Shown here: piece after piece, positions 1 through 64,000 of the stretch
How positions within the stretch are numbered: the stretch's first letter is position 1
Layout: each line of letters starts with the position of its first letter
From: Candidatus Gastranaerophilales bacterium
Lineage (GTDB): Bacteria; Cyanobacteriota; Vampirovibrionia; Gastranaerophilales; Gastranaerophilaceae
NCBI GenBank assembly: GCA_944324175.1
Contig: CALUVH010000001.1
Span: 1-64,000, forward strand
Reading direction: 5' to 3'
DNA: 64,000 bases
The notes under the pieces: model-generated
The model's input: only the letters and a program-made list of their open reading frames with translations
The model's database searches: none
Told to the model about the DNA's origin: nothing
Made by a program: the position numbers and the translations under genes

Positions 1-135
1 CAAGCAGAAGATAAGAATTTGGAATTACGTTTGAAGCAGTTAGATACCGAACAGGATGCAATCCAAACAGAAATGGATGCAGTCCAAAAGGTAATCGAAA
101 AGAACGTCGAGTCAACTTTCAAAACCTTCGGTTAG
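1..135 (+). CDS. C-terminal fragment of a hypothetical coiled-coil protein (5' part outside window)
   Basis: Open from base 1 to a TAG at 133-135, giving 44 residues of a charged, probably helical C-terminus. The fragment aligns with the last ~40 residues of the 660-residue protein at 41666-43648: both have a DK...L-K-x-(L/I)-D-T-E segment, then Q-x-E-(M/Y)-D, and end in EKNVE/DKNVE followed by xxFK. The two genes are therefore paralogues. Function is not recognised. The start and most of the protein lie upstream of the window. Confidence 0.75.
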   Translation, partial: QAEDKNLELRLKQLDTEQDAIQTEMDAVQKVIEKNVESTFKTFG

Positions 136-293
136 AGCACAGTTATGCATTAGTTTCTGTCATACGGAAACTATCACGAATGCAAAAAAAAGTATATTCC
201 CCAAAAATAATAGAAATGCAAGTTTGTGCAAATATTCTATTATTGCGGAGTACAATAAAAATTTTCTTTCCCTTTTTTCCCTTTATAAATTTT

Positions 294-319
294 GCCCCCT
301 ATATGGGGCTTTTTATTTT
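294..319 (+). terminator. Rho-independent terminator
   Basis: A GCCCC/GGGGC stem (294-298 with 305-309) is followed by a T-rich tail. It lies about 160 nt past the stop of the fragment ending at 135. The 3' untranslated stretch between also holds a TAGTTTC/GAAACTA stem near 154-177. Nothing else is seen in 136-338. Confidence 0.7.
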
Positions 320-338
320 GACTAAATATTGAAATAAT

Positions 339-1622
339 TTAGCGCTTAATTTTAGATATTAATTCTATAACTTCATCCGTGTTATTTATTTTTTGGGCAA
401 GCTTGGCATATTTAAGTGCTTTAGCTTTTTTATGTGTCGATTGATATTGTACTGCAAGGTTATAGTATGCTAAGTACAATTCAGCATTTGATTCAGCCAA
501 TTTTATAGCTTTTTTAAACTGTTCAACAGCTTTTTCATTTTCCCCTAATTCTGAGTATGCTATAGCAAGATCAATATAGCCACTAGATAACTCGGGTGCT
601 TGAGCTATATATGCCATTGCTTCTTGAACTTTTCTTTTATTTAATTCTTTAGATGTTCCAATAACAATCGGTGCATAAATCAAGTTGTCTGTATTAAAAT
701 CTTTGATGCTTGTATTTGTTACACTTGGTATTAATTTGTATAAAAGTTTCATAGTATTGATATCTCTGGAGGTCAAAAATTGAAAAGCACTTCTTATTCT
801 TGAAAAATCCAGATTGCGATTTGAAGTTGATGTAACAAACATCAAATCACCTTCGTAGTAGCTATGACCCATGATCCCTAGCGCATGACCTAATTCATGT
901 AACGTTGTATTAAAAATTTCCTTGTCAGAAAAAAATTCACCGGTTGCATTTTTGTCATAAAGTGTAATGGTCATTTTTTTTAAAAGTCCATTTTTTATAG
1001 TCGGAACCGTATAGCCAACTATATATTGGCACTCTTTACCATTGCAGACATCCTGAGGTAGAGGTGATATTTTAACTAGAATATTAGCATCTTTGGTGTT
1101 TTCGACATAGGTAAATTCAAGAAAGTCTATTGAATCTTCCCAATTCTTGAAAGCAGCTAATATTTCTGTTCTATAATAAGAAGGTATTCCTTCAAGACCT
1201 GAAATGGTTATTTTTAGAGGGAATTTTGATGTGTCCCAACGTATAATCCCTTTTTCTGAAGGGGCATTATAAATGTAATTACTGCCAATATTATACTCTA
1301 TATTTAATTTCCAATCTTCTATTTTTTTTGAAGCCACTCTCTTCGCTCCGTCGTTTAAATTGCTTTCTGCAATTTCAAAAAGATCCTTCTGGACTTTCAA
1401 GATGGGTTTAAGCTTAGTTAAGGTTTGCGCGTAGTAATAACGATAGTTTTCATTGTTCTTGTGCATATGATATGCAAAGTTCAGTAAACCAAAGGCTTTT
1501 ACGTAATCTTGTTTAACATAAGCTTTTTGTCCAAGAAAGAATGCTATAAAAGGAAAAACATAACAAAATATTACCAAAATTGATAGAATGGTCAGTAATA
1601 AACCAGTTTTATTCTTTTTCAT
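339..1622 (-). CDS. Membrane-anchored matrixin-like zinc metalloprotease with TPR repeats
   Basis: 427 residues. An N-terminal membrane segment (about 7-30) is followed by a TPR-like stretch, a metzincin-type protease domain (about 120-290) and C-terminal TPR repeats (about 335-425, with A-Y/A-x-L-G patterns). The zinc site is HELGHALGIMGHS with H242, E243, H246 and a third His at 253. That is one residue further than the HExxHxxGxxH spacing of classical matrixins. M261 is a plausible Met-turn. The gene is last in an operon with smc-scpA-scpB; its start overlaps the scpB end by 14 nt, so translation is probably coupled. Topology suggests an extracytoplasmic protease; the substrate is unknown. 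Confidence 0.8.
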   Translation of the reverse strand: MKKNKTGLLLTILSILVIFCYVFPFIAFFLGQKAYVKQDYVKAFGLLNFAYHMHKNNENYRYYYAQTLTKLKPILKVQKDLFEIAESNLNDGAKRVASKKIEDWKLNIEYNIGSNYIYNAPSEKGIIRWDTSKFPLKITISGLEGIPSYYRTEILAAFKNWEDSIDFLEFTYVENTKDANILVKISPLPQDVCNGKECQYIVGYTVPTIKNGLLKKMTITLYDKNATGEFFSDKEIFNTTLHELGHALGIMGHSYYEGDLMFVTSTSNRNLDFSRIRSAFQFLTSRDINTMKLLYKLIPSVTNTSIKDFNTDNLIYAPIVIGTSKELNKRKVQEAMAYIAQAPELSSGYIDLAIAYSELGENEKAVEQFKKAIKLAESNAELYLAYYNLAVQYQSTHKKAKALKYAKLAQKINNTDEVIELISKIKR

Positions 1623-2127
1623 TATCTTTTATACCTTTGTCTAATTCTAAAATTTTTGCCAGTGAGCGAGTATCTCCTTTAAGTTTAAAATACTCTGCAA
1701 ATTTTGGTGTTGTTTTTAAGTTAAAACTTCTGCCATTTTTATCTCTTGTTTTAGAAATAAGTCCTTTTTCTACAAGTTCTTGAACATGTTCATAAGCATT
1801 AGAACCCCTTAGGTCTTTTAAATCAGTTTGTCTAATAGGTTCTTTAAGCGCTATTACGGAGAGTGTACGCAATACCCCAGGTTTTAAATCAACAGGGCAT
1901 AGTAATTCTACTAAATCCATATGTTCTTCTTTTACCTGTAGAATATATCCATTTTCATCATCAATTTCAAGAGCACCGTCGCGTGAAGAGTAGTCCATAA
2001 TTAATTCTAAAATAGATTCTTCTATTGCTTCTTTTTCTTCTCCTAAAATCACTGCAATTTCTTCAAGTGAAACTGCTCGTGCGGTTATAAATAATACTGC
2101 TTCAATTCTAGATTTCAGAGTGTTCAT
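1609..2127 (-). CDS. scpB: Segregation and condensation protein B
   Basis: 172 residues, close to the family's usual 180-200. ScpB is a winged-helix dimer that binds the ScpA kleisin and, with SMC, forms the bacterial condensin that compacts and separates sister chromosomes. Visible marks are the N-terminal pattern LKSRIEAVLFITARAVS with LEEIA, and the second winged helix containing the VLRTLSVIALKEPIRQTDL segment. It sits between scpA (20-nt overlap) and the metalloprotease (14-nt overlap), indicating a translationally coupled operon. Confidence 0.93.
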   Translation of the reverse strand: MNTLKSRIEAVLFITARAVSLEEIAVILGEEKEAIEESILELIMDYSSRDGALEIDDENGYILQVKEEHMDLVELLCPVDLKPGVLRTLSVIALKEPIRQTDLKDLRGSNAYEHVQELVEKGLISKTRDKNGRSFNLKTTPKFAEYFKLKGDTRSLAKILELDKGIKDNEKE

Positions 2128-2917
2128 ATGGTTTGCCTTTCACTACATATAAATCAGAATAAAATTCTTTTTGTTCGAGTTCATAGTCTGTTTCTGCCGT
2201 CAAAAATAGTAATGCTAAATATGCGCTTATCTTATCCATTCCTAGAAGCGTAAGCTCATTTAATTCAATTTTTTCATTCTTTTCAAAAATTTGTTCTAAA
2301 TTTTCTTTTAATGTTTGGACACAGTTTTCAATATATTCATCATGTGCCAAATTTACAATATCATCAGCAGTTAAACGTGAATACGATTGTACTCGTCTTT
2401 TGGCACGTTCATGAGCACTTTTTAAAGATTGTTTTTTCTCCAGTTTTTCATAGAACTCTAATTGTCTAATCAAATCTCTAAGAGTTACGACACGGTTATG
2501 ATTGAGTCTGACACTTGTTCTACGCTGTAAAACTTCATCAATGGAAATTACATTATTAGTAGGTATATAGTCATCTTCTGGATATTCAAGTGGAAAACCA
2601 TCATCGTCATATTGGATCTCGTCATCAATTGGATTATCTTCAAATTGTAACAAATCAATACCTTCAAGTATATTTGATTTTAGCTTTAACAGTACTGCTG
2701 CAAATAAAAATGTTCTACCCGTCAGACGCAAATTTTGTGATTTCATTTGGCATATATGAGCGAGATATTTGTCTGTTACATCTACTATATCAATATTCCA
2801 AGGATCAATTTTCCCTGATTTCGCCATATCTACAAGAATTCCTATACCTTCGCTTTTGTGTGAGGTATCAAGTTCTTGCAGTGTATTAAAGCTATCATAG
2901 TTTATTGCTGTTTCCAT
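2108..2917 (-). CDS. scpA: Segregation and condensation protein A (kleisin)
   Basis: 269 residues. ScpA bridges the SMC head domains and carries ScpB. The family N-terminus is visible as the pattern GILVDMAKSGKIDPWNIDIV, followed by the LRLTGRTFLFAAVLLKLKS helix. A very acidic stretch (about 95-125, rich in D, E and P) separates the N- and C-terminal domains. The C-terminal winged helix (about 215-265) includes the ITLLG-like and TAETDYELEQKEFYSDLYV-type strands. It is 2 nt downstream of smc and overlaps scpB by 20 nt, so all three condensin subunits are made from one message. Confidence 0.93.
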   Translation of the reverse strand: METAINYDSFNTLQELDTSHKSEGIGILVDMAKSGKIDPWNIDIVDVTDKYLAHICQMKSQNLRLTGRTFLFAAVLLKLKSNILEGIDLLQFEDNPIDDEIQYDDDGFPLEYPEDDYIPTNNVISIDEVLQRRTSVRLNHNRVVTLRDLIRQLEFYEKLEKKQSLKSAHERAKRRVQSYSRLTADDIVNLAHDEYIENCVQTLKENLEQIFEKNEKIELNELTLLGMDKISAYLALLFLTAETDYELEQKEFYSDLYVVKGKPYEHSEI

Positions 2918-2919
2918 TA

Positions 2920-5900
2920 TTATTCTTCTTCTCTCAGTTTCACACCTGTAACACGTGTAATTCCTTTTTCTTTTTGCGTGACACCAATTGTCCTATTAGC
3001 CGATTCTATCATAGGTTTTCGGTGACTAACTACTATAAATTGTGTATCTTTTGATTGTTTTTCAATCATGTGAGCGATACGTTCTACATTCATCGTATCA
3101 AGACTTGCATCAACCTCATCAAATGCGTAGAAAGGTGATGGCATATATCTTTGGATTGCAAATACAAATGCAAGTGCAGTAAGTGACTTTTCTCCTCCTG
3201 ACATACTCTCAAGTCGTTGAAGTTTTTTATCTCTTGGCTGGGCTTCAATTGTCATTCCACCATTAAGAGGATCATCAGGCAGTTCCAATTTTAATTCTCC
3301 TTCCCCTTCTGATAATTGATGAAATACTTCTTTGAAATTTTCATTTATGTTGTTAAATGTTTTCATAAATGTTTCTTTCTTTAATTGTTCGTAGCCCTGC
3401 ATACGTTCAAGTATTTCTTTTCTTTCTTTTGAAAGTGTCTCAATTTGTTGCTTGAGTTCAGTCTGTCTTGTAAGTACTTCATCATATGCTGCCAGTGCTC
3501 GCATGTTCACATCTCCTAATTCAGCCATTCTTTTTTCAAGTCGTTGAATTTTAGAGGTGATTTCCTCTATTGAGATTTCTATCGGTTCAAGTTTATTTAC
3601 TTCGATACCGGCTTGTTCTAACTCATTTTTGGCATTTTCGAGCTGAGGTTCAAGCTCTCGTCTGCGTGCTTTAAATGATTCGATTTGTTCAGCTATTCGC
3701 TCAATATCTGATGCTGAGATGTGTTTTTGCTTTTCAATTTCAATTAAATCTGCATTAATAGCATCCCTTTCCTTGAGAAGTTTTCCTAGTTTTTCTTCAA
3801 TTTGTTCAATTTGCTGTTTTATATTTTCAAGTTTTTCATTTGAAATTTTTATTTCATTGCTATAACGAACTTTGTCTTCTTCAAGTTTAATGTTGTTGTG
3901 TTCGATATTTTTTATTTCTTCTGTTTTGGTTTCAATCAAATTTTCATGGAATGAAATCTGTCTGTTAAGTTCATTTTTATCATTATCAGCTTGCATAAGA
4001 TTTGATTGGAGCCTTTTTATTTCAAATTCTACGCCTTCTGTTTTTTCTTTTAGTTCTTTCAAATCTTTGTCGTTAATGAGCTTTTCTACTTCTTCAATAT
4101 TCTCTTGTACTGAAGTCATTTTATCATATAGCTTTATATTAGTATCTTCTAAAGCATCAAGTTTTTTATTTAGTTCAGCTATTTTAGGTTCTGACAATTG
4201 AACAAATTCTTCCTTGTCCGCCAAAAGTTTTATGCTGTTTGCATAATTTTTGTTCATGTTTTCTAGCTCAACTTTAGATTTTGAAAACTCACTTAATGAG
4301 TCAGAATAATTATTTCTAACATTGTCGAGTTTTTGTTCGAGATCTGATTTTTTATTTTCTAATGAACCTAGCTTCAATTCCATCTCATGTAGTCTTTGTC
4401 TGTATTTTTCTAATTCATCATCTTCGTTTTGGCTAAAGCTTAAACCTGTTTTTCGAACAGTACCGCCAGTTATTGAACCTGATTTTTCAAAAAGTTCACC
4501 TTGTAATGTTACCATACGATATTTACCAATGAGTCTTTTTGCAGATTCCATGTCCTCTACGACTAAAGTATCTCCGACAGCGTAGAAAAACGCGTTTATA
4601 TATTCATCATCAAAATCAACCAGATTTATGGCAAAATCAATGACACCTTTATCTTTAGGAAGAGTAAGCCGATTGGGAGCTTTTACAACCTTATTAAGAG
4701 GAATAAAAGTTGCTCTACCGGCATTTGAAGAACGAAGCATTTCTATTGCAACAGATGCGACATGTTCATCATCTACTACAACATGAGCCATTCTTCCTCC
4801 GAATGCGACTTCCATTGCTGTAGAATATTCTTTGTCTACTTTTCCGAGTTGAACTAGTGGTGCATGAACTCCGCGTAGTTTTGCACTCATTATGGTATCT
4901 ATTGCCTTGCCAAGATTCGTTTCTTCAGCAGCTTGTTTTTTAGCTTCCATTGCGGAAATTTTTCTATATGCCATTTGAATATTGTAGTTAAGGTCATTGA
5001 TTTCATTTTTTGTTATATCCAAATCGTGCATTGTGTTTTGTTGTATGAGCTTAAAATCTTGTAATTCTTTTTCTAACTGTTGTACGAGTGTATTTTTTAA
5101 ATCGTAATCATTTGTAAAATTTGTCTTAAGCTCGTTAAGTTCTACGATTGTATTCTTTGCTTGTGATACATCATTTTGCAGATTTTTTAATTCATTTTCA
5201 AGAGGTAATTTATCTTGAATTAGTTTTGTCTCTTTATCACGTAAGTCCTCCAGTTCTTTTCTGAGATTATTACGCCTTTCAATATGTTGGTCTGCTGTTG
5301 CATTTAGACCAGTCATATCTTCCAGAATTTTTTTTAATTCTGCTTCACGTGAATTGATATTTTCATTAATCTTTTTTATTTCATCATTTTTTAGTTCAAT
5401 TTTTAGTTTAAAATCAGTAATTTTTTTATTATAATTTTCAATACCGTTTTTTGCATTTTCGATAGAGCGCAATCCATCGTGAATTTGTTTATCAGCATAG
5501 TTTGTGGCATTGACTTTCCTGTCAATTTCACCTTTTATAGATTCTTCTTGCTTTTTAAGAGCAATTTGTTGTGCTTCACCTTTTTCCTTTACAAGTTCAG
5601 AGATTTCCTGATATTTAGATTTAACAAGAGTTAAGCGTTCGTCAAGATCCTTGTTTTTTAATTCTTCTTCTTTCTTTTTCTTGGTAAATTCAAGAATATT
5701 TTCATGTGCTTGTTCAATATTTCTTTTTAAATCAAAAAATTTAACCTTACTTACTTGACTTTCAAGTGAGTTTTTTTCTTCTCGAAGTTTTTGGTATTTT
5801 AATGCTACTTCACGCTCTTCTTTTAGTTGCTCAAGTCTGTTATCGACCTCGTTTAGTATAACAGTAGATCTTTCTACTCTTTGCTCTACGGTATTTAATT

Positions 5901-6423
5901 CATTTGTCGCCTGTTCTATCCTTCTGTCAAAGTCGGCAATACCCGCAATTTCATCAATGATTTTGCGTCTGTTTTTGGGAGTACAGTTTGTAATTCCCAT
6001 AACGTCACCTTGCATCATTACATTGTAGCTATTGGGTGTAACATTATATTTTTCAAGTACTGCATGGACATTGGATAATGTTGTGACGTTGTCATTTACA
6101 TAATATGTACTTGCATATCCTTGAGTAGATTTTCTGATTTTTCTTGCTATACTTAGGTCTTCTCCATTGTTGTCAACATCCCCAAAAGTAACTTTTACAA
6201 ATGCATCATTTCTTTTGGTGTATGTTGATATAAAATGTGAAAGATTTTCTGCGCGTAACTCACTTGCATTTGCTAATCCGAGAGCAAATAATACGCTATC
6301 TATAATATTGCTTTTGCCAGAACCGTTTGGACCTGAAATTGTTGTAAAACCCTTCAATAAAGGGATTTCAGATTTGTTGGCAAATGATTTAAAGTTGTCA
6401 ATTTCAAGTTGTTTGATATACAT
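2920..6423 (-). CDS. smc: Chromosome segregation ATPase SMC
   Basis: 1167 residues from the ATG at 6423; a TTG four codons upstream (6435) is possible but poorer. The protein has the full SMC layout: N-terminal ATPase half with Walker A GPNGSGKSN (about residue 31-39), long coiled coil, hinge (about 505-670, GGRMAHVVVDD and ITGGTVRKTG segments), returning coiled coil, then the signature MSGGEKSLTALA and Walker B FYAFDEVDASLD near the C-terminus. It is the ATPase of bacterial condensin. It leads the smc-scpA-scpB operon and has a good sigma-70-type promoter just upstream. smc is often separate from scpAB in other bacteria. Confidence 0.97.
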   Translation of the reverse strand: MYIKQLEIDNFKSFANKSEIPLLKGFTTISGPNGSGKSNIIDSVLFALGLANASELRAENLSHFISTYTKRNDAFVKVTFGDVDNNGEDLSIARKIRKSTQGYASTYYVNDNVTTLSNVHAVLEKYNVTPNSYNVMMQGDVMGITNCTPKNRRKIIDEIAGIADFDRRIEQATNELNTVEQRVERSTVILNEVDNRLEQLKEEREVALKYQKLREEKNSLESQVSKVKFFDLKRNIEQAHENILEFTKKKKEEELKNKDLDERLTLVKSKYQEISELVKEKGEAQQIALKKQEESIKGEIDRKVNATNYADKQIHDGLRSIENAKNGIENYNKKITDFKLKIELKNDEIKKINENINSREAELKKILEDMTGLNATADQHIERRNNLRKELEDLRDKETKLIQDKLPLENELKNLQNDVSQAKNTIVELNELKTNFTNDYDLKNTLVQQLEKELQDFKLIQQNTMHDLDITKNEINDLNYNIQMAYRKISAMEAKKQAAEETNLGKAIDTIMSAKLRGVHAPLVQLGKVDKEYSTAMEVAFGGRMAHVVVDDEHVASVAIEMLRSSNAGRATFIPLNKVVKAPNRLTLPKDKGVIDFAINLVDFDDEYINAFFYAVGDTLVVEDMESAKRLIGKYRMVTLQGELFEKSGSITGGTVRKTGLSFSQNEDDELEKYRQRLHEMELKLGSLENKKSDLEQKLDNVRNNYSDSLSEFSKSKVELENMNKNYANSIKLLADKEEFVQLSEPKIAELNKKLDALEDTNIKLYDKMTSVQENIEEVEKLINDKDLKELKEKTEGVEFEIKRLQSNLMQADNDKNELNRQISFHENLIETKTEEIKNIEHNNIKLEEDKVRYSNEIKISNEKLENIKQQIEQIEEKLGKLLKERDAINADLIEIEKQKHISASDIERIAEQIESFKARRRELEPQLENAKNELEQAGIEVNKLEPIEISIEEITSKIQRLEKRMAELGDVNMRALAAYDEVLTRQTELKQQIETLSKERKEILERMQGYEQLKKETFMKTFNNINENFKEVFHQLSEGEGELKLELPDDPLNGGMTIEAQPRDKKLQRLESMSGGEKSLTALAFVFAIQRYMPSPFYAFDEVDASLDTMNVERIAHMIEKQSKDTQFIVVSHRKPMIESANRTIGVTQKEKGITRVTGVKLREEE

Positions 6424-6451
6424 ATTCCTACCCAAGTATAGTCTTTTTACT

Positions 6452-6480
6452 ATTAGACAACATTATTTTTTAATTGTCAA
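6452..6480 (-). promoter_or_regulatory. Sigma-70-type promoter of the smc-scpA-scpB operon
   Basis: On the minus strand TTGACA (6475-6480) is separated by 17 nt from TCTAAT (6452-6457). Expected transcription starts around 6445, leaving about 22 nt before the ATG at 6423. This fits the ATG start better than the TTG at 6435. Confidence 0.7.
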
Positions 6481-6705
6481 AGTTATGAACAAATCTTTAC
6501 AGTATATTTCTATTAAGATTTGTAAAAAAATAATTATTCTAAAAATTTGGAATATTTTTAAGGAATAGTAAAAATATTTGTTATATATATTAGTTGTAGC
6601 AATATGAAGCTTGATGTTGGATATAGCAGTATAAATAAAATTTTCCATTGAAATAGTGATTAAGTAAGATTAAGGTAAGAGGTTAAATATAGCGGAAGGT
6701 TTGTC

Positions 6706-6897
6706 ATGAGAAAGCTAGGAATTAGAGAAACTGAAGTATTAAAATATTTATGTGAAGGTTATAGTAACATTGAAATAGGTAATTTTTTAAATATTAGTCG
6801 TCATACAGTAAAAGTTCATGTAACAAATATTTTAAGAGCATTAGACGCAAAGGATAGGACTAATGCGGCTTATATCGCAGGTAAAATGGGTATTTAA
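6706..6897 (+). CDS. Stand-alone LuxR/NarL-type HTH regulator (PedR-like)
   Basis: 63 residues that are nothing but a LuxR-type helix-turn-helix: the TEVLKYLCEGYSNIEIGNFL scaffold, recognition helix SRHTVKVHVTNIL, then DRTNAA. There is no receiver domain. Cyanobacteria have a comparable small regulator (PedR) that responds to photosynthetic electron transport; that function cannot be assumed here. An SD-like GGAAGG lies 9 nt before the ATG. The gene is alone between the smc promoter and the SRP RNA. It probably acts as a dimeric transcription factor; target genes are unknown. Confidence 0.85.
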   Translation: MRKLGIRETEVLKYLCEGYSNIEIGNFLNISRHTVKVHVTNILRALDAKDRTNAAYIAGKMGI

Positions 6898-7044
6898 AAA
6901 TCATATGCAATCTATTCAACAAAATAAAACTTTAATGCAAGTACTCAGTTTCCATAAATAGTACTAAGCTCATAAAAAATGATGTTTTATTTTTGACTTA
7001 ACTAATGGATGATATATTTTCCCAAAACAATAAAGACTTGTATA

Positions 7045-7304
7045 AAATACCGTGTCACTGTCTATCGAGCTTAAAAAATATAATCTTCTCCAATATCCCC
7101 TCTTTTTAAAAATATAACACCCATAAGTAATGCCTTAGTGCTGCTATGTTTCCATCCTGACACGATTCGACAGCTTATGCCATCATATCCTTAAACGTCA
7201 TCAAAGATATTAAATTCAACCATATTCTATAAGCCCTCACAACAGGCTCTGCACCCCGCATCGGCTTCGGGTCGAGGGATCGCAACTCCCCGTGGAACAC
7301 GGCT
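7045..7304 (-). ncRNA. ffs: Signal recognition particle RNA, long form with Alu domain
   Basis: Read on the minus strand, this gene-free stretch has the SRP RNA layout. The apical domain IV reads GUCAGG-AUG-GAAA-CAU-AGCAGC, matching the conserved GUCAGG...GNRA...AGCAGC of 4.5S RNA. The 5' part has the Alu-domain pattern GGGGAG-UUGCG-AUCCC...GCGGGG known from Bacillus scRNA. The ends pair (GCCGUGU at 7297-7303 with ACACGGU at 7049-7055). Long helix 5 is supported by CUGUU/GACAG, GCUUA/UAAGC, AAUAUC/GAUAUU and CAUAAG/CUUAUG. Length is about 260 nt, like the roughly 270-nt B. subtilis RNA and far longer than 4.5S RNA. It should bind Ffh and target membrane proteins to SecYEG. The exact ends are estimates. 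Confidence 0.88.
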
Positions 7305-7306
7305 AA

Positions 7307-7337
7307 ATTATATTAGCATAAAAATTTATGATTTCAA
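7307..7337 (-). promoter_or_regulatory. Promoter of the SRP RNA
   Basis: A perfect TATAAT lies at 7307-7312 on the minus strand, just before the predicted RNA 5' end, with TTGAAA at 7332-7337. The spacer is long (19 nt), so the -35 assignment is less certain than the -10. Confidence 0.55.
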
Positions 7338-7338
7338 A

Positions 7339-7566
7339 CTACTTTTTGAAAAAAATTCCCTTACCTGCTAGTTTGAACAGTGTAAACAATACAGCAAGTG
7401 TTCCAAGTGCTCCAAGTATGAATTTGAAGTTATTTGCGGTCATCGGTGGCTCCTTTACCGCAGGACCTGTGTAGACGTAAGGATTCACATTTTTGTTCTC
7501 TGCGTTTCCTTGTGTCTGTGTAGTTTGAGACCTAAATTTAGTAAATGATACAGATCTTATTTTCAT
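7339..7566 (-). CDS. Small hypothetical protein with C-terminal membrane anchor
   Basis: 75 residues: a basic, polar N-terminus (MKIRSVSFTKF), a P/N/Y-containing middle, then one hydrophobic segment (about 47-70) ending in the basic tail KGIFFKK. This suggests a tail-anchored or small single-span membrane protein. No clear Shine-Dalgarno precedes the ATG. Its 3' end abuts the SRP RNA promoter. No family is recognised. The MKI-x-S-V-x-F-x-x-F start recalls the short N-terminal motif on other small proteins in this window (32374, 35159), but weakly. Confidence 0.6.
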   Translation of the reverse strand: MKIRSVSFTKFRSQTTQTQGNAENKNVNPYVYTGPAVKEPPMTANNFKFILGALGTLAVLFTLFKLAGKGIFFKK

Positions 7567-7695
7567 AACAATATATTAAAACAAAGTATGGTGTTTTTTG
7601 CTATTTTATTAAGAAATATTACCATAATATCTAGGTTAGCAGTCTAATGTAAAAAAAAATCATGAACATTATCATTTTAACAGAAAGGAGCTATT

Positions 7696-8091
7696 ATGAC
7701 AGAAAAATTAGAGTTATATAAATGTGATATTTGCGGTAATATCGTAGAAGTTGTTGTCTCAGGTGGTGGTGAACTTGTATGTTGTGGAGAGCCTATGAAA
7801 TTGTTAAAGGCTGGTACAAATGATATTGCTGCAACTGAAAAGCATGTGCCTGTTTTTTTTAAAACAGCAGATAATGGCTTGGAAATCAGAATTGGTAAAG
7901 AGCCTCATCCTATGAGTACTGAACATTTTATTATGTTTATTGAAGCTATCTCTCCAGAGCGAGATCAGGTTCAAAGGCAATATTTATATCCAGGTGATGA
8001 GCCCAAAATGGTTTTGGAAAAATACGCAGGTAAGATGCTTGCCAGAGAGTTTTGTAATATTCATGGATTATGGGGGGCAAATTGTGATTAA
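7696..8091 (+). CDS. dfx: Superoxide reductase (2Fe desulfoferrodoxin)
   Basis: 131 residues, full length. The N-terminal desulforedoxin domain has the Fe(SCys)4 ligands C10, C13, C29 and C30 (CDICG...CCGEPM). The catalytic centre II ligands are visible as H50 (in EKHVP, with the catalytic Lys at 49), H71, H77, C120 and H123. The enzyme reduces superoxide to hydrogen peroxide without making oxygen, a typical anaerobe defence. An AAAGGAG Shine-Dalgarno precedes the ATG. The stop overlaps the ferritin start, so the iron-storage partner is made from the same message. Confidence 0.96.
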   Translation: MTEKLELYKCDICGNIVEVVVSGGGELVCCGEPMKLLKAGTNDIAATEKHVPVFFKTADNGLEIRIGKEPHPMSTEHFIMFIEAISPERDQVQRQYLYPGDEPKMVLEKYAGKMLAREFCNIHGLWGANCD

Positions 8092-8593
8092 CGAGAAAAT
8101 TCAAAATGTACTTAATGCGCAAATTAACAAGGAATTTTATTCAGCTTACCTTTATCTTGCTATGTCTGCTTATTTTGACGAAATTGGTCTTTGTGGTTTT
8201 TCCCATTGGACAAAAGTTCAAGCTCAAGAAGAGGTAGATCATGGCATGATTTTGTTTGATTTTATTATAGAACGTAACGGTAAAGTAGAACTGTCACCAA
8301 TTTCTGCTCCGGACGTTACTCTTGGAACGCCATTAGAAATTTTTGAAAGAATTTATGAGCATGAAAAATATGTGACTAGTAGTATAAATTGTGTTGCCTC
8401 AATGAGTGATGAGGAATGTGATTTAGCTTCAAGAAACTTCATTGATTGGTATATTGCGGAGCAGGTCGAAGAAGAACGCAATGTATATGAAGTTATTTTG
8501 AATTTGAAGATGTTTGGAGATGATAAATCAGCATTATATTTGCTTGATAAGGACTTGAAATCCAGAGTATTTAAGGCTCATTCATATAATTAA
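8084..8593 (+). CDS. ftnA: Non-haem ferritin
   Basis: 169 residues from GTG at 8084, chosen because GGGGGG at 8072-8077 is well placed and the protein then starts like other bacterial ferritins (x-I-NEKIQNVLNAQINKEFYSA). Ferroxidase ligands are recognisable: E in INKEFYSAY, the QAQEEVDHG helix with Glu and His, E in YEHEKY, and the AEQVEEE helix. It forms a 24-mer iron store. It overlaps the superoxide reductase gene by 8 nt, so the pair removes superoxide and sequesters iron together. Confidence 0.95.
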   Translation: MINEKIQNVLNAQINKEFYSAYLYLAMSAYFDEIGLCGFSHWTKVQAQEEVDHGMILFDFIIERNGKVELSPISAPDVTLGTPLEIFERIYEHEKYVTSSINCVASMSDEECDLASRNFIDWYIAEQVEEERNVYEVILNLKMFGDDKSALYLLDKDLKSRVFKAHSYN

Positions 8594-8599
8594 TTTTGT

Positions 8600-8630
8600 A
8601 GGGATAGTTTCTTAACTATCCCTTTTGTTT
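8600..8630 (+). terminator. Terminator of the superoxide reductase-ferritin operon
   Basis: An AGGGATAG/CTATCCCT stem (8600-8607 with 8616-8623) is followed by TTTGTTT. Confidence 0.85.
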
Positions 8631-8692
8631 ACAATATATTGCGAATTTGTTAACAACTTGTCTGAATTGGAAAAATATCTTATCATATAAGT

Positions 8693-10306
8693 ATGTTTGA
8701 AGGTAAGATATTAGTTTTAGATGATGAAAAGATTGTGACTTCGGCTTTTAAAGCACTTTTTAGGGTCGAAGGTATTCAGGATGTTCATTTGTTTAATGTG
8801 CCGAGTGAGGCTTTGGATTATTTGAAAAAAGATAGACCGGATTTGATAATATCAGATTTTATGATGCCTGAAATGAATGGGCTTGAGTTTCTTACTGAGG
8901 CAAAAAAACTTTGTCCTGATACGAGTATGATATTACTTACAGGGTATGCAGATAAAGAAAATGCTATTCGCGCAATTAATGAAATAGGACTTTATAAATA
9001 CATTGAGAAGCCTTGGGATAATGACGATTTAATTCTCAATATTAAAAACGGTGTGGAAAGAAGCCATCTTATTGCAAAATTGAATTGTAAAATTTGTGAG
9101 CTTGAGTCGGCAAATAAAAAGTTAGAAAAATATTCTACTCAGCTTGAAGAAATCGTTGCAGAGCGTACGAGTGACCTTGTACAGGCTAACAAAAAGTTAA
9201 GCGGTATCATAAACTATTGCGCTGATGGAATTATAATAATCAATGGTGCGGGAAAAATTGAACAGGCTAATCCTGCTTGTGAAAACATGATTGGGCTTTC
9301 TGAAAATGCACTTTGTAAAAAGAAATTTCAGGAGATTGCTTATTCCGATAAAATTGAGCAGAATAATTCATCAGCGAATACAAGTGGCGAAATTTTTGGG
9401 TTAAGTGCTGAAAAAAATGAAGTTATATTGAGAAATTACTACATAAGAAATGCTTTAAGTGATGATAGAATTCCTGTAGAGATTAGTTTTGCACTAATTT
9501 CACCTGAGGATTCTTCAACTCCAAAATATGTCGGGGTAATAAGGAATGTAACAGCTCAAAAAGAGGCTGAACGTTTGAGGGATGATTTTATAGCCACACT
9601 TACGCATGATATGCGTACCCCTTTACTCGCAGCTATACAGACGTTAAAGTTCTTTTTGGAAGGAGCATTAGGTAAACTTGATGAAAAACAGCATGTCTTG
9701 CTATCAACAATGCTCCAAAGTAACGAAGATTTACTTGGGCTTGTTAATGCATTACTTGAAGTCTATAGATTTGAAAGTGGCAAGTTAGAGTTATGTAAGA
9801 CAGTATTTAATGTAAAAGATTTGATAACGCAATGTTATGAGGAATTACGCCCTTTAGCAGAGAAGAAAAATCTTGAATTTATACTCCAATGCCAAGTAGA
9901 TGATGATTTGGAAATTTTAGCTGATAGAGCTGAATTAAAACGTGTAATTATAAATTTATGCGGAAATGCGGTCAACTATACTGAAAAATCCGGAAGAATT
10001 ATAGTTTTGTTAAAGGCTCAAAACGGTGATTTGATTTTTTCTGTGTCTGACAATGGTAATGGCATCCCTAAGGAGGATTTGCCACATTTATTTAAACGTT
10101 TTTCTCAAGGTACCACTAAAAAACGTTCAACAGGTACAGGTTTAGGGTTATATCTTTCCCGTCAAATTATTGAGGCGCATAATGGCAAAATTTGGGTTGA
10201 AAGCAAATTGAATAAAGGTAGTGAATTTTCATTTTTACTCACAGATGTTGTAAAACAGAAAAATATTCTTAAAAATAAAAAAGCAGGTATATATGGCAAA
10301 TGTTAA
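8693..10306 (+). CDS. Receiver-PAS-histidine kinase sensor
   Basis: 537 residues with no membrane segment. Domains in order: an N-terminal receiver (about 5-120; acidic pocket D10/D11, phospho-acceptor D55, T83, K106), a coiled coil (about 130-165), a PAS-like domain (about 168-290), HisKA with H305 in TLTHDMRTPLL, and HATPase_c with N-box GNAVNYTE, DNGNGIP and GTGLGL. The receiver at the N-terminus suggests that it integrates an upstream phosphosignal. It overlaps the response regulator by 14 nt, which marks the cognate pair. No convincing Shine-Dalgarno precedes the ATG; a TATCAT box only 7 nt upstream suggests a very short leader. The signal sensed is unknown. Confidence 0.92.
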   Translation: MFEGKILVLDDEKIVTSAFKALFRVEGIQDVHLFNVPSEALDYLKKDRPDLIISDFMMPEMNGLEFLTEAKKLCPDTSMILLTGYADKENAIRAINEIGLYKYIEKPWDNDDLILNIKNGVERSHLIAKLNCKICELESANKKLEKYSTQLEEIVAERTSDLVQANKKLSGIINYCADGIIIINGAGKIEQANPACENMIGLSENALCKKKFQEIAYSDKIEQNNSSANTSGEIFGLSAEKNEVILRNYYIRNALSDDRIPVEISFALISPEDSSTPKYVGVIRNVTAQKEAERLRDDFIATLTHDMRTPLLAAIQTLKFFLEGALGKLDEKQHVLLSTMLQSNEDLLGLVNALLEVYRFESGKLELCKTVFNVKDLITQCYEELRPLAEKKNLEFILQCQVDDDLEILADRAELKRVIINLCGNAVNYTEKSGRIIVLLKAQNGDLIFSVSDNGNGIPKEDLPHLFKRFSQGTTKKRSTGTGLGLYLSRQIIEAHNGKIWVESKLNKGSEFSFLLTDVVKQKNILKNKKAGIYGKC

Positions 10307-10964
10307 AGTAATAATAGTTGAAGATCATGACATGGCGCGTTTGGGACTTTCTGTTATACTTGGAAACGCTCCGAATATTGAAGTTGTAGGAATGTTTGCG
10401 GATGGACAGGAGGGTGTCGATAATGCACTTAAGTTAAATCCTAATGTCGTTGTTATGGATATCGGACTGCCTACCATTGATGGTATTGAGGCAACCAGAA
10501 AAATAAAGGCTGTAAATCCAGACATTAAGGTGTTGATGTACACCTCTCGTGAAGATGAGGATGATGTTTTGGATTCTTTTCAAGCAGGTGCCGATGGTTA
10601 CATCACTAAAGGGGCAACTTCAGAGCAAACTGTTTCAGCCTTGACTGCAGTTAGTGAGGGGGCAGGTTGGCTCGACCCTGCTATTGCCAAAGTAGTTTTA
10701 ACTAACATAAGACGTAGTTCGGATGGGGTAACTAGGAAAGGTGAGATAAACTATAAGCTTGGTAAAAATTTATATGGTTTAACAGAGAGGGAAATGGAAG
10801 TGTTAGCTTTAATTGTGGATGGTCTTACAAATCCGCAAATTGCTGAAAAACTTGTAATTTCAATTTCGACGACTAAGACACATGTTCACAGTATTTTACA
10901 AAAATTGTATGTGGAAAGTCGTTCAAAGGCTATTTCTATGGCTATGAAAGAAGGTTTAGTATAG
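10293..10964 (+). CDS. NarL/FixJ-family response regulator
   Basis: 223 residues: receiver domain (1-120) with acidic pocket ED at 10-11, phospho-acceptor D56, T84 and K106, a linker, then a LuxR-type HTH (about 160-223; LTEREMEVLALIVDGLTNPQ, recognition helix STTKTHVHSILQKL). It is a DNA-binding output regulator, presumably phosphorylated by the kinase whose 3' end it overlaps by 14 nt. The next gene starts 2 nt after its stop, so all three are co-transcribed. The regulon is unknown. Confidence 0.93.
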   Translation: MANVKVIIVEDHDMARLGLSVILGNAPNIEVVGMFADGQEGVDNALKLNPNVVVMDIGLPTIDGIEATRKIKAVNPDIKVLMYTSREDEDDVLDSFQAGADGYITKGATSEQTVSALTAVSEGAGWLDPAIAKVVLTNIRRSSDGVTRKGEINYKLGKNLYGLTEREMEVLALIVDGLTNPQIAEKLVISISTTKTHVHSILQKLYVESRSKAISMAMKEGLV

Positions 10965-10965
10965 T

Positions 10966-12342
10966 ATGATTTATGCACTTGCTGCAATTGTAGCCGGACT
11001 TTTGACATATATTTATAATGCGGATGAACCACCTAAGCATCCAAAAGATTCGCGAGTACAAGAAGCAAAGTATATAAGAGATGTTAAAAAAGAAGATGCT
11101 CGTAAGGATTTTGAGCGTGCTAAGCAAGATAAGTACCCATCAGGTTTTATGACAGTGGCTGAATACAATGAGTTGTCGGTACCTAAGGATAAAATGAATG
11201 AGAAAGTTGGAATTCCTCAGGTTGAAAAACCAGCTGATATGAAGTACGTTCCTCAGCCAACGTATAAAATTGTTCGTTATAATAACCCGCCGGGCAGTCC
11301 TGAAATTTCACTTAAAACTCGCTTCCATTATCAAAGACAGCAAAATGCTCAGGGTATTGTATCACCTGATTTTTCTATTATGGCTTATCCTTCAATATAT
11401 TACTATCCTGAAACAGGTTCTGCTGCTTGTGATGTCTATGTTATCAAATTACAATCCGATCAGACTAATTTGAATAAGATTTTAACCGCAAATACTCAGC
11501 ACCGTATACCTGATCCTATTTTGTCTACTGATAAAGAAATATCAAATAATAGGACATTTAGAACAATTACTCCTATTGATTTTTCCGCAGATGGCACCAA
11601 ATTATTAGCTAAAGAAAAAACAGGCTCAACTCAGGATGGTATATGGAAAACTGAAGCATTGATATATGATTTTACAAACAATGTTTCTTATGATCTTGTA
11701 GAAGTACGTGATGCAATTGTATATTACTGGAAAGAATACAAGGGGCTTAATCTTGATGAAGTCCGTTGGGATATATATCCTTTGGGATTTGATTTGAATA
11801 ATCCCGATCGTATTATTGTGAATGCTTACGCTTATACAGGTAAAAATCCTGTATCATTAGGGGTTTGGAGTGTAGATTACAAGGGTGAACAGTCAAGACT
11901 TGAGACTTTTCAGCAGGCTGATACACAAATTTCGATGAATGGTTATAAGATTGTCCAAGATGGTGTTGTTCCTATTTCGCTAGTCGAGCAGGAGGAAGAG
12001 CTACAAAAAAAAGCTGATAAAGCTGCTCAAAAAGCCAAAGAAAAAGCTGACAAAGCTGCTGATAAAGAGTTGGAAAAACAGTATAAGGCTAAATTGAAAG
12101 AGATAGATCAAGAGTATAAGGATGAGTTGCGTGAGTATAATCGCATGCAACGCGTTCGCGGGACTACCGAGTATAATGACATTTCGAATAAATATTCTGA
12201 TAAACGTCAAAAAGAATTAGAACGTCAAATACCTAAGGATGAGCAAAAATTACAAAAACAGGATGCAGCTATTCAAAAGTTAGATGAAGAAATTCAACAG
12301 CTTAGAGATTTAATAGATAATTCAAATTCTGAGGGGCTTTAA
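10966..12342 (+). CDS. Hypothetical membrane-anchored protein with beta-propeller-like middle and coiled-coil tail
   Basis: 458 residues. An N-terminal hydrophobic anchor (about 2-17) is followed by a charged linker, then a beta-rich part (about 90-345). That part has repeated phrases such as SPDFSIMAYPS and SADGTKLLAKE that resemble PD40/TolB-type propeller blades, each followed by strands ending in Y-D-F or V-Y-V-I-K-L. The last ~110 residues are a lysine/glutamate/alanine-rich coiled coil. It is the third gene of the kinase-regulator operon, starting 2 nt after the regulator stop, and could be an envelope-side sensor or accessory protein. No named family is recognised. Confidence 0.7.
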   Translation: MIYALAAIVAGLLTYIYNADEPPKHPKDSRVQEAKYIRDVKKEDARKDFERAKQDKYPSGFMTVAEYNELSVPKDKMNEKVGIPQVEKPADMKYVPQPTYKIVRYNNPPGSPEISLKTRFHYQRQQNAQGIVSPDFSIMAYPSIYYYPETGSAACDVYVIKLQSDQTNLNKILTANTQHRIPDPILSTDKEISNNRTFRTITPIDFSADGTKLLAKEKTGSTQDGIWKTEALIYDFTNNVSYDLVEVRDAIVYYWKEYKGLNLDEVRWDIYPLGFDLNNPDRIIVNAYAYTGKNPVSLGVWSVDYKGEQSRLETFQQADTQISMNGYKIVQDGVVPISLVEQEEELQKKADKAAQKAKEKADKAADKELEKQYKAKLKEIDQEYKDELREYNRMQRVRGTTEYNDISNKYSDKRQKELERQIPKDEQKLQKQDAAIQKLDEEIQQLRDLIDNSNSEGL

Positions 12343-12583
12343 TTAGTTCTAGTTTTTTATCTCGTTTTAATTTTTTTATGCGATGTTCTACTTGTAAGGC
12401 TTCGTGTTTGCTGGAAAATTCCTGTTGAAAAATTACTTTTACAGGTTTGTTGGCTCTTGTATATTTTGCGCCCTTACCTTCGCAGTGAATTTTAAAACGT
12501 CTTTCAACATTATCCGTATAACCACAATATAAGGTATTATTTTCTGTTAGTAGTATATATACAAAATGTTTTTTATTTTCCAT
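12302..12583 (-). CDS. GIY-YIG nuclease-fold small protein (UPF0213/YhbQ-like)
   Basis: 93 residues from the ATG at 12583; a TTG six codons upstream is also in frame. The single GIY-YIG domain is seen as FVYILLTENNTLYCGYTDN with R at position 28-29 of the domain, the H/K/E pattern and the EHRIKKLKRDKKLELI C-terminal helix. Such stand-alone proteins are related to endonuclease catalytic domains; their cellular role is poorly defined. The gene runs convergently and overlaps the end of the preceding protein gene by 41 nt. Confidence 0.88.
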   Translation of the reverse strand: MENKKHFVYILLTENNTLYCGYTDNVERRFKIHCEGKGAKYTRANKPVKVIFQQEFSSKHEALQVEHRIKKLKRDKKLELIKAPQNLNYLLNL

Positions 12584-12592
12584 ATTTTTTTT

Positions 12593-12627
12593 ATAAAACA
12601 AAAAGACGATCGTAAAAACCGTCTTTT
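12593..12627 (-). terminator. Terminator of the Cys/Ser-rich small protein gene
   Basis: On the minus strand AAAAGAC-G (12620-12627) pairs with 12601-12608 and is followed by a TTTGTTTT tail. It lies just downstream of the gene ending at 12650 and just before the GIY-YIG start. Confidence 0.7.
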
Positions 12628-12649
12628 AATGTATATTCTAAAAAATATA

Positions 12650-12994
12650 TTAACAAAATGAGGTAAAACCACCGCCGCTGCATCCGCCTGAAGAACTACC
12701 ACAAGATGCAGTTGCAGCACTGCCTGATGATGAAGCGCAAAGTGTTGAGACTGCATTAGAAAAAGCACTCAAGAAACCTCCACAAGCAACTGTAGAGCCT
12801 TCTGCGCTATCAGTGTATTGAGCATAATTTACGGCAAACGGATTACTTGATGAAAAAGAATCGTATACATTTACTGAAAAATAATCAAAAGCTGAATTCA
12901 TAGCTAATGAACCTGCAGTTTCTACGGTCTTTACCGGTTTCACAGATTCTGTTTGGCTTGCTCTGTTAGAAGACTTATTGCTTATACCGTTCAT
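12650..12994 (-). CDS. Small Ser/Cys/Gly-rich protein of unknown function
   Basis: 114 residues. The first ~35 are polar and lack a signal peptide. The middle has aromatic and Ser-rich repeats (FDYFSVNVYDSFSSS). The last ~45 are Cys/Ser/Gly/Ala-rich with Cys spaced through CGG, LCAS, SCGS, GGC and a terminal SFC. A strong AAGGAG precedes the ATG and the gene has its own terminator, so it is well expressed as a single unit. Composition is compatible with a surface-structural protein or a modified-peptide precursor, but no modification enzyme is nearby. No family is recognised. Confidence 0.7.
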   Translation of the reverse strand: MNGISNKSSNRASQTESVKPVKTVETAGSLAMNSAFDYFSVNVYDSFSSSNPFAVNYAQYTDSAEGSTVACGGFLSAFSNAVSTLCASSSGSAATASCGSSSGGCSGGGFTSFC

Positions 12995-13190
12995 TATCTT
13001 TCACTCCTTAATCATCTCAGTGCTTACATCTTTATAAACAAATTAAATAGTTGCAGATTTCAAGCATGTTTTTTTTCGTTACATTTGTTAACAAATATTC
13101 CAACAATAAATAAATTTAGTCAATTAGCTCTTCATATATTGAATATCCACCCTAAGGTAGCATAATTTTAGACCTATGGATTGATGTATA

Positions 13191-13218
13191 TTGATTTAAA
13201 AAAAAGTATCATTACAAT
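13191..13218 (+). promoter_or_regulatory. Promoter of the AMIN-like protein gene
   Basis: TTGATT (13191-13196), a 16-nt spacer and TACAAT (13213-13218) lie 24 nt before the TTG start at 13242. Confidence 0.5.
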
Positions 13219-13241
13219 GTAGAAGATTAGGGGAAAATAAG

Positions 13242-13868
13242 TTGAGAAGTTTAATTTTAATTTTTACATTGTTTATATCATTATCATTTAACTCGGCCTT
13301 TGGCTCACAAAATTATTTGAATGAGATTGTGCTAGAGAATGGAGAAAGTGGTTATAATGTTATTTTACGTGTTGATTCACCAGTAAGAGTCAAAAAGACA
13401 ATTGCTTCGGATAATACTATTATTTTATCCATGAAAAACATTGTAGCCTCAAAGAACATCACAACACTGTATAAAAATATTCCGAATGCGAATGCTATTC
13501 AAATTGAAAATATGCCAGATAATGATATTCAAATAAAAATAAATGCAAATAGTATTGCTGGTGCAAATGTGATCTTAAATACTCCCAACTCTGCGCCCTT
13601 GCCTATTGGTGATAAATTTGCAAAGGAAAAAATGATATGGTCGATATTTTCAATTGCATTTATAATGATTTCGATATATGCAATTAAAACTCGTGATAGA
13701 AGAATAGTTCGCAAAATGAATATGCGAGATAGAGAAATAGAATTTTATAAGGCTACATTGCCGAGTATTAGCTATAGACCACAATATTTATCAGTGAATT
13801 CTTTAGAAAAAAGTTATAATAAAAACTTTAAAACACTAAGACAATATCAGGATTTATCAAAAGTTTAG
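13242..13868 (+). CDS. AMIN-like domain protein with signal peptide and second membrane segment
   Basis: 208 residues from TTG at 13242, chosen because GGGGA lies 7 nt upstream and a signal peptide starts immediately (hydrophobic 4-17, cleavage near SAFGS). Residues about 25-120 are beta-rich and resemble an AMIN domain (a YNVILRVDSPVRVKKTIASD-type strand pair, then I-I-L-S-M-K-N). AMIN domains place PilQ and amidases in the cyanobacterial and proteobacterial periplasm. A second hydrophobic segment (about 130-147) and a basic C-terminal cytoplasmic tail follow. A role in the cell envelope is inferred. Confidence 0.65.
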   Translation: MRSLILIFTLFISLSFNSAFGSQNYLNEIVLENGESGYNVILRVDSPVRVKKTIASDNTIILSMKNIVASKNITTLYKNIPNANAIQIENMPDNDIQIKINANSIAGANVILNTPNSAPLPIGDKFAKEKMIWSIFSIAFIMISIYAIKTRDRRIVRKMNMRDREIEFYKATLPSISYRPQYLSVNSLEKSYNKNFKTLRQYQDLSKV

Positions 13869-13897
13869 AACTGATGCAGATAGTGATTTACATTATG

Positions 13898-13935
13898 CAA
13901 GACCTTCATTTTTAAATGAGGGTCTTGTGTTATTT
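13898..13935. terminator. Bidirectional terminator between convergent genes
   Basis: CAAGACCyTCATTT pairs with AAATGAGGGTCTTG (13898-13927). A T-rich tail follows on the plus strand and an A-rich stretch lies on the other side, between the AMIN-like gene and wecB. Confidence 0.75.
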
Positions 13936-15060
13936 TACAGAAAAATAATTCCAGATAATTTTTTCAATAGCATCTGCGGAACGACCGTTCCCGTAAGGGT
14001 TTTGAGCTTTTAAGCGAGTAGCTAAGAAAGAATTTGATAGGATATTTTCAGCTTCTGAAATAATTTTTTCGTAATCAGCACCAACAAGTTTAGAAACACC
14101 AGCATCAATGCCTTCTTGCCGTTCTGTTTCATATCGCATAACCAAAGTTGGACAACCAAATGAAGGAGCTTCCTCTTGAATTCCGCCGGAATCTGTCAAA
14201 ATTAGCTTTGCATGTTTCATTAGGTATACTAAATTGGGGTAATCAAGAGGCGCAAGTAACCTGACGTTTTCGTAATTTTTTAATCTTGAATAAATTTTAT
14301 CTTTTACATTAGGATTTGGGTGTACTGGAATCACAAAAGTATGAGTATTATATTCTTTTGCCAGGTATTCAATAGCATCAATAATCCTGTTAATGCGCTC
14401 TCCATGATTTTCACGTCGGTGTGCTGTGATTAAAACGAGTTCATCATTTATTATGATATTATGATCAACAAAATATTGACCTGCATTTTGTATTGTGTCA
14501 TCTGATAAACAAAACAGTGCATCAATTACAGTATTACCAGTTACAAAAATTTTATCAGAATCAATATTTTCTTTAAGTAGAGCCTGACGATTTTTTTCTG
14601 TTGGTGCAAAATTTAATTCTGTCACTCTTGAAGTCATTTGACGCATAACTTCCTCAGGAAACGGTTCATATATGTCATAAGAGCGCAACCCTGCCTCAAC
14701 ATGAAATACAGGAATTTTTCTATAAAAACTTGATAATGCACCACATAATACTGTCATTGTATCACCTTGGACAACTGTAGCATCAATAGTATAATCATTA
14801 TAAACTTGATTTAGCGCAGTTAATATTCGTGATTGAACTTCTGAGAGTGTCTGATTAGGGCGCATTACATCTAAATTTATATCAGCCTTTAGTCCAAAAT
14901 ATGAAAGCGTTTGATTTGATAATTCTTTTTGCTGTTCAGTATTGCATACGATAACATTGTATTTATTAGGATATTTTTTTAACTCCAAAATAACAGGAGC
15001 TAACTTTATAACTTCCGGACGTGTACCAAAAATAAATAGTATATTTTTCTTATTACTCAT
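13930..15060 (-). CDS. wecB: UDP-N-acetylglucosamine 2-epimerase (non-hydrolysing)
   Basis: 376 residues from the ATG at 15060, the same length as E. coli WecB; a TTG start 12 codons upstream is less likely. The enzyme interconverts UDP-GlcNAc and UDP-ManNAc for cell-surface glycans. Visible family motifs: FGTRPEVIKLAPV at the N-terminus, VVQGDTMT, HVEAGLRS, EVMRQMTSRVT, TGNTVIDAL, HRREN and LLTDSGGIQEEAPSFG-like. No glycan cluster adjoins it in this window; csaB lies 33 kb away. Confidence 0.95.
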   Translation of the reverse strand: MSNKKNILFIFGTRPEVIKLAPVILELKKYPNKYNVIVCNTEQQKELSNQTLSYFGLKADINLDVMRPNQTLSEVQSRILTALNQVYNDYTIDATVVQGDTMTVLCGALSSFYRKIPVFHVEAGLRSYDIYEPFPEEVMRQMTSRVTELNFAPTEKNRQALLKENIDSDKIFVTGNTVIDALFCLSDDTIQNAGQYFVDHNIIINDELVLITAHRRENHGERINRIIDAIEYLAKEYNTHTFVIPVHPNPNVKDKIYSRLKNYENVRLLAPLDYPNLVYLMKHAKLILTDSGGIQEEAPSFGCPTLVMRYETERQEGIDAGVSKLVGADYEKIISEAENILSNSFLATRLKAQNPYGNGRSADAIEKIIWNYFSVK

Positions 15061-15180
15061 AGTTAATAGTTTAGTATAAAAAATTTTCTTATGCAATTGT
15101 ACTATTAAAAAAGTTACTATAATAGGTAATTAAATTATTTTATAATTATTTATACTTGTTATATAAAAAGGAGTTTTACT

Positions 15181-15414
15181 ATGTATGAGTTATATGTGTT
15201 AGAAAATTGTCCATATTCTATAAAGGTTATGAATTATCTCGAAAAAAACAATATTAAGTATGTGAAAAAACTTATTTCCGAAAAGGATACACTAGAAGAA
15301 CTCATTGTTTTAGGTGGAAAAGAGCAAGTCCCCTTTTTATATGATAAAGCGCGGAATGTAAAAATGTATGAATCAGATGAAATTGTAAAGTATATAGAAA
15401 AAATGAGTAGGTAA
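15181..15414 (+). CDS. Glutaredoxin-like protein
   Basis: 77 residues with a thioredoxin-fold core: the redox motif CPYS (C10, second Cys replaced by Ser, so monothiol), the cis-proline QVPFL and the C-terminal S-D-E-I-V helix. AAAAGGAG lies well placed before the ATG. The next gene, the hybrid-cluster-protein homologue, starts 2 nt after its stop, so the two are co-transcribed. This suggests that the glutaredoxin acts on, or in the same process as, that protein. Confidence 0.88.
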   Translation: MYELYVLENCPYSIKVMNYLEKNNIKYVKKLISEKDTLEELIVLGGKEQVPFLYDKARNVKMYESDEIVKYIEKMSR

Positions 15415-15416
15415 GG

Positions 15417-17021
15417 ATGTTTTATTATAATTATAACTTAGACAATGATATTTGTACCTCAAAGGGGATATGCTCAGCTGCTCCAGATATAACAGCACTG
15501 CAAGAAAGCATGTTTGTTATGTTGAGAGGTCTTGTTCATTATCTTTTAGAACTTGAATCCTTGGGAGCAAGAAATGATAATATTAAAATTGATATTATTT
15601 ACAGTATTGTCTACCTTGCAACGCTGCAAGAATTTACACGTGAGCAAATTTTCTTAATTATTACTAACCTATATTCAAATTTTGTTAATACTCAAAACGT
15701 ATATCATAATTTGTGTGAAGATAATGAACTGCAATTCAAAAAATTTAATTCTCCAATCAAGTTTGAAAGTACAATGGATCTTAATACATTTATAACAAAA
15801 GGCGAAAGAGTTTACAAATTCAAATATAAGAGCCTTGAAAAGGATGTGAGAAACTACGCAGAAATATTATTTAGCATAATAAAAAGTATTGCTTTTTTGC
15901 TGGTAGAGTTGAAGGATAACGATAAAATTGATTATGCAAAAGTTGATAAAATAATTAATGCTATAAATTTGTACAATAAAACTTCTATTACAAAAGAAAA
16001 ATTGCGCAAACTTATATCTGCTTTGGCTGATTTAAATGCAGATTTGATGTTTGAATTAAATGAGATAAAGACTGAAAAATTTGGTAAAATTAAATTAACA
16101 ACAGTCTCTCAAGCCTCAGAAAAAGGTAAGTCTATATTAGTTTCGGGAAACAACTTATCAGAGTTACAAGAAGTGCTTGAAAATGTTAAGGATACTGATA
16201 TAAATGTCTATACAAATGGTAATTTGTTAATTGCGCATGCTTACTCAAAATTTAATCAATATAAAAATTTAAGAGGACATTTTGGTAATGGAGTTGAAAC
16301 TTCAGTACTTGATTTTGCAACATTTCCTGGGGCGATACTTTTGACAAAAAATGAAGCTCATAATGTTGAATACTTATATAGAGGTAGAATTTTTACGACT
16401 GACGATATACCTCCAAAAGGGATTTCAAGACTTGATTCTAAAAATCTGCAACCGTTAATTCAAAGTGCTCTTGAAACAAGAGGGTTTAAAAAGGCTCATA
16501 AGAAAGCCTCTGTTGATGTTGGCTTTAATATAGATGATATTGATAATTTGTTTTCTCTAGTTGCTAATAATCTTGAGCAAGGAGTTTATAAGTATCTTTT
16601 TGTTGTCGGGCTTTCTAATCCTAACGATGAGTTAGATAATTATTTTAAAAATTTATTTCATGCAAAACCTAAAGATGCTTTTGTTATTAGTTTTTCATAT
16701 GAGAGTAAGTGTAATAATGTTTTTTCGGTAAATGTTGCTAATGATTATTCACTAACAACTAAACTTTTGTTTAGATTATTTGAAAAGGTTAAAGTTGACA
16801 GCGATAAATTAAACTTTTTTGTGACAAGATGCGACAACAGTGCCATTGCGGGGATAATAAGACTTTGTAATAGAGGCGCTAAAAATATTTATATGTCAAA
16901 CTGTCAACCAAATATTATTAATCCTTCAACATTGAGAGAATTCAAGAAGTTTTATAAAATTCATGATATGACGACAGCTACATCTGATTTAGAAAAAATT
17001 ACAAAAAATAACTCCGATTAA
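15417..17021 (+). CDS. Degenerate hybrid-cluster protein (hydroxylamine reductase) homologue
   Basis: 534 residues, full length for Hcp (about 550). Homology is clear in KSILVSGNNLSELQ, INVYTNGNLLIAHAY, FPGAILLT and RIFTTDDI. The ligands of the Fe-S-O hybrid cluster are nearly all replaced. By alignment to Hcp positions: His244 is N245, Glu268 is N269, Cys312 is E313, Cys406 is L399, Cys434 is Y428, Cys459 is A441, and Glu494 is D473. Of the four N-terminal [4Fe-4S] Cys, the first two are lost (FYYNY) and C13 and C19 remain (CTSKGIC). It should not be a working nitric oxide/hydroxylamine reductase. The intact frame and co-transcription with a glutaredoxin-like gene argue for a retained, different role. 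Confidence 0.85.
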   Translation: MFYYNYNLDNDICTSKGICSAAPDITALQESMFVMLRGLVHYLLELESLGARNDNIKIDIIYSIVYLATLQEFTREQIFLIITNLYSNFVNTQNVYHNLCEDNELQFKKFNSPIKFESTMDLNTFITKGERVYKFKYKSLEKDVRNYAEILFSIIKSIAFLLVELKDNDKIDYAKVDKIINAINLYNKTSITKEKLRKLISALADLNADLMFELNEIKTEKFGKIKLTTVSQASEKGKSILVSGNNLSELQEVLENVKDTDINVYTNGNLLIAHAYSKFNQYKNLRGHFGNGVETSVLDFATFPGAILLTKNEAHNVEYLYRGRIFTTDDIPPKGISRLDSKNLQPLIQSALETRGFKKAHKKASVDVGFNIDDIDNLFSLVANNLEQGVYKYLFVVGLSNPNDELDNYFKNLFHAKPKDAFVISFSYESKCNNVFSVNVANDYSLTTKLLFRLFEKVKVDSDKLNFFVTRCDNSAIAGIIRLCNRGAKNIYMSNCQPNIINPSTLREFKKFYKIHDMTTATSDLEKITKNNSD

Positions 17022-17040
17022 ATAAAATCGGAGCTATTTT
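17012..17040. terminator. Bidirectional terminator between the Hcp homologue and rpsG
   Basis: CTCCGATT (17012-17019) pairs with AATCGGAG (17026-17033) with T/A-rich flanks. The 5' arm overlaps the end of the Hcp-homologue coding sequence. Confidence 0.8.
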
Positions 17041-17056
17041 CTATTTACTAATAAAA

Positions 17057-17527
17057 TTAGTATCTATAATGAGCAAAAGCCTTGTTGGCTTCAGCCATCT
17101 TATGAGTATCTTCACGTTTTTTGCAAGCTGCACCTGAGCCATTTGAAGCATCAATTAACTCATTAGTTAACTTGTCAATAAATGATTTTCCGCTACGTTT
17201 TTTAGCAGCTTCAATAATCCAAGAAGAAGCTAATGCAAAACCTCTGTCCGCTTTTACTTCTAATGGTACTTGGTATGTTGAACCACCGATACGACGAGCT
17301 TTAACTTCCAACAAAGGAGTAGCATTTGTGATTGCTTTTTGGAACAAATCTAATGCTTTTTCATTTGTTTTTTCTTCAATTTTAGCCATTGTAGAATAAA
17401 AAATCTTTTCAGCTAAAGACTTTTTACCGCGTCTCATGATTCTGTTAATAAATTTTGAAATATCAACGCTATTGTATACCGGATCTGCTAATGGAATACG
17501 TTTTGCTGGTTTAGAACGTCTAGACAT
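17057..17527 (-). CDS. rpsG: 30S ribosomal protein S7
   Basis: 156 residues, the standard length. S7 nucleates assembly of the 30S head and contacts the 16S rRNA 3' major domain. Visible motifs: [33 protein letters not shown]-type helices, KARRIGGSTYQVP, and SNGSGAACKKREDTHKMAEANKAFAHYRY-type end. Its start overlaps the rpsL stop by 1 nt. The usual str-operon followers fusA and tuf do not follow; a terminator lies directly downstream. Confidence 0.98.
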   Translation of the reverse strand: MSRRSKPAKRIPLADPVYNSVDISKFINRIMRRGKKSLAEKIFYSTMAKIEEKTNEKALDLFQKAITNATPLLEVKARRIGGSTYQVPLEVKADRGFALASSWIIEAAKKRSGKSFIDKLTNELIDASNGSGAACKKREDTHKMAEANKAFAHYRY

Positions 17528-17913
17528 TACTTCTTACCTCCTTTAGCATTTTTCTTAGCACCGTACTTAGATCTGCTTTGAGCTCTGTTAGCCACACCAG
17601 CAGTATCAAGTGTACCTCTGATAATGTGATAACGAACACCTGGAAGATCTTTTACCCTTCCGCCTCTTATAAGAACAACACTGTGCTCTTGTAAGTTGTG
17701 ACCGATACCTGGGATATATGAAGTAACTTCATAACCGTTTGTTAATCTAACTCTGGCAACTTTTCTCAATGCTGAGTTCGGTTTTTTAGGTGTAGTTGTG
17801 TACACCCTTGTACATACTCCACGTCTTTGAGGACATTCCATCAAAGCAGGAGATTTTGTTTTGTCTGTTAGTTTTTTACGTTCTTTACGTACTAACTGAT
17901 TAATTGTAGGCAT
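17527..17913 (-). CDS. rpsL: 30S ribosomal protein S12
   Basis: 128 residues. S12 controls decoding accuracy at the A site. The conserved loops [15 protein letters not shown] and [19 protein letters not shown]-type are intact, with the streptomycin-site lysines (KKPN, and GRVKDLPGV) in wild-type form. AAAAGGAG lies 6-7 nt before the ATG. It heads the two-gene rpsL-rpsG operon and has a long untranslated leader and a consensus promoter. Confidence 0.98.
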
Positions 17914-18096
17914 TTTTTTCTCCTTTTAGTTTATACATCCTTCGGTAAAATCATATACCTGAAACCCTTACGCATTCCGGATATGACGGGACCAGCGGGA
18001 GAAGCCGTATATTTAAAAGCGTCACTCTGACCGTTACGTCCTATTTTTACCTGACTTAGTCACAAATTTCAGCACGAAAACTTCGGCTAAGCTATC
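17914..18096 (-). promoter_or_regulatory. Long leader of the rpsL-rpsG operon, possibly structured
   Basis: About 180 nt separate the predicted start of transcription from the rpsL ATG. The leader is clearly more GC-rich than neighbouring intergenic DNA and has several short complementary runs, such as GGTATATGATTTTACC near the 3' end and a GACTAAGTC-type repeat. It could hold an autoregulatory r-protein leader. No known leader family is recognised. Confidence 0.4.
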
Positions 18097-18099
18097 TAT

Positions 18100-18128
18100 A
18101 TTTAACTATGCTCAAGCTTTCCTGTCAA
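18100..18128 (-). promoter_or_regulatory. Promoter of the rpsL-rpsG operon
   Basis: Perfect TTGACA (18123-18128), a 17-nt spacer and TTAAAT (18100-18105) on the minus strand. Confidence 0.65.
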
Positions 18129-18162
18129 CTCTATATCACAAAACTTAACTAAAAATAGCAAA

Positions 18163-19077
18163 TTAGGATTTATTTAGTTGTTCTAGTAATTTTTTAGCTC
18201 TATTACGATCAAAATACTGCCCATTGATACGGTCAGATTTTATGGTTTGATTTTTGAGCTTTATAGTATCTTCAAGTGGTAAAATTTCAATACACCGTTG
18301 CATGAATTGCATTGTATCAGGTGAATATACCTCTTTTTTTTCTCTATCAACCAAAACTGATGAGCGCATAAGAGTTTCAACGTCATCTAGGCTCTCAATA
18401 AATACGTTATCAACCAATTTAAAGCCTTTCTCAAATAAAGCAGAATCAAAGTGTTCATTTCCATCTGAATCGGTGAGTTTAGAGGAATTAGTGACTGTAG
18501 TAATAGCTTGAATAGAATAGTTATCTTTTGCCTTTTCAATTAATGCATCATTTAATGCAAATGAATATATTGGTCTACCTGCTTTATTCAAATATGAAAG
18601 TTCATCAAGTTCCTTTGCATGGGGAACATATCCATGTTCAATATCTAAAGTACCATTATCAGGTTCATTTTCAAGATTATTAGGATCTATTGGTGCCAAA
18701 ATTGTTTCATACTCTTTGTTTATGTTGAACTTTGAGCCTTTTGCCATATAATATTCTTCTGGAATGTGCAATTTAGGTTTGCTGTAGTTAATAAGATCAT
18801 TGCTGTCGTATTTTCTATATTCAGCATCTTGAAAGTCTTTTTCTTCGTCAAACAACTCATCATCCCTGAATATAGCACTACGAGCTTTAAATGTTTCATC
18901 ATCATCAGCTGAAATTACTGAAACAGGTACAGTAATAATCACCGGACATGGCATTTTTACGTTGCCACTGTATATCTGTAAATTCTCTTTTGTTGGAGAT
19001 TCTTTAGCTGTATTCCTTTGAAAACCATTATTCTTTTGCAAAAATTTTTGATGCAGATTAATTTTTTGTACTTTCAT
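18163..19077 (-). CDS. Hypothetical acidic protein
   Basis: 304 residues with no membrane segment. The N-terminus is basic and Gln/Asn-rich (MKVQKINLHQKFLQKNNGF), followed by a short hydrophobic run PCPVIITVPVSVI (about 43-55), then a long acidic, Asp/Glu/Asn-rich body and a basic C-terminal helix ending RAKKLLEQLNKS. It lies downstream of leuD on the same strand with a 7-nt gap and may share its message. No family is recognised. The start resembles the short N-terminal signatures of other hypothetical proteins in this window. Confidence 0.65.
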   Translation of the reverse strand: MKVQKINLHQKFLQKNNGFQRNTAKESPTKENLQIYSGNVKMPCPVIITVPVSVISADDDETFKARSAIFRDDELFDEEKDFQDAEYRKYDSNDLINYSKPKLHIPEEYYMAKGSKFNINKEYETILAPIDPNNLENEPDNGTLDIEHGYVPHAKELDELSYLNKAGRPIYSFALNDALIEKAKDNYSIQAITTVTNSSKLTDSDGNEHFDSALFEKGFKLVDNVFIESLDDVETLMRSSVLVDREKKEVYSPDTMQFMQRCIEILPLEDTIKLKNQTIKSDRINGQYFDRNRAKKLLEQLNKS

Positions 19078-19084
19078 AACACTC

Positions 19085-19579
19085 CTAAACTAGTTTAAAA
19101 TCACCATTTTTTCTAATATGTTCAACAAGTCCGCCATCTTCAAGCATTTTTATCATAACAGGCGGAAGAGGTTCAATAGGTATTATTGCACCGTTAGTTA
19201 AGTCCTTTAAAATACCTTTTTCAATATCTAAATCCAATTCATCACCTGCATTTATGGCATCAGTATCACATTCAATAGCTAAAAGTCCTATGTTTATTGA
19301 ATTTCGGTAAAAAATTCTTGCAAATGATTTTGCTATAACTGCACCTACACCTGCAATTTTAATAATTTGAGGTGCATGCTCTCTTGATGAGCCTAAGCCA
19401 AAATTACTGCCACCAACTACAAAGTCACCTTTTTTCATAGAGCTTGCAAATGTCGGATCAGCATCCTCTAGCACGTGTTTTGAAAACTCCTGAAGATTGG
19501 AGCGTAAGTGAAACAGTCTACCAGGCGCGATGTGATCTGTTGAAATATTATCTCCGAATTTGAATGCTTTTCCTCTCAT
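19085..19579 (-). CDS. leuD: 3-isopropylmalate dehydratase small subunit (LeuD2/DmdB type)
   Basis: 164 residues, the length of the shorter archaeal-like LeuD class rather than the ~200-residue enterobacterial one. Motifs: FGDNISTDHIAPGR, the substrate loop GGSNFGLGSSREHAP, and the IAKSFARIFYRNSINIGLL-type core. With LeuC it isomerises 2- to 3-isopropylmalate in leucine synthesis; members of this class can also act on other 2-substituted malates (homoaconitate, dimethylmalate). The large subunit is not in the window, so substrate is inferred. Confidence 0.9.
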   Translation of the reverse strand: MRGKAFKFGDNISTDHIAPGRLFHLRSNLQEFSKHVLEDADPTFASSMKKGDFVVGGSNFGLGSSREHAPQIIKIAGVGAVIAKSFARIFYRNSINIGLLAIECDTDAINAGDELDLDIEKGILKDLTNGAIIPIEPLPPVMIKMLEDGGLVEHIRKNGDFKLV

Positions 19580-19682
19580 TTTGTATAAATCTCCTAATAT
19601 TATGTATTTCTATTTACATAATACTATTAAAAATTTAAAAAGTATGCTATAATTAAGAAAAATAACAAATTAGGAGTTAACT

Positions 19683-20306
19683 ATGTATTTTGATAGAAAA
19701 TGTAAAATAACTTATATATGTCATGGAGCAACAATATATTCAGAAGAGTATCGTTTTTCTGATGCAGAGCATTACCCTCCACTCAATGAAGCAGGATATG
19801 AAGAAATGGAAAAAATTTGTGAATTTCTAAAACAAAGAGGAGTTAAAAATGATAAAATATACACCTCTCCTGCTGTAAGGACAGTTCAAAGTGCGGAAAT
19901 GATTGCTAAATTATACAAGAAGGACTATGAAGTGATTGAGGAACTTCATCCTCAGTCATGTGGAATATGGAATGGGCTCACATTTGAACAAATTGAAGCA
20001 AAGAACCCGACAGCAATATATGATGCTATTCATAATCCTGAGCAAAAACTTCATGGAGAAAAGGAATCTATTTCGGAATTTATCAAACGTATAGAAGTAA
20101 CCGTAGATAAAATTGTGGCTGAAAATATTGGTAATCGCATTATTATAGTTACACATCCTGAAATAATTCAGGCTGCCATTGCAAGTGCTATTGGAGTTCC
20201 TGATGATAAAATGGCCAGAGCCTATATAAGAACAGGTTCAGCAACACAAATAAGTTACTACGATGATTGGGCAAGTCTTAAATATTCAGGTTATGTCCCT
20301 CTTTAA
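19683..20306 (+). CDS. Histidine phosphatase-superfamily protein with altered RHG motif
   Basis: 207 residues with phosphoglycerate-mutase-like layout: first strand and catalytic loop (ITYICHGAT), SPAVRTVQSAEMIA with the second arginine, and the late VTHPEI with the second histidine. The family's RHG(E/Q)T box reads CHGAT: the phospho-accepting His is present, but the preceding Arg that binds phosphate is Cys. The general-acid Glu region (usually E.xxG.WEG) reads SCGIWNG. Activity may therefore be weak, altered or absent. AGGAG precedes the ATG. It is convergent with, and overlaps by 29 nt, the radical SAM gene. Confidence 0.85.
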   Translation: MYFDRKCKITYICHGATIYSEEYRFSDAEHYPPLNEAGYEEMEKICEFLKQRGVKNDKIYTSPAVRTVQSAEMIAKLYKKDYEVIEELHPQSCGIWNGLTFEQIEAKNPTAIYDAIHNPEQKLHGEKESISEFIKRIEVTVDKIVAENIGNRIIIVTHPEIIQAAIASAIGVPDDKMARAYIRTGSATQISYYDDWASLKYSGYVPL

Positions 20307-21831
20307 TAAGGCGTAAATTTTCTTTGATTAGAAATTCCTTGCCAGGAGAAATTTGTATGAAGTCCCAAGGTAACTCTTCTTCAAAGGAGAAGTTCGTATA
20401 GGCGTAATAGTCTGTATCTATATGGTTTTCTTTGGCAGCCGCCTTAAAAGCACCTATTTTACCACCTTTTTTGTATACTCCTTCTAAAAAGTCTGTAAAA
20501 CTGCCATCACCACGAGATAAAACAGCTTGCCAGTAATCCCATTTTATACTTGAAACAGAAGCACTTATACCGAGCTTATGCATTTCTTTTTTAATATAGT
20601 TAGCTTTGTTTTCAAGTGATTTCGTATTTTCTCTGCCAATCCACTGAAATGGAGTATTGGGTTTTGGCACAAAACTTGAAAACCCAAACGAGATATCAAA
20701 ATTTTTGAATGTGGACTTTAATTCTCTGGCAAGTTCAATCATTTCGTCTATATCTTTTTGAGTTTCAGTAGGTAGTCCAAGCATCCCGTAAAATTTTAAG
20801 CCCTTCAACCCCACGTCTTTGGCTGTTTTAACAGCGTTAAAAATCTGGTCTTTAGTGACATTTTTATTGATTACCTTTCTTAATCTCTCGCTTCCTGCTT
20901 CAATTGCAAGAGTAGAGTTCTTTTGTCCTGCTGCAACAAGTGTTTTTACAACATCAGGTGTTATTGCATCAACGCGGAGTGAGGAGACGCTCATTTCAAT
21001 TTTTTCACCATTTTCAATGCGCTCCAGAATATATCGACATACATCTTTGAAATGTGGATGAGCACTAATTTGTGCACCCAAAAGTGCTATTTTATTTGTT
21101 TTACTAAGTCCCAGTCTGATAATTTTAATTAATACCTCATAAGGCATAAATCTTAGTGGAAGATTTAAGTAGGACGCAAGACAAAAGCCACAGCGATTAG
21201 CACATCCGCGAACCATTTCAAGTATAAAAGTATTTTTGAAAAAAGCATCCTCACTTAGTATTGGTGTGTAAATGCATTCAGTTAATTTTTTGGTGAGTTT
21301 TTTAACAGGATACTGACCAAGTTTTGGAACATATACACCTTCAATTGTTGAAAGTTTATCGAGGATAAAATCCTTTGAGTTGCCTTTATTATTTTTACAA
21401 ATTTCGACTACCTGCAAATTGACATCTTCCCCATCACCGATAATAAAAAAATCAAAAAAATCACGATAAGGTTCAGGATTTGCACTTACTACAGGACCAC
21501 CCGCAAATATTAACGTGTCAATCTCTTTTCTATCTTGAGATTTTAGAGGAAATTTATACTGTTCGAGCATAGAAAAGATGGTCAAAAAATCGGTATCAAA
21601 AGTAAATGAAAAACCGAATAAATCTATATTTTCACGATGCAAGTGAGTCTGTTGGGTATCAGAGCAAATTCTTTCAATGTTAACGTCTTCCATTTCATCA
21701 ATGCTTTTATACATCCAAAGATAACCTAACGAAGACATTGAAAAAGAATATATGCCGGGAAATGCCATCCACATATTAAAGTTAGCTTGCTTTGATATGT
21801 TTTGAGTGTATAAATACTTTTCTTTATTCAT
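20278..21831 (-). CDS. B12-binding-domain radical SAM protein
   Basis: 517 residues. The N-terminal ~150 residues look like a cobalamin-binding Rossmann-type domain of the YgiQ-like/TIGR03960 group (GFSFTFDTDFL, AGGPVVSANPEPY, FFIIGDGED). The radical SAM core follows, with the [4Fe-4S] motif CANRCGFC (CxxxCxxC), the GGE-like ALLGAQISAHP and IEAGSERLRKVI. The TIGR03960-like proteins are often found with a second, C-terminal DUF2344 protein; that partner is not adjacent. The reaction is unknown. It is translationally coupled to the transporter upstream (8-nt overlap). Confidence 0.85.
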   Translation of the reverse strand: MNKEKYLYTQNISKQANFNMWMAFPGIYSFSMSSLGYLWMYKSIDEMEDVNIERICSDTQQTHLHRENIDLFGFSFTFDTDFLTIFSMLEQYKFPLKSQDRKEIDTLIFAGGPVVSANPEPYRDFFDFFIIGDGEDVNLQVVEICKNNKGNSKDFILDKLSTIEGVYVPKLGQYPVKKLTKKLTECIYTPILSEDAFFKNTFILEMVRGCANRCGFCLASYLNLPLRFMPYEVLIKIIRLGLSKTNKIALLGAQISAHPHFKDVCRYILERIENGEKIEMSVSSLRVDAITPDVVKTLVAAGQKNSTLAIEAGSERLRKVINKNVTKDQIFNAVKTAKDVGLKGLKFYGMLGLPTETQKDIDEMIELARELKSTFKNFDISFGFSSFVPKPNTPFQWIGRENTKSLENKANYIKKEMHKLGISASVSSIKWDYWQAVLSRGDGSFTDFLEGVYKKGGKIGAFKAAAKENHIDTDYYAYTNFSFEEELPWDFIQISPGKEFLIKENLRLIKEGHNLNI

Positions 21832-22867
21832 TTTTTAGAATCTCGTTGTTGTTAATTGGCATAATATATAGTTCATCAATTAATACGCAAATAGTCGCAG
21901 CTATTGCCGGTGATAATATTACTCCCCAAAATCCTAAAAATTGTTCAGAAGCAAATAAGGCTAGAAATATCATTAAAGGATGAAGTGCCATAAATTTACC
22001 AAATAAAACAGGTCTTACTACATAATTTGAAAGCTGTTGAACAAGCAAAAATCCTACAATAGCTAATACAATTTTTACTAATCCTAAAGGATAAGCCACA
22101 AGTAAAATTACCGCTAAGGCAATAGTCGGACCTAAAAGTGGAATGATGTCCATAACACCTGATATTAGCCCGAGTAATATCGGATATTCAACTCCCAAAA
22201 TCATTAGAACAATCATTGTCATTATGCCTACTGCTATCATAGACAAAATTTGTGCCCTAACATATCCGCCCACCTTATGACTTATGGATTTTAATATATG
22301 ATTTGCCTTATCTTTGAGAGCAGGGGGAAAAAATTGTAAGAATTTTTCTCGTAAATATGTCTTATCCATAAGTATATAATATACAATCATAGTAAGAGCT
22401 ATCGCGACAACTAAAAATTGAAATAAACCGACTGTTATATTCCAACTTTGGCTAAATACACCTTGTGCAAACTCTGATGTCGATGAGGAGCCAAAAATAG
22501 AATTTATATCAAATAGATCTGCTAATCGTCTTCCATGAAACTCAAAATTCATTAGATAATTTAGTACTAGTTGTATTTTTTGCGGTAAAAACAATAAAAA
22601 AGTTTTAATTTCCTTGTAGGCAACAAAAAATATCGGTATGAATACCGCAATTACTGAAGCTACCCCGCCAAATACTGCTAAGGATACCGCCCAACCCCTT
22701 TTCATATGTTTTTCTAACTTGGTTATATATGGTATTAAGGCACAAGCTATGACATATGCCCCAAAAAATAGCATTAAAATCCCTGAAATTTTGGGAATAA
22801 TAAATAACAAGGCTATAACCAATATAGCAAATATTAAATTTTTAGCTGTAAAATACTCTTTAAGCAT
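21824..22867 (-). CDS. AI-2E/PerM-family transporter
   Basis: 347 residues with about 7-8 membrane segments and a hydrophilic loop in the middle (about 105-135). The family core is visible as the LGLISGVMDIIPLLGPTIA stretch and GFWGVILSPAIAATI near the C-terminus, matching PF01594. Members are proposed to export small molecules or ions (AI-2 in E. coli TqsA, Na+/H+ in some). The substrate here is not known. It overlaps the radical SAM gene by 8 nt. Confidence 0.9.
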   Translation of the reverse strand: MLKEYFTAKNLIFAILVIALLFIIPKISGILMLFFGAYVIACALIPYITKLEKHMKRGWAVSLAVFGGVASVIAVFIPIFFVAYKEIKTFLLFLPQKIQLVLNYLMNFEFHGRRLADLFDINSIFGSSSTSEFAQGVFSQSWNITVGLFQFLVVAIALTMIVYYILMDKTYLREKFLQFFPPALKDKANHILKSISHKVGGYVRAQILSMIAVGIMTMIVLMILGVEYPILLGLISGVMDIIPLLGPTIALAVILLVAYPLGLVKIVLAIVGFLLVQQLSNYVVRPVLFGKFMALHPLMIFLALFASEQFLGFWGVILSPAIAATICVLIDELYIMPINNNEILKNE

Positions 22868-22958
22868 TATCTTACTCCTACATGTTAACTATGTTTATTT
22901 TAAATTAAATTGTACGAAAATGCAATTACACAGAATAATTAAGTAAAATGTAACAAAA

Positions 22959-23020
22959 TGTTAACAAAAAACGAGTATATAGCAATTTAATACAAAGTAT
23001 ATACTTTATATATTTAAGAG
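22959..23020 (+). promoter_or_regulatory. Two-part promoter element, copy 1 (remote copy)
   Basis: TGTTAA at 22959-22964 lies 38 nt before GTATATACTTTATATAT at 22997, followed by TTAAGAG. The box starts 46 nt before the ATG at 23043. The same pair, with the same spacing, stands before the genes at 54164, 55863 and 56846. Confidence 0.7.
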
Positions 23021-23042
23021 TAAAAAAATACGAGGTCGAGAC

Positions 23043-23657
23043 ATGGGTTTTTTAACCAGTAACTTTATCAATTTAATGCTGACGAGGGAGCAGAACCGAT
23101 TAAATGCTCGCTTAACCAGTATTATGTCTCGAATTCGATCAGCTAAAAGGCAATCAGAAAATGTTGAGAGGCAGATTAGTAATAATTTGCGAATGCAACA
23201 GAATTCAATACGTGCTTATGGCTCGCAAATGATGCAGCAAGCTCAGTTGAGCTCGCAAATGAACGCATATAATAGTATTTTTGGTGCACAAGCTCAGGCT
23301 GCGGGTATGGATCCTATGGCTTATGCACAAAATCTTATGCAAACTGATAATAGTGCCTTTACAAAAGCTATGTCTACAGGATCATCTGTATTTAGTATGG
23401 CATTATCACAAGGACAACAGAGTACTGCAGGAATACAAACTTGGATGCAGTCAGCTTTATCACAGGCTGAACAAGAAGCCGAAATTGCTAAAGAAATGCA
23501 GTTGCAGCCACTCAAAGATCTTGCAGAGGATCTTGAAGTTGAAAAGACACAAATTGAAGCTGATTTACAACTCAACAAGCAATGGAAAGATTCAGCTAAA
23601 GAAGATGTTAAAAATAGCGTTGAATCGTTTAAACCAAACTATGGTGGTAATGCATAA
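23043..23657 (+). CDS. Hypothetical coiled-coil protein under the shared promoter element
   Basis: 204 residues with no signal peptide or membrane span. The N-terminal ~70 residues are helical and Arg/Gln-rich (LTREQNRLNARL, RQSENVERQISNN). The middle is Gln/Ala/Met/Ser-rich (QMMQQAQLSSQMNAY, AQAQAAGMDPMAYAQ) and the C-terminus is a coiled coil (QEAEIAKEMQLQPLKDLAE). GAGG precedes the ATG. Composition and helical pattern recall flagellar/secretion rod or filament proteins, but no family is identified. It is a single-gene unit with its own terminator and shares its promoter with the tandem envelope genes 31-33 kb away. Confidence 0.75.
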   Translation: MGFLTSNFINLMLTREQNRLNARLTSIMSRIRSAKRQSENVERQISNNLRMQQNSIRAYGSQMMQQAQLSSQMNAYNSIFGAQAQAAGMDPMAYAQNLMQTDNSAFTKAMSTGSSVFSMALSQGQQSTAGIQTWMQSALSQAEQEAEIAKEMQLQPLKDLAEDLEVEKTQIEADLQLNKQWKDSAKEDVKNSVESFKPNYGGNA

Positions 23658-23676
23658 TGTAAATGATTTATATAAC

Positions 23677-23702
23677 AAAGCTCCCTCAAGGGAGCTTTTT
23701 AT
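23677..23702. terminator. Bidirectional terminator between the coiled-coil gene and thrB
   Basis: An AAAGCTCCC/GGGAGCTTT stem (23677-23698) is followed by TTTATT on the plus strand. A-rich sequence on the opposite side serves the minus-strand thrB. Confidence 0.9.
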
Positions 23703-23705
23703 TGA

Positions 23706-24647
23706 TTAATCTGCAATTATAGTTGCGCCGTGCTTTTCTATTGTTGCATCGAAGATATCTACTTTTACATTCAAATCGCCCCAAGTTTCATGCACGGTAG
23801 ATTTTATCTTATCAAGACTATTGCCTTTTGATACAATGAGAATAGATGGTCCTGCGCCACTTAAGACTGTACCAAGAACATCATCTTCATGTTTCAAATT
23901 CGCAATAATTTTTTCCAAGCCAGGAACCAGTTTCATGCGATATGGTTGATGCAGTCTATCTTTTAATGCAAGCTTCATAAGTTCAGCATCCTTGGTATTT
24001 ACAGCCTGAACAAACATTCCCATACGTTGTGCATTGAATACTGCATCAGGCATAGGGACTTCTTTTGGAAGCACTGAACGTGAAATGTCAGTCGCAAGCT
24101 CATAGTCAGGTACGCAAACTGTCAAGTGCCATTCATCAGGCCAATCAAGCTTACGATAAACGATACTTCCATCATCTTCTTGAGAAGTAATAACTAATCC
24201 TCCAACTATAGCTGGAGTTACATTATCAGGATGCCCTTCAACCTCTGTCGCAATTGACAAAAGCGCTACTTCATCAGCAGGTCTGCCTAGCAATTCATTT
24301 GCAGCAATAAGCCCACCTACAATGACTGATGCACTGCTGCCCAGTCCTCTAGCTATAGGGATTTGAGACTGTATTGTGATCTTTAGCTCACTTGGAGACT
24401 GTCCTATTGAATTGTATAAAAGCTCTACAGCCTTGTAAATTATGCTGTTTTCGTCCATTGGGATATGTTCTAGTGACAATTCATTTTCTACACCTTCAGC
24501 AGCTAATACATTTATCTCTATACCTGTCCCAGGGAGCACGGTTTCTTCTATAGTAATGGTGTTGTATAAAGGTATTGCAAGCCCCATACAGTCGAATCCG
24601 GGACCCAAATTAGCTGATGTTGCAGGTACTTTAACGCTTACTTTCAT
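23706..24647 (-). CDS. thrB: Homoserine kinase
   Basis: 313 residues, GHMP kinase family. It phosphorylates L-homoserine for threonine synthesis. Visible motifs: N-terminal VKVPATSANLGPGFDCMGLAI, the ATP-binding GHMP loop PIARGLGSSASVIVGGL, and the C-terminal GTVLSGAGPSIL motif. No other threonine gene adjoins it. It is convergent with the coiled-coil gene and divergent from the MnmC-like gene. Confidence 0.96.
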   Translation of the reverse strand: MKVSVKVPATSANLGPGFDCMGLAIPLYNTITIEETVLPGTGIEINVLAAEGVENELSLEHIPMDENSIIYKAVELLYNSIGQSPSELKITIQSQIPIARGLGSSASVIVGGLIAANELLGRPADEVALLSIATEVEGHPDNVTPAIVGGLVITSQEDDGSIVYRKLDWPDEWHLTVCVPDYELATDISRSVLPKEVPMPDAVFNAQRMGMFVQAVNTKDAELMKLALKDRLHQPYRMKLVPGLEKIIANLKHEDDVLGTVLSGAGPSILIVSKGNSLDKIKSTVHETWGDLNVKVDIFDATIEKHGATIIAD

Positions 24648-24755
24648 CTTTTTCCTCTCGTACTTTCCTTGTATATTATACCAAAAACATAAAAAAGCTT
24701 ATTATAAGATATATAAAGAATTTGAACTATCTTAACATAGCTGTATAATGAGAAT

Positions 24756-26081
24756 ATGTACAAACTATATCCATACTTTACTAATGACGGATCTGTAGGA
24801 CTTTTTAGTCCGGATGCAGATGATATTTACCATTCTACATATGGTGCATTGACTGAAGCCTATGAAAAGTTTATATTACCTGCAGATTTGGTAAATTATT
24901 TTCAAAAAAATAATGAAATAAAAATTCTGGATATATGCTTTGGTATTGGATACAATTCAAAAAGTTTTTTTGATTTCTTCTTAAAAAAAATTTTAAATGA
25001 AAATTTTAATCAAAAAAATAACAATATCGCGTCGATATATACCGATAAAAACAAATATAACGAAAAGATATATACCGATAAAATTTTGCATAAAAAGAAC
25101 ATTAAAACGGAGCATGTCGAAGTAGACAAAAATGAAATTATTTTAGATACGAAAAAAATTAGACCGCAAAAATATAAAATTTTTATTCGTGCGGTCGATA
25201 CTGATAAAAATTTAGCATTTTTGTCACCTTTTTTTGTCACAGGAGAAAAAAAACTAAAAAATGAAAAAATTGCATTTTCGCAAGAAAAAATTATGAAAAT
25301 GTTGAAAAAAAGTAAAAACTCAAAATTGCGGCTCAATGACGAAATTAACATCATATTTTTACATAAAATCATTAAAAATCACCCTGAAATTTTAACAGAT
25401 CCAGAGATTTCCAAGATTTTAAATGATAAAAATTATGTTCATTATTTTGATACTCACATAAGGCGTTTATTTGAGTTCTATCGCATTTGTAAGGGTAACT
25501 ATAACCCTTTTAAGAAGCTAACCGCCTTTTTACATAATATATATTATCTGTATATATCAAGTAGTCATAAAAAGGCACTGAAAGCCCTTAAAATGGTTGA
25601 TTTTAAATTTGACCTAAAAATTGAGGATGCAAGGCTAGCGCTGTTATCAGATCTTAATCGTTACAATTATATTTTTTTAGACGCATTTACCCCGGTAAAG
25701 TGTCCTTGTCTGTGGACAATTGATTTTTTCAAGCTACTATATGAGCATCTAGATCCTGATGGAATGATTTTGACTTACTCAAATGCAGCAAGCATTCGTA
25801 ATGCGTTCATCAATGCTGGATTTTATGTTGGCAAAATATTTAACCCTACATCAAATAAGTTTATGGGTACAGTTGCCGTTAAAAATAAATCGCTTGTAAA
25901 ATATGAACTCTCAGAATATGATTTTGGGCTTTTAAATACAAAGGCAGGTATATTCTATCGTGATGAAAATTTAAACGCCTCAAATGAGGCGATTATTGAG
26001 GCTCATAAAAAAGAGTTTGAAAATAGCGACCTAATCTCAAGCTCAAAATTTATTAAATTATATAAATTGAATAAAAAATAA
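24756..26081 (+). CDS. MnmC-like methyltransferase domain protein with large lysine-rich insertion
   Basis: 441 residues. The N-terminus (SVGLFSPDADDIYHSTYGALTEA-type, then ILDICFGIGYNS, SAM motif I) and the C-terminal half (YIFLDAFTPVKCPCLW, SNAASIRNAFINAGFYVGKI) match the methyltransferase domain of MnmC (PF05430, tRNA 5-methylaminomethyl-uridine formation). Between them lie roughly 180 extra residues, very rich in Lys/Asn/Ile (about 85-270). The FAD oxidase half of E. coli MnmC is absent. A wobble-uridine tRNA modification role is inferred from the family. Confidence 0.75.
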   Translation: MYKLYPYFTNDGSVGLFSPDADDIYHSTYGALTEAYEKFILPADLVNYFQKNNEIKILDICFGIGYNSKSFFDFFLKKILNENFNQKNNNIASIYTDKNKYNEKIYTDKILHKKNIKTEHVEVDKNEIILDTKKIRPQKYKIFIRAVDTDKNLAFLSPFFVTGEKKLKNEKIAFSQEKIMKMLKKSKNSKLRLNDEINIIFLHKIIKNHPEILTDPEISKILNDKNYVHYFDTHIRRLFEFYRICKGNYNPFKKLTAFLHNIYYLYISSSHKKALKALKMVDFKFDLKIEDARLALLSDLNRYNYIFLDAFTPVKCPCLWTIDFFKLLYEHLDPDGMILTYSNAASIRNAFINAGFYVGKIFNPTSNKFMGTVAVKNKSLVKYELSEYDFGLLNTKAGIFYRDENLNASNEAIIEAHKKEFENSDLISSSKFIKLYKLNKK

Positions 26082-26147
26082 CAGTTGTAACAATGCAACA
26101 TTATGAGTATATTTCGCTACGATATAATCTGTTAAAAATTTTATTCA

Positions 26148-26366
26148 TTAATTTTCATCTGTGATTTTTTTCAATAAAATTTCGTATCCCAAAATTTTTG
26201 CAAAAAATTCAGCATCCTCAAATCTTAATGTACCCAGACGCATTTTATGCGAAAGCCCATCAAGTGTATATTTTTTATCACTAAACTCTGTTGCCATACG
26301 TGCTAACTCTTTTAGTGTAATACCTTCTTTTGCTAATAAAATTTTTACAAATTCTCTTGCTGACAT
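26148..26366 (-). CDS. Small DUF6471-like HTH protein
   Basis: 72 residues from the ATG at 26366, chosen because AGAGG lies 6 nt upstream; a TTG 15 codons earlier is poorer. The helical pattern AREFVKILLAKEGITLKELA, then YTLDGLSHKMRLGTLRFEDAEFFAKILGY resembles the DUF6471/phage-repressor-like helix-turn-helix family, small proteins probably binding DNA. It is divergent from the prepilin gene at 26506, whose promoter region it faces. Confidence 0.65.
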   Translation of the reverse strand: MSAREFVKILLAKEGITLKELARMATEFSDKKYTLDGLSHKMRLGTLRFEDAEFFAKILGYEILLKKITDEN

Positions 26367-26505
26367 GTTAACCTCTGTACAAATTTTACTTTTTATTGAT
26401 GATGTTGACAATTTATAGAGAATGTGAGAGAATAATTGATATAAATAACAAGAAATAGATTATTTAGTCTATTTTTAATTAGCAAAACTTAACAGGGAGG
26501 ATATT

Positions 26506-27558
26506 ATGAAAAGTGCTTTTACCTTAGCTGAAATTCTGATAGCACTTACAGTTATTGGAATAACTGCAGCTTTGACCATACCAGGTATTGTAAAAAATCA
26601 CAATGAAAGATCTTGGACCACAGCTCAACGTGTATTTATAAAACGACTTGAGGTAGCTACAAAGCAAATGAATACTGAAGAAAAACTTTCAGGCTATTTA
26701 ACTACCAAGAATTTTGTAAATGAGCTTAAAAAGTATATTAAAATAACTCGTATTTGCGACAGCAATGAAATAGCAAAATGTTTTCCAAAAGAGGTTATTT
26801 GGAATGAAGGTGAAGAACCTATTGATATATCAACAATAAAATCAGCTGCAAATATTGGGCAAGACGACTGGGATACTGAAACTATAGGTGTAGAGTTTGC
26901 AAATGGTGTGAATGCAATTATTGCATATAACCCCAACGCTAAGCAAGATCCTTATAATAACCAGTTTAGTGCGACTTCAAGCAGCATAGCTATACTATAT
27001 GATGTCTCAGGTAGGAAAAAGCCTAATACCAAGGGTAAAGACATTGGAATGATAAATGTGACAAAACTTGGTGGGGTACAAAGCTGTATGATAACTCCAT
27101 CACTAGTCGATAATGTGTGTATCACACAAATCCTTAGTCCAAAGGGCGGATACAATCCAATGAGCAAATCTGAGTGTGAGCAAGCTGTATCTGATGGTAG
27201 GCTAGGGATCAAGTCATGTTATCATGATACTGATTATTGGGCTGGTGCCGTAAGAGCATGTGGTGGTATAGATAAAATGCCAAGCCAAAATCAACTAACA
27301 GACCTTGCCAAATATATGTATAACTCGGATAAAATAACAGGCGTCGGTACAGCAGGAAATCTAACGCTTGATACTGATAAGGCAGCACAGTTTCTGGTGA
27401 ATTCACCACTTAATGCCTCTGACCAGTTCATTATTTGGACTGGAGAGGAGTACAGCCAGAATTACGCCTATCACCGTGGTTTCAATTTGACATACACTAC
27501 TCCTCATTTTAGAGATCGTAATGTAGACTTTGATTTGGCAATTTGTATTGATAACTAA
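26506..27558 (+). CDS. Prepilin-like protein with C-terminal DUF1566-like domain
   Basis: 350 residues. The N-terminus has a type IV prepilin signal KSA|FTLAEILIALTVIG with the usual E5 but Ala instead of Gly at the cleavage site, and a 20-residue hydrophobic stretch ending in a conserved proline. The C-terminal part (about 225-350) has the YWAGAVRACGG...MPSQNQLTDLA and late IWTGEEY...AICIDN pattern of DUF1566/Lcl-C-like domains. It is a close paralogue of the protein at 61659-62708. GGGAGG lies 7-8 nt before the ATG. It is probably a secreted pilin-like or pseudopilin surface protein. Confidence 0.85.
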   Translation: MKSAFTLAEILIALTVIGITAALTIPGIVKNHNERSWTTAQRVFIKRLEVATKQMNTEEKLSGYLTTKNFVNELKKYIKITRICDSNEIAKCFPKEVIWNEGEEPIDISTIKSAANIGQDDWDTETIGVEFANGVNAIIAYNPNAKQDPYNNQFSATSSSIAILYDVSGRKKPNTKGKDIGMINVTKLGGVQSCMITPSLVDNVCITQILSPKGGYNPMSKSECEQAVSDGRLGIKSCYHDTDYWAGAVRACGGIDKMPSQNQLTDLAKYMYNSDKITGVGTAGNLTLDTDKAAQFLVNSPLNASDQFIIWTGEEYSQNYAYHRGFNLTYTTPHFRDRNVDFDLAICIDN

Positions 27559-27693
27559 CATCTGTTTTAATAAAGTATAGGATACTGAGGAGTCATTTTA
27601 ATGCTTAAATTTCCTTAGTGTACCTGTAGCTTATATTTTATAAACTTTTATTAAACTTTTGCAGAATATTAATACAGTAATTAAAATATTAGC

Positions 27694-28995
27694 ATGACGA
27701 AATTTGATTTAGTTGTAGTAGGTGGTGGTACTGCCGGTTGTGCAGCAGCCTACACCGCAGGAAAACTCGGATTAAAAACACTTTTAATAGAAAAAAATAT
27801 TCACTTGGGGGGTACAATAACCTCTGCACTGGTCGTGCCAGCAATGAAATCCGGTGAACATCAAATAAATACTGAGTTTTATAAAGATTTTGTTGCAGAA
27901 ATGCATTCGCTTGGTGGTCAAGTTACCTATCAAGGCAATTCCGGTTGGTTTAATCCTGAGCTTGCTAAAATTGCACTCGATAACCTAATGGAACGTGCTA
28001 ATGTTGAAGTCTTTTTTGATACTCATATCTTAGGGGTTAAAACCGATGGAAACTTAATCAAAAAGATAAAAATCTCCAAAGAAATATTATCAGTATATAG
28101 CGATACGATAGAAACTCAAGATAGTAAATTATCGGTATCTATCGAGGCGAAATATGTAATTGATGCAACGGGAAATTGTGAAATCGGAAAACTTTGCAAA
28201 TGTGATTTGTTTGAAGAAAAAGACGAGCATCAACCGGTAAGTTTAAGATTTATGATGGGCGGAGTTAATTTGGAAGTTTTTTCAAAGTGGCTTGAAGAGT
28301 ATGATGCTGACAGAAATGTGACTACGGTAGAATATATAGATGGTCAAATACACTTATCTACCGCTTATACGTGGGATAAGGATAAAAATTGGGCTTTAAG
28401 ACCTCTATTTGAAGATGCCAGAAAGAAAAAAATTCTTAAAAGTCACGATGCTAACTATTTTCAGATATTTACGGTTGCCGGTATGCCTGATACTATTGCA
28501 TTTAACTGTCCTAGAATAATTGATTATACGGATACTTTAAAAGTTAAAAATATGTCAAAAGCCTTACAGTTAGGACGTCAGATAATATTTAGGCTGGCAA
28601 ACTTTTGTAAGTTATATTTCCCTGGGTTTGAGGGGGCTTATATCTCAAATATAGCGGATATGCTTGGAGTGCGGGTTTCAAGACGCTTAAAAGGAAAGTA
28701 TATAACCACGATAGAGGATATAAAATCTGGTAAAAAGTTTGAGCATCCGGTTGTTATATCGAATTATCCTGTTGATGTACATTCAAAGAAGCGAAATTCA
28801 TCGACATTGGATATGGTGCAGGACTATCAGCTTCCTTTAGAAAGTCTTATGAGCAAGGAATTTGAGAATTTATTTGTCGCCGGTAGGTGTTTTTCTGCCG
28901 ATTTCATGGCTCAGGGAGCATTGCGCGTTCAAGCCAGCTGTTTTTCAATGGGGGAAGGTATAGTTAAATATATTACCCCTAAGATTAAAAACTAA
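27694..28995 (+). CDS. FAD-dependent oxidoreductase (PF12831-like)
   Basis: 433 residues. The N-terminal dinucleotide motif VVVGGGTAGCAAAYTAGKLG and the E-x-x-x-x-x-GG-T step (LLIEKNIHLGGT) define an FAD-binding Rossmann domain. The family signature ATGNCEIGKL and the C-terminal LFVAGRCFSADFMAQGALRVQASCF motif place it with the flavoproteins annotated as FAD-dependent oxidoreductases of unknown substrate. No clear Shine-Dalgarno precedes the ATG. It is convergent with the next gene, overlapping by 4 nt. Confidence 0.85.
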   Translation: MTKFDLVVVGGGTAGCAAAYTAGKLGLKTLLIEKNIHLGGTITSALVVPAMKSGEHQINTEFYKDFVAEMHSLGGQVTYQGNSGWFNPELAKIALDNLMERANVEVFFDTHILGVKTDGNLIKKIKISKEILSVYSDTIETQDSKLSVSIEAKYVIDATGNCEIGKLCKCDLFEEKDEHQPVSLRFMMGGVNLEVFSKWLEEYDADRNVTTVEYIDGQIHLSTAYTWDKDKNWALRPLFEDARKKKILKSHDANYFQIFTVAGMPDTIAFNCPRIIDYTDTLKVKNMSKALQLGRQIIFRLANFCKLYFPGFEGAYISNIADMLGVRVSRRLKGKYITTIEDIKSGKKFEHPVVISNYPVDVHSKKRNSSTLDMVQDYQLPLESLMSKEFENLFVAGRCFSADFMAQGALRVQASCFSMGEGIVKYITPKIKN

Positions 28996-30362
28996 TCTTC
29001 AGCTTGATTATTTAGCTTATTTTGCAGTATTTGAGCTGCATTCAAAAGTGGATCTATGGTTGGAGAATAAGGTGGTGCATAAGTAAGATCGTTATTCAAA
29101 AATTCATCTACGGTCAATTTTGCCAATAGGGCAGAAGTGAGTGTATTAATCCTTTTATCTGCGTCACCAACGCCAACTGCCTGTCCACCTATGAGTTGAC
29201 GTGTTGTTTTATCCGCAATTAGTTTCAGTGTAATATTGTTTACATCAGGCATATAGCCTACTTTATCGTATTTTGTAACCGACGCAAAAATAGGTTCAAA
29301 ACCAAGTTGTTTTGCTTTTTTCACACTCAATCCTGTCATAGACATTGTAAATCCAAGACAACGTGTGACTGCTGAGCCAAGCACTCCATAGAAATTGTCC
29401 TCAAAGCCGCAAGCATTCATAGCTGCACATCTTCCTTCTTTATTTGCATTTGATCCCAAAGGAAGCCATATTCGTGTGTTAGAAATCAGTAAATTTTCGT
29501 CAACGCAATCACCGCAAGCGTAAATATCACATTCACTCGTCTCCATTTTTTCATTGACTTTAATCGCGCCGGTTTCACTCAATACTATACCGGCCTCGCG
29601 CGCTATATCGACATTTGGAACAACACCTGTGCACACAACTACAAAATCTGTATCAAAATACTTACCTGTGCTTGTGCGTACACCATTTACACCATTTGTA
29701 TCACCTGAAAATTCAGTAACTAAATTTGATGTTAATATTTCAAATTTACCATTATTTATCGAATTTAGTTGATTTAAAATTAACTCAGACATATCATCAT
29801 CAAAAATTGACATAATATTAGGTGAATATTCTACGAGTGTGACATAAAGATTTTGTTTAACAAATGCTTCAAGTAGCTCTATCCCTATGTACCCACCGCC
29901 GACAATAGTTGCATGCTTTGAGGATAGTGCTTTTTCCTTTATTGCTATCGCATCCTCAATTTTTCTCAAAGTAAATACATTGGGCAAATTAGCGTTCTTA
30001 ATTGGTGGTACAAAAGCTCTTGCACCTGTTGCAATAATTAATTTATCGTAGTCAACTAATGCAGCCTTTTTACTTTCCAGATCTTCTATTAGCACTTGTT
30101 TACAGTAGGGAATAATTTTAGCAGCGCGGTGTCTTAGGTGAATGTGTATTCCTTGAGCTTCAAATTCTTCAGGAGAACGCACCAAAAGCATTTTGTAGTC
30201 ATCAAAATTTCCTTCAATGTAATATGGCATACCGCAAGAAGAGTATGAGACATGAGTATCATCAGTATATAAATTGATTTCAGCTTCAGGTAAGAGCCTT
30301 TTTGCCTTAGCCGCAGCTTTTGCACCTGCGGCAACACCGCCTATAATTACTATTTTTTTCAT
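28992..30362 (-). CDS. CoA-disulfide reductase/NADH oxidase-family flavoprotein
   Basis: 456 residues, pyridine nucleotide-disulfide reductase fold: FAD motif IGGVAAGAKAAAKAKR, the single redox cysteine in SSCGMPYY (as in CoA-disulfide reductase and NADH oxidase/peroxidase), NAD motif IVGGGYIGIELLEAF, and the FAD-binding ACGDCVDE. The C-terminal dimerisation domain is present. It probably reduces CoA disulfide, peroxide or oxygen with NAD(P)H, fitting the anaerobe-style stress defence elsewhere in the window. The exact substrate cannot be read from sequence. Confidence 0.9.
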   Translation of the reverse strand: MKKIVIIGGVAAGAKAAAKAKRLLPEAEINLYTDDTHVSYSSCGMPYYIEGNFDDYKMLLVRSPEEFEAQGIHIHLRHRAAKIIPYCKQVLIEDLESKKAALVDYDKLIIATGARAFVPPIKNANLPNVFTLRKIEDAIAIKEKALSSKHATIVGGGYIGIELLEAFVKQNLYVTLVEYSPNIMSIFDDDMSELILNQLNSINNGKFEILTSNLVTEFSGDTNGVNGVRTSTGKYFDTDFVVVCTGVVPNVDIAREAGIVLSETGAIKVNEKMETSECDIYACGDCVDENLLISNTRIWLPLGSNANKEGRCAAMNACGFEDNFYGVLGSAVTRCLGFTMSMTGLSVKKAKQLGFEPIFASVTKYDKVGYMPDVNNITLKLIADKTTRQLIGGQAVGVGDADKRINTLTSALLAKLTVDEFLNNDLTYAPPYSPTIDPLLNAAQILQNKLNNQAED

Positions 30363-30404
30363 ATTAATAATATAAGCGCTTACAAAATATTATTCATTAC
30401 CCGA

Positions 30405-30545
30405 TTAATTTAAGCCTGATGTTGATAATATTACGCCTTTCATAAATTGGCAATAAGCATCTACCGCTTCCTCGTAATCCTCAATATTGTCGATAAGATT
30501 TACTATTTCAACAATAATTTCATCTTTTTTTAAATCATCATACAT
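30405..30545 (-). CDS. Short hypothetical acidic protein (46 residues)
   Basis: A 46-residue frame starts at the ATG at 30545 and ends at a TAA at 30405-30407. A perfect AAGGAG lies 8-9 nt upstream, which is why it is called. The protein is acidic and helical (KKDEIIVEIVNLIDNIEDYEE-type pattern with hydrophobic heptads) and has one Cys. It lies between two divergently oriented units, upstream of the flavoprotein gene on the same strand, and may share its message. No family is recognised. Confidence 0.65.
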   Translation of the reverse strand: MYDDLKKDEIIVEIVNLIDNIEDYEEAVDAYCQFMKGVILSTSGLN

Positions 30546-30618
30546 AATACACACTCCTTAACCTGTATAAGTTTTGACGGTTAATTTTTAAAAAACTTTA
30601 AAGTTTCAAGCTAATTCG

Positions 30619-30647
30619 TTACAAATGTTTATTTTTTTTGTTATAAT
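30619..30647 (+). promoter_or_regulatory. Promoter of thiC
   Basis: TTACAA (30619-30624), a 17-nt spacer and perfect TATAAT (30642-30647). Transcription should begin near 30654, leaving about 30 nt before the ATG. There is no room for a TPP riboswitch. Confidence 0.7.
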
Positions 30648-30683
30648 CTACAGAAGTTGAATTATTAGTTATGGGGGAGAGAT

Positions 30684-31958
30684 ATGACTACTCAGATTTT
30701 AGAAGCACAAAAAGGCAATATAACTGCACAAATGGAGTTCATAGCACAAAAAGAAGGTGTTAGTGCTGAGTTTGTGCGAGAAAAAGTTGCAGAAGGCAGA
30801 GTTGTAATACTAAAAAATAACAGACGTGATGATGTAATTCCTACTGCGGTAGGAGAAGGAATGACCGTAAAAATTAACGCAAATATTGGAACTTCAATGG
30901 AGCGTTCAAATGTACAACAAGAGCTTGATAAAGTTAAAATTATTGAGGCAACTGGAGCAGATGTGTTGATGGATTTATCTACAGGCTCTGATATTGACGG
31001 AACTCGTAAGCAAATCATCGCGGCAACAAGACTACCTATTGGTACTGTTCCGATGTATCAAGCTGGCAAAGAGGCTCTTGACGAATATAAAGATATTGCA
31101 AAGTTATCTAAAGATAAGCTATTTTCTGATATTGAAAAACAATGTCAAGATGGAATTGATTTTATAACCGTACATTGTGGAGTTACCAAATTTGTTGTTG
31201 ACCAACTTGAAAAGCAAGGACGAGTTATGGATATAGTCTCTCGCGGCGGATCAATGCTTGCAAGTTGGATCAAGGCTACAGGTAAGGAAAATCCGCTTTA
31301 TGAGTATTATGATGAACTGCTTGAAATAGCTAGGGAATACGATTGTACATTGTCATTGGGTGATGGCTTAAGACCTGGGTGTATCGCTGATGCTGGAGAT
31401 AGAGGACAGGTAGCTGAGACACTTGTGCTTGGTGAACTTGTAAAAAGAGCCCGTGAAGCTGGGGTGCAAACTATGGTTGAAGGTCCGGGACATGTTCCTT
31501 TAAATAAAATTCCTGCGATGATTGAAACCATAAAAGTTTTAACTGATTATGCACCACTATATGTACTTGGACCTTTGGTTACCGATATTGCACCTGGTTA
31601 TGACCACATTACTTCTGCTATAGGTGGTACTCTAGCGGCTATGCATGGTGCTGATTTCCTTTGTTATGTGACACCTGCAGAACACATTGGACTACCTGAT
31701 GTTAAACAGGTTAGAGAGGGTATAATTGCGAGTAGAATTGCAGCTCACTCTGCAGATCTCGCAAGAGGTAATAAAAGGGCTTATCAGATGGATCTTGATA
31801 TGGCTGTTGCACGTAAAAAACTGGATTGGAATGCCCAACGTGCTGCTGCTATAGATAAATGTACACTTGAAAATATCGATAATGGCGAGCCTTGTACTAT
31901 GTGTGGCAAGTATTGTAGTGTTAAAATATTTAAAGAGTATTTTAATGAATGTAAATAA
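30684..31958 (+). CDS. thiC: Phosphomethylpyrimidine synthase ThiC
   Basis: 424 residues, the shorter form typical of anaerobes (lacks the N-terminal extension of E. coli ThiC). This radical SAM enzyme rearranges aminoimidazole ribotide into the thiamine pyrimidine HMP-P. Motifs: KINANIGTS, DLSTGSDIDGTR, VEGPGHVPLNKI, LGPLVTDIAPGYDHITSAIGG-type, and the C-terminal cluster motif CTMCGKYC. GGGGGAGAG precedes the ATG. No thiamine gene or TPP riboswitch is adjacent, so regulation by TPP is not supported. Confidence 0.97.
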   Translation: MTTQILEAQKGNITAQMEFIAQKEGVSAEFVREKVAEGRVVILKNNRRDDVIPTAVGEGMTVKINANIGTSMERSNVQQELDKVKIIEATGADVLMDLSTGSDIDGTRKQIIAATRLPIGTVPMYQAGKEALDEYKDIAKLSKDKLFSDIEKQCQDGIDFITVHCGVTKFVVDQLEKQGRVMDIVSRGGSMLASWIKATGKENPLYEYYDELLEIAREYDCTLSLGDGLRPGCIADAGDRGQVAETLVLGELVKRAREAGVQTMVEGPGHVPLNKIPAMIETIKVLTDYAPLYVLGPLVTDIAPGYDHITSAIGGTLAAMHGADFLCYVTPAEHIGLPDVKQVREGIIASRIAAHSADLARGNKRAYQMDLDMAVARKKLDWNAQRAAAIDKCTLENIDNGEPCTMCGKYCSVKIFKEYFNECK

Positions 31959-31975
31959 CTTATATTTATTTAGCA

Positions 31976-32017
31976 AAAAATCCTTTCACATGATTTATAT
32001 TCTGTGAAAGGATTTTT
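31976..32017 (+). terminator. Terminator after thiC that contains the next gene's ribosome binding site
   Basis: AAATCCTTTCACA (31978-31990) pairs with TGTGAAAGGATTT (32003-32015), followed by Ts. The 3' arm includes AAAGGA, at good spacing before the ATG at 32020, so the hairpin also masks that gene's ribosome binding site. Confidence 0.85.
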
Positions 32018-32019
32018 TT

Positions 32020-32367
32020 ATGCAAGTACAGTATAATAAATATAATTTAGCATTCGGATCTCACTTTTATTCTAATAAGGCTTTTAAGGAAGTTAAATTA
32101 TTAGCCAAGCAAACAGGGCAATTAGAAAAATTAAATATAGCACTGGATAGAATAAAGTATATTAATAATTATAAAATTAATTTAGTGCATAAATACAGCA
32201 AAACTCAAGATGTTTGTAAGTCAGAGTTTAAGTACGATAAAAATGGACAAAAAGAAGTCTACACTGCAATTGAAAATCGAATAAAAAATCCTGCTGAAGC
32301 TTCTTTAAACTGGATTTTAGCCTTAGCAGATAGAGATAGTAAAATATTTAAAAAAATTATGGGATAA
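32020..32367 (+). CDS. Hypothetical small basic protein, paralogue of the next gene
   Basis: 115 residues, basic and helical. The first ~45 residues align with the following gene's product: a short N-terminal strand, a (L/S)-x-F-x-(S/A)-(H/K)-F motif, then a helix with K-E/Q-V...G-x-(L/F)-x-K-L-N-x-A. No signal peptide, membrane span or known domain. The ribosome binding site sits inside the thiC terminator hairpin. The next paralogue starts 6 nt after its stop, so they form a pair. Confidence 0.65.
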   Translation: MQVQYNKYNLAFGSHFYSNKAFKEVKLLAKQTGQLEKLNIALDRIKYINNYKINLVHKYSKTQDVCKSEFKYDKNGQKEVYTAIENRIKNPAEASLNWILALADRDSKIFKKIMG

Positions 32368-32373
32368 TAAAAC

Positions 32374-32766
32374 ATGTTAATATCAAATCAAAATTCACCT
32401 TCATTTCAGGCAAAGTTTTTGAATAGTGATGCACTCAAACAAGTTGCAGATTACGCAGTTGCACATGGTAAGTTTGGAAAATTAAATCAGGCAAGAAAAA
32501 ATATAGACAATTCACATTTACAAACACGCCTGCTATTAGACATTACACAAGATAGTGCCGGTAAGCCGACTGTGAGTTTTACAAGATTTGTACCGAAAAA
32601 AACTGTCATTATTCCTCAATCAATTGATGACTATTTTGAGGGAAAGACCACATTTTTCACTTCTAATAAGAAAGTAAATCCGCTAAAGTTTGCACTCGAA
32701 AAAATTATTAAATTGGGTAATAATGCACCTAATAACAATATGTATAAAAACATAGTAAAAGGTTAA
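32374..32766 (+). CDS. Hypothetical protein with N-terminal F-x-A-K-F motif
   Basis: 130 residues. The N-terminus MLISNQNSPSFQAKF is like that of the protein at 35159 (IQNTPNFTAKY) and, less closely, 32020. After a helical region with the GKFGKLNQARKNI phrase comes a beta-rich segment with basic C-terminus. No known domain. It overlaps the convergent permease gene by 4 nt. The shared start motif in otherwise unlike proteins suggests a sorting or partner-binding tag, but that is inference. Confidence 0.65.
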   Translation: MLISNQNSPSFQAKFLNSDALKQVADYAVAHGKFGKLNQARKNIDNSHLQTRLLLDITQDSAGKPTVSFTRFVPKKTVIIPQSIDDYFEGKTTFFTSNKKVNPLKFALEKIIKLGNNAPNNNMYKNIVKG

Positions 32767-33647
32767 TCTACTTCGTTATATACTAGTTTTTTTCTAAGAT
32801 TCCATTGTATAAGAGTCAATATTAGAATAATGACGAATAAGACATAAGCCATTGCGGAGGCTTTGCCTATGTTAAAATATTCAAAAGCATTCTTATAAAT
32901 AGCGTATACGATAACATTCGTACTATCAAGCGGTCCTCCTTGTGTCATAAGATAAATGAGGTCAAAAATTTGAAATGAGCTAATTGCGGTAATGATTACA
33001 ACAAAGAATATTGTAGGAGATAAAAGAGGGATTGTAACATTTTTAAAGGTCTGAAAGGCATCTGCTCCATCAATTTTGGCAGCTTCAAACAAACTTTGAG
33101 AGACACCGTTTAATGCAGAAAGGAAAATCACCATATTATATCCAATAAGTTTCCAAACTGAAACCATAATCAGAGCAGGCATTGCAAAATTTGTATCATA
33201 TAGCCAGTTTATGTGCAAGTGCAAAAACTGATTTAACAAACCTATATTAGGATCAAATATCCATTCCCATATAATTCCTATTACTATCATTGGAGTGATA
33301 AAAGGTAAAAAATAAGCGGTTTTGTAAAACTCAGAGCCTCTAATTTTTCTATTCAAAATAGCTGCCAGTACAAGAGGAATTATGACTCCTAAAATTGATG
33401 TTGACAATGCAAATACAAATGTATTTACTAATATCTTAAAAAATAACTTATCACTTAATAATTCAAGATAATTTGCAAATCCAATGAATTCAATCGGGTT
33501 AAGTAAATCCCATTTTGCAAAACTCAATCCAAATGAGCAAATTACCGGAATAATAATAAATATAATTGTACCGATGAATGCAGGTAAAATGAATAGCCAG
33601 CCTGCCAAGGATTGATTATTTACTGTTTTTTTTAATAAACTAAGCAT
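32763..33647 (-). CDS. Sugar ABC transporter permease (MalF/UgpA type)
   Basis: 294 residues from the ATG at 33647; another ATG at 33662 has no better ribosome binding site. Six membrane segments are visible, and the cytoplasmic EAA loop EAAKIDGADAFQTFKNVTIPLL, which docks the ATPase, places it in the binding-protein-dependent sugar-permease family. Its partner permease, binding protein and ATPase are not adjacent, which is unusual, so the gene may work with subunits elsewhere. Substrate is unknown. Confidence 0.9.
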   Translation of the reverse strand: MLSLLKKTVNNQSLAGWLFILPAFIGTIIFIIIPVICSFGLSFAKWDLLNPIEFIGFANYLELLSDKLFFKILVNTFVFALSTSILGVIIPLVLAAILNRKIRGSEFYKTAYFLPFITPMIVIGIIWEWIFDPNIGLLNQFLHLHINWLYDTNFAMPALIMVSVWKLIGYNMVIFLSALNGVSQSLFEAAKIDGADAFQTFKNVTIPLLSPTIFFVVIITAISSFQIFDLIYLMTQGGPLDSTNVIVYAIYKNAFEYFNIGKASAMAYVLFVIILILTLIQWNLRKKLVYNEVD

Positions 33648-33726
33648 ACATCTCACTGCCATTACTTGTATTCAAACATCTTTCATGCTACCATCATATC
33701 ACAATTATTTGGTTAGGGAGAAAATG

Positions 33727-35148
33727 ATGAACAGATATGATTCAGCCTTTGGAAAAAATGATATTAGAGGCATATACAATGAGGATATCACAGAGGAATT
33801 ATTTTACAATGTGGGACGAGCTTTTGTTGAGTATTTACACAGGCAATCGATGAAAGCTAAAGGGCAAATTACCGTTACGATAACACGCGATGCTCGTACA
33901 CATTCTCCTTCACTTGCCAGCGCCTTAATTTGTGGTGTAACATCCACGGGCGCAAGTGTAATAGACTTGGGGCTTGCTCCTACTCCAATCGGTTACTATT
34001 CTGAGGCAACGATGGAAAATGTAACTGGTGCGATGATTATTACAGCTAGTCACAATCCTAAAGAGTACAACGGATTAAAAATGACCTATAATAAGCAAAC
34101 ATTAAATGAAGTTCAAATAAAAGAAGTTAAGGAAATAACTTTAAAATATTGGGCTGAATACAAACAATGCGAAAATCAAGCACAAAAACTTAACATCATT
34201 CCAACTTACATCGATGATATGAAAAAAAGATTTGGTCTTGTAGGAAAAGGTGTAAAAGTTGTAGTTGATAGTGCTAATGCAACCGGTGGAATTGTCGGAC
34301 CAGAATTATACAGACAGCTTGGTTGCGAAGTTGTAGAGCTTTTTTCTGAGCCTGATGGTAATTTCCCTAACCATCATCCAAACCCGAGTGATCTAAAAAC
34401 TCTTGACACAATTAGAAAAACTGTTGTGGAGGAAAATGCTGACCTTGGAATAGCTTTTGATGGAGACAGCGATAGAATCGGTGTAATTACTGCCGATGGG
34501 ACTCCTCTTACCGGTGATAAATTACTTTTGATCTATGCTCAAGATTTAATTGATACTTCAAACCAATCTCCGACGGTTGTATCTGAAGTAAAGTGTTCTC
34601 AAGTCCTATTTGATACCATCAATAGACTTGGTGGCCATGCGGTTATGTGTAAGACAGGTCATGGATATATTAAAGAAAAAATGAAAGAAACAGGTGCCGT
34701 GCTTGCTGGTGAAATGAGTGGTCATACGTTTTTTAAGGACAGATATTTCGGATTTGACGATGCAATTTATGCTGGTTGCAGGATTATTGAAATAGTGGCT
34801 AAGCATAAAAAACTTAATCCAAATTTTAAAATTCAAGATATGCTTAAACCTTTTGATGAGGTATGTACATCTCAAGAGGTACGTTTTCCATGTCCGAATG
34901 ACAAGAAAAAAACAACTTTAGAAAAGTTTAAAAATTGTGTAGAAGCAAATAGAAATATGTTCGGCTCTGACATAAAAGAAATTGTTACTTTAGATGGTAT
35001 GAGAATTGTCTTTGATGGTGGTTTTGCATTGATTAGACAAAGTAATACAGAGCCTGTGTTTACGCTAAGATTTGAAGGGAAAACAAAAGAAGAATGCGAA
35101 CGTTTTCAAGCTTGTATGATTAATTCGCTTGAAGATTGTCTAAAATGA
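33727..35148 (+). CDS. manB: Phosphomannomutase/phosphoglucomutase
   Basis: 473 residues from the ATG at 33727, chosen because GGGAG lies 6 nt upstream; an ATG one codon earlier is possible. Alpha-D-phosphohexomutase family: active-site serine in TASHNPKEYNG, metal loop DGDSDRIG, sugar-specificity loop GEMSGH, and phosphate-binding RQSNTEP. The bifunctional PMM/PGM interconverts hexose 6- and 1-phosphates for nucleotide sugars and surface glycans. It stands alone, followed 10 nt later by a hypothetical gene that could be co-transcribed. Confidence 0.94.
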   Translation: MNRYDSAFGKNDIRGIYNEDITEELFYNVGRAFVEYLHRQSMKAKGQITVTITRDARTHSPSLASALICGVTSTGASVIDLGLAPTPIGYYSEATMENVTGAMIITASHNPKEYNGLKMTYNKQTLNEVQIKEVKEITLKYWAEYKQCENQAQKLNIIPTYIDDMKKRFGLVGKGVKVVVDSANATGGIVGPELYRQLGCEVVELFSEPDGNFPNHHPNPSDLKTLDTIRKTVVEENADLGIAFDGDSDRIGVITADGTPLTGDKLLLIYAQDLIDTSNQSPTVVSEVKCSQVLFDTINRLGGHAVMCKTGHGYIKEKMKETGAVLAGEMSGHTFFKDRYFGFDDAIYAGCRIIEIVAKHKKLNPNFKIQDMLKPFDEVCTSQEVRFPCPNDKKKTTLEKFKNCVEANRNMFGSDIKEIVTLDGMRIVFDGGFALIRQSNTEPVFTLRFEGKTKEECERFQACMINSLEDCLK

Positions 35149-35158
35149 GGCTAAGAGT

Positions 35159-35704
35159 ATGGAAGTTAAAAATATACAAAATACCCCGAATTTTACTGCT
35201 AAGTATCACATAAAAGGTGGTGCTAAAGAGTTTCAGAAAATAAAAAATGCTTTTTTGCCATTGTATACAAAGACAAAAATGGATCCTGCAATTGCTGTTA
35301 ATCCGGATGAATTATTCAGACGTTCACTTCGCGATACTGTAAGCGAAATTGCAAAAGGAGAAGGTTATGGCATAAGTTGGCTCGTTTCTAACGCTGCGAA
35401 CCATGGCATAGCTTTGAATGTGAATGATAGTAACGACATTTTTGTTTTTACTGGTAAAGACGTGCTCGGATTAAAAAATGTCCTTAAAAAATCCGATTCA
35501 TTTTCTCAGAAGATAAAAAATTCTTTCACTACTTTGAATGAAATAACAAAATGCGTATTTCAAGGCTTACCTGAGCATCTGATTACTACTAAAGCATGTA
35601 TGGCACGTGTTGAAGCTTATGAAAAGCCTTTTTATGCATTTGCGCAAGAAAATTGTAAAAAATTGCAAAGTGTAGATGAATTAAGAAAAGAGCTGCTAAG
35701 GTAA
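35159..35704 (+). CDS. Hypothetical protein with N-terminal F-x-A-K-Y motif
   Basis: 181 residues, basic, with no membrane segment or signal peptide. It starts MEVKNIQNTPNFTAKYHIKGG, sharing the P-x-F-x-A-K-(F/Y) motif with the protein at 32374. The rest is mixed helix/strand with a possible ligand-binding-like core, but no family is recognised. It begins 10 nt after the phosphomannomutase stop and may be translated from the same message. Confidence 0.6.
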   Translation: MEVKNIQNTPNFTAKYHIKGGAKEFQKIKNAFLPLYTKTKMDPAIAVNPDELFRRSLRDTVSEIAKGEGYGISWLVSNAANHGIALNVNDSNDIFVFTGKDVLGLKNVLKKSDSFSQKIKNSFTTLNEITKCVFQGLPEHLITTKACMARVEAYEKPFYAFAQENCKKLQSVDELRKELLR

Positions 35705-35705
35705 T

Positions 35706-35930
35706 TCAAAATTTAAGCAGTTCATAGGGCTCAATGCCAAGTGCTTTAGCTATCTGATTTATCCGTGACAGCGGAATATCGTTACGTGCATTTTCTATGT
35801 TTGAAATGTAGGAGTTATCTGTGCCAATTTCAAGGCTTAATTCTTCTTGTGTTAACCCCTTTAAGCGTCTGAAATATCTAACCCGCTGTCCAAACTTTTT
35901 ATGGAATACCTTACTAAATTTTTTACTCAT
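35706..35930 (-). CDS. XRE-family HTH regulator
   Basis: 74 residues: a basic N-terminal arm, then a complete cro/C1-type HTH (VRYFRRLKGLTQEELSLEIGTDNSYISNIENARNDIPLSRINQIAKALGI pattern) with the conserved LTQEEL, turn and recognition helix, ending EPYELLKF. It is a single-domain DNA-binding protein. It is convergent with the preceding gene and divergent from the disrupted prepilin gene. Confidence 0.9.
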   Translation of the reverse strand: MSKKFSKVFHKKFGQRVRYFRRLKGLTQEELSLEIGTDNSYISNIENARNDIPLSRINQIAKALGIEPYELLKF

Positions 35931-36030
35931 ATATTAAGATATATCAAGAAATATCGACAATTCTATGAGTATTTTTAAAGTTTTAGGGTATAATACATCA
36001 TGTAACAAGGATTTTAACGAGGTATTTTTT

Positions 36031-36732
36031 ATGAAAATTAAAAATTTAAAAGCATTTACATTAGCTGAGGTACTGATAGCATTACTAATCATCGGTATCA
36101 TAGCAACAATCATTTTACCTACACTGCTAAACAACATTAAAAAAGCAGAATACTCTTCAAAATTAAAAAAATTCTACAGTACAATGAGTCATGCTATATC
36201 GTTATCAGAGCTTGAAAACGGTGAAGCTGGCGGTTAGCTCAAAGAAGGTGGGATAGAAGGTGATATAGAGGATGAAGAAGGAAACCCAGATTTCGCAAAA
36301 AATAGTGAAGTAATTCTCAAATTTGTTAATTTTTACTTAAATCCATACCTAAATATTACAGCCTTAAAAAATAGTGATAGATCTTTAGATGATGAGAAAG
36401 ATTATCAAGGAGAGGCCTATATGGTACTTAACGATGGAAGTTATGTATATCTTCATAACGGTGATTGTATTGATTTTAATTATGATGTCAACGGTCCAAA
36501 ACCACCAAATACTGATGGCAGAGATATTTTTAGATTTGTGCTATGTTCAAATGAAAAATGTACTGCCCATAGTTGGTATACTGGAGAGTGTGGAAAATTT
36601 ACGACTCTTGGAATGGAATCTGATAATAGAAGTGAGGCTTTAGATGTATGTAAAAATACACCTATATATTGCTCAAGACTCTTAAAAATGGATGACTTTG
36701 AATTTAAAAAAGATTACCCTCACAAATTATAA
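36031..36732 (+). pseudogene. Prepilin-like gene interrupted by an in-frame TAG
   Basis: The frame opens at the ATG at 36031 (RBS ACGAGG) with a prepilin signal KA|FTLAEVLIALLIIG and breaks at TAG 36235-36237. The same frame then stays open to TAA at 36730-36732, encoding an acidic segment, NGPKPPNTDGRDIFRF and the Cys-rich C-terminus typical of these pseudopilin-like proteins (CSNEKC, GEC, YCSRLLKMD). The product would be about 232 residues with one amber codon. TAG is an ordinary stop elsewhere in the window (for example after the response regulator). A nonsense mutation is the simplest reading; readthrough cannot be excluded. Confidence 0.8.
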
Positions 36733-36814
36733 TACAGAAATTAAGCAAAATATATTAAAGTACTTGAAAAATAATATTTTTGATGTTAGTATATATAAGT
36801 CAGAAAAGTTACTC

Positions 36815-36865
36815 ACGAATATTTTACCAAATAGCTTTCATTAGCTTGTTTTTTGGTGTATTCGT
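36815..36865 (+). promoter_or_regulatory. Hairpin in the leader of the rpsE operon
   Basis: ACGAATA (36815-36821) pairs with TATTCGT (36859-36865), and ACCAAA (36826-36831) with TTTGGT (36852-36857), giving a long interrupted stem before rpsE. A TATATA box lies near 36790. It may be an autoregulatory r-protein leader; no known family is recognised. Confidence 0.45.
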
Positions 36866-36915
36866 AAAATATACTAAACCCTATTATTACAACTATTAAA
36901 TGAAAGGTAAAATCA

Positions 36916-37569
36916 ATGGATTTAGAAAACAAAGAAGAAATGAATGTTGAAACAACATCAGAAGTTGTAGAAACTGAACAAGCAACCGAGGCAGCTCCTC
37001 AAGCTGAAGCTGTTGCAGAAGAAAAACCAACCCGTCAAAGACGCGGTCGTGGTAAAAAACAAAAAATTGAAACAACTGAAGAAAAACCACAAAGCGAATG
37101 GACTGAACGTGTTGTCCAAATCCGTCGTGTAACTAAAGTTGTTAAAGGTGGTAAAAAATTAAGCTTCCGTGCTGTAGTAATCGTTGGTAATAAAAAAGGT
37201 CAGGTTGGCGTTGGCTGTGCTAAAGCTGCTGAAGTTATTATCGCTATTCAAAAAGCTATTGCTGATGGAAGAAAAAATCTTATCACAGTACCTATTTTCA
37301 AAACAACTATTCCTCACCCTATCGTAGGTCGTTCAGGTGCAGGTGAAGTTATGTTGAGACCAGCTTCTCAAGGTACCGGTATTATTGCAGGTGGTGCTGT
37401 ACGTTTAGTACTTGAACTTGCAGGTATTGAAAATATTCTTTCAAAATCATTAGGTTCAAAATCGCCGCTTAACGCTGCTAATGCTACTTTAGATGCATTA
37501 CAAAAATTAACTCCGTTTAGCGATGTTGCTAAAAAACGCGGACTTACAATGGCTCAACTTTTAAATTAA
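36916..37569 (+). CDS. rpsE: 30S ribosomal protein S5 with N-terminal extension
   Basis: 217 residues; the usual length is about 165-175. The first ~60 residues are an acidic/Ala-rich tail followed by the basic [12 protein letters not shown] patch. The conserved core begins at [22 protein letters not shown]5 takes part in 30S assembly and decoding fidelity. The well-placed AAAGGTAAA before the ATG supports the long start. It begins a partial spc operon (S5-L30-L15-SecY); the usual upstream partners (L14-L24-L5-S14-S8-L6-L18) are not here. Confidence 0.97.
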
Positions 37570-37627
37570 TCAATTTACTAATTGTATTAATAAGTTGTAC
37601 AAAGAAAATAAGTAAAGGATAATAATT

Positions 37628-37819
37628 ATGACAAAAACAGCAAATAAACAAATAAAAATTAAACTTGTTAGAAGTTTAATCGGTGCTTCTGAAGCTCAAC
37701 GTCGTGTTGTTGCAGCTTTGGGATTAACTAAAAAAGATCAAGTGGTAGAACACTTTGACAGCCCTACTATTTTAGGTATGGTAAACAAAGTATCTCATCT
37801 ACTTGAAATCGTTGAATAA
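37628..37819 (+). CDS. rpmD: 50S ribosomal protein L30
   Basis: 63 residues, normal length. The core KIKLVRSLIGASEAQRRVVAALGL and the C-terminal GMVNKVSHLLEI match bacterial L30. It lies between rpsE and rplO, the conserved spc order. An AAGGATAA sequence precedes the ATG. The 80-nt gap to rplO is unusually long and contains two short hairpins (ACCGC...GCGGT and TGACTGC...GCAGTCA). Confidence 0.95.
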   Translation: MTKTANKQIKIKLVRSLIGASEAQRRVVAALGLTKKDQVVEHFDSPTILGMVNKVSHLLEIVE

Positions 37820-37901
37820 TATTTTACCGCTTTAGCGGTTTGGTGTAGCTGACTGCGTAAGTTAGTAGCGAGCAGTCATACAAATTAATAAGGAAAGAAT
37901 T

Positions 37902-38354
37902 ATGACAAATACAATTACATTAGAAGATTTAAAACCGGCAAAAGGTTCTACTCACGGTACAAAAAGAGTAGGTCGCGGTCGTTCATCAGGCTGGGGTAAG
38001 ACATCTTGCCGAGGTCACAATGGTGAAGGTCAACGCTCAGGCAGAAGCTCTAAAAGAGGTTTCGAAGGCGGTCAAATGCCTGGTTACAGACAAATGCCTA
38101 AATTAAAAGGATTCAAAATTATCAACAAGCTAAATTATGCAGAAATCAATGTTGGCAGACTTGAACAATTAGGCATGGAAGAAGTTACACTTGATGCTCT
38201 TAAATCAGCTAAAAAAGCTCATCCTTCTGCTGATGGATTGAGAATTCTGGGTAATGGAGAAATCAAAAAAGCCATTACTGTTAAGGCAAACTATGTAACT
38301 CCTTCAGCAAAAGAAAAAATAGAAAAAGCAGGCGGAAAGGTTGAGTTAGTATAA
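37902..38354 (+). CDS. rplO: 50S ribosomal protein L15
   Basis: 150 residues. The Gly/Arg-rich N-terminus (KGSTHGTKRVGRGRSSGWGK, GFEGGQMPGYRQMPK) and the C-terminal fold are typical. L15 binds 23S rRNA domain II during 50S assembly. AAGGAAAG precedes the ATG. Its stop and the secY start share bases (TAATG), so translation is coupled. Confidence 0.97.
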   Translation: MTNTITLEDLKPAKGSTHGTKRVGRGRSSGWGKTSCRGHNGEGQRSGRSSKRGFEGGQMPGYRQMPKLKGFKIINKLNYAEINVGRLEQLGMEEVTLDALKSAKKAHPSADGLRILGNGEIKKAITVKANYVTPSAKEKIEKAGGKVELV

Positions 38355-39691
38355 TGGCACAAGGAATAAAAATGCCGACAACTGATGATTTAATGTCAAT
38401 GTGGCAAGCTTCAGGGTTGAAACAGAAAATTATTTTCACATTCTTGATGATTGCAGCATTTAGACTTGGTGTTCAAATGCCTCTGTTTGGGATAAATAAC
38501 CAAATATTCAGTAATATCGCTCAAAGTAACAATATTATTGGTTTTTTAGATCTATTCTCTGGCGGAGCATTAGGTAAGGTTTCAATATTTGCATTAGGTA
38601 TAGGACCTTACATTACTTCATCAATCATTATTCAGCTTGTTTCTGTTGTAATTCCTTCATTCCAAAAGTTGCAACAGGAAGAAGGTGAGGCAGGCAGAAG
38701 AAAATTATCTCAGTACACCCGTTTGTTTACGGTTGTATTGGCAGCATTTCAATCATTGGTATTTATGTTGTATTTAAGACATTTACCGGGGGCTATTATG
38801 CCTGGCGTTAATCATGGGATGTTCTTTTTAAGCTCAGTAGCAGTTCTTACAGCAGGTTCAATCCTTGTAATGTGGCTTTCTGAGTTAATTACCGAAAAAG
38901 GTATCGGAAATGGTGGTTCATTGATCATCTTCGTTGGTATTCTTTCAGGTATCCCTGTATATGCTTCACGTACAGCTCAAATGGTTGCTCACAGCTCTGC
39001 TTTGCAATTCGGTTTAGCTGTGCTTCTTGCCATATTCTTTGCCACAATGATATTTATTGTCATTATGCAAGAAGCTATTAGAAAAGTCATTATTGTAAAC
39101 CCTAAAAGACAGGTTGGTAATAAAGTTTATGGCGGAATGAATTCTTTTATTCCATTTAAGCTTAATCCGGGCGGTGTTATGCCAATTATCTTTGCAGTTG
39201 CAATTTTACTTTTCCCTTCAACCGTTTTGAGTCTGGTTGGGCAAGCTAACTTTCGCTCTGAGGCTGTTAAAAATGTAGTTGTTATGCTTAATCAGTGGCT
39301 GAGCCCTGATGGTATTACTTACTATATTTTATATTTCTTGTTAATTGTTGCTTTAACATTTTTCTACGCTTCAATTATGCCTAATATGCAGCCTAAAGAT
39401 ATCGCGAATAATCTTAAAAAATATGGCTCATCAATCCCTGGAATTAAACCGGGTAAGCCTACAGCTGAAGCTTTGGATAAGATACTTACGAAAACAACAT
39501 TTATCGGAGCTATTGGCTTAGGTATTGTCGCATTATTACCTTCTTTTGCAAGTTATGTTACTAATATAAAGACTTTGCAAGGTATTGGAGCTACTTCGCT
39601 AATAATCATGGTGGGGGTTGCTCTTGATTTAATCAATCAGGTAAGAACACATTTGCTTGCGAGAAATTATGAGTCATTCTTAAAGGATTAA
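38354..39691 (+). CDS. secY: Protein translocase subunit SecY
   Basis: 445 residues with ten membrane segments. Family signatures: FRLGVQMPLFGI at the start, PYITSSIIIQL, plug-region residues, the C5 loop NPGGVMPIIFA and the C-terminal TSLIIMVGVALDLINQV. SecY forms the protein-conducting channel with SecE/SecG and receives nascent chains from the SRP, whose RNA is also in this window. It ends the r-protein operon; adk, map and infA, common followers, are absent. Confidence 0.98.
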   Translation: MAQGIKMPTTDDLMSMWQASGLKQKIIFTFLMIAAFRLGVQMPLFGINNQIFSNIAQSNNIIGFLDLFSGGALGKVSIFALGIGPYITSSIIIQLVSVVIPSFQKLQQEEGEAGRRKLSQYTRLFTVVLAAFQSLVFMLYLRHLPGAIMPGVNHGMFFLSSVAVLTAGSILVMWLSELITEKGIGNGGSLIIFVGILSGIPVYASRTAQMVAHSSALQFGLAVLLAIFFATMIFIVIMQEAIRKVIIVNPKRQVGNKVYGGMNSFIPFKLNPGGVMPIIFAVAILLFPSTVLSLVGQANFRSEAVKNVVVMLNQWLSPDGITYYILYFLLIVALTFFYASIMPNMQPKDIANNLKKYGSSIPGIKPGKPTAEALDKILTKTTFIGAIGLGIVALLPSFASYVTNIKTLQGIGATSLIIMVGVALDLINQVRTHLLARNYESFLKD

Positions 39692-39713
39692 TCCTGATTA
39701 ATATTTGGTATAA

Positions 39714-39747
39714 AATAACCTCTAGTACTTAGAGGTTATTTTTTATT
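39714..39747 (+). terminator. Terminator of the rpsE-rpmD-rplO-secY operon
   Basis: AATAACCTCT (39714-39723) pairs with AGAGGTTATT (39731-39740), followed by TTTTATT. Confidence 0.9.
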
Positions 39748-39837
39748 GATAAATTAGTGATTTTCTCTAATGTAACATTAATAAAAAAAGTTTAGTATGT
39801 AATTGTAAATCCTCAACTCTTCTGATTGCTCAGTTTT

Positions 39838-39870
39838 GCCTCTTATAATTAAGGGGCTTTTTTTTTTAAA
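39838..39870 (+). terminator. Second terminator in the secY-pilZ gap
   Basis: GCCTCTT (39838-39844) pairs with AAGGGGC (39851-39857), followed by nine Ts. It lies about 100 nt after the operon terminator with no open frame between, so it may end a small RNA or be a back-up terminator. Confidence 0.75.
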
Positions 39871-39942
39871 TAATTATTACAAATTTTGACAGATCATTTA
39901 TTATCAACTATAATCATTAAATAGTAGATATGAGGTAGAATA

Positions 39943-40533
39943 ATGAGAGAACTATTAGAAAAAGACCGAAAGATTACAATAATTCCACATGATTTTAGGA
40001 ATTCTAATAAAGGCACTATTACTGAAGTAAGCCCCAATGGTTTTACTATTGAACTAGACTATGACTCAGTTGGTATGATGAAGCATAATTACTGCGAATT
40101 TTACACCCAAACTCAGTATGGTACATTATATTTTACATCATATCCAAAAGAGATTGAGGATAGAAAAATTTTTGTTGCAAACCCTGCAAAACATAAATTT
40201 TTACAAAGACGTCAGTATACTCGTATTAAGTATATGAAAGATTTAGAAATGTATTCCGGCGATGTATCACATAAAATTTTATCTCTCGATATCTCCGCTG
40301 GTGGTATGAAATTTAAAACCAATGAGAATTTCAATATTGAACTTGATTATAAAGTTGTGCTGCCTTTGTCTGAAATTCAGTCAGTTGAATGTATTTTCTC
40401 ACCTATAAGAATTGAAAAAAATTCTGATGGTGGTTATACATTATCTGGTAGATTTAACTATATTTCGAATCGCGATAAAATGACTTTAATTCAATATTGT
40501 GCAAAAAGAAGTATTGAGATTAGTAATAAGTAA
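39943..40533 (+). CDS. PilZ-domain c-di-GMP-binding protein
   Basis: 196 residues in the YcgR-like two-domain layout: an N-terminal beta-barrel-like part (1-85), then a PilZ domain. The c-di-GMP-binding motifs are visible as QRRQYTRIKY (RxxxR) and LDISAGGMKF (D/NxSxxG). It is a cytoplasmic effector that should change conformation on binding c-di-GMP; its target is unknown. AGGTAG lies before the ATG. The next gene starts 1 nt after the stop. Confidence 0.9.
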   Translation: MRELLEKDRKITIIPHDFRNSNKGTITEVSPNGFTIELDYDSVGMMKHNYCEFYTQTQYGTLYFTSYPKEIEDRKIFVANPAKHKFLQRRQYTRIKYMKDLEMYSGDVSHKILSLDISAGGMKFKTNENFNIELDYKVVLPLSEIQSVECIFSPIRIEKNSDGGYTLSGRFNYISNRDKMTLIQYCAKRSIEISNK

Positions 40534-40534
40534 T

Positions 40535-41566
40535 ATGAGTTTTGTAAGTTTATTCCGAAAAAAAAATAATAAGGTACTTTTTACTACTCCATCGCATTCT
40601 CAAAGGTTTTGTATCTGTCATAAATTTAGATATTGGTATAGGTGTGATATATCAGAAACTGAGGCTCATAATCCAGAGTTGGTTTTGGTAAATGCTGAAA
40701 AGAGAGCAAGTTCTATATATGGTACAAAATATACAAAATTTTTGACTAATGGTTCGACAAGCGGAATAATAGCAGCTGTACTTTCCTGTGTGAAATCAGG
40801 TGAGAATGTCTTGTTATGGAGAAACTCACACATTTCACATCTCAATGCCGTCACACTGGCCGGAGCAAAGCCTGTTTTTTATGATCTGCCTCAAATCCAA
40901 GACTGGGGAATTGTTGGGGCTACATCGGCTAATTTACTTGAAGTTTTTTTAAAAAAAATTAATATAAAGGCGGTTATAATAACTTCTCCAAGTTATGAAG
41001 GTATAGTATCTGATATCGAAAAAATTAAAAAAATATGTGAGAAATATAATTCCTATTTAATAGTTGATGAGGCTCATGGAGCCTTATATCCGTTTTCTAA
41101 ACGCCTACCTCAATCTGCAGTTAATATTGCCGATTTTTGTATTCAATCACTTCATAAGACTGCAGGAGGTATCAATTCCACAGCACTTTTGCATAGTAAC
41201 TCCATTGATCCGACTGGAGCGCTAATGATGATATCTACAACCTCTCCTTCTTACCCAATGCTTGCGACTATAGAGGCAAATATAAATTATCTGAATTCTG
41301 CTAAAGGAAAAAATAAAATTGAAAAACTCATTGACGATATAATCGCAGTCAGAAAAAATTCAAATTGTGAATTTTTTGGAGATGATATTACAAAAATCAA
41401 TATTAAAAAAACAAGTATGAGCGGATATGACTTGTCTGAAAAATTGTTTAATAACTTTAATATTGAGGATGAGCGAACTAATGAAAAATCAATAATGCTT
41501 TTATGCGGTATTGGTACTGATAGAAAAAAACTGAAAAAACTTGAAAAAGCACTTAAACTTTTGTAA
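40535..41566 (+). CDS. Orn/Lys/Arg decarboxylase-family (fold type I) PLP enzyme
   Basis: 343 residues, resembling the short Orn/Lys/Arg decarboxylase-type proteins (Bacillus YaaO/SpeA-like, but truncated). Visible: TPSHSQRF near the start (family TPGH), FLTNGSTSGIIAAVLS, the aspartate in LIVDEAHGALYP, and the PLP lysine in QSLHKTAGG. The C-terminal domain is reduced. It may decarboxylate a basic amino acid to make a polyamine precursor. It follows the PilZ gene by 1 nt, so the two are co-translated. Confidence 0.85.
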   Translation: MSFVSLFRKKNNKVLFTTPSHSQRFCICHKFRYWYRCDISETEAHNPELVLVNAEKRASSIYGTKYTKFLTNGSTSGIIAAVLSCVKSGENVLLWRNSHISHLNAVTLAGAKPVFYDLPQIQDWGIVGATSANLLEVFLKKINIKAVIITSPSYEGIVSDIEKIKKICEKYNSYLIVDEAHGALYPFSKRLPQSAVNIADFCIQSLHKTAGGINSTALLHSNSIDPTGALMMISTTSPSYPMLATIEANINYLNSAKGKNKIEKLIDDIIAVRKNSNCEFFGDDITKINIKKTSMSGYDLSEKLFNNFNIEDERTNEKSIMLLCGIGTDRKKLKKLEKALKLL

Positions 41567-41665
41567 ATATATCTTAACATATTTCATAATTTACTAAAGA
41601 ATTATAAAACATAAGCCGATAACCATAGTAAGGAAAACTAAGTTATTGAAAGGAACGACGCAACT

Positions 41666-43648
41666 ATGGGTATGGCAGCATCACAAGCTAGACTTTTATC
41701 TATAACGACTCGTATGTCGGATAATGAGTTGCGCTCACAACTTATTAATAACTCCAAAATGCGCTTAGCAACTGAAAGTTCACAAGTTAGTGAAAACTAT
41801 ATTAATGCATTAAATGAAGCGCAGTATATGTTTACCAACTATGATGCGAATAATAAAGCAACATATCAGCAATTAACTTTTAATTCACTAACTGCTTACA
41901 ATGAATATAACAATCAATATGGCTTGTCAAATGCAGCAGGACAGATTTTAGTATCTGAACGTGATGCAAAAAGATTTGAACAGGCTGATGGAAGTTTGGA
42001 AAACTTCTTAGGTGCTTATGGATTGGAATATAAGACTTCTTACTTTGAAGAATTAGAAAAACAATTTGGTAATGATAAAGTTAAACTGGATACAATCAAA
42101 AATTTAGATGGTACAACAACTACAAATTATTCAAAATATAATATTGCGGAACTTCAAGCTATTTATGAAGGCAACCAAGAAACTGGCGGTAAACATGCGG
42201 GATACGACAATTCTTTAATGTCGCAATCCTTTAATACATATTTAAAATTAGAAGATAAATATTCACAAGCTGAAGAAAAATATTTTTCTATTATAGAAAA
42301 CGTGATGATGGATTATGCAAAAGGTGTTACCGCAAATGGGGTTTCCTATGAAACAATACTCAATTATGTAAATGCGGGTAGTGCTGATAATAATGCCATT
42401 CCATATTTTTATGCATTTGAGGCAATCATAAATCAAATGGAAGCTGAGGGTAAGTTTAGTAAAGAAGCAAACTTTCAATATGAAGATGCACAGGGTAATG
42501 TCTCAAATTTAACTTTCCCGGCATACATGCAAAAGCTTATTGATGATATGAAATATGTAAATGACACATATAAAGATTCTCAAACCAGCTGTACATATGA
42601 TGGTGATAAAGCATTAATTAACATTGATGGTGACTATTACGTGGAAGTAACAAGAACATCAAATGGCTCAGGTTATACTTACTCTCATAGGCTTGTAGAG
42701 GAAGATGATGATGGCAATATAATTGATGCCGTTCAATACGATGAAAGTGGTGGAAAAATATTTGACTTCGATCCAAATACTAAGTCCATTGTTTTCTATG
42801 AAGAAGGCTCACCAGCATTTAGTTATAAATACAATTTCAATGATGGTTCAAGCTGGGGAAGCAATACTATAACATATAGAGAAACATTGTTAGGTGATAA
42901 AAATACTGCATATTTTGGTAACTTAGAACTGTTGGTTAGCTACTTTAATGATGTCATGATAAACGCATTTGATGCAGGACAATTTAATAGCGTTGCTGCT
43001 TCAAACCCAGAATATAGCCAATATTATACTGCCTACGCAGATGCCGCCAAAGAGCTATCAAATTTTATATTTGGTACTGATGTTGGATTTTCAAATTACC
43101 AATACTTGAGCGACTATAAATGGTGTATGGATCGCGGTGGTGCAGTCCCAGGCTATCAAAATGTTGCTGACGTATTAGCAATTGAAGAATTATTTGCGGT
43201 TTATGGCGAACCAAAATATGCCTACATCAAAGATGGAGATCCTGATAGTAATGGAGATGCTGAAGCCAAATGGTATACAAACTTATTCAATAGAATGACA
43301 GAAGGCTACAAAGTACTTGAAAATGGACTTGCAACAAGTGCTGAGTGGATACGGTATGCACTTGAAAGCGGACTTGTAAAAATGGAGCAAGTTGATAAAG
43401 ATCAAAAATGGAATTCTATCACATACACAAGTTGTAGTGATATCACTGAACAAACTAATGACAAAGCTGTTGCCATTGCGGAAGCTGAATATCAAAAAGC
43501 AATGAATAAAATTGAAAATAAAGACAAAGCATATGATATGGAATTAAAAAATATAGACACCGAGCATACTGCACTTCAAACTGAATATGACTCAATAAAA
43601 TCAGCACTTGATAAAAACGTTGAAAGAAACTTTAAATTATATTCATAG
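41666..43648 (+). CDS. Large hypothetical secreted/filament-like protein family
   Basis: 660 residues, with no signal peptide or membrane span. The N-terminus GMAASQARLLSITTRMSDNE followed by a Gln/Ser/Asn-rich helical stretch is reminiscent of axial or substrate proteins of flagellar and type III-like systems, without a named family. The middle is rich in Asn/Asp/Tyr with beta-like repeats (YDESGGKIFDFDPNT). The end is a coiled coil, closely matched by the partial protein at 1-135. AAAGGAACGACGCAACT precedes the ATG. It has its own terminator and is not linked to secretion genes here. Confidence 0.75.
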   Translation: MGMAASQARLLSITTRMSDNELRSQLINNSKMRLATESSQVSENYINALNEAQYMFTNYDANNKATYQQLTFNSLTAYNEYNNQYGLSNAAGQILVSERDAKRFEQADGSLENFLGAYGLEYKTSYFEELEKQFGNDKVKLDTIKNLDGTTTTNYSKYNIAELQAIYEGNQETGGKHAGYDNSLMSQSFNTYLKLEDKYSQAEEKYFSIIENVMMDYAKGVTANGVSYETILNYVNAGSADNNAIPYFYAFEAIINQMEAEGKFSKEANFQYEDAQGNVSNLTFPAYMQKLIDDMKYVNDTYKDSQTSCTYDGDKALINIDGDYYVEVTRTSNGSGYTYSHRLVEEDDDGNIIDAVQYDESGGKIFDFDPNTKSIVFYEEGSPAFSYKYNFNDGSSWGSNTITYRETLLGDKNTAYFGNLELLVSYFNDVMINAFDAGQFNSVAASNPEYSQYYTAYADAAKELSNFIFGTDVGFSNYQYLSDYKWCMDRGGAVPGYQNVADVLAIEELFAVYGEPKYAYIKDGDPDSNGDAEAKWYTNLFNRMTEGYKVLENGLATSAEWIRYALESGLVKMEQVDKDQKWNSITYTSCSDITEQTNDKAVAIAEAEYQKAMNKIENKDKAYDMELKNIDTEHTALQTEYDSIKSALDKNVERNFKLYS

Positions 43649-43680
43649 AAATTAAATAATTTGTATAACTTAGTTTACTT

Positions 43681-43716
43681 AAGCGGACATGTAACAACTT
43701 GGCCGCTTTTTAATAA
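43681..43716 (+). terminator. Terminator of the 660-residue protein gene
   Basis: AAGCGG (43681-43686) pairs with CCGCTT (43703-43708), followed by Ts. The loop is large (16 nt), so it is only a moderate terminator. Confidence 0.6.
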
Positions 43717-43815
43717 TTTTTATATAGATATAAAGATTATGTAAGGAAATCAAAGATTTAATAAATTTTGCCTTATAATGATAACATAGTTAAGAAGAAT
43801 TAGATGGAGATAATC

Positions 43816-44100
43816 ATGGAATCAGTTAATGAAATACTTTCAAAATTAGAAAATGCGGACAATGTAACAAAAAATGTATTGGAAAATAAATTGGTAAGTA
43901 TCGGTACTTCTGCGTTACCTGAGTTGGTAAGTAAACTTCAAGTTGTTAAAGGTATTAAACGTGGCGTTGTGGCTATGACCTTGATTAGAATTGGTGATGC
44001 TTCTGTAAAATATCTTAAAAAAGCAGCTGAAGATAACAAGGATTTTGAATGGGTTGCAGAATACTTAATTAGAGAAATTAAGGGAACTGTTGCTGCTTAA
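43816..44100 (+). CDS. Small HEAT-like repeat protein
   Basis: 94 residues from the ATG at 43816, chosen because GGAG lies 6 nt upstream; an ATG four codons earlier has no such site. Two helix pairs with the HEAT-like pattern SALPELVSKLQVVKG...GVVAMTLIRIGDASVKYLKKA suggest a short alpha-solenoid used for protein binding. No partner is indicated. It is a single-gene unit closed by a strong terminator. Confidence 0.75.
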   Translation: MESVNEILSKLENADNVTKNVLENKLVSIGTSALPELVSKLQVVKGIKRGVVAMTLIRIGDASVKYLKKAAEDNKDFEWVAEYLIREIKGTVAA

Positions 44101-44123
44101 TTTATTGAGTTATAAAATGTTTT

Positions 44124-44152
44124 AAAAAGTCGGTATTAAACCGACTTTTTTT
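44124..44152 (+). terminator. Terminator of the HEAT-like gene
   Basis: AAAAAGTCGGT pairs with ACCGACTTTTT (44124-44150). It ends about 17 nt before the next start codon at 44169. Confidence 0.9.
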
Positions 44153-44168
44153 GTGCGATAATCTAGTC

Positions 44169-45662
44169 ATGGGGAAAAGTTTTTTATTTTATATAACACT
44201 ATTTTTACTACTTTTTGCATTTACGTTAAATGCACCACAAATTGATTTTGATCTTTGGGCAAGACTTATTGCTGGCATGGGGGTCATTGAAGGGGGGCAT
44301 GTACTAAAGAGTGATTTTTTATCATACACTCCTGTACACATCTGGTATGACCATGAGTGGGGATCTGGTGTTATATTTTACACCTTCCTTAAATTTTTAG
44401 GTCAGTTTGGAATACTCATATTACAAATAATTATACCATTCATTACATTTTACATAGTTACAAAAGTTGTTAAGGTGCGGACTGGTGAACAACCTCAAGA
44501 TATTTTATTTTTCTTTTTCTGCGTAATGGCAGCCATGACGAATATTAATAATCCAATAAGATGCCACCTATTCAGCTTTATGTTTTTTGCATTATTTATA
44601 TATATTTTAGAAAAAGTAAGAAACGGTACCACTCCTAAAATTCTCATTCTACTGCCAATATTAACTGTTTTATGGAACAATATTCACGGCGGAGTTGTCG
44701 CAGGATTGGGATTAATAGGGATGTATATTATAGGTGAAATTTACAATCACAGTAAATTTAAATACTATATTTACACATTGTTAGCTTGTACAATCTCCTT
44801 AATTATTAACCCTTGGGGAATAGATTATGTAAACTTTTTATTGCATGCAACCACGATGGAAAGACCTCTTATAGGAGAGTGGCAAGGTCTGTTTTCACAG
44901 TTACAAATGCCTTATCAGCTAACATTCAAGATATTTTTGCTTTGCGTACTTGCAGTTGGAATATGGAAAATTTATGACGGAATTAAAAAAAATTCTGCTT
45001 TGGAATTTTACTCAAAAATTGATAAAGTTAAAATTATTGTGCTATTGGTAACGGCATACTTAGCTGTTGAGCATATTAAAATGCTACCTTTTTTTTGCAT
45101 ATCAGTAGCTTGCTATTGCTATCCTGAATTTACAAAAATATTTCAAAAGGTAAATAAAAAAATTGTATATGTAGTGATTTTAACAGTTTCAATTTTTTCT
45201 ATATTAACTAAGAATATTGAATTACCCATTAATTTTATGCAATATCCCATTACTGAAGTCGAATTTATAAAACAAAACAACATAAAAGGTAATATATTAG
45301 TTGATTTTGGATTGGGAAGTTATGTTGCATATAAATTGTATCCAAATAATAAAATTTACATGGATGGAAGATATGAAGAAGTTTATCCTGATGAATTAAT
45401 AGTAATTAATGATAAATTCTATGCATCAAAAGCAGATTGGGATGATGTACTAAAACTTTATCCCCCTGATATCGTACTGGTGCAAAGTAATTTACCAGTT
45501 TTTAAATTGTTGCAAAAACGTACTGATTGGAAATTAATATTTAAAGGGAATGCATTTGGGGTATTCATACCTGCATCAAAATATAAGGGAAATTATATTT
45601 TACCATCTTTGGATAGGAAATATTACAAAGAAAAACTATTTGAAACTAGCATAAAATTTTGA
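44169..45662 (+). CDS. Multispan membrane protein, GT-C-like glycosyltransferase fold suspected
   Basis: 497 residues from the ATG at 44169. About 10-11 hydrophobic segments are followed by a soluble C-terminal domain (about 355-497). The N-terminal loop with D-F-D-L-W-A-R and the SYT...WYDHEWGSGV pattern occurs in GT-C-type membrane glycosyltransferases and related uncharacterised proteins. The C-terminal DGRYEEVYPDELI segment is outside the membrane. Lipid-linked sugar transfer is plausible but unproven. A patatin-like gene follows 17 nt later and could be in the same message. Confidence 0.7.
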   Translation: MGKSFLFYITLFLLLFAFTLNAPQIDFDLWARLIAGMGVIEGGHVLKSDFLSYTPVHIWYDHEWGSGVIFYTFLKFLGQFGILILQIIIPFITFYIVTKVVKVRTGEQPQDILFFFFCVMAAMTNINNPIRCHLFSFMFFALFIYILEKVRNGTTPKILILLPILTVLWNNIHGGVVAGLGLIGMYIIGEIYNHSKFKYYIYTLLACTISLIINPWGIDYVNFLLHATTMERPLIGEWQGLFSQLQMPYQLTFKIFLLCVLAVGIWKIYDGIKKNSALEFYSKIDKVKIIVLLVTAYLAVEHIKMLPFFCISVACYCYPEFTKIFQKVNKKIVYVVILTVSIFSILTKNIELPINFMQYPITEVEFIKQNNIKGNILVDFGLGSYVAYKLYPNNKIYMDGRYEEVYPDELIVINDKFYASKADWDDVLKLYPPDIVLVQSNLPVFKLLQKRTDWKLIFKGNAFGVFIPASKYKGNYILPSLDRKYYKEKLFETSIKF

Positions 45663-45679
45663 GGTAGATCAATTAATAT

Positions 45680-46897
45680 ATGGAAAATAATTCATTGAAA
45701 TATACTTGTCTTTTTGGTGGCGGCGCGATTAGAGGAACCGCTCATGTTGGTGTAGTCAAAGCATTAGAAGAATTAGAAATAGATTATGACACTGTTGCAG
45801 GTTCATCTGTTGGCGCTATTGTTGCAGCACTACTTGCGGTAGGTTATACTGCCAGCGAGCTACATGATATTTTTTTACAAGCTAATTTTGAACTTTTCAA
45901 AGATATTTATTTTAATTTAGGTCAAGGTTTTGCAATTAGCAAAGGAGAAGTTTTTTTAGAATGGGTAAGAGAACTTATTGAAAAAAAATATTATAAAGAT
46001 ACCTATCAAAAAGGGAAAAACTCACCTGTAACCTTTTCCATGGCCAGTAAAAATCTTGTGATTATTACGACAAATTTATCCAATTTTTCCTGTAAAGAAT
46101 TTTCAAAAGTGAACACCCCTGATTTTGAAATTGCAACAGCTGTAAGAATTTCATCAAGTATGCCTGGACTTATGAAACCTTACGAAATTGACAATTCCAT
46201 TTTAGTCGACGGCGATCTACAAAAGTCATGGCCAATGTGGGAACTTTCAAGTACACTTAAAAACTCTAAAAATAGACTGCTTGAAATTCGTCTTGAAGGG
46301 GACTGCTGTAATAAGGATATGAATGCTATTGATTATGCAAACACAGTGTATAGTTGTATTACATCAATTGCTACAAATTTTGTATTAGATAGATATGCCA
46401 ATAATGATAAATTTGATTTTATTGTGATAAATACAGGTAACATCGTTATAATTGACTTTAATCAACCAAGGGAGAAACGTGAATACCTTATGGATATTGG
46501 CTATAGGCAAACTCTTAAATATTTTAAAAAGACCCTACCACAAAAAAAAGAATGTCTTTTTGAAATCTATGATAAGCTATATTCAATGTTTCTAAAAATC
46601 CAGCATGCAATATTTGTAGGAAATATTAAAAATGCCAAAATAATCATTGGAGAATTGTTTATTTTACTATCAGAATCGTATAAATATATTGAGCAATCTG
46701 ATATCAAGTTGATTAAAGAATATAAGTCTTGTTTCTACAATAACATCAAGTATCCTGCATTATTTGGAATAACTCGTCTAAAATCATCAAAAGAAATTCT
46801 TGCTAAAACACATGATATCCTTTCTCATCTAAAAAATAAGATGATTGAATTTAAAAATTATAATAAAATAATAAATAACAATAATATTGACAATTAA
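45680..46897 (+). CDS. Patatin-like phospholipase
   Basis: 405 residues. The patatin catalytic set is visible: oxyanion loop GGGAIRG, nucleophile GSSVGA (GxSxG), and the catalytic aspartate in VDGD. The domain covers about the first 260 residues; the remaining ~145 are a helical extension without recognised family. It lacks a signal peptide, so it is a cytoplasmic or secreted lipid acyl hydrolase. It follows the membrane protein by 17 nt and precedes the tRNA. Confidence 0.9.
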   Translation: MENNSLKYTCLFGGGAIRGTAHVGVVKALEELEIDYDTVAGSSVGAIVAALLAVGYTASELHDIFLQANFELFKDIYFNLGQGFAISKGEVFLEWVRELIEKKYYKDTYQKGKNSPVTFSMASKNLVIITTNLSNFSCKEFSKVNTPDFEIATAVRISSSMPGLMKPYEIDNSILVDGDLQKSWPMWELSSTLKNSKNRLLEIRLEGDCCNKDMNAIDYANTVYSCITSIATNFVLDRYANNDKFDFIVINTGNIVIIDFNQPREKREYLMDIGYRQTLKYFKKTLPQKKECLFEIYDKLYSMFLKIQHAIFVGNIKNAKIIIGELFILLSESYKYIEQSDIKLIKEYKSCFYNNIKYPALFGITRLKSSKEILAKTHDILSHLKNKMIEFKNYNKIINNNNIDN

Positions 46898-46953
46898 TGA
46901 TGTTTTTTATAAAATAAATACTGTTGAAATTGATAATTAAATTTTACTTGTTT

Positions 46954-47040
46954 GCCCTGGTGGCGGAATCGGTAGACGCGTTGGACTTAAAATCCAATTG
47001 GGTTAATCACTCAGTGCCAGTTCAAGTCTGGCCCAGGGCA
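46954..47040 (+). tRNA. trnL: tRNA-Leu (anticodon UAA)
   Basis: Class II tRNA. Acceptor stem GCCCTGG pairs with CCAGGGC, discriminator A at 47040; D-loop GGCGGAATCGGTAGACGC; anticodon arm TTGGA-CTTAAAA-TCCAA with anticodon TAA; a long variable arm and T-loop TTCAAGT. The CCA tail is not encoded. The gene has no intron, unlike many cyanobacterial trnL(UAA) genes, which carry a group I intron at the anticodon loop. Confidence 0.97.
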
Positions 47041-47046
47041 AATTCT

Positions 47047-47079
47047 AAGAGGCAGTTGTATAACAGGCCTCTTTTTTAA
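47047..47079. terminator. Terminator after tRNA-Leu, shared with csaB
   Basis: AAGAGGC (47047-47053) pairs with GCCTCTT (47067-47073) and is followed by TTTTT. The A-rich opposite side can serve the convergent csaB operon. Confidence 0.85.
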
Positions 47080-47093
47080 TGTAATTGAATATA

Positions 47094-48110
47094 TCAGATA
47101 AATAACTTGGCTAAATCGTCCCAATTAAACTGAATATCACTGGAGCATTTTAATATATCAGTAGGATTTTCACGCTTTAAATCATCAAAAGCTTCATCAA
47201 ATCCTGAAAAATCGTCTAACGCCAGCATAGGAATTTTGTTTTTAACTGCAAGTTTAGCAACTTTAGGGTCATAATTGACAGCTATAGTCTTTACTCCTGA
47301 TTTTAAGGCGATAAGAATGGCATGAAAGCGCATCGCAACAAAATATTCCAATCCTGCGATATAATCCACTATTTCACTGTTAGTTAATTCAGAAAGAATT
47401 TCAATATTAATATCAGGTGCTATAACATGAAGGGCATGCTCCAGCTGACTTAGAACCGGTAGATCAATACTATCCTGCAACGAAAGCAATTTCAAATTTG
47501 AATATGGAAAATTTTTTGCAATTTGCATTGCTAAATGATTTATAAAATCAATACTCATGGTATTAAAGTTTCTTAGCTGTATTCCTACATTCCTTTTTAT
47601 AACTTTTTGCGGAACATTTACTGAATAAATTGGATCACACACAAGTGAGGAATTTATTTTATGTTTTTTTAAAAAATTATAACTACCTTCATCTCTCACA
47701 GAGATATAAGATGCAAACCTTAACAATTGAAGTGTTACAAATCTTGCTATTGGATTTTTTATTGGACCGATACCTTGTGCAAAAATTACGACTTTTTTGC
47801 GCATAACAACACCAAGAAAGATAATTAAGCAGTAATATACAAGACTTTTTAGACTGGTAACATCTTGTAAAAGACTTCCTCCTCCTGAAATTAGAATATC
47901 TGAATTTTTTATATTTTTAAAAATCGCTTTATAATCGAAACTGTAAACCGAATTAACAGAGTAATTTAAATTTGTCCATTCTGGATTAGATGAAAATACA
48001 ACTATATCAGAATCATTTTTTTTTAAAAAATCCAATAAAACAGATAAAATTGCCTCATCACCAAAATTTTTAAACCCATAATAGCCGGATATAACGACTT
48101 TTTTAGTCAC
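47094..48110 (-). CDS. csaB: Polysaccharide pyruvyl transferase CsaB
   Basis: 338 residues from GTG at 48110, chosen because GGAGG lies just upstream (AUGGAGGAUACUGUG) and the protein then starts like other CsaB (KKVVISGYYGFKNFGDEA). Motifs: SGGGSLLQD and FAQGIGP, then VAMRFHAIL. CsaB adds pyruvate to cell-wall polysaccharide, the anchor for SLH-domain S-layer proteins. The start overlaps the end of the sugar kinase gene by 8 nt. An upstream ATG at 48122 is possible. Confidence 0.9.
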   Translation of the reverse strand: MTKKVVISGYYGFKNFGDEAILSVLLDFLKKNDSDIVVFSSNPEWTNLNYSVNSVYSFDYKAIFKNIKNSDILISGGGSLLQDVTSLKSLVYYCLIIFLGVVMRKKVVIFAQGIGPIKNPIARFVTLQLLRFASYISVRDEGSYNFLKKHKINSSLVCDPIYSVNVPQKVIKRNVGIQLRNFNTMSIDFINHLAMQIAKNFPYSNLKLLSLQDSIDLPVLSQLEHALHVIAPDINIEILSELTNSEIVDYIAGLEYFVAMRFHAILIALKSGVKTIAVNYDPKVAKLAVKNKIPMLALDDFSGFDEAFDDLKRENPTDILKCSSDIQFNWDDLAKLFI

Positions 48111-49050
48111 AGTATCCTCCATTATAAATTTTAAAAATATCATCAGCATAAGGCATCGATTTAATAGCACCAATTTTACCAGCTTGAAGTCCTGCTACGA
48201 TAGCACCAATTTTAGTTGCTTCAACAGCAGAATAGCCATGTGTTATCGCATGCAAAAAGCCTCCATTAAAAGCATCACCAGAACAAGTTGTATCAACAAT
48301 ATCTTTCACAAAGAAATTTGTAAAGGTAACATTGCCATTGGAGCCAGTATAATAACCTTGTTTTTCGCTAGATTTTATGACAATCGTATTTACACCGAGA
48401 TCCCAAAGCTTTTTGATGATATTTTCAGCAGAATCCAATTCTAAAATATTTACAGCATCATATTTTGCACTTAAAAATAGAATATCCACATCCGAAATGA
48501 CACTGTCAAAGTATTCTTTTGCCTCAACTTTATTTGAGATTTTTGAGGAATAATTTGGATCATAAGCTGTAGCTAGACCATTTTGTTTAGCAATTTTATA
48601 TGCTTTAACAACAGCTTCTCGTGCCGAAATAGAAAGCGATTGAGTTATACCGGAAGAATATAAAAGCTTAGCCGATTTTATATATTCTTCAGAGATATCG
48701 TCAATAGATAACTTTGTGGGAGCGATTTTTTTTCTGTAAAAGTTAATTTCTTTTTCTTCAGGTGATGGATGAGCAATAAAATATAGCCCATTTTGTTCTT
48801 CTGACAGGCGTACCTGAGAAATATCCAATCCTTCACTATTCCAACTATCAAGCAAATAGTCTTTGAAAGCATCATCCCCTACTCTAGTTATGAAACCTAC
48901 TTTTGAGCCTGCACGCAATGCAGCTATAGCAGAAGCCAACACATCACCGCCATAATATTTGTACAAACACTCCGCACAACATAATCTCAAATTAGTTGAA
49001 AACTCAACCAGACTTTCCCCAATAGCGATTATATCAAGCTTTTGTTCCAT
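48103..49050 (-). CDS. kdgK: PfkB-family 2-keto-3-deoxygluconate kinase-like protein
   Basis: 315 residues from the ATG at 49050; a TTG two codons upstream is also possible. Ribokinase-fold sugar kinase: N-terminal IAIGESLVEF, YYGGDVLASAIAALRAG, the YDPNYSS loop, and the catalytic DTTCSGDAFNGGF (Asp base; here TCSG replaces TGAG, as in several KDG kinases). Adjacent KDPG aldolase makes 2-keto-3-deoxygluconate the likely substrate, feeding an Entner-Doudoroff-type branch from hexuronates. Confidence 0.85.
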   Translation of the reverse strand: MEQKLDIIAIGESLVEFSTNLRLCCAECLYKYYGGDVLASAIAALRAGSKVGFITRVGDDAFKDYLLDSWNSEGLDISQVRLSEEQNGLYFIAHPSPEEKEINFYRKKIAPTKLSIDDISEEYIKSAKLLYSSGITQSLSISAREAVVKAYKIAKQNGLATAYDPNYSSKISNKVEAKEYFDSVISDVDILFLSAKYDAVNILELDSAENIIKKLWDLGVNTIVIKSSEKQGYYTGSNGNVTFTNFFVKDIVDTTCSGDAFNGGFLHAITHGYSAVEATKIGAIVAGLQAGKIGAIKSMPYADDIFKIYNGGYCD

Positions 49051-49056
49051 AATCAA

Positions 49057-49665
49057 CTAACCTTTCAACTCCAAAATAAGATTTTTAGCGCGTGAAGTTA
49101 TCTCTGCAAAAGAGTATCCCTCATAAAAATCACGTCCGACACCAACTGCAAAAGCTCCAGCATTTATATAATCCTTAACTTCTGATAATTTTACATTTCC
49201 AGTCGGCATAACCTTTAAAAATGGCATAGGTCTTAGCAAATCTTCAATATACATAGCACCACCCATAGCAGTTATCGGATATATCTTTACTAGTGGAATT
49301 CGTGCTTTCCATGCGCTATAAGCCTCATTTGCGGTTGAAGTACCAGCAATATAAGGGACTTGTCTATCTTTTGAGATTTTTACAACATTCATTTGAAATA
49401 TAGGAGATGAAAGAACCTTAGCACCACTTTCAATAGCTGTCTTTGCCTGCAGTGACGTAATAATTCCCCCTGCACATATATCTGCCTCTTGCGACAATTC
49501 ATTAATCACATCAAATATTTCAGTGCTTTCTACGTTTATTTCCAGAATTTTAATTCCGCCTTCAATAAGTGCGAGTGCTCTATCTTTAACAAGCTTAGCA
49601 TCCTTTCCTCGTAAAACAGGAAAAATTTTTTCTTCTTTCAGCAATTCTATTAAGTTTTTATTCAT
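49057..49665 (-). CDS. eda: 2-Keto-3-deoxy-6-phosphogluconate (KDPG) aldolase
   Basis: 202 residues, class I aldolase barrel: FPVLRG at the start, active-site glutamate in LEINVES, AGGIITS, and the Schiff-base lysine in LVKIYPI (usually VKFFPA-like), then KVMPTGNV and VGVGRDF. It splits KDPG to pyruvate and glyceraldehyde 3-phosphate. AAAGGAC lies before the ATG. It is the first gene of the eda-kdgK-csaB unit. Confidence 0.9.
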   Translation of the reverse strand: MNKNLIELLKEEKIFPVLRGKDAKLVKDRALALIEGGIKILEINVESTEIFDVINELSQEADICAGGIITSLQAKTAIESGAKVLSSPIFQMNVVKISKDRQVPYIAGTSTANEAYSAWKARIPLVKIYPITAMGGAMYIEDLLRPMPFLKVMPTGNVKLSEVKDYINAGAFAVGVGRDFYEGYSFAEITSRAKNLILELKG

Positions 49666-49724
49666 AATTTGTCCTTTTTCATAAATTATTATATCATAAA
49701 TAAAGTAATAGGGAAATCTTAGCC

Positions 49725-51683
49725 ATGGGAAACTTCAAAACTAAACTTAAATCAAAGAGCTTTTTTGTATATTCAACATTGATGCATATAATTTTATCTA
49801 TTGCATTGATAATCACATCGTACTTATTTTTTGTGCCAAATGTGTACAATTTTATGGTACGAAATTTTGCAGCTTCTGACACTGGGAGTAAGGACATTGT
49901 TCTAATTGTTATTGACGACAAATCTGTGGACACACTTAGATGGCCATGGAAAAGGGAAGTTTACGCAAAAATCTTTAACTATCTCAATGAATATACTCAA
50001 ACCAAAGTAATAGGCTTTGATTCCTTGCCTGCCGCACCGGATAATGAAGACCCGCAATCTGACATAATTTTTTATAATTCACTGGCAAAGACTAAAAATT
50101 TAGTTGTTGGTTTTGCACCGTCCATTTCTAACAGCAACATTGATAAAAATTACAATAAAGACTTTGCTCATAAATTTTCAATTTCAGTAACTGATAATAG
50201 ATCTTATAAGCCTCAATCTAAGTATAATAGTATTTTTAAATATCCCGACGGATATTTTAGTTCTGTATCAAAAGTAGGTTCCGTAAATAACACTCCCAAT
50301 ATAAACGGGTACTTGGTTCAGGCAGATCAACTCGTGGAAGTCGAAGGTGATTTTTTTGCCTCACTGGCTCTTCGTATGTATTTGGACTTAGTTGAATCAA
50401 ACAAAATTACAATCGATAATTCTAAATTAACGGTAGACAAGACACAAATTGAAATCCCTGGATTTTCAACTCAAAATGGATTTCAAAATTCAATTCATTT
50501 TTATAAAAGACATCCAAACTCAGAGTATTCGCATAAAAAATATTCAGCTATAGATATAATTCAATCATACGACTTAATAAAATCGGGAAAAACGCCAAAA
50601 GTTGATCCCTCTGAGTTTACCAACAAAATTGTACTGGTAGGTGGTAATGCTAAAGCTTCGGCTGTAGCACTGGATGACACAGTGTCAACTCCAATTATGC
50701 AAAAGCACCCTGGGGTCGATATTCAGGCTACGATATTTGATAATATTTTAAATGATGAATTTATCTCACTTCCTCCATTCAGTTGGGAAATTCTTATCAT
50801 TATTATGCTTACGATAGCAACATTTGTCATTATTAGCAGATTATCCTTTTTTAAATCACTTACACTACTTGTAGCCATTGGCTTTCTTTACTTTATATTT
50901 TGTATTCTTGGCTACAGGGCAAATGTTGCGTTTGACCTTATTTCACCTCTACTGGTGCAACTTATTACCATGATTTTTGCCTATTCTTATCGCTTTATTG
51001 TTGAAGGTAAGAATAAAGAAAAAATAAAACAAGCCATGGGCAAATACCTCTCACAAGACATAATGAAAAATGTTGTAAAAAATATTGATGACATAAAATT
51101 AGGCGGAAAAAGAGCTAATGTTAGTGTATTATTTGCAGACATAAGAGGATTTACGAGCATGAGTGAAAAAATGACTGCAGAAGAAGTTTCTATGATTCTA
51201 AATGAATATTTCAGCGAAATTGAACCAATCATAACTAAATACAACGGGGTCATTAATAAATTTATTGGTGATGCTGTAATGGCAATATTTGGGGAGCCAA
51301 TTCAAGATATTAATCATCCGTCAAATGCTGTAAAATGTGCTTACGCCATGCTTAAAAAAGTAGAATGGCTGCAGGATAAATGGCTAAATGAAGGTAAACC
51401 TAAAATCGAGATAGGGATTGGTATAAATACAGGCGACGCCTTTGTCGGTAATATCGGTTCTGAAAAGCGCCTTGAATACACAGTAATAGGCGATATGGTT
51501 AATCTTGCAAGCAGAATTGAAAGTTATAACAAGGTATATAAAACAAATTTTCTTATTAGCTCTTCAACCTACAGCCAAGTTAGCTCAATAGTTGACGTTA
51601 TAAAAATTAGCGAAGTTACCATTAGAGGTAAATCAAAAAAAATGGATATTTACGAAGTTTTGAGAGTAAGTAACAATGATTGA
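49725..51683 (+). CDS. CHASE2-domain class III adenylate cyclase
   Basis: 652 residues. An N-terminal membrane segment (about 18-40) and a large extracytoplasmic CHASE2 sensor (about 45-345; VIDDKSVDTLRWPW) are followed by three membrane segments (about 345-420), then a class III nucleotide cyclase domain. Its metal Asps are in FADIRGFT and GDAVMAIFGEP, with NKFIGD, the substrate-side YTVIGDMVN and R in ASRIES. It should make cAMP in response to an external signal. It is translationally coupled to recG (8-nt overlap), an unrelated gene. Confidence 0.93.
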   Translation: MGNFKTKLKSKSFFVYSTLMHIILSIALIITSYLFFVPNVYNFMVRNFAASDTGSKDIVLIVIDDKSVDTLRWPWKREVYAKIFNYLNEYTQTKVIGFDSLPAAPDNEDPQSDIIFYNSLAKTKNLVVGFAPSISNSNIDKNYNKDFAHKFSISVTDNRSYKPQSKYNSIFKYPDGYFSSVSKVGSVNNTPNINGYLVQADQLVEVEGDFFASLALRMYLDLVESNKITIDNSKLTVDKTQIEIPGFSTQNGFQNSIHFYKRHPNSEYSHKKYSAIDIIQSYDLIKSGKTPKVDPSEFTNKIVLVGGNAKASAVALDDTVSTPIMQKHPGVDIQATIFDNILNDEFISLPPFSWEILIIIMLTIATFVIISRLSFFKSLTLLVAIGFLYFIFCILGYRANVAFDLISPLLVQLITMIFAYSYRFIVEGKNKEKIKQAMGKYLSQDIMKNVVKNIDDIKLGGKRANVSVLFADIRGFTSMSEKMTAEEVSMILNEYFSEIEPIITKYNGVINKFIGDAVMAIFGEPIQDINHPSNAVKCAYAMLKKVEWLQDKWLNEGKPKIEIGIGINTGDAFVGNIGSEKRLEYTVIGDMVNLASRIESYNKVYKTNFLISSSTYSQVSSIVDVIKISEVTIRGKSKKMDIYEVLRVSNND

Positions 51684-54063
51684 TAACATTGAACAGTTGA
51701 AGCGCGCTATTGATGTGGAGATAAAACACCGCTATATTGATATCCATGGAAAATCTCAAGCTTTTTCATCATTTATAAAAAAACAGGCTCAAAAATACTA
51801 TAAACTTTCAAATAAAAATCCAAAATGGGCAGTAATTATAGAGATTTTTGAACACTATCCTTTTGAAAATGTAACCGGTCGTCGTCTTGCAATTGATAGA
51901 CTTATTAAAGTCATCAAATCAGAGCTTGATACAAAAACATCAGTTAACGAAAAAAACAACACTAAAGAAATTACGAAACCTGCTGATAAATTAGATGTAA
52001 TGTATATCAAAGGTGTTGGTCCCAAAGTTGCGTATAAATTAAATAAATTGGGAATTTATACGGCACACGATCTTTTGACATACTTTCCTAAAAAACATGT
52101 TGATTATTCGTCCAGAACACTCATAAAAAACTTGATTGAAGGTTCAAATACGACAATTTTTGGATACATTAAATCGGTTAGCGCTTTCACCTCAAAAAAT
52201 AATCTTTCTGTCATAAAGGTTAAAATTGAAGATGAAAGTGGTAATATTGAATTGAGCTTCTTTCAAGCAAAAGCTAATCGCTATGTACTTGAAAGAACAA
52301 AATCACAATTTCCTGTAGGGACAGGTATAATGCTTTCAGGTCTGGTAAAGATGAACAACTACAGTCACAAATTGACAATTGATAAACCTACTTATTCTAT
52401 TATGACCGGTGAATTTCTTGAAGACAAATCAACTAATTTAAATATTGCGAGAATAGTACCTATCTATCCTTTATGCGAAGGTTTAAGTATAAAAGTCCTT
52501 CGGCGAGCTATATATAACGCACTACAACTGTATAAAAATGATATTATAAATGTAATTCCGGAAGAAATAAGAAAAAAAATCGGTATTTTGGAAAAAAGCA
52601 TAGCTATCGAACAAATTCATTTTCCAGAAAATATGGAAATACTTGAACAAGCTAGGTTTTCTCTCATCTTTGAGGAACTTTTTCTAATTCAGCTAAAAAT
52701 GGTAAGAATTCGCGAAGATGCTGTAAAAAATCATTCTTCACTAGCATTAGAGGTACATAAAAATGGTCTGGTTCAAAAATTTATAGAAAGTCTACCCTTT
52801 GAACTTACAACAGGGCAAAAAAAAGCTGTCAATGAAATCCTGAATGATTTAAACAGCAATAGACCTATGGGAAGGCTTCTACAGGGAGATGTTGGTAGTG
52901 GAAAAACTGTAGTTGCAACAATTATGTTACTTGCAGCCGTTGAAAACCATTACCAAGGTGCACTTATGGCACCAACAGAAATTCTCGCACAACAGCATTA
53001 TAACAATCTCAGACAATGGCTAACTCCACTGGGATTAAGTGTAGGTCTATTTTTAGGAAGTCAAGGTAAGAAAATCCGCGATAAGTTTAGAACTGATCTA
53101 TTAAATGGGCAAATGAATATTGCCGTAGGTACTCATGCTCTAATACAGGAAGGGGTCGAATTTAATAATCTTGGCGCCATTGTAGTTGATGAACAGCACC
53201 GATTTGGAGTAAAGCAAAGAAACGTACTAAAAAAGAAATCACAGAATCCGCAAATGCTCACAATGACAGCGACTCCAATTCCTCGTACTCTTGCCTTGAC
53301 TTTACATGGTGATCTTGATTTAACTATTATTGATGAGCTTCCTAAAGGCAGAAAACCCATAATTACTACCCTAACTTCCACTCATAAATCAGTCTACCAA
53401 CTAATAAAAAAAGAAATAGAGGCAGGACGGCAGGCTTATGTCGTATATCCTCTTATAGAAGAAAGCGAAACATTATCTGCAAAAGCTGCAACCATAGAAG
53501 CCGAAAAATTACAAAATGAAGTATTCCCACAATTCAAAATTGGACTTTTGCATGGCAAACTAAAAAACGAAGAAAAAGAGCAAATCATGTCTGACTTTAA
53601 AAATCATAGATATGATATACTTGTTTCTACAACTGTCGTTGAAGTAGGAGTCGATGTACCTAATGCCACGGTTATGCTAATTGAAAATGCTGAGCGTTTT
53701 GGGCTTTCACAACTGCACCAGCTTAGAGGTCGTGTAGGAAGAAACAGCCTTCAATCATACTGTATTCTTCATTCTTCATCAAGATCTCAAGAAACACGTG
53801 CCAGACTAAATATCATGACGCAAACAAATGACGGTTTCGTCATAGCTGAAAAGGATTTACAACTTAGAGGTCCTGGTGAGTTTCTTGGGACAAGACAAAG
53901 CGGAATGCCTGATCTTATAATATCCGACGTCGTTAGGGATGCTAAGATTTTGGAATTAGCTCGCAATGAAGCTATTGGATTTATCAGAGAAAATGACCTT
54001 AAAAAATATCCGATTCTTGAAAATGCAACCTCACTTAGAATGTACAGTGGACTTGATATTTAA
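51676..54063 (+). CDS. recG: ATP-dependent DNA helicase RecG
   Basis: 795 residues, longer than E. coli RecG (693) because of a ~105-residue N-terminal extension. After that come a wedge-type OB part (MYIKGVGPKVAYKLNKLGI, then YFPKKHVDYS) and the helicase core: Walker A GDVGSGKTV, DEQHRFG, TATPIPRTL, and the C-terminal QLRGRVGR. RecG remodels stalled replication forks and Holliday junctions. Its start overlaps the cyclase gene by 8 nt. Confidence 0.96.
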   Translation: MIDNIEQLKRAIDVEIKHRYIDIHGKSQAFSSFIKKQAQKYYKLSNKNPKWAVIIEIFEHYPFENVTGRRLAIDRLIKVIKSELDTKTSVNEKNNTKEITKPADKLDVMYIKGVGPKVAYKLNKLGIYTAHDLLTYFPKKHVDYSSRTLIKNLIEGSNTTIFGYIKSVSAFTSKNNLSVIKVKIEDESGNIELSFFQAKANRYVLERTKSQFPVGTGIMLSGLVKMNNYSHKLTIDKPTYSIMTGEFLEDKSTNLNIARIVPIYPLCEGLSIKVLRRAIYNALQLYKNDIINVIPEEIRKKIGILEKSIAIEQIHFPENMEILEQARFSLIFEELFLIQLKMVRIREDAVKNHSSLALEVHKNGLVQKFIESLPFELTTGQKKAVNEILNDLNSNRPMGRLLQGDVGSGKTVVATIMLLAAVENHYQGALMAPTEILAQQHYNNLRQWLTPLGLSVGLFLGSQGKKIRDKFRTDLLNGQMNIAVGTHALIQEGVEFNNLGAIVVDEQHRFGVKQRNVLKKKSQNPQMLTMTATPIPRTLALTLHGDLDLTIIDELPKGRKPIITTLTSTHKSVYQLIKKEIEAGRQAYVVYPLIEESETLSAKAATIEAEKLQNEVFPQFKIGLLHGKLKNEEKEQIMSDFKNHRYDILVSTTVVEVGVDVPNATVMLIENAERFGLSQLHQLRGRVGRNSLQSYCILHSSSRSQETRARLNIMTQTNDGFVIAEKDLQLRGPGEFLGTRQSGMPDLIISDVVRDAKILELARNEAIGFIRENDLKKYPILENATSLRMYSGLDI

Positions 54064-54079
54064 CTATTATATTAAGTTT

Positions 54080-54142
54080 TGTTAAGCCTCAGCACTTGCA
54101 TAAGGCAATTATTTATTTTGTATATACTTTATATATATACAG
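54080..54142 (+). promoter_or_regulatory. Two-part promoter element, copy 2
   Basis: TGTTAA begins at 54080 and GTATATACTTTATATAT at 54120 (40 nt apart). The box starts 44 nt before the ATG at 54164. It is the same element as before 23043, 55863 and 56846. Confidence 0.75.
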
Positions 54143-54163
54143 AGAAAAAGAGAGGTATAAACT

Positions 54164-55738
54164 ATGGTACACATGCCCCCATACTTTAGAAATCCACCTA
54201 GATACATTAGATCAAGTCACACGGACATTATAAATATAAACGTTGGAAGTGGCTGTGGAGGTCATGTCCATCACTGTTCAGGAGGTTGGGGCATGAGCAA
54301 AGGAATGAGCACAATGTTTGGCATTGGCTTGTTAACAAGTTTCCTTGGCAATTTATTTAATAGAGGTAACAGCCAAGCAACAATGATTCAGCAACCTATG
54401 TTTATGATGCCTCAGCAACCAATGCTATATGGCTACAATAATTACAATATGGGCTATAATGCAGGATTATACACTCCTGGTAGTGCAAACGGAATGCAGA
54501 ACTCAGGTTATAATGCCGGTTTTAATCAAGGATTATATGGAAGCACTAATCCTTACGGACAATATTCAAATATGCAAGGACAATATGGTCAACAACAACA
54601 AACCCTTGCCACAAAGGCGAACGAATTAGTTTCCATGGTTAAGGATTTGGGTAACGATTACGGATTCACATTTGGTGAAAATGAGGAAATACCTAAAATG
54701 TCTGCCGATGGTCAACAATACACATACAAAGGTAAGACGTTTGATACCGTAACTGACCTAAGAAACTTTATTGAAAAACAGGAGGGTCTAGGCTGTACGC
54801 CAAACTCACCCTTAGCACAAGATGATACAGAAATAGTGTCAGAAACTCCAATCGTAATTAACGGTAATGAGGATACAGAATCTGAAGAAACCACTTCGAC
54901 AAATCCTACTACAGCTAATCGGCCAAACGTAACCGATGAAGAACCAGCTGAAGATGTGTCATCACAAAGTAATCAACCTACACAAAATGTTAAGCCTGAA
55001 ACAACTCCTGTCAGTACAAGACCTACACTTTCCGGTAAAGTCATGACAAAAGAACAGTCAGAAATAATGTTTGCTGAGCTTAATGAAGTTTTTGGAGAAA
55101 TACCTGCTGGTGTTGAGCTTAATTCGGATGGAACCTATAATTACGGTAAATATCAAAATATCGGAATTAATGCTTTAAAATACGCAGTATCTGCAAAGAA
55201 AAATTACGAATCTACGCCGGAAACTAAAGTGGACTACAATAACTTTGTAAATAACTACAATGGTAGAATTTACTCAGATGGTCAACTTTCAATTACTAAA
55301 CAGCAAATCTCGAATACAGAAACTCTAGGTGCCTTTTTGGTAAGAAACAACCCTGAAACATCTATAGAACTTGGTAAAATTAGTGCGGAAGACTTCGAGA
55401 AAACGTTTAAAAATATGCTTGAGGACAATGTAAAAAATGCCAAAAACAGTATTACACTAGAAGAATTCATAAAATATCATCAAGCATATGAAGCTAACGC
55501 AAAAAATGGTATACTTAGACGCGATAATGAAAGACAAAAATACGAAACTGTTGATATCACATCCGCAGACTCAGCTAACCTGAGAAATATGTTCAGCGCA
55601 ATGTCTAATGGTAAAAATACTCTAAGCAAAGAACAATATGTTAAATTTATGACTGAATTGTTTAGTCACCATAATGGAAAATTAACAAGAGCACAATTTG
55701 ATGATTTCTGCGTCAATTGGATAAATAAAAACAATTAA
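54164..55738 (+). CDS. Envelope protein A of the tandem trio, with EF-hand-like C-terminus
   Basis: 524 residues. The N-terminus (about 1-45) is polar with a short beta-like TDIININVGSG and a Cys/His patch (GCGGHVHHC). A hydrophobic segment follows (about 48-65, FGIGLLTSFLGNLF) and ends in NRG. Next come a Gln/Met/Tyr/Gly-rich region (65-150), a Thr/Glu/Pro-rich linker (about 220-295) and a C-terminal helical region (about 300-524). That region has EF-hand-like loops (EDNVKNAKNSITLEEF, SHHNGKLTRAQFDDF). The layout matches the next two genes. AGAGAGG precedes the ATG. No signal peptide and no known family as a whole. Confidence 0.75.
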   Translation: MVHMPPYFRNPPRYIRSSHTDIININVGSGCGGHVHHCSGGWGMSKGMSTMFGIGLLTSFLGNLFNRGNSQATMIQQPMFMMPQQPMLYGYNNYNMGYNAGLYTPGSANGMQNSGYNAGFNQGLYGSTNPYGQYSNMQGQYGQQQQTLATKANELVSMVKDLGNDYGFTFGENEEIPKMSADGQQYTYKGKTFDTVTDLRNFIEKQEGLGCTPNSPLAQDDTEIVSETPIVINGNEDTESEETTSTNPTTANRPNVTDEEPAEDVSSQSNQPTQNVKPETTPVSTRPTLSGKVMTKEQSEIMFAELNEVFGEIPAGVELNSDGTYNYGKYQNIGINALKYAVSAKKNYESTPETKVDYNNFVNNYNGRIYSDGQLSITKQQISNTETLGAFLVRNNPETSIELGKISAEDFEKTFKNMLEDNVKNAKNSITLEEFIKYHQAYEANAKNGILRRDNERQKYETVDITSADSANLRNMFSAMSNGKNTLSKEQYVKFMTELFSHHNGKLTRAQFDDFCVNWINKNN

Positions 55739-55742
55739 TCAT

Positions 55743-55774
55743 AACGCCGTCTATCTTTTTAGACGGCGTTTATT
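55743..55774 (+). terminator. Terminator between envelope genes A and B
   Basis: AACGCCGTCT (55743-55752) pairs with AGACGGCGTT (55761-55770), followed by TATT. It separates gene A from the promoter of gene B. Confidence 0.85.
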
Positions 55775-55780
55775 AAGATT

Positions 55781-55841
55781 TGTTAAACTTTTGAATTTAT
55801 CTGAAAAAAAAGCAGCTGTATATACTTTATATATATAAGAA
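55781..55841 (+). promoter_or_regulatory. Two-part promoter element, copy 3
   Basis: TGTTAA at 55781 and GTATATACTTTATATATATAAG from 55818 (37 nt apart). The box starts 45 nt before the ATG at 55863. Confidence 0.75.
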
Positions 55842-55862
55842 CTAAATAAGAGGACGAGTAAT

Positions 55863-56705
55863 ATGACACTTTACAACATGGTTGGTTGTAATACAAGTCG
55901 AACACACTCGGGTGGAGTCACGCTCCGAGCCGGTCAGTTCCGCAGTACAAGAAGTTGCCAAATTAAAAATACAACCATAAACAATACAAATGTCATTATT
56001 AAGCAAAACAATCGAGCCTGCACGTCAGCACCTACTTATTGCGCTGTACCGCAGCAAAGCAATGGGTTGGCAGATATACTAAACTTCATAATGACACTTG
56101 GTGGGCTACTTACTCCACTATTCAAAAAAGACACCTCCCCTCCTGAAGTTGAAGAAGGAAAAGGTGCACCAGAACAAGAAGTCGAAACACCTCCACCGAA
56201 ACAAGAGGTTGTAGCTGAAGAACCTGTAATAGCAAAATCTGTCGATCCACAAGATGTGTACGCAGCAGAAATAACACCGAACACGGTACAAGAAGAAGGT
56301 GCAACACACACGGTAAGACACGGCGAATGCTGGTATGATGTTCTCGATGCAAAATATCCTGGCATACCAAATACAGATAGAAAAGCAGCTATGAGAGCTC
56401 TGAAACAAGCTAATGGTATGACAAATCCAAATTCAGCAGATATGCCAAGAAAAATGTACCTTCCAAATGAAATAACAGTCAATGGTCATACTTACAAGTT
56501 AAATAATGACAATGACGTTATTGGTACAGTTAAAGAGTTCACCACAGGAGGCATGTACAACGCAAATATACCATCTTTTGAATCAACAACATACAGTGTT
56601 ACAGGAACAAAAAATGGTGAAAATGCATACAGTGCAACTTTCGATCAAAAAGCTCAAGCTGAAGCCGCCAAAGCAAAATGGGAAGCTCAAAATGATTCTG
56701 AATAA
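55863..56705 (+). CDS. Envelope protein B of the tandem trio, with LysM-like C-terminus
   Basis: 280 residues. The N-terminal part has Cys and a beta-like NNTNVIIKQNN (about 40-50) and C-A-V patches. A hydrophobic segment (about 68-87) ends in LFKKD. A Pro/Glu-rich linker (90-140) follows. The C-terminal part (about 145-210, HTVRHGECWYDVLDAKYP...LKQANGM...MYLPNEI) resembles a LysM domain, so it may bind peptidoglycan. AGAGGAC precedes the ATG. It shares architecture and promoter with its neighbours; no whole-protein family is known to me. Confidence 0.75.
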   Translation: MTLYNMVGCNTSRTHSGGVTLRAGQFRSTRSCQIKNTTINNTNVIIKQNNRACTSAPTYCAVPQQSNGLADILNFIMTLGGLLTPLFKKDTSPPEVEEGKGAPEQEVETPPPKQEVVAEEPVIAKSVDPQDVYAAEITPNTVQEEGATHTVRHGECWYDVLDAKYPGIPNTDRKAAMRALKQANGMTNPNSADMPRKMYLPNEITVNGHTYKLNNDNDVIGTVKEFTTGGMYNANIPSFESTTYSVTGTKNGENAYSATFDQKAQAEAAKAKWEAQNDSE

Positions 56706-56738
56706 ACTCCTTCCATATATATTGTGGAAGGAGTTTTT
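56704..56738 (+). terminator. Terminator between envelope genes B and C
   Basis: AAACTCCTTCCA pairs with TGGAAGGAGTTT (56704-56735) and is followed by TTT. Confidence 0.85.
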
Positions 56739-56759
56739 TATAGGCAGATTGTTAAGAAA

Positions 56760-56823
56760 TGTTAAAAAGATATATACTAAAAAAGCAATTTTTTTATAAG
56801 TATATACTTTATATATATAAGAG
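56760..56823 (+). promoter_or_regulatory. Two-part promoter element, copy 4
   Basis: TGTTAA at 56760 (another TGTTAA at 56750) and GTATATACTTTATATATATAAG from 56800 (40 nt apart). The box starts 46 nt before the ATG at 56846. Confidence 0.75.
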
Positions 56824-56845
56824 AGTATAACATGAGGAATACAAA

Positions 56846-57556
56846 ATGACAGTCATTGGAGGTATCGCTACAACCCCAAGAAAGGATATTAAACCTGTCG
56901 CGTATAACGGAATACGTTCTACGGGATTTAAAGGTGTAAATGTATTCCCTAGCACAACAGTCGTAAATAAAACGATTGTCGTAAATCAAGATAATGAGTG
57001 TAATTGTAAAAAAAGTAGCGGGAACTTCTGGACAAAATTGGCAGGAGTATTAACTGGAGTAGTCTCAGCACTCGGTATAGGAACTATGATAGCAGGGCTA
57101 TTCAAAAAAGATAAAGCTGAGGAATCGCCGGAAACACAACCGCAACCTCAAGTCCAACCACAGCCAGAAACTCCTGAACCAAGCACAAGTAAGACTTTAT
57201 TCGGAGGACAATTAGAGCAAGTTGTAGTCACAGGCGATGCTTCGAAAGCAAAAAATGGTGTAAAGGCATTCCAAAGCAATTTACCAGAAAATGTTGAAGA
57301 TGCAGCAGCAGAGTTAAAACAAATGTATAGCGGCATTATTAGTGATATTTCGCTTGAGAAACAATCTGATGGAACATACAAAGCAACCATATTGGTACCT
57401 GATACACTTAAACACAGCGGAGCAACTGCTTCTACTACTTTGTATAATATAAAAACATCTGATGATTTGGACACGGCAATTATGAAGGCTATGGACAATT
57501 TACGTGCTGTAGACAACAATCCATTTGCCAGCAAACCTGAAACTGAAGCAACATAA
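56846..57556 (+). CDS. Envelope protein C of the tandem trio
   Basis: 236 residues. The N-terminal part holds a beta-like VNKTIVVNQDN and a CNCKK patch (about 41-57). A hydrophobic segment (about 62-86, GVLTGVVSALGIGTMIAGLF) ends in KKDKAEE. A Pro/Gln/Glu-rich linker follows, and a C-terminal alpha/beta domain (about 115-225; SDGTYKATILVPDTL, TSDDLDTAIMKAMDNL) is not recognised. TGAGGA lies before the ATG. The layout and promoter match genes A and B, so the three form a related set with different outer domains. Confidence 0.75.
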   Translation: MTVIGGIATTPRKDIKPVAYNGIRSTGFKGVNVFPSTTVVNKTIVVNQDNECNCKKSSGNFWTKLAGVLTGVVSALGIGTMIAGLFKKDKAEESPETQPQPQVQPQPETPEPSTSKTLFGGQLEQVVVTGDASKAKNGVKAFQSNLPENVEDAAAELKQMYSGIISDISLEKQSDGTYKATILVPDTLKHSGATASTTLYNIKTSDDLDTAIMKAMDNLRAVDNNPFASKPETEAT

Positions 57557-57580
57557 TTTTGTATCGGAATTTTTACAAAT

Positions 57581-57609
57581 ATTGCAAAGTGATTTCAAAA
57601 ACGCTATAA
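57581..57609 (+). promoter_or_regulatory. Promoter of rpiB
   Basis: TTGCAA (57581-57586), a 17-nt spacer and perfect TATAAT (57604-57609). The ATG is at 57641. Confidence 0.7.
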
Positions 57610-57640
57610 TGATTATGTAGTATTTTAAAGAGGTGTTTAT

Positions 57641-58075
57641 ATGGAAGATTTAAAAGTTGCAGTTGGCTCTGATCACGGTGGATTTCGTTACAAAGAACAA
57701 ATTATTGAATATTTAAAATCAAGAAATATACCGTATTTTGATGTAGGCACCCACACACCAGAGGCGTGTGATTATCCAGTTATAGCAAGGAAAGTTGCTG
57801 AACTTGTAATTTCGGGGCAGGCCAATAGAGGCATTTTAGTATGTGGAACCGGCATTGGAATGTCAATTACTGCTAACAAAGTAAAAGGAATACGTGCTGC
57901 TTTATGTGGAGATACATATTCAGCAAGGGTATCTCGTGCCCATAATAACGCTAACATTCTATGCTTGGGTGAACGCGTTATTGGTGAACATTTAGCACTA
58001 GATATTGTTGATATTTGGCTTAAAACAGGTTTTGAAGGCGGACGTCACAAGCGTCGTGTAGATATCATAGAATAA
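57641..58075 (+). CDS. rpiB: Ribose-5-phosphate isomerase B
   Basis: 144 residues, RpiB/LacAB family. The substrate-binding SDHGGF and catalytic Cys in the CGTGIGMSI motif are present, with NNANILCLGERV and GRHKRRV at the C-terminus. It interconverts ribulose 5- and ribose 5-phosphate in the pentose phosphate pathway. It is a single-gene unit with its own promoter and terminator. AGAGGTG precedes the ATG. Confidence 0.95.
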   Translation: MEDLKVAVGSDHGGFRYKEQIIEYLKSRNIPYFDVGTHTPEACDYPVIARKVAELVISGQANRGILVCGTGIGMSITANKVKGIRAALCGDTYSARVSRAHNNANILCLGERVIGEHLALDIVDIWLKTGFEGGRHKRRVDIIE

Positions 58076-58082
58076 TTGAAGC

Positions 58083-58113
58083 TTGTCCCTCGCATATTGA
58101 GGGACAAATCTTT
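58083..58113 (+). terminator. Terminator of rpiB
   Basis: TTGTCCCTC (58083-58091) pairs with GAGGGACAA (58099-58107); a short T-containing tail follows. It lies 13 nt before the rsfS ATG, so some readthrough is likely. Confidence 0.65.
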
Positions 58114-58126
58114 ATAGGAGAAACCA

Positions 58127-58522
58127 ATGAATGAAGAATTAAATTCAAAAAAATTAGCTTGCATAATAGCAGGAACGCTCGATGACAAGTTAGGTAAAGA
58201 GATCACAATACTAAACATAAGCAATGTATCTTCTTTAGCTGATTATTTTGTAATTGTTACAGGAGATTCAACTCCACATGTAAAAGCACTTATGGAACAT
58301 ACAAAAGATAGAATCAAAAATTTATTTCAAAAATTACCTGTAAGAATGGAGAATGATGCTAAGAACAGATGGAATTTACTTGATTACGGAGATGTGGTCG
58401 TTCATATTTTACATAGAGATGAAAGAGAAACTTATGCAATTGAAAAATTTTGGAATCATGCGTTTAGTATTCCTGAGGCCGAGTGGAGGGAAATTGCAAA
58501 AGATTATACGCAATATGCGTAA
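58127..58522 (+). CDS. rsfS: Ribosomal silencing factor RsfS
   Basis: 131 residues. RsfS binds L14 on the 50S subunit and blocks subunit joining under starvation. The family core is visible: LNISNVSSLADYFVIVTGDS, then VRMEND...W-N-LLDYGDVVVHILHRDERETY and the C-terminal WREI. AGGAGAAA precedes the ATG. In many bacteria it lies beside nadD; here the neighbours are rpiB and a TPR gene. Confidence 0.93.
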   Translation: MNEELNSKKLACIIAGTLDDKLGKEITILNISNVSSLADYFVIVTGDSTPHVKALMEHTKDRIKNLFQKLPVRMENDAKNRWNLLDYGDVVVHILHRDERETYAIEKFWNHAFSIPEAEWREIAKDYTQYA

Positions 58523-58604
58523 TGTTACAAAATCTAAATATATTGCATAACTCAAAATATAAGTTAGAATTATATAGTAGTGTAATAGATACAGGGAAAT
58601 AATA

Positions 58605-59672
58605 ATGGACAGAGCTGAATTAGATAAGAAAATAAATGAAGCCATTATGGCAATGGCAAAAGATCCTCAAAATGCAGATAATTACCATCGATTATCAGAA
58701 TTATACATCCAACAACAGAATTATGACAAAGTTATCTCAGTACTAGAGAGTCTTTTGACAATTCATCCTAATGATGTTCAAGGTCTTATCGGAATGGGAA
58801 CTATGTGGTTTTATGAAAAAGATTTTAGAAAATCACTTTCATATTACAACAGAGCACTTGAAATTAATCCCAAAAATTACCTAATCTATTATAATATTGG
58901 TAATGTATTTGCTGAATGGAAAAATTTCGACAAGGCATTATTTTACTATAACAGGGCAATAGACTTAAATTCAACAAATCCTGAGATATACAATGCCATT
59001 GCACTTTTATATCAAGACTTTGAAGAATATGTTGAATCAAAAGCCTATTATGAAAAGGCATTATCGTTAGATCCTGATAATATAACCGCATTAGTTGATA
59101 TGGGTAATGTTTGTTTTAAGTTATTTGATTATGCCACAGCATTAGAGTTATACAAAAGAGTATTTTTGCTAAATCCTGATAATAAAATTGTGGCAATATG
59201 CATTGGAAATACTTTAACCCTAATGAGAGAAAAAGAACAAGCATACAATTACTTTGAAAAAGCTCTTACAATGGAGGGTGATAATTATAAAGCTTATATT
59301 TGTTATGCCATTTCATTGTCTGAATTCGGTGAATATGATATGGCAGTTGAAATGTACAAACGTGCAGTAAATGTATCACCAAACGAGACGAATGCTCAGG
59401 TTTTACTTGCAAACCTTTACACAAACTTTAACAGACTTGATTTAGCTATGGATCTTTATAAACAGTGCTTGCAACTAAAACCAAACAGTGCGCAAATATA
59501 TATGCTGCTTGGAAATGCTCATTACCTGCAAGGTGATATTGAACAAGCACTTGCCTCATACAAATCATCAATTAACATTGAACCTGAAAATGATGAATAC
59601 AAACTAATTTTTAATCAAGTTGTTGATGAGTTTATTGATTTGAAACGTAACGGAGAAATAGAGAAGGCATAA
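58605..59672 (+). CDS. TPR-repeat protein
   Basis: 355 residues made almost entirely of tetratricopeptide repeats, about nine or ten, with the usual A-L/Y-Y-Y-x-x-A-L/I-x-(L/I)-x-P pattern at 34-residue spacing (for example YYNRALEINPKNYLIYYN, YYEKALSLDPDNITAL). It is a cytoplasmic protein-interaction scaffold with no other domain. It shares one base with the next gene's start region (TAATG), so it is translationally coupled to the Tic20-like membrane protein. Confidence 0.9.
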   Translation: MDRAELDKKINEAIMAMAKDPQNADNYHRLSELYIQQQNYDKVISVLESLLTIHPNDVQGLIGMGTMWFYEKDFRKSLSYYNRALEINPKNYLIYYNIGNVFAEWKNFDKALFYYNRAIDLNSTNPEIYNAIALLYQDFEEYVESKAYYEKALSLDPDNITALVDMGNVCFKLFDYATALELYKRVFLLNPDNKIVAICIGNTLTLMREKEQAYNYFEKALTMEGDNYKAYICYAISLSEFGEYDMAVEMYKRAVNVSPNETNAQVLLANLYTNFNRLDLAMDLYKQCLQLKPNSAQIYMLLGNAHYLQGDIEQALASYKSSINIEPENDEYKLIFNQVVDEFIDLKRNGEIEKA

Positions 59673-60079
59673 TGGAAAATTCAAAACCTTATTTAATTGA
59701 AAGAATAGTATCAGGTCTCAGTTACCCCACAATGGGACTGGTAGGATTTGTTTGGTTACTTTTGGGTCTTTTTACAAATGCGAAGTTAAGACCTTTTGTT
59801 CAATACCACATATTTCAATCTATTTTTATTTCAATTGCGTTGATATTATTGAATATGTTATTAGGATTTGTGCTTAACATACTGAGCGCTATACCGTTTT
59901 TAAACATAATAGTACTGTATATTTCGATGTTTTTGAATGCTCCGATACTGCTTAATTTTTCGGTAATACAACTTGTTGTAAATATAACACTGCTATACCT
60001 TTGTATATCAGCATTTTTGGGGCATTATTCATATGTTCCTTACGTTTCTGAAATCATTGAGCAAAATGTAAGAAGATAA
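59672..60079 (+). CDS. Tic20/DUF4870-like four-span membrane protein
   Basis: 135 residues with four hydrophobic segments (about 20-33, 47-69, 72-95, 100-120). The pattern SYPTMGLVGF...FVQYHIFQSIFISIAL resembles the Tic20 family of cyanobacterial/plastid membrane proteins (Tic20-like, also called DUF4870-like), which are linked to protein import in plastids. Function here is unknown. Translation is coupled to the TPR gene, suggesting the TPR protein docks on this membrane protein. Confidence 0.7.
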   Translation: MENSKPYLIERIVSGLSYPTMGLVGFVWLLLGLFTNAKLRPFVQYHIFQSIFISIALILLNMLLGFVLNILSAIPFLNIIVLYISMFLNAPILLNFSVIQLVVNITLLYLCISAFLGHYSYVPYVSEIIEQNVRR

Positions 60080-60099
60080 TTTTAAAACAGATACCACAA

Positions 60100-60132
60100 C
60101 CGTGGCAGTTCAGAACTGCCACGGCAAAATTT
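60100..60132. terminator. Bidirectional terminator between convergent genes
   Basis: CCGTGGCAGTT (60100-60110) pairs perfectly with AACTGCCACGG (60114-60124). A short T-containing tail lies on the plus strand and T/A-rich sequence lies on the other side. Confidence 0.85.
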
Positions 60133-60143
60133 TGAAAATTCAA

Positions 60144-61409
60144 TCACACATCATCAGTTTTAGAGAGCACAATTGCGTTAGATAGTGGAATTCCACCCTT
60201 AACTTGAGGCGAATTAACAATCTGACCATTGATATACATGACTGTCGAACCACCACCATCAAGATTCATTGCACCAACACAACCCAAAGACCTCATGAAA
60301 TTAGCTAATTCCATTAAAGTCATACCTATTGAGCTTCCCTCTCGTCCATCAACGGCAACCAAAATCAAGATATTATCTTCTGTGAATCCGACAGCACTTC
60401 TTGGATTGCGTCCTCCAATTGCCCCGAGTTTCTGTGCAGTCATATCGACAAAAACTTCACCATCTTTTACCAAATACGGACCACCACTAATTATATGGCG
60501 AACATCATTCCACTCAGGAATTGTGCTGATTGAAACTTTAACATTCTTGACACCCCAAAACGATTTCAATATTGATCTTGGTCCTACTATAACATAGCCA
60601 TTTTGTGGAATTTCCATTGAATTTGCAGATGCACCCAAGATATTACCATCTTTATCAATAGAAATCTGCGTTCCATATTTAGGTGAGGATGGAGAAAACT
60701 TACCCCATTCGTTTGTGTAAGCTATTACATATGTTGATAGCATTCTTGGCTGATTAATGTTATCAATTTTCACATTCACATTTTTAGCTGAAACAGATGC
60801 ATTCAACTGAACTCTAGCAAGGTCAAACCCATCATCAAAGATTCCTAAAGCAACTCTATCAAATATTGGTCCTGTGTATAGTTTTTTATCAACCATAAGA
60901 GTTCCTAAGGGCACACCACTTTGAGGTTTAAAATAGGTACCATTTAAAGCTACAACAGCATTTGTGTTTTTGGCAATATTTGATATTGTTCTACGACTTT
61001 TTAGCGTCTCCCCTGAAGACAATACAGGTTTTAGCATTAAATTATTTGTAAGTTTTAAATCAACTTCTACAACATTAATTTTTACAGGACGACCAGAATA
61101 GTACTTCGTCAATTTAATATGCTTAACCCCCTCAGCAACATCATAAATTAATGTTTTAGGATATTTTTGCTTAATACGTTCATCAAATTTTTGTTTTCTT
61201 ATTTCAGGTGAAAAATCTGTAAAAATCTTTTCTTTAACAACTTGAGGAGACAAATCGTTATCAAGTACGGATTTTTTGGCTATATAAACATCACTAGCAT
61301 AAATCGAAACACCTTGAAAACACAATAGAGCAACCAAGATTGAAATTCCTGTAAAAAATCCAACCAACCGCAAATTTTCATACTTTTGCATTGAAAATAC
61401 AGTATCCAT
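60144..61409 (-). CDS. Phosphodiester glycosidase-family (NAGPA-like) protein
   Basis: 421 residues from the ATG at 61409, chosen for AGGTGA 5 nt upstream and the signal-anchor that follows (FFTGISILVALLCFQGVSIYA). The domain (about 100-415) matches the phosphodiester glycosidase/DUF2233 family: VALNGTYFKPQSGVPLG, GGRNPRSAVGF, LILVAVDGREGSSIGMTL and NLDGGGSTVMY. Relatives remove GlcNAc phosphodiester caps or trim surface glycans; in bacteria the substrate is mostly unknown. The long leader upstream looks structured. Confidence 0.9.
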   Translation of the reverse strand: MDTVFSMQKYENLRLVGFFTGISILVALLCFQGVSIYASDVYIAKKSVLDNDLSPQVVKEKIFTDFSPEIRKQKFDERIKQKYPKTLIYDVAEGVKHIKLTKYYSGRPVKINVVEVDLKLTNNLMLKPVLSSGETLKSRRTISNIAKNTNAVVALNGTYFKPQSGVPLGTLMVDKKLYTGPIFDRVALGIFDDGFDLARVQLNASVSAKNVNVKIDNINQPRMLSTYVIAYTNEWGKFSPSSPKYGTQISIDKDGNILGASANSMEIPQNGYVIVGPRSILKSFWGVKNVKVSISTIPEWNDVRHIISGGPYLVKDGEVFVDMTAQKLGAIGGRNPRSAVGFTEDNILILVAVDGREGSSIGMTLMELANFMRSLGCVGAMNLDGGGSTVMYINGQIVNSPQVKGGIPLSNAIVLSKTDDV

Positions 61410-61563
61410 AATGTCACCTATAAAGTTGAAAAGTAACCGGATACCTTTTTGATTTAAGAGTGGTGTGGGGAATAACACTCATCAAGGGGTGTAACACCAA
61501 AACAGATATTCACTTTTTGCGGGCGATTGTGGAAACTATCCCAATTTAGTTATACGCCCCTCT
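61410..61563 (-). promoter_or_regulatory. Structured leader candidate upstream of the NAGPA-like gene
   Basis: About 150 nt of untranslated RNA lie between the promoter and the ATG at 61409. Near the 5' end GGGCG pairs with CGCCC, enclosing an UUGGGA/UUCC-ACAA stem; later a GGTGT/ACACC pair lies before a GAGTG...CACTC stretch. No known riboswitch is recognised. Confidence 0.45.
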
Positions 61564-61569
61564 ACTATA

Positions 61570-61598
61570 ATTGTAACATAAATTAACAAATTCTTCAA
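61570..61598 (-). promoter_or_regulatory. Promoter of the NAGPA-like gene
   Basis: On the minus strand TTGAAG (61593-61598), a 17-nt spacer and TACAAT (61570-61575). Transcription should start near 61563. Confidence 0.6.
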
Positions 61599-61658
61599 GT
61601 GGATTTCTAAAAAATATTACAAAACTAAATAGAGGCAAATTTACACTTGTTAGAATTG

Positions 61659-62708
61659 CTATTCAACACAACGTGCAACATACTGACGCTCGCCAATATA
61701 ACAAGAAATTACAGAAGATGGGTAATTTAAATTATTTTGAAAATGTCGTGCTAAAGCATTATAATCACCAGAAGGAGAATCTGACCAATAATTACCAGCA
61801 GTATTCCAATGCAACTCCGCTCTCCTGTCAGGATCTGCAGTTCCGGTATAACTATCATTTGGACCTAAAGGAGTATCCTCTAACTTAAATAGATATGTAG
61901 CAATGGCAGCCAAATCATCTAATGTAGGTAATTTCATTCCTACAGATTCACACATTTTTTTAGCTCCTCCCCAATAATTTTTAGAGCAGTAAGTATTTTG
62001 ACTATCGAGTCGTGTATCATATTTATGATCAGGAGAAGCTTCACAAGTATTTATAGGCTCAATATTTAAATCAGAAGAAGCTAAACACAACTTACCAATT
62101 TGCAAATCACATGAGCTTAAAACTGCGTTATTAAGGAGAACATCCATGCCAATCTTATTTGGTCCTTTTTTACCATTAACATCAACAACTGCACTTAAAC
62201 AGGCAGTCTGTCCTTTTTGACCAGCCTCGCTATAGGGGTCAACATATTCACAATTAGGGTCATAAGCCAAAATTGCCGTGGTACCATTATTTTGGACAAA
62301 AGCAACAGTATTAGTCGCCCATTCAGTATGTCCTAATTTTGCTGCAGACTTTAACTTACTCACAACAACTTCATCACCAGCAGTAAGTACAACCTCCGAA
62401 GAATAGCACTGCTCCAAATGCGAGTTATCACATAATTTTATAATCTGCAGGTAGTCTTTTAAGTTATTGACAAAAACTTCAGTAGAATTGGAACCTACCA
62501 TCCTGTCATCAATATTCATTTGCCGAGTAACTTCAATAATCTTTTTTTCCCAAATATTTTTAGCAGTGTCCCAAGTTTTTTGATTATGATTTTTAATCAT
62601 AGCCGGTATGGTAAGAACAGCAACAATTCCAATTACCACTAGTGTAATCAATACTTCTGCTAATGTAAACGCACATTTTCTATTGCATACCTGCTCAATT
62701 TTTAACAT
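61659..62708 (-). CDS. Prepilin-like protein with C-terminal DUF1566-like domain (paralogue)
   Basis: 349 residues, close paralogue of the protein at 26506-27558. The prepilin signal is at CA|FTLAEVLITLVVIG (after a 13-residue basic/Cys leader), again with Ala at the cleavage site and E5 present. The C-terminal part (about 235-349) has the YWGGAKKMCESVGMKLPTLDDLAAIA...NYWSDSPSG...YVARCVE pattern of DUF1566/Lcl-C-like domains. AGAGGTATA precedes the ATG. It is probably exported and assembled or displayed by a type IV pilus/type II-like machine encoded elsewhere. Confidence 0.85.
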   Translation of the reverse strand: MLKIEQVCNRKCAFTLAEVLITLVVIGIVAVLTIPAMIKNHNQKTWDTAKNIWEKKIIEVTRQMNIDDRMVGSNSTEVFVNNLKDYLQIIKLCDNSHLEQCYSSEVVLTAGDEVVVSKLKSAAKLGHTEWATNTVAFVQNNGTTAILAYDPNCEYVDPYSEAGQKGQTACLSAVVDVNGKKGPNKIGMDVLLNNAVLSSCDLQIGKLCLASSDLNIEPINTCEASPDHKYDTRLDSQNTYCSKNYWGGAKKMCESVGMKLPTLDDLAAIATYLFKLEDTPLGPNDSYTGTADPDRRAELHWNTAGNYWSDSPSGDYNALARHFQNNLNYPSSVISCYIGERQYVARCVE

Positions 62709-62762
62709 ATTATACCTCTCTAAAATATTACCACAATTTATAAGATAATTATAACAGAGTAA

Positions 62763-64000
62763 TCAATCCACATCAACCGGTTCACGAAGAATTTTTTCAA
62801 TAGCCTCACGAGCAGTAAATACAAGTGCTTCAGGGACATTTGAAATAGTAGTAAACTGCCTTAGTACATCCACAACGCGTTTAAACGAACGAACAATATC
62901 TCCCTCACCCATGTCCACATTTTCTGTAACGGTTTCCCATTCAGCGCCCTCAACCCAAAGCTCAATCATGGATGAAAAATACGGATTTATATACATCGGT
63001 GCTTCTACTTGATATCTATTTTGAACTTTTTCCACCCGTCTTCTAATATTTCTGATTAGATTTAGAGTTTTTCTGACAGGTTCAGAAATAGGCATAAATG
63101 GAATATCTATTCTTAAATCTTCTGTCGTAATTGCACAAATTACGGCAGAAAGTTGAGAAGGAGTAAGCTCTTCCAGTACTCTGGAATATATTATTTCAGA
63201 TATAAACAATTCATTTTCGGAGCGAACTTGTGAGGTTGTAATTCCTCGTTCAGTCGGATAATCATCCATTAAATATCCTAAATCAACCAATACAGCCCTG
63301 TGCGCCAAAAACTTATTCCAGAAAATATCGCGTTGCTTTTCGATTTCTTTATCAAGTTTTTGCTGTTTAACTTTAATTCGCTCGGCTACTTCAATATTTT
63401 TTGAATGTTTTTTATAATGCTTACAGATATCACAGTGAATATTGTGCATTTGAGCAAGCATTTCCTTATTCTTTTGAGCAAATTCAATTACTTCCTGAGA
63501 TAGAGGACGTTTTTTAGATTTTTCTTGTTTTAATATTTTTTTGTAAGTCTGTCTGTTTTGTACATAAATGTATCTCAGCTTATTATAATCATAAAATTCT
63601 TTATCAGAAAGTTTGTATGGACAAATAAATTCACGTGATTTTAATTCTTGTTTATATTCTTCTGCCAAACTTAGAAGCGGAGCTAAACGTGTAGATGAAG
63701 AGTAGTATCCGAAACTTTTCAAAATAAGTTCTTTAGCTTCATCAAGACTAAAACGCTGTAAAAGATTTAATACCATAGAATAACTCGGAGAAAAACGGCT
63801 TTCCAGCGGGTTTGCAGGGCTAAGGACAAGTTCTGCAACCTCTTCTGGTGACTGAAATTGCGTGCCAACAATAGTCACAAATCCGACTTCATCCATACCT
63901 CGTCGTCCTGCCCTACCTGACATTTGGAGAAATTCACTTGCAGTAAGCATTCTATGTCCGCTATCTGTTCTTTTGCTTGTTGAACTTATTACTGTAGAAC
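62763..64000 (-). CDS. Ski2-like DEAD/DEAH-box helicase (C-terminal part; start outside window)
   Basis: At least 411 residues reading from beyond the window end to the stop at 62763. The RNA helicase motif VI is visible (QMSGRAGRRGMDEVG), preceded by TVISSTSKRTDSGH, then the C-terminal arch/DSHCT-like helical domain (LLQRFSLDEAKELILKSFGYY and the late WVEGAEWETVTENVDMGEGDIVRSFKRVVDVLRQ). Cyanobacteria have a comparable Ski2/Mtr4-like helicase. It probably unwinds RNA; the N-terminal ATPase motifs are not in the window. Confidence 0.9.
   Translation of the reverse strand, partial: STVISSTSKRTDSGHRMLTASEFLQMSGRAGRRGMDEVGFVTIVGTQFQSPEEVAELVLSPANPLESRFSPSYSMVLNLLQRFSLDEAKELILKSFGYYSSSTRLAPLLSLAEEYKQELKSREFICPYKLSDKEFYDYNKLRYIYVQNRQTYKKILKQEKSKKRPLSQEVIEFAQKNKEMLAQMHNIHCDICKHYKKHSKNIEVAERIKVKQQKLDKEIEKQRDIFWNKFLAHRAVLVDLGYLMDDYPTERGITTSQVRSENELFISEIIYSRVLEELTPSQLSAVICAITTEDLRIDIPFMPISEPVRKTLNLIRNIRRRVEKVQNRYQVEAPMYINPYFSSMIELWVEGAEWETVTENVDMGEGDIVRSFKRVVDVLRQFTTISNVPEALVFTAREAIEKILREPVDVD

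Follow-up and report, generated by a model that had tools for sequence, protein, structure and literature searches.

Gastranaerophilales are non-photosynthetic sisters of the Cyanobacteria and common gut bacteria. In a stretch of 64,000 nt from a genome of this order (the window), three tandem genes and one remote gene each start behind the same compound element. This raises the question of which proteins read this element, and which set of genes is placed under their control.

Architecture of the window promoters

The preliminary description reported a pair of elements, TGTTAA and a downstream box, at narrow spacings before four start codons. All four are present: the window contains exactly four instances of the pattern TGTTAA-N30-36-TATATACTTTATATA (with TGTTAA starting at 22959, 54080, 55781, and 56760), against none in 100 dinucleotide shuffles of it; the bare 17-mer box likewise has four exact copies. 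For the genes at 23043, 54164, 55863, and 56846, TGTTAA precedes the box by 38, 40, 37, and 40 nt, and the start of the box precedes the ATG by 46, 44, 45, and 46 nt, respectively. What had been read as TGTTAA alone is a 10-bp direct repeat (TATTAA/TGTTAA or TGTAAC/TGTTAA), of which TGTTAA makes up the second half, and a further conserved element—GGCAATT, GCAATT, or TGAAA..—sits 9 to 10 nt 5' of the box. Instead of the two parts proposed, the element features three to four: the repeat, a −35-like element, a −10-like element, and GTATATAC (Table 1).

Table 1. Promoter elements, downstream genes, and candidate sigma factor; positions without a prefix refer to the window
Feature	Position	Strand	Basis
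HLR1-like tandem repeat AATGTAACAAAATGTTAA, 10-bp period	22947..22964	+	alignment, HLR1 statistics
−35-like element GCAATT	22982..22987	+	core-pattern scan, core 22982-23012
Box GTATATACTTTATATAT, operator-like GTATATAC plus −10-like TTTATATA	22997..23013	+	exact box matches
204-aa protein, no Pfam match, predicted long helical hairpin	23043..23657	+	
Degenerate HLR1-like repeat TATTAAGTTTTGTTAA, 10-bp period	54070..54085	+	alignment
−35-like element GGCAATT	54104..54110	+	core-pattern scan
Box GTATATACTTTATATAT	54120..54136	+	exact box matches
524-aa protein without signal peptide or Pfam match	54164..55738	+	
Degenerate HLR1-like repeat TATTAAGATTTGTTAA, 10-bp period	55771..55786	+	alignment
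Weak −35-like element TGAAAAA, class B position	55802..55808	+	sequence, alignment
Box GTATATACTTTATATAT	55818..55834	+	exact box matches
280-aa protein without Pfam match, with one hydrophobic segment in its center	55863..56705	+	
HLR1-like repeat TGTTAAGAAATGTTAA, 10-bp period	56750..56765	+	alignment
−35-like element GCAATT, extra ATATATACT ahead of GCAATT	56785..56790	+	core-pattern scan
Box GTATATACTTTATATAT	56800..56816	+	exact box matches
236-aa protein without Pfam match, paralogue-like to 55863	56846..57556	+	
Candidate sigma factor SigX, group-2-like	C8:15128-16036	-	sigma-family profile matches
Small RNA unit, own genome	C1 near 75,130 (L007, L009)	-	class B box promoter

The whole 1.68-Mb genome contains six exact copies of the box and one with a single mismatch, and the reversed control yields none; random genome-wide placement of the pair is thus ruled out. 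With up to one mismatch, the box is found in 38 of 39 genomes (own included) from seven families of the order Gastranaerophilales. Each carrying genome has 1 to 13 copies, compared with 0 to 1 for the reversed control. Sixty sites from relatives were read together with their downstream genes, and 73 promoter copies were aligned. In the alignment, a tandem WWTGTWAM repeat with a 10-bp period lies ahead of the box by about 32 to 49 nt; then comes a −35-like KGMAATT, which ends 9 to 10 nt 5' of the box and takes the form GGCAATT (class A) or TGAAATT (class B). A conserved purine-rich AAGAG follows the box.

The core promoter

A consensus drawn from sites chosen by the box is biased. For an independent test of the core, six genomes of the genus were scanned for GCAATT-N{2,32}-CTTTATATA. 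The scan gave 119 matches, against 3 for the reversed control. As counted by hand from the listing, the gap is 16 nt in about 104 of them, 17 nt in 7, 15 nt in 2, and of another length in 6. Two conserved hexamer-like elements are, hence, placed at sigma-70-type spacing (16–18 nt) just 5' of genes. Many N16 cores have AAAAATACTTTATATA or AAAAATCCTTTATATA where the box has GTATATACTTTATATA, so the box forms a subclass of a broader promoter; TTTATATA is its general −10-like part and GTATATAC a palindrome added in a subset.

The N16 core is present in all 85 sampled members of the genome's own family (2–37 per genome), whereas elsewhere in the phylum it appears in only 7 of 109 genomes, with one or two chance-like matches each. 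In the own genome, about 18 sites are found by the sequence model at E<0.005 and 17 by exact matching of the N16 core—more than the small regulon initially proposed. Nearly all inspected sites have a start codon 15 to 40 nt downstream, which opens an uncharacterized gene. The idea that each gene has its own promoter, controlled by a dedicated regulator, a dedicated sigma factor, or both, is borne out by order-wide conservation, strict spacing, and the location of the sites just 5' of start codons; as a type of explanation, it is well supported.

The upstream repeat and RpaB

The binding site of the cyanobacterial regulator RpaB is HLR1, KTTACAWW-N2-KTTACAWW, with an activating position of about −66 to −45 (PMC13421787). 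The upstream tandem repeat is the reverse complement of this motif. At least 14 of 16 HLR1 positions are matched in 38 of the 73 promoters (1.17 expected in shuffles) and all 16 in 10 of them (0.01 expected), these being promoters gathered by box similarity, some from close relatives, and hence not fully independent. The TGTWA pairs lie exactly 10 apart in 31 of 33 cases, and their offset from the box is fixed. Most copies in the window are degenerate, mostly with TTAA in place of TAAC, and the motif is degenerate or absent at many promoters of class A and of the AAAAATAC type. Counted from the guessed start, the HLR1-like sites occupy about −70 to −53, a few nucleotides upstream of the cyanobacterial activating window.

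The own genome encodes a true RpaB at C6:198-887, as judged by the equivalog NF045944 (361.7 bits, cut-off 330). A single RpaB exceeds this curated cut-off in each of 35 of the 39 genomes (own and 34 of 38 others), and none exceeds it in G004 and G008. Two further OmpR-family regulators are encoded in the genome: one RpaA-like (231 aa) and one PhoB-like (233 aa). Homologues of RpaA, RpaB, and NblS in non-photosynthetic Melainabacteria were reported by Di Rienzi et al. in 2013, where it is stated that they "may have another function" (PMC3787301). Neither the consulted passages of that paper nor literature searches gave a target site or regulon for melainabacterial RpaA, RpaB, or NblS, and a literature search on promoters or sigma factors in Melainabacteria gave nothing relevant.

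The candidate sigma factor SigX

The genome contains eight sigma-70-family genes, including two group-2-like ones besides the candidate termed SigX. The best matches of SigX are the RpoD and cyanobacterial RpoD subfamily models, and it stays below the cut-offs of RpoD and of the other named sigma families matched. Orthologues with 46 to 89% identity are present in 34 of 38 other genomes (35 of 39 with the own one). G037 carries probable split pieces of SigX, and no orthologue was found in G004 and G026, both 99% complete and both with the promoters. In all 26 orthologues read, region 4.2 carries GVTKECIRQ in place of the GVTRERIRQ of RpoD; in 23 of the 26, region 2.4 carries FKA in place of TRA. 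A sigma factor with altered promoter-reading residues, hence, co-occurs with the promoters, the exceptions being G004, G008, and G026. G004 keeps 19 core promoters despite having neither a SigX orthologue nor an RpaB over the cut-off; assembly gaps possibly lie behind the absences of SigX and RpaB.

In most genomes, the SigX gene is preceded by one to three GTATATAC-like octamers, with a spacing of 11 to 12 nt where there are several, which overlap its −10/start region in the order-wide comparison. They can be regarded as a candidate autoregulatory or repressor operator. In one relative (L075), an exact box lies before the sigma gene. SigX is the only sigma factor whose gene was seen with the same GTATATAC operators. 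In 11 genomes, a TTG-type −35 can be placed before the SigX gene, with HLR1-like repeats in forward orientation just upstream; at least 15 of 16 positions are matched by 3 such repeats, compared with 0.02 expected. By its sequence, the promoter of SigX itself looks like the housekeeping type in these 11 genomes.

Genes and RNAs behind the promoters

Pfam and NCBIfam searches with the four window proteins returned nothing beyond a weak FlgD-like match to the 56846 product (E 0.0078), and no segment resembling a signal peptide was seen at the N-terminus of any of the four. Only the 55863 and 56846 products contain a central, moderately hydrophobic segment, one each. The fold prediction of the 23043 product is a confident, soluble-looking helical hairpin, for which fold comparison gave generic coiled-coil matches only, none below E 0.001; that of the 56846 product is of low confidence (pLDDT 46). 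The earlier designation of these products as envelope proteins is, therefore, unproven. Orthologues of 23043 in other genera are preceded by the same promoter.

A separate terminator had been ascribed to each tandem gene. This is true of 54164 (stem of −18.4 kcal/mol, z −6.8) and 55863 (stem of −18.3 kcal/mol, z −5.6), and also of the remote gene 23043 (z −3.3), but 3' of 56846 no terminator-like fold was found (z −0.4).

Behind many class B boxes there is no gene; what follows instead is a unit of 93 to 161 nt that ends in a hairpin and a T-run. This small RNA unit carries repeated CCUACCUUCCUAA-type C/U-rich stretches and occurs in several families, the own genome included, with further copies at L023, L025, L070, L099, L105, L084, L093, L053, and L048. 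An Rfam search with it gave no match. At least one target of the promoter is, to judge by these features, a noncoding RNA. The tandem CCUACCUUCCUAA motifs could pair with ribosome-binding sites.

Some other genes deserve mention in their own right. C19:1015-4564 (L115) and its equivalents in relatives hold a cluster of FliMN-like, FliO, FliP (213 aa), FliQ, and FliR genes; this FliP is the only one in the genome. A FliP match is found in 39 of 39 genomes, mostly as the form of ~215 aa, and a second, longer FliP in about half of them only. This distribution suggests a separate order-wide flagellum-like or nonflagellar export apparatus. The regulon could possibly be the substrate set of such a flagellum-like apparatus; this is not claimed, since none of the examined export genes was seen with the promoter. 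C3:34662-36137 (L109:14662-16137) encodes a 491-aa protein whose match to FlhA is confined to the C-terminal cytosolic half (FHIPEP 321-655); it has no obvious membrane part and is the sole FHIPEP match in the genome. Within the window, a CHASE2-guanylate/adenylate cyclase fusion (49725-51683) lies just upstream of recG.

Proposed mechanism and alternatives

The arrangement that we put at slightly better than an even chance is a regulon specific to Gastranaerophilales, in which SigX reads the core, RpaB activates from the tandem repeats, and GTATATAC serves as a further operator. SigX would recognize KGMAATT as −35 and, 17 nt downstream, TTTATATA as −10. RpaB, a conserved OmpR-family response regulator, would bind the tandem WWTGTWAM-NN-WWTGTWAM and activate from there, at roughly −70 to −53. 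At some promoters, those of the window among them, GTATATAC over the spacer/−10 region would be the operator of a third regulator, which may also act at the promoter of the sigma gene and so provide a second layer; GTATATACTAAGTATATAC is the presumed target DNA of this third regulator. Together, RpaB and SigX may control about 20 to 25 transcription units, including the conserved C/U-rich small RNA. The arrangement builds on observed elements with their spacing, conservation, and taxonomic range, on a true RpaB, and on a SigX with altered promoter-reading residues. We infer the pairing of proteins with elements, activation as the effect, and the start sites.

The core could instead be read by the housekeeping sigma factor or another of the eight, with specificity coming solely from activators at the HLR1-like and GTATATAC sites, as at class-II-like promoters with an atypical −35. 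The distance of 17 nt from GCAATT to TTTATA is normal for sigma-70, two of the other sigma factors are group-2-like, and some genomes without a detected SigX keep the promoters. However, many cores with little or no HLR1 or GTATATAC retain both elements at exact spacing, which suggests that a sigma factor recognizes the core directly, and among the sigma genes only that of SigX was seen with the same GTATATAC operators. We judge this alternative unlikely. To the question of which protein binds the tandem repeat, the RpaA-like or the PhoB-like regulator offers another answer: both are encoded, the window copies are TTAA variants and not perfect HLR1, and TTAACA-type direct repeats are known for PhoB/PhoP-type regulators too. 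Against this stand the period of exactly 10 bp, a consensus equal to the published HLR1 with ten perfect matches, and the presence of RpaB as a single copy above the curated cut-off in 35 of 39 genomes, and such a substitution appears rather improbable.

The box itself is very AT-rich and quasi-palindromic, as might be expected of a mobile or replication-associated repeat that is no promoter. This reading was rejected, because the flanking sequences are unrelated and the distance to the genes is fixed: in seven families, the box keeps a constant distance to start codons on the same strand, downstream sequences are unrelated, and a −35-like element stands at a fixed spacing of 17 nt. It is hardly credible.

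Implications and comparison with known systems

A wider reading, plausible but somewhat short of an even chance, is that RpaB, a regulator of photosynthesis control, was kept or repurposed in this non-photosynthetic lineage and runs, jointly with a lineage-specific sigma factor, a regulon made up of uncharacterized proteins and a conserved C/U-rich small RNA; the sigma gene itself would be under the same regulator. If true, the RpaB/HLR1 switch either was repurposed or served such a role ancestrally, before photosynthesis, and the reading bears on the function of the switch before oxygenic photosynthesis. RpaB without photosynthesis has been known in Melainabacteria since 2013, in a paper that assigns it no function (PMC3787301); new here is a candidate job. 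A binding motif, a promoter consensus, a candidate sigma factor, and a list of targets across the order are supplied. As these are now concrete, in vitro experiments on purified proteins can address the role of RpaB, although cultures are scarce.

The system shares with the RpaB/HLR1 regulon of Cyanobacteria an 18-bp tandem motif with 10-bp period, present as the reverse complement, a motif position 5' of the core promoter that would be close to the activating window by the guessed start, and a true RpaB. It differs in its non-photosynthetic host, in targets that are uncharacterized proteins and a small RNA and not photosystem genes, in the reversed orientation of the motif at most targets, and in the joining of the motif to an unusual core and the GTATATAC element. 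The regulators themselves agree with the RpaA, RpaB, and NblS homologues that Di Rienzi et al. 2013 (PMC3787301) report in this lineage. SigX resembles the cyanobacterial group 2 (RpoD-like alternative) sigma factors in belonging to the RpoD family and in having regions 2 to 4. Compared with RpoD, its 2.4 helix usually carries F for T and its region 4.2 VTKECIRQ for VTRERIRQ, and its predicted promoter, GCAATT-N17-TTTATATA, differs from TTGACA-N17-TATAAT.
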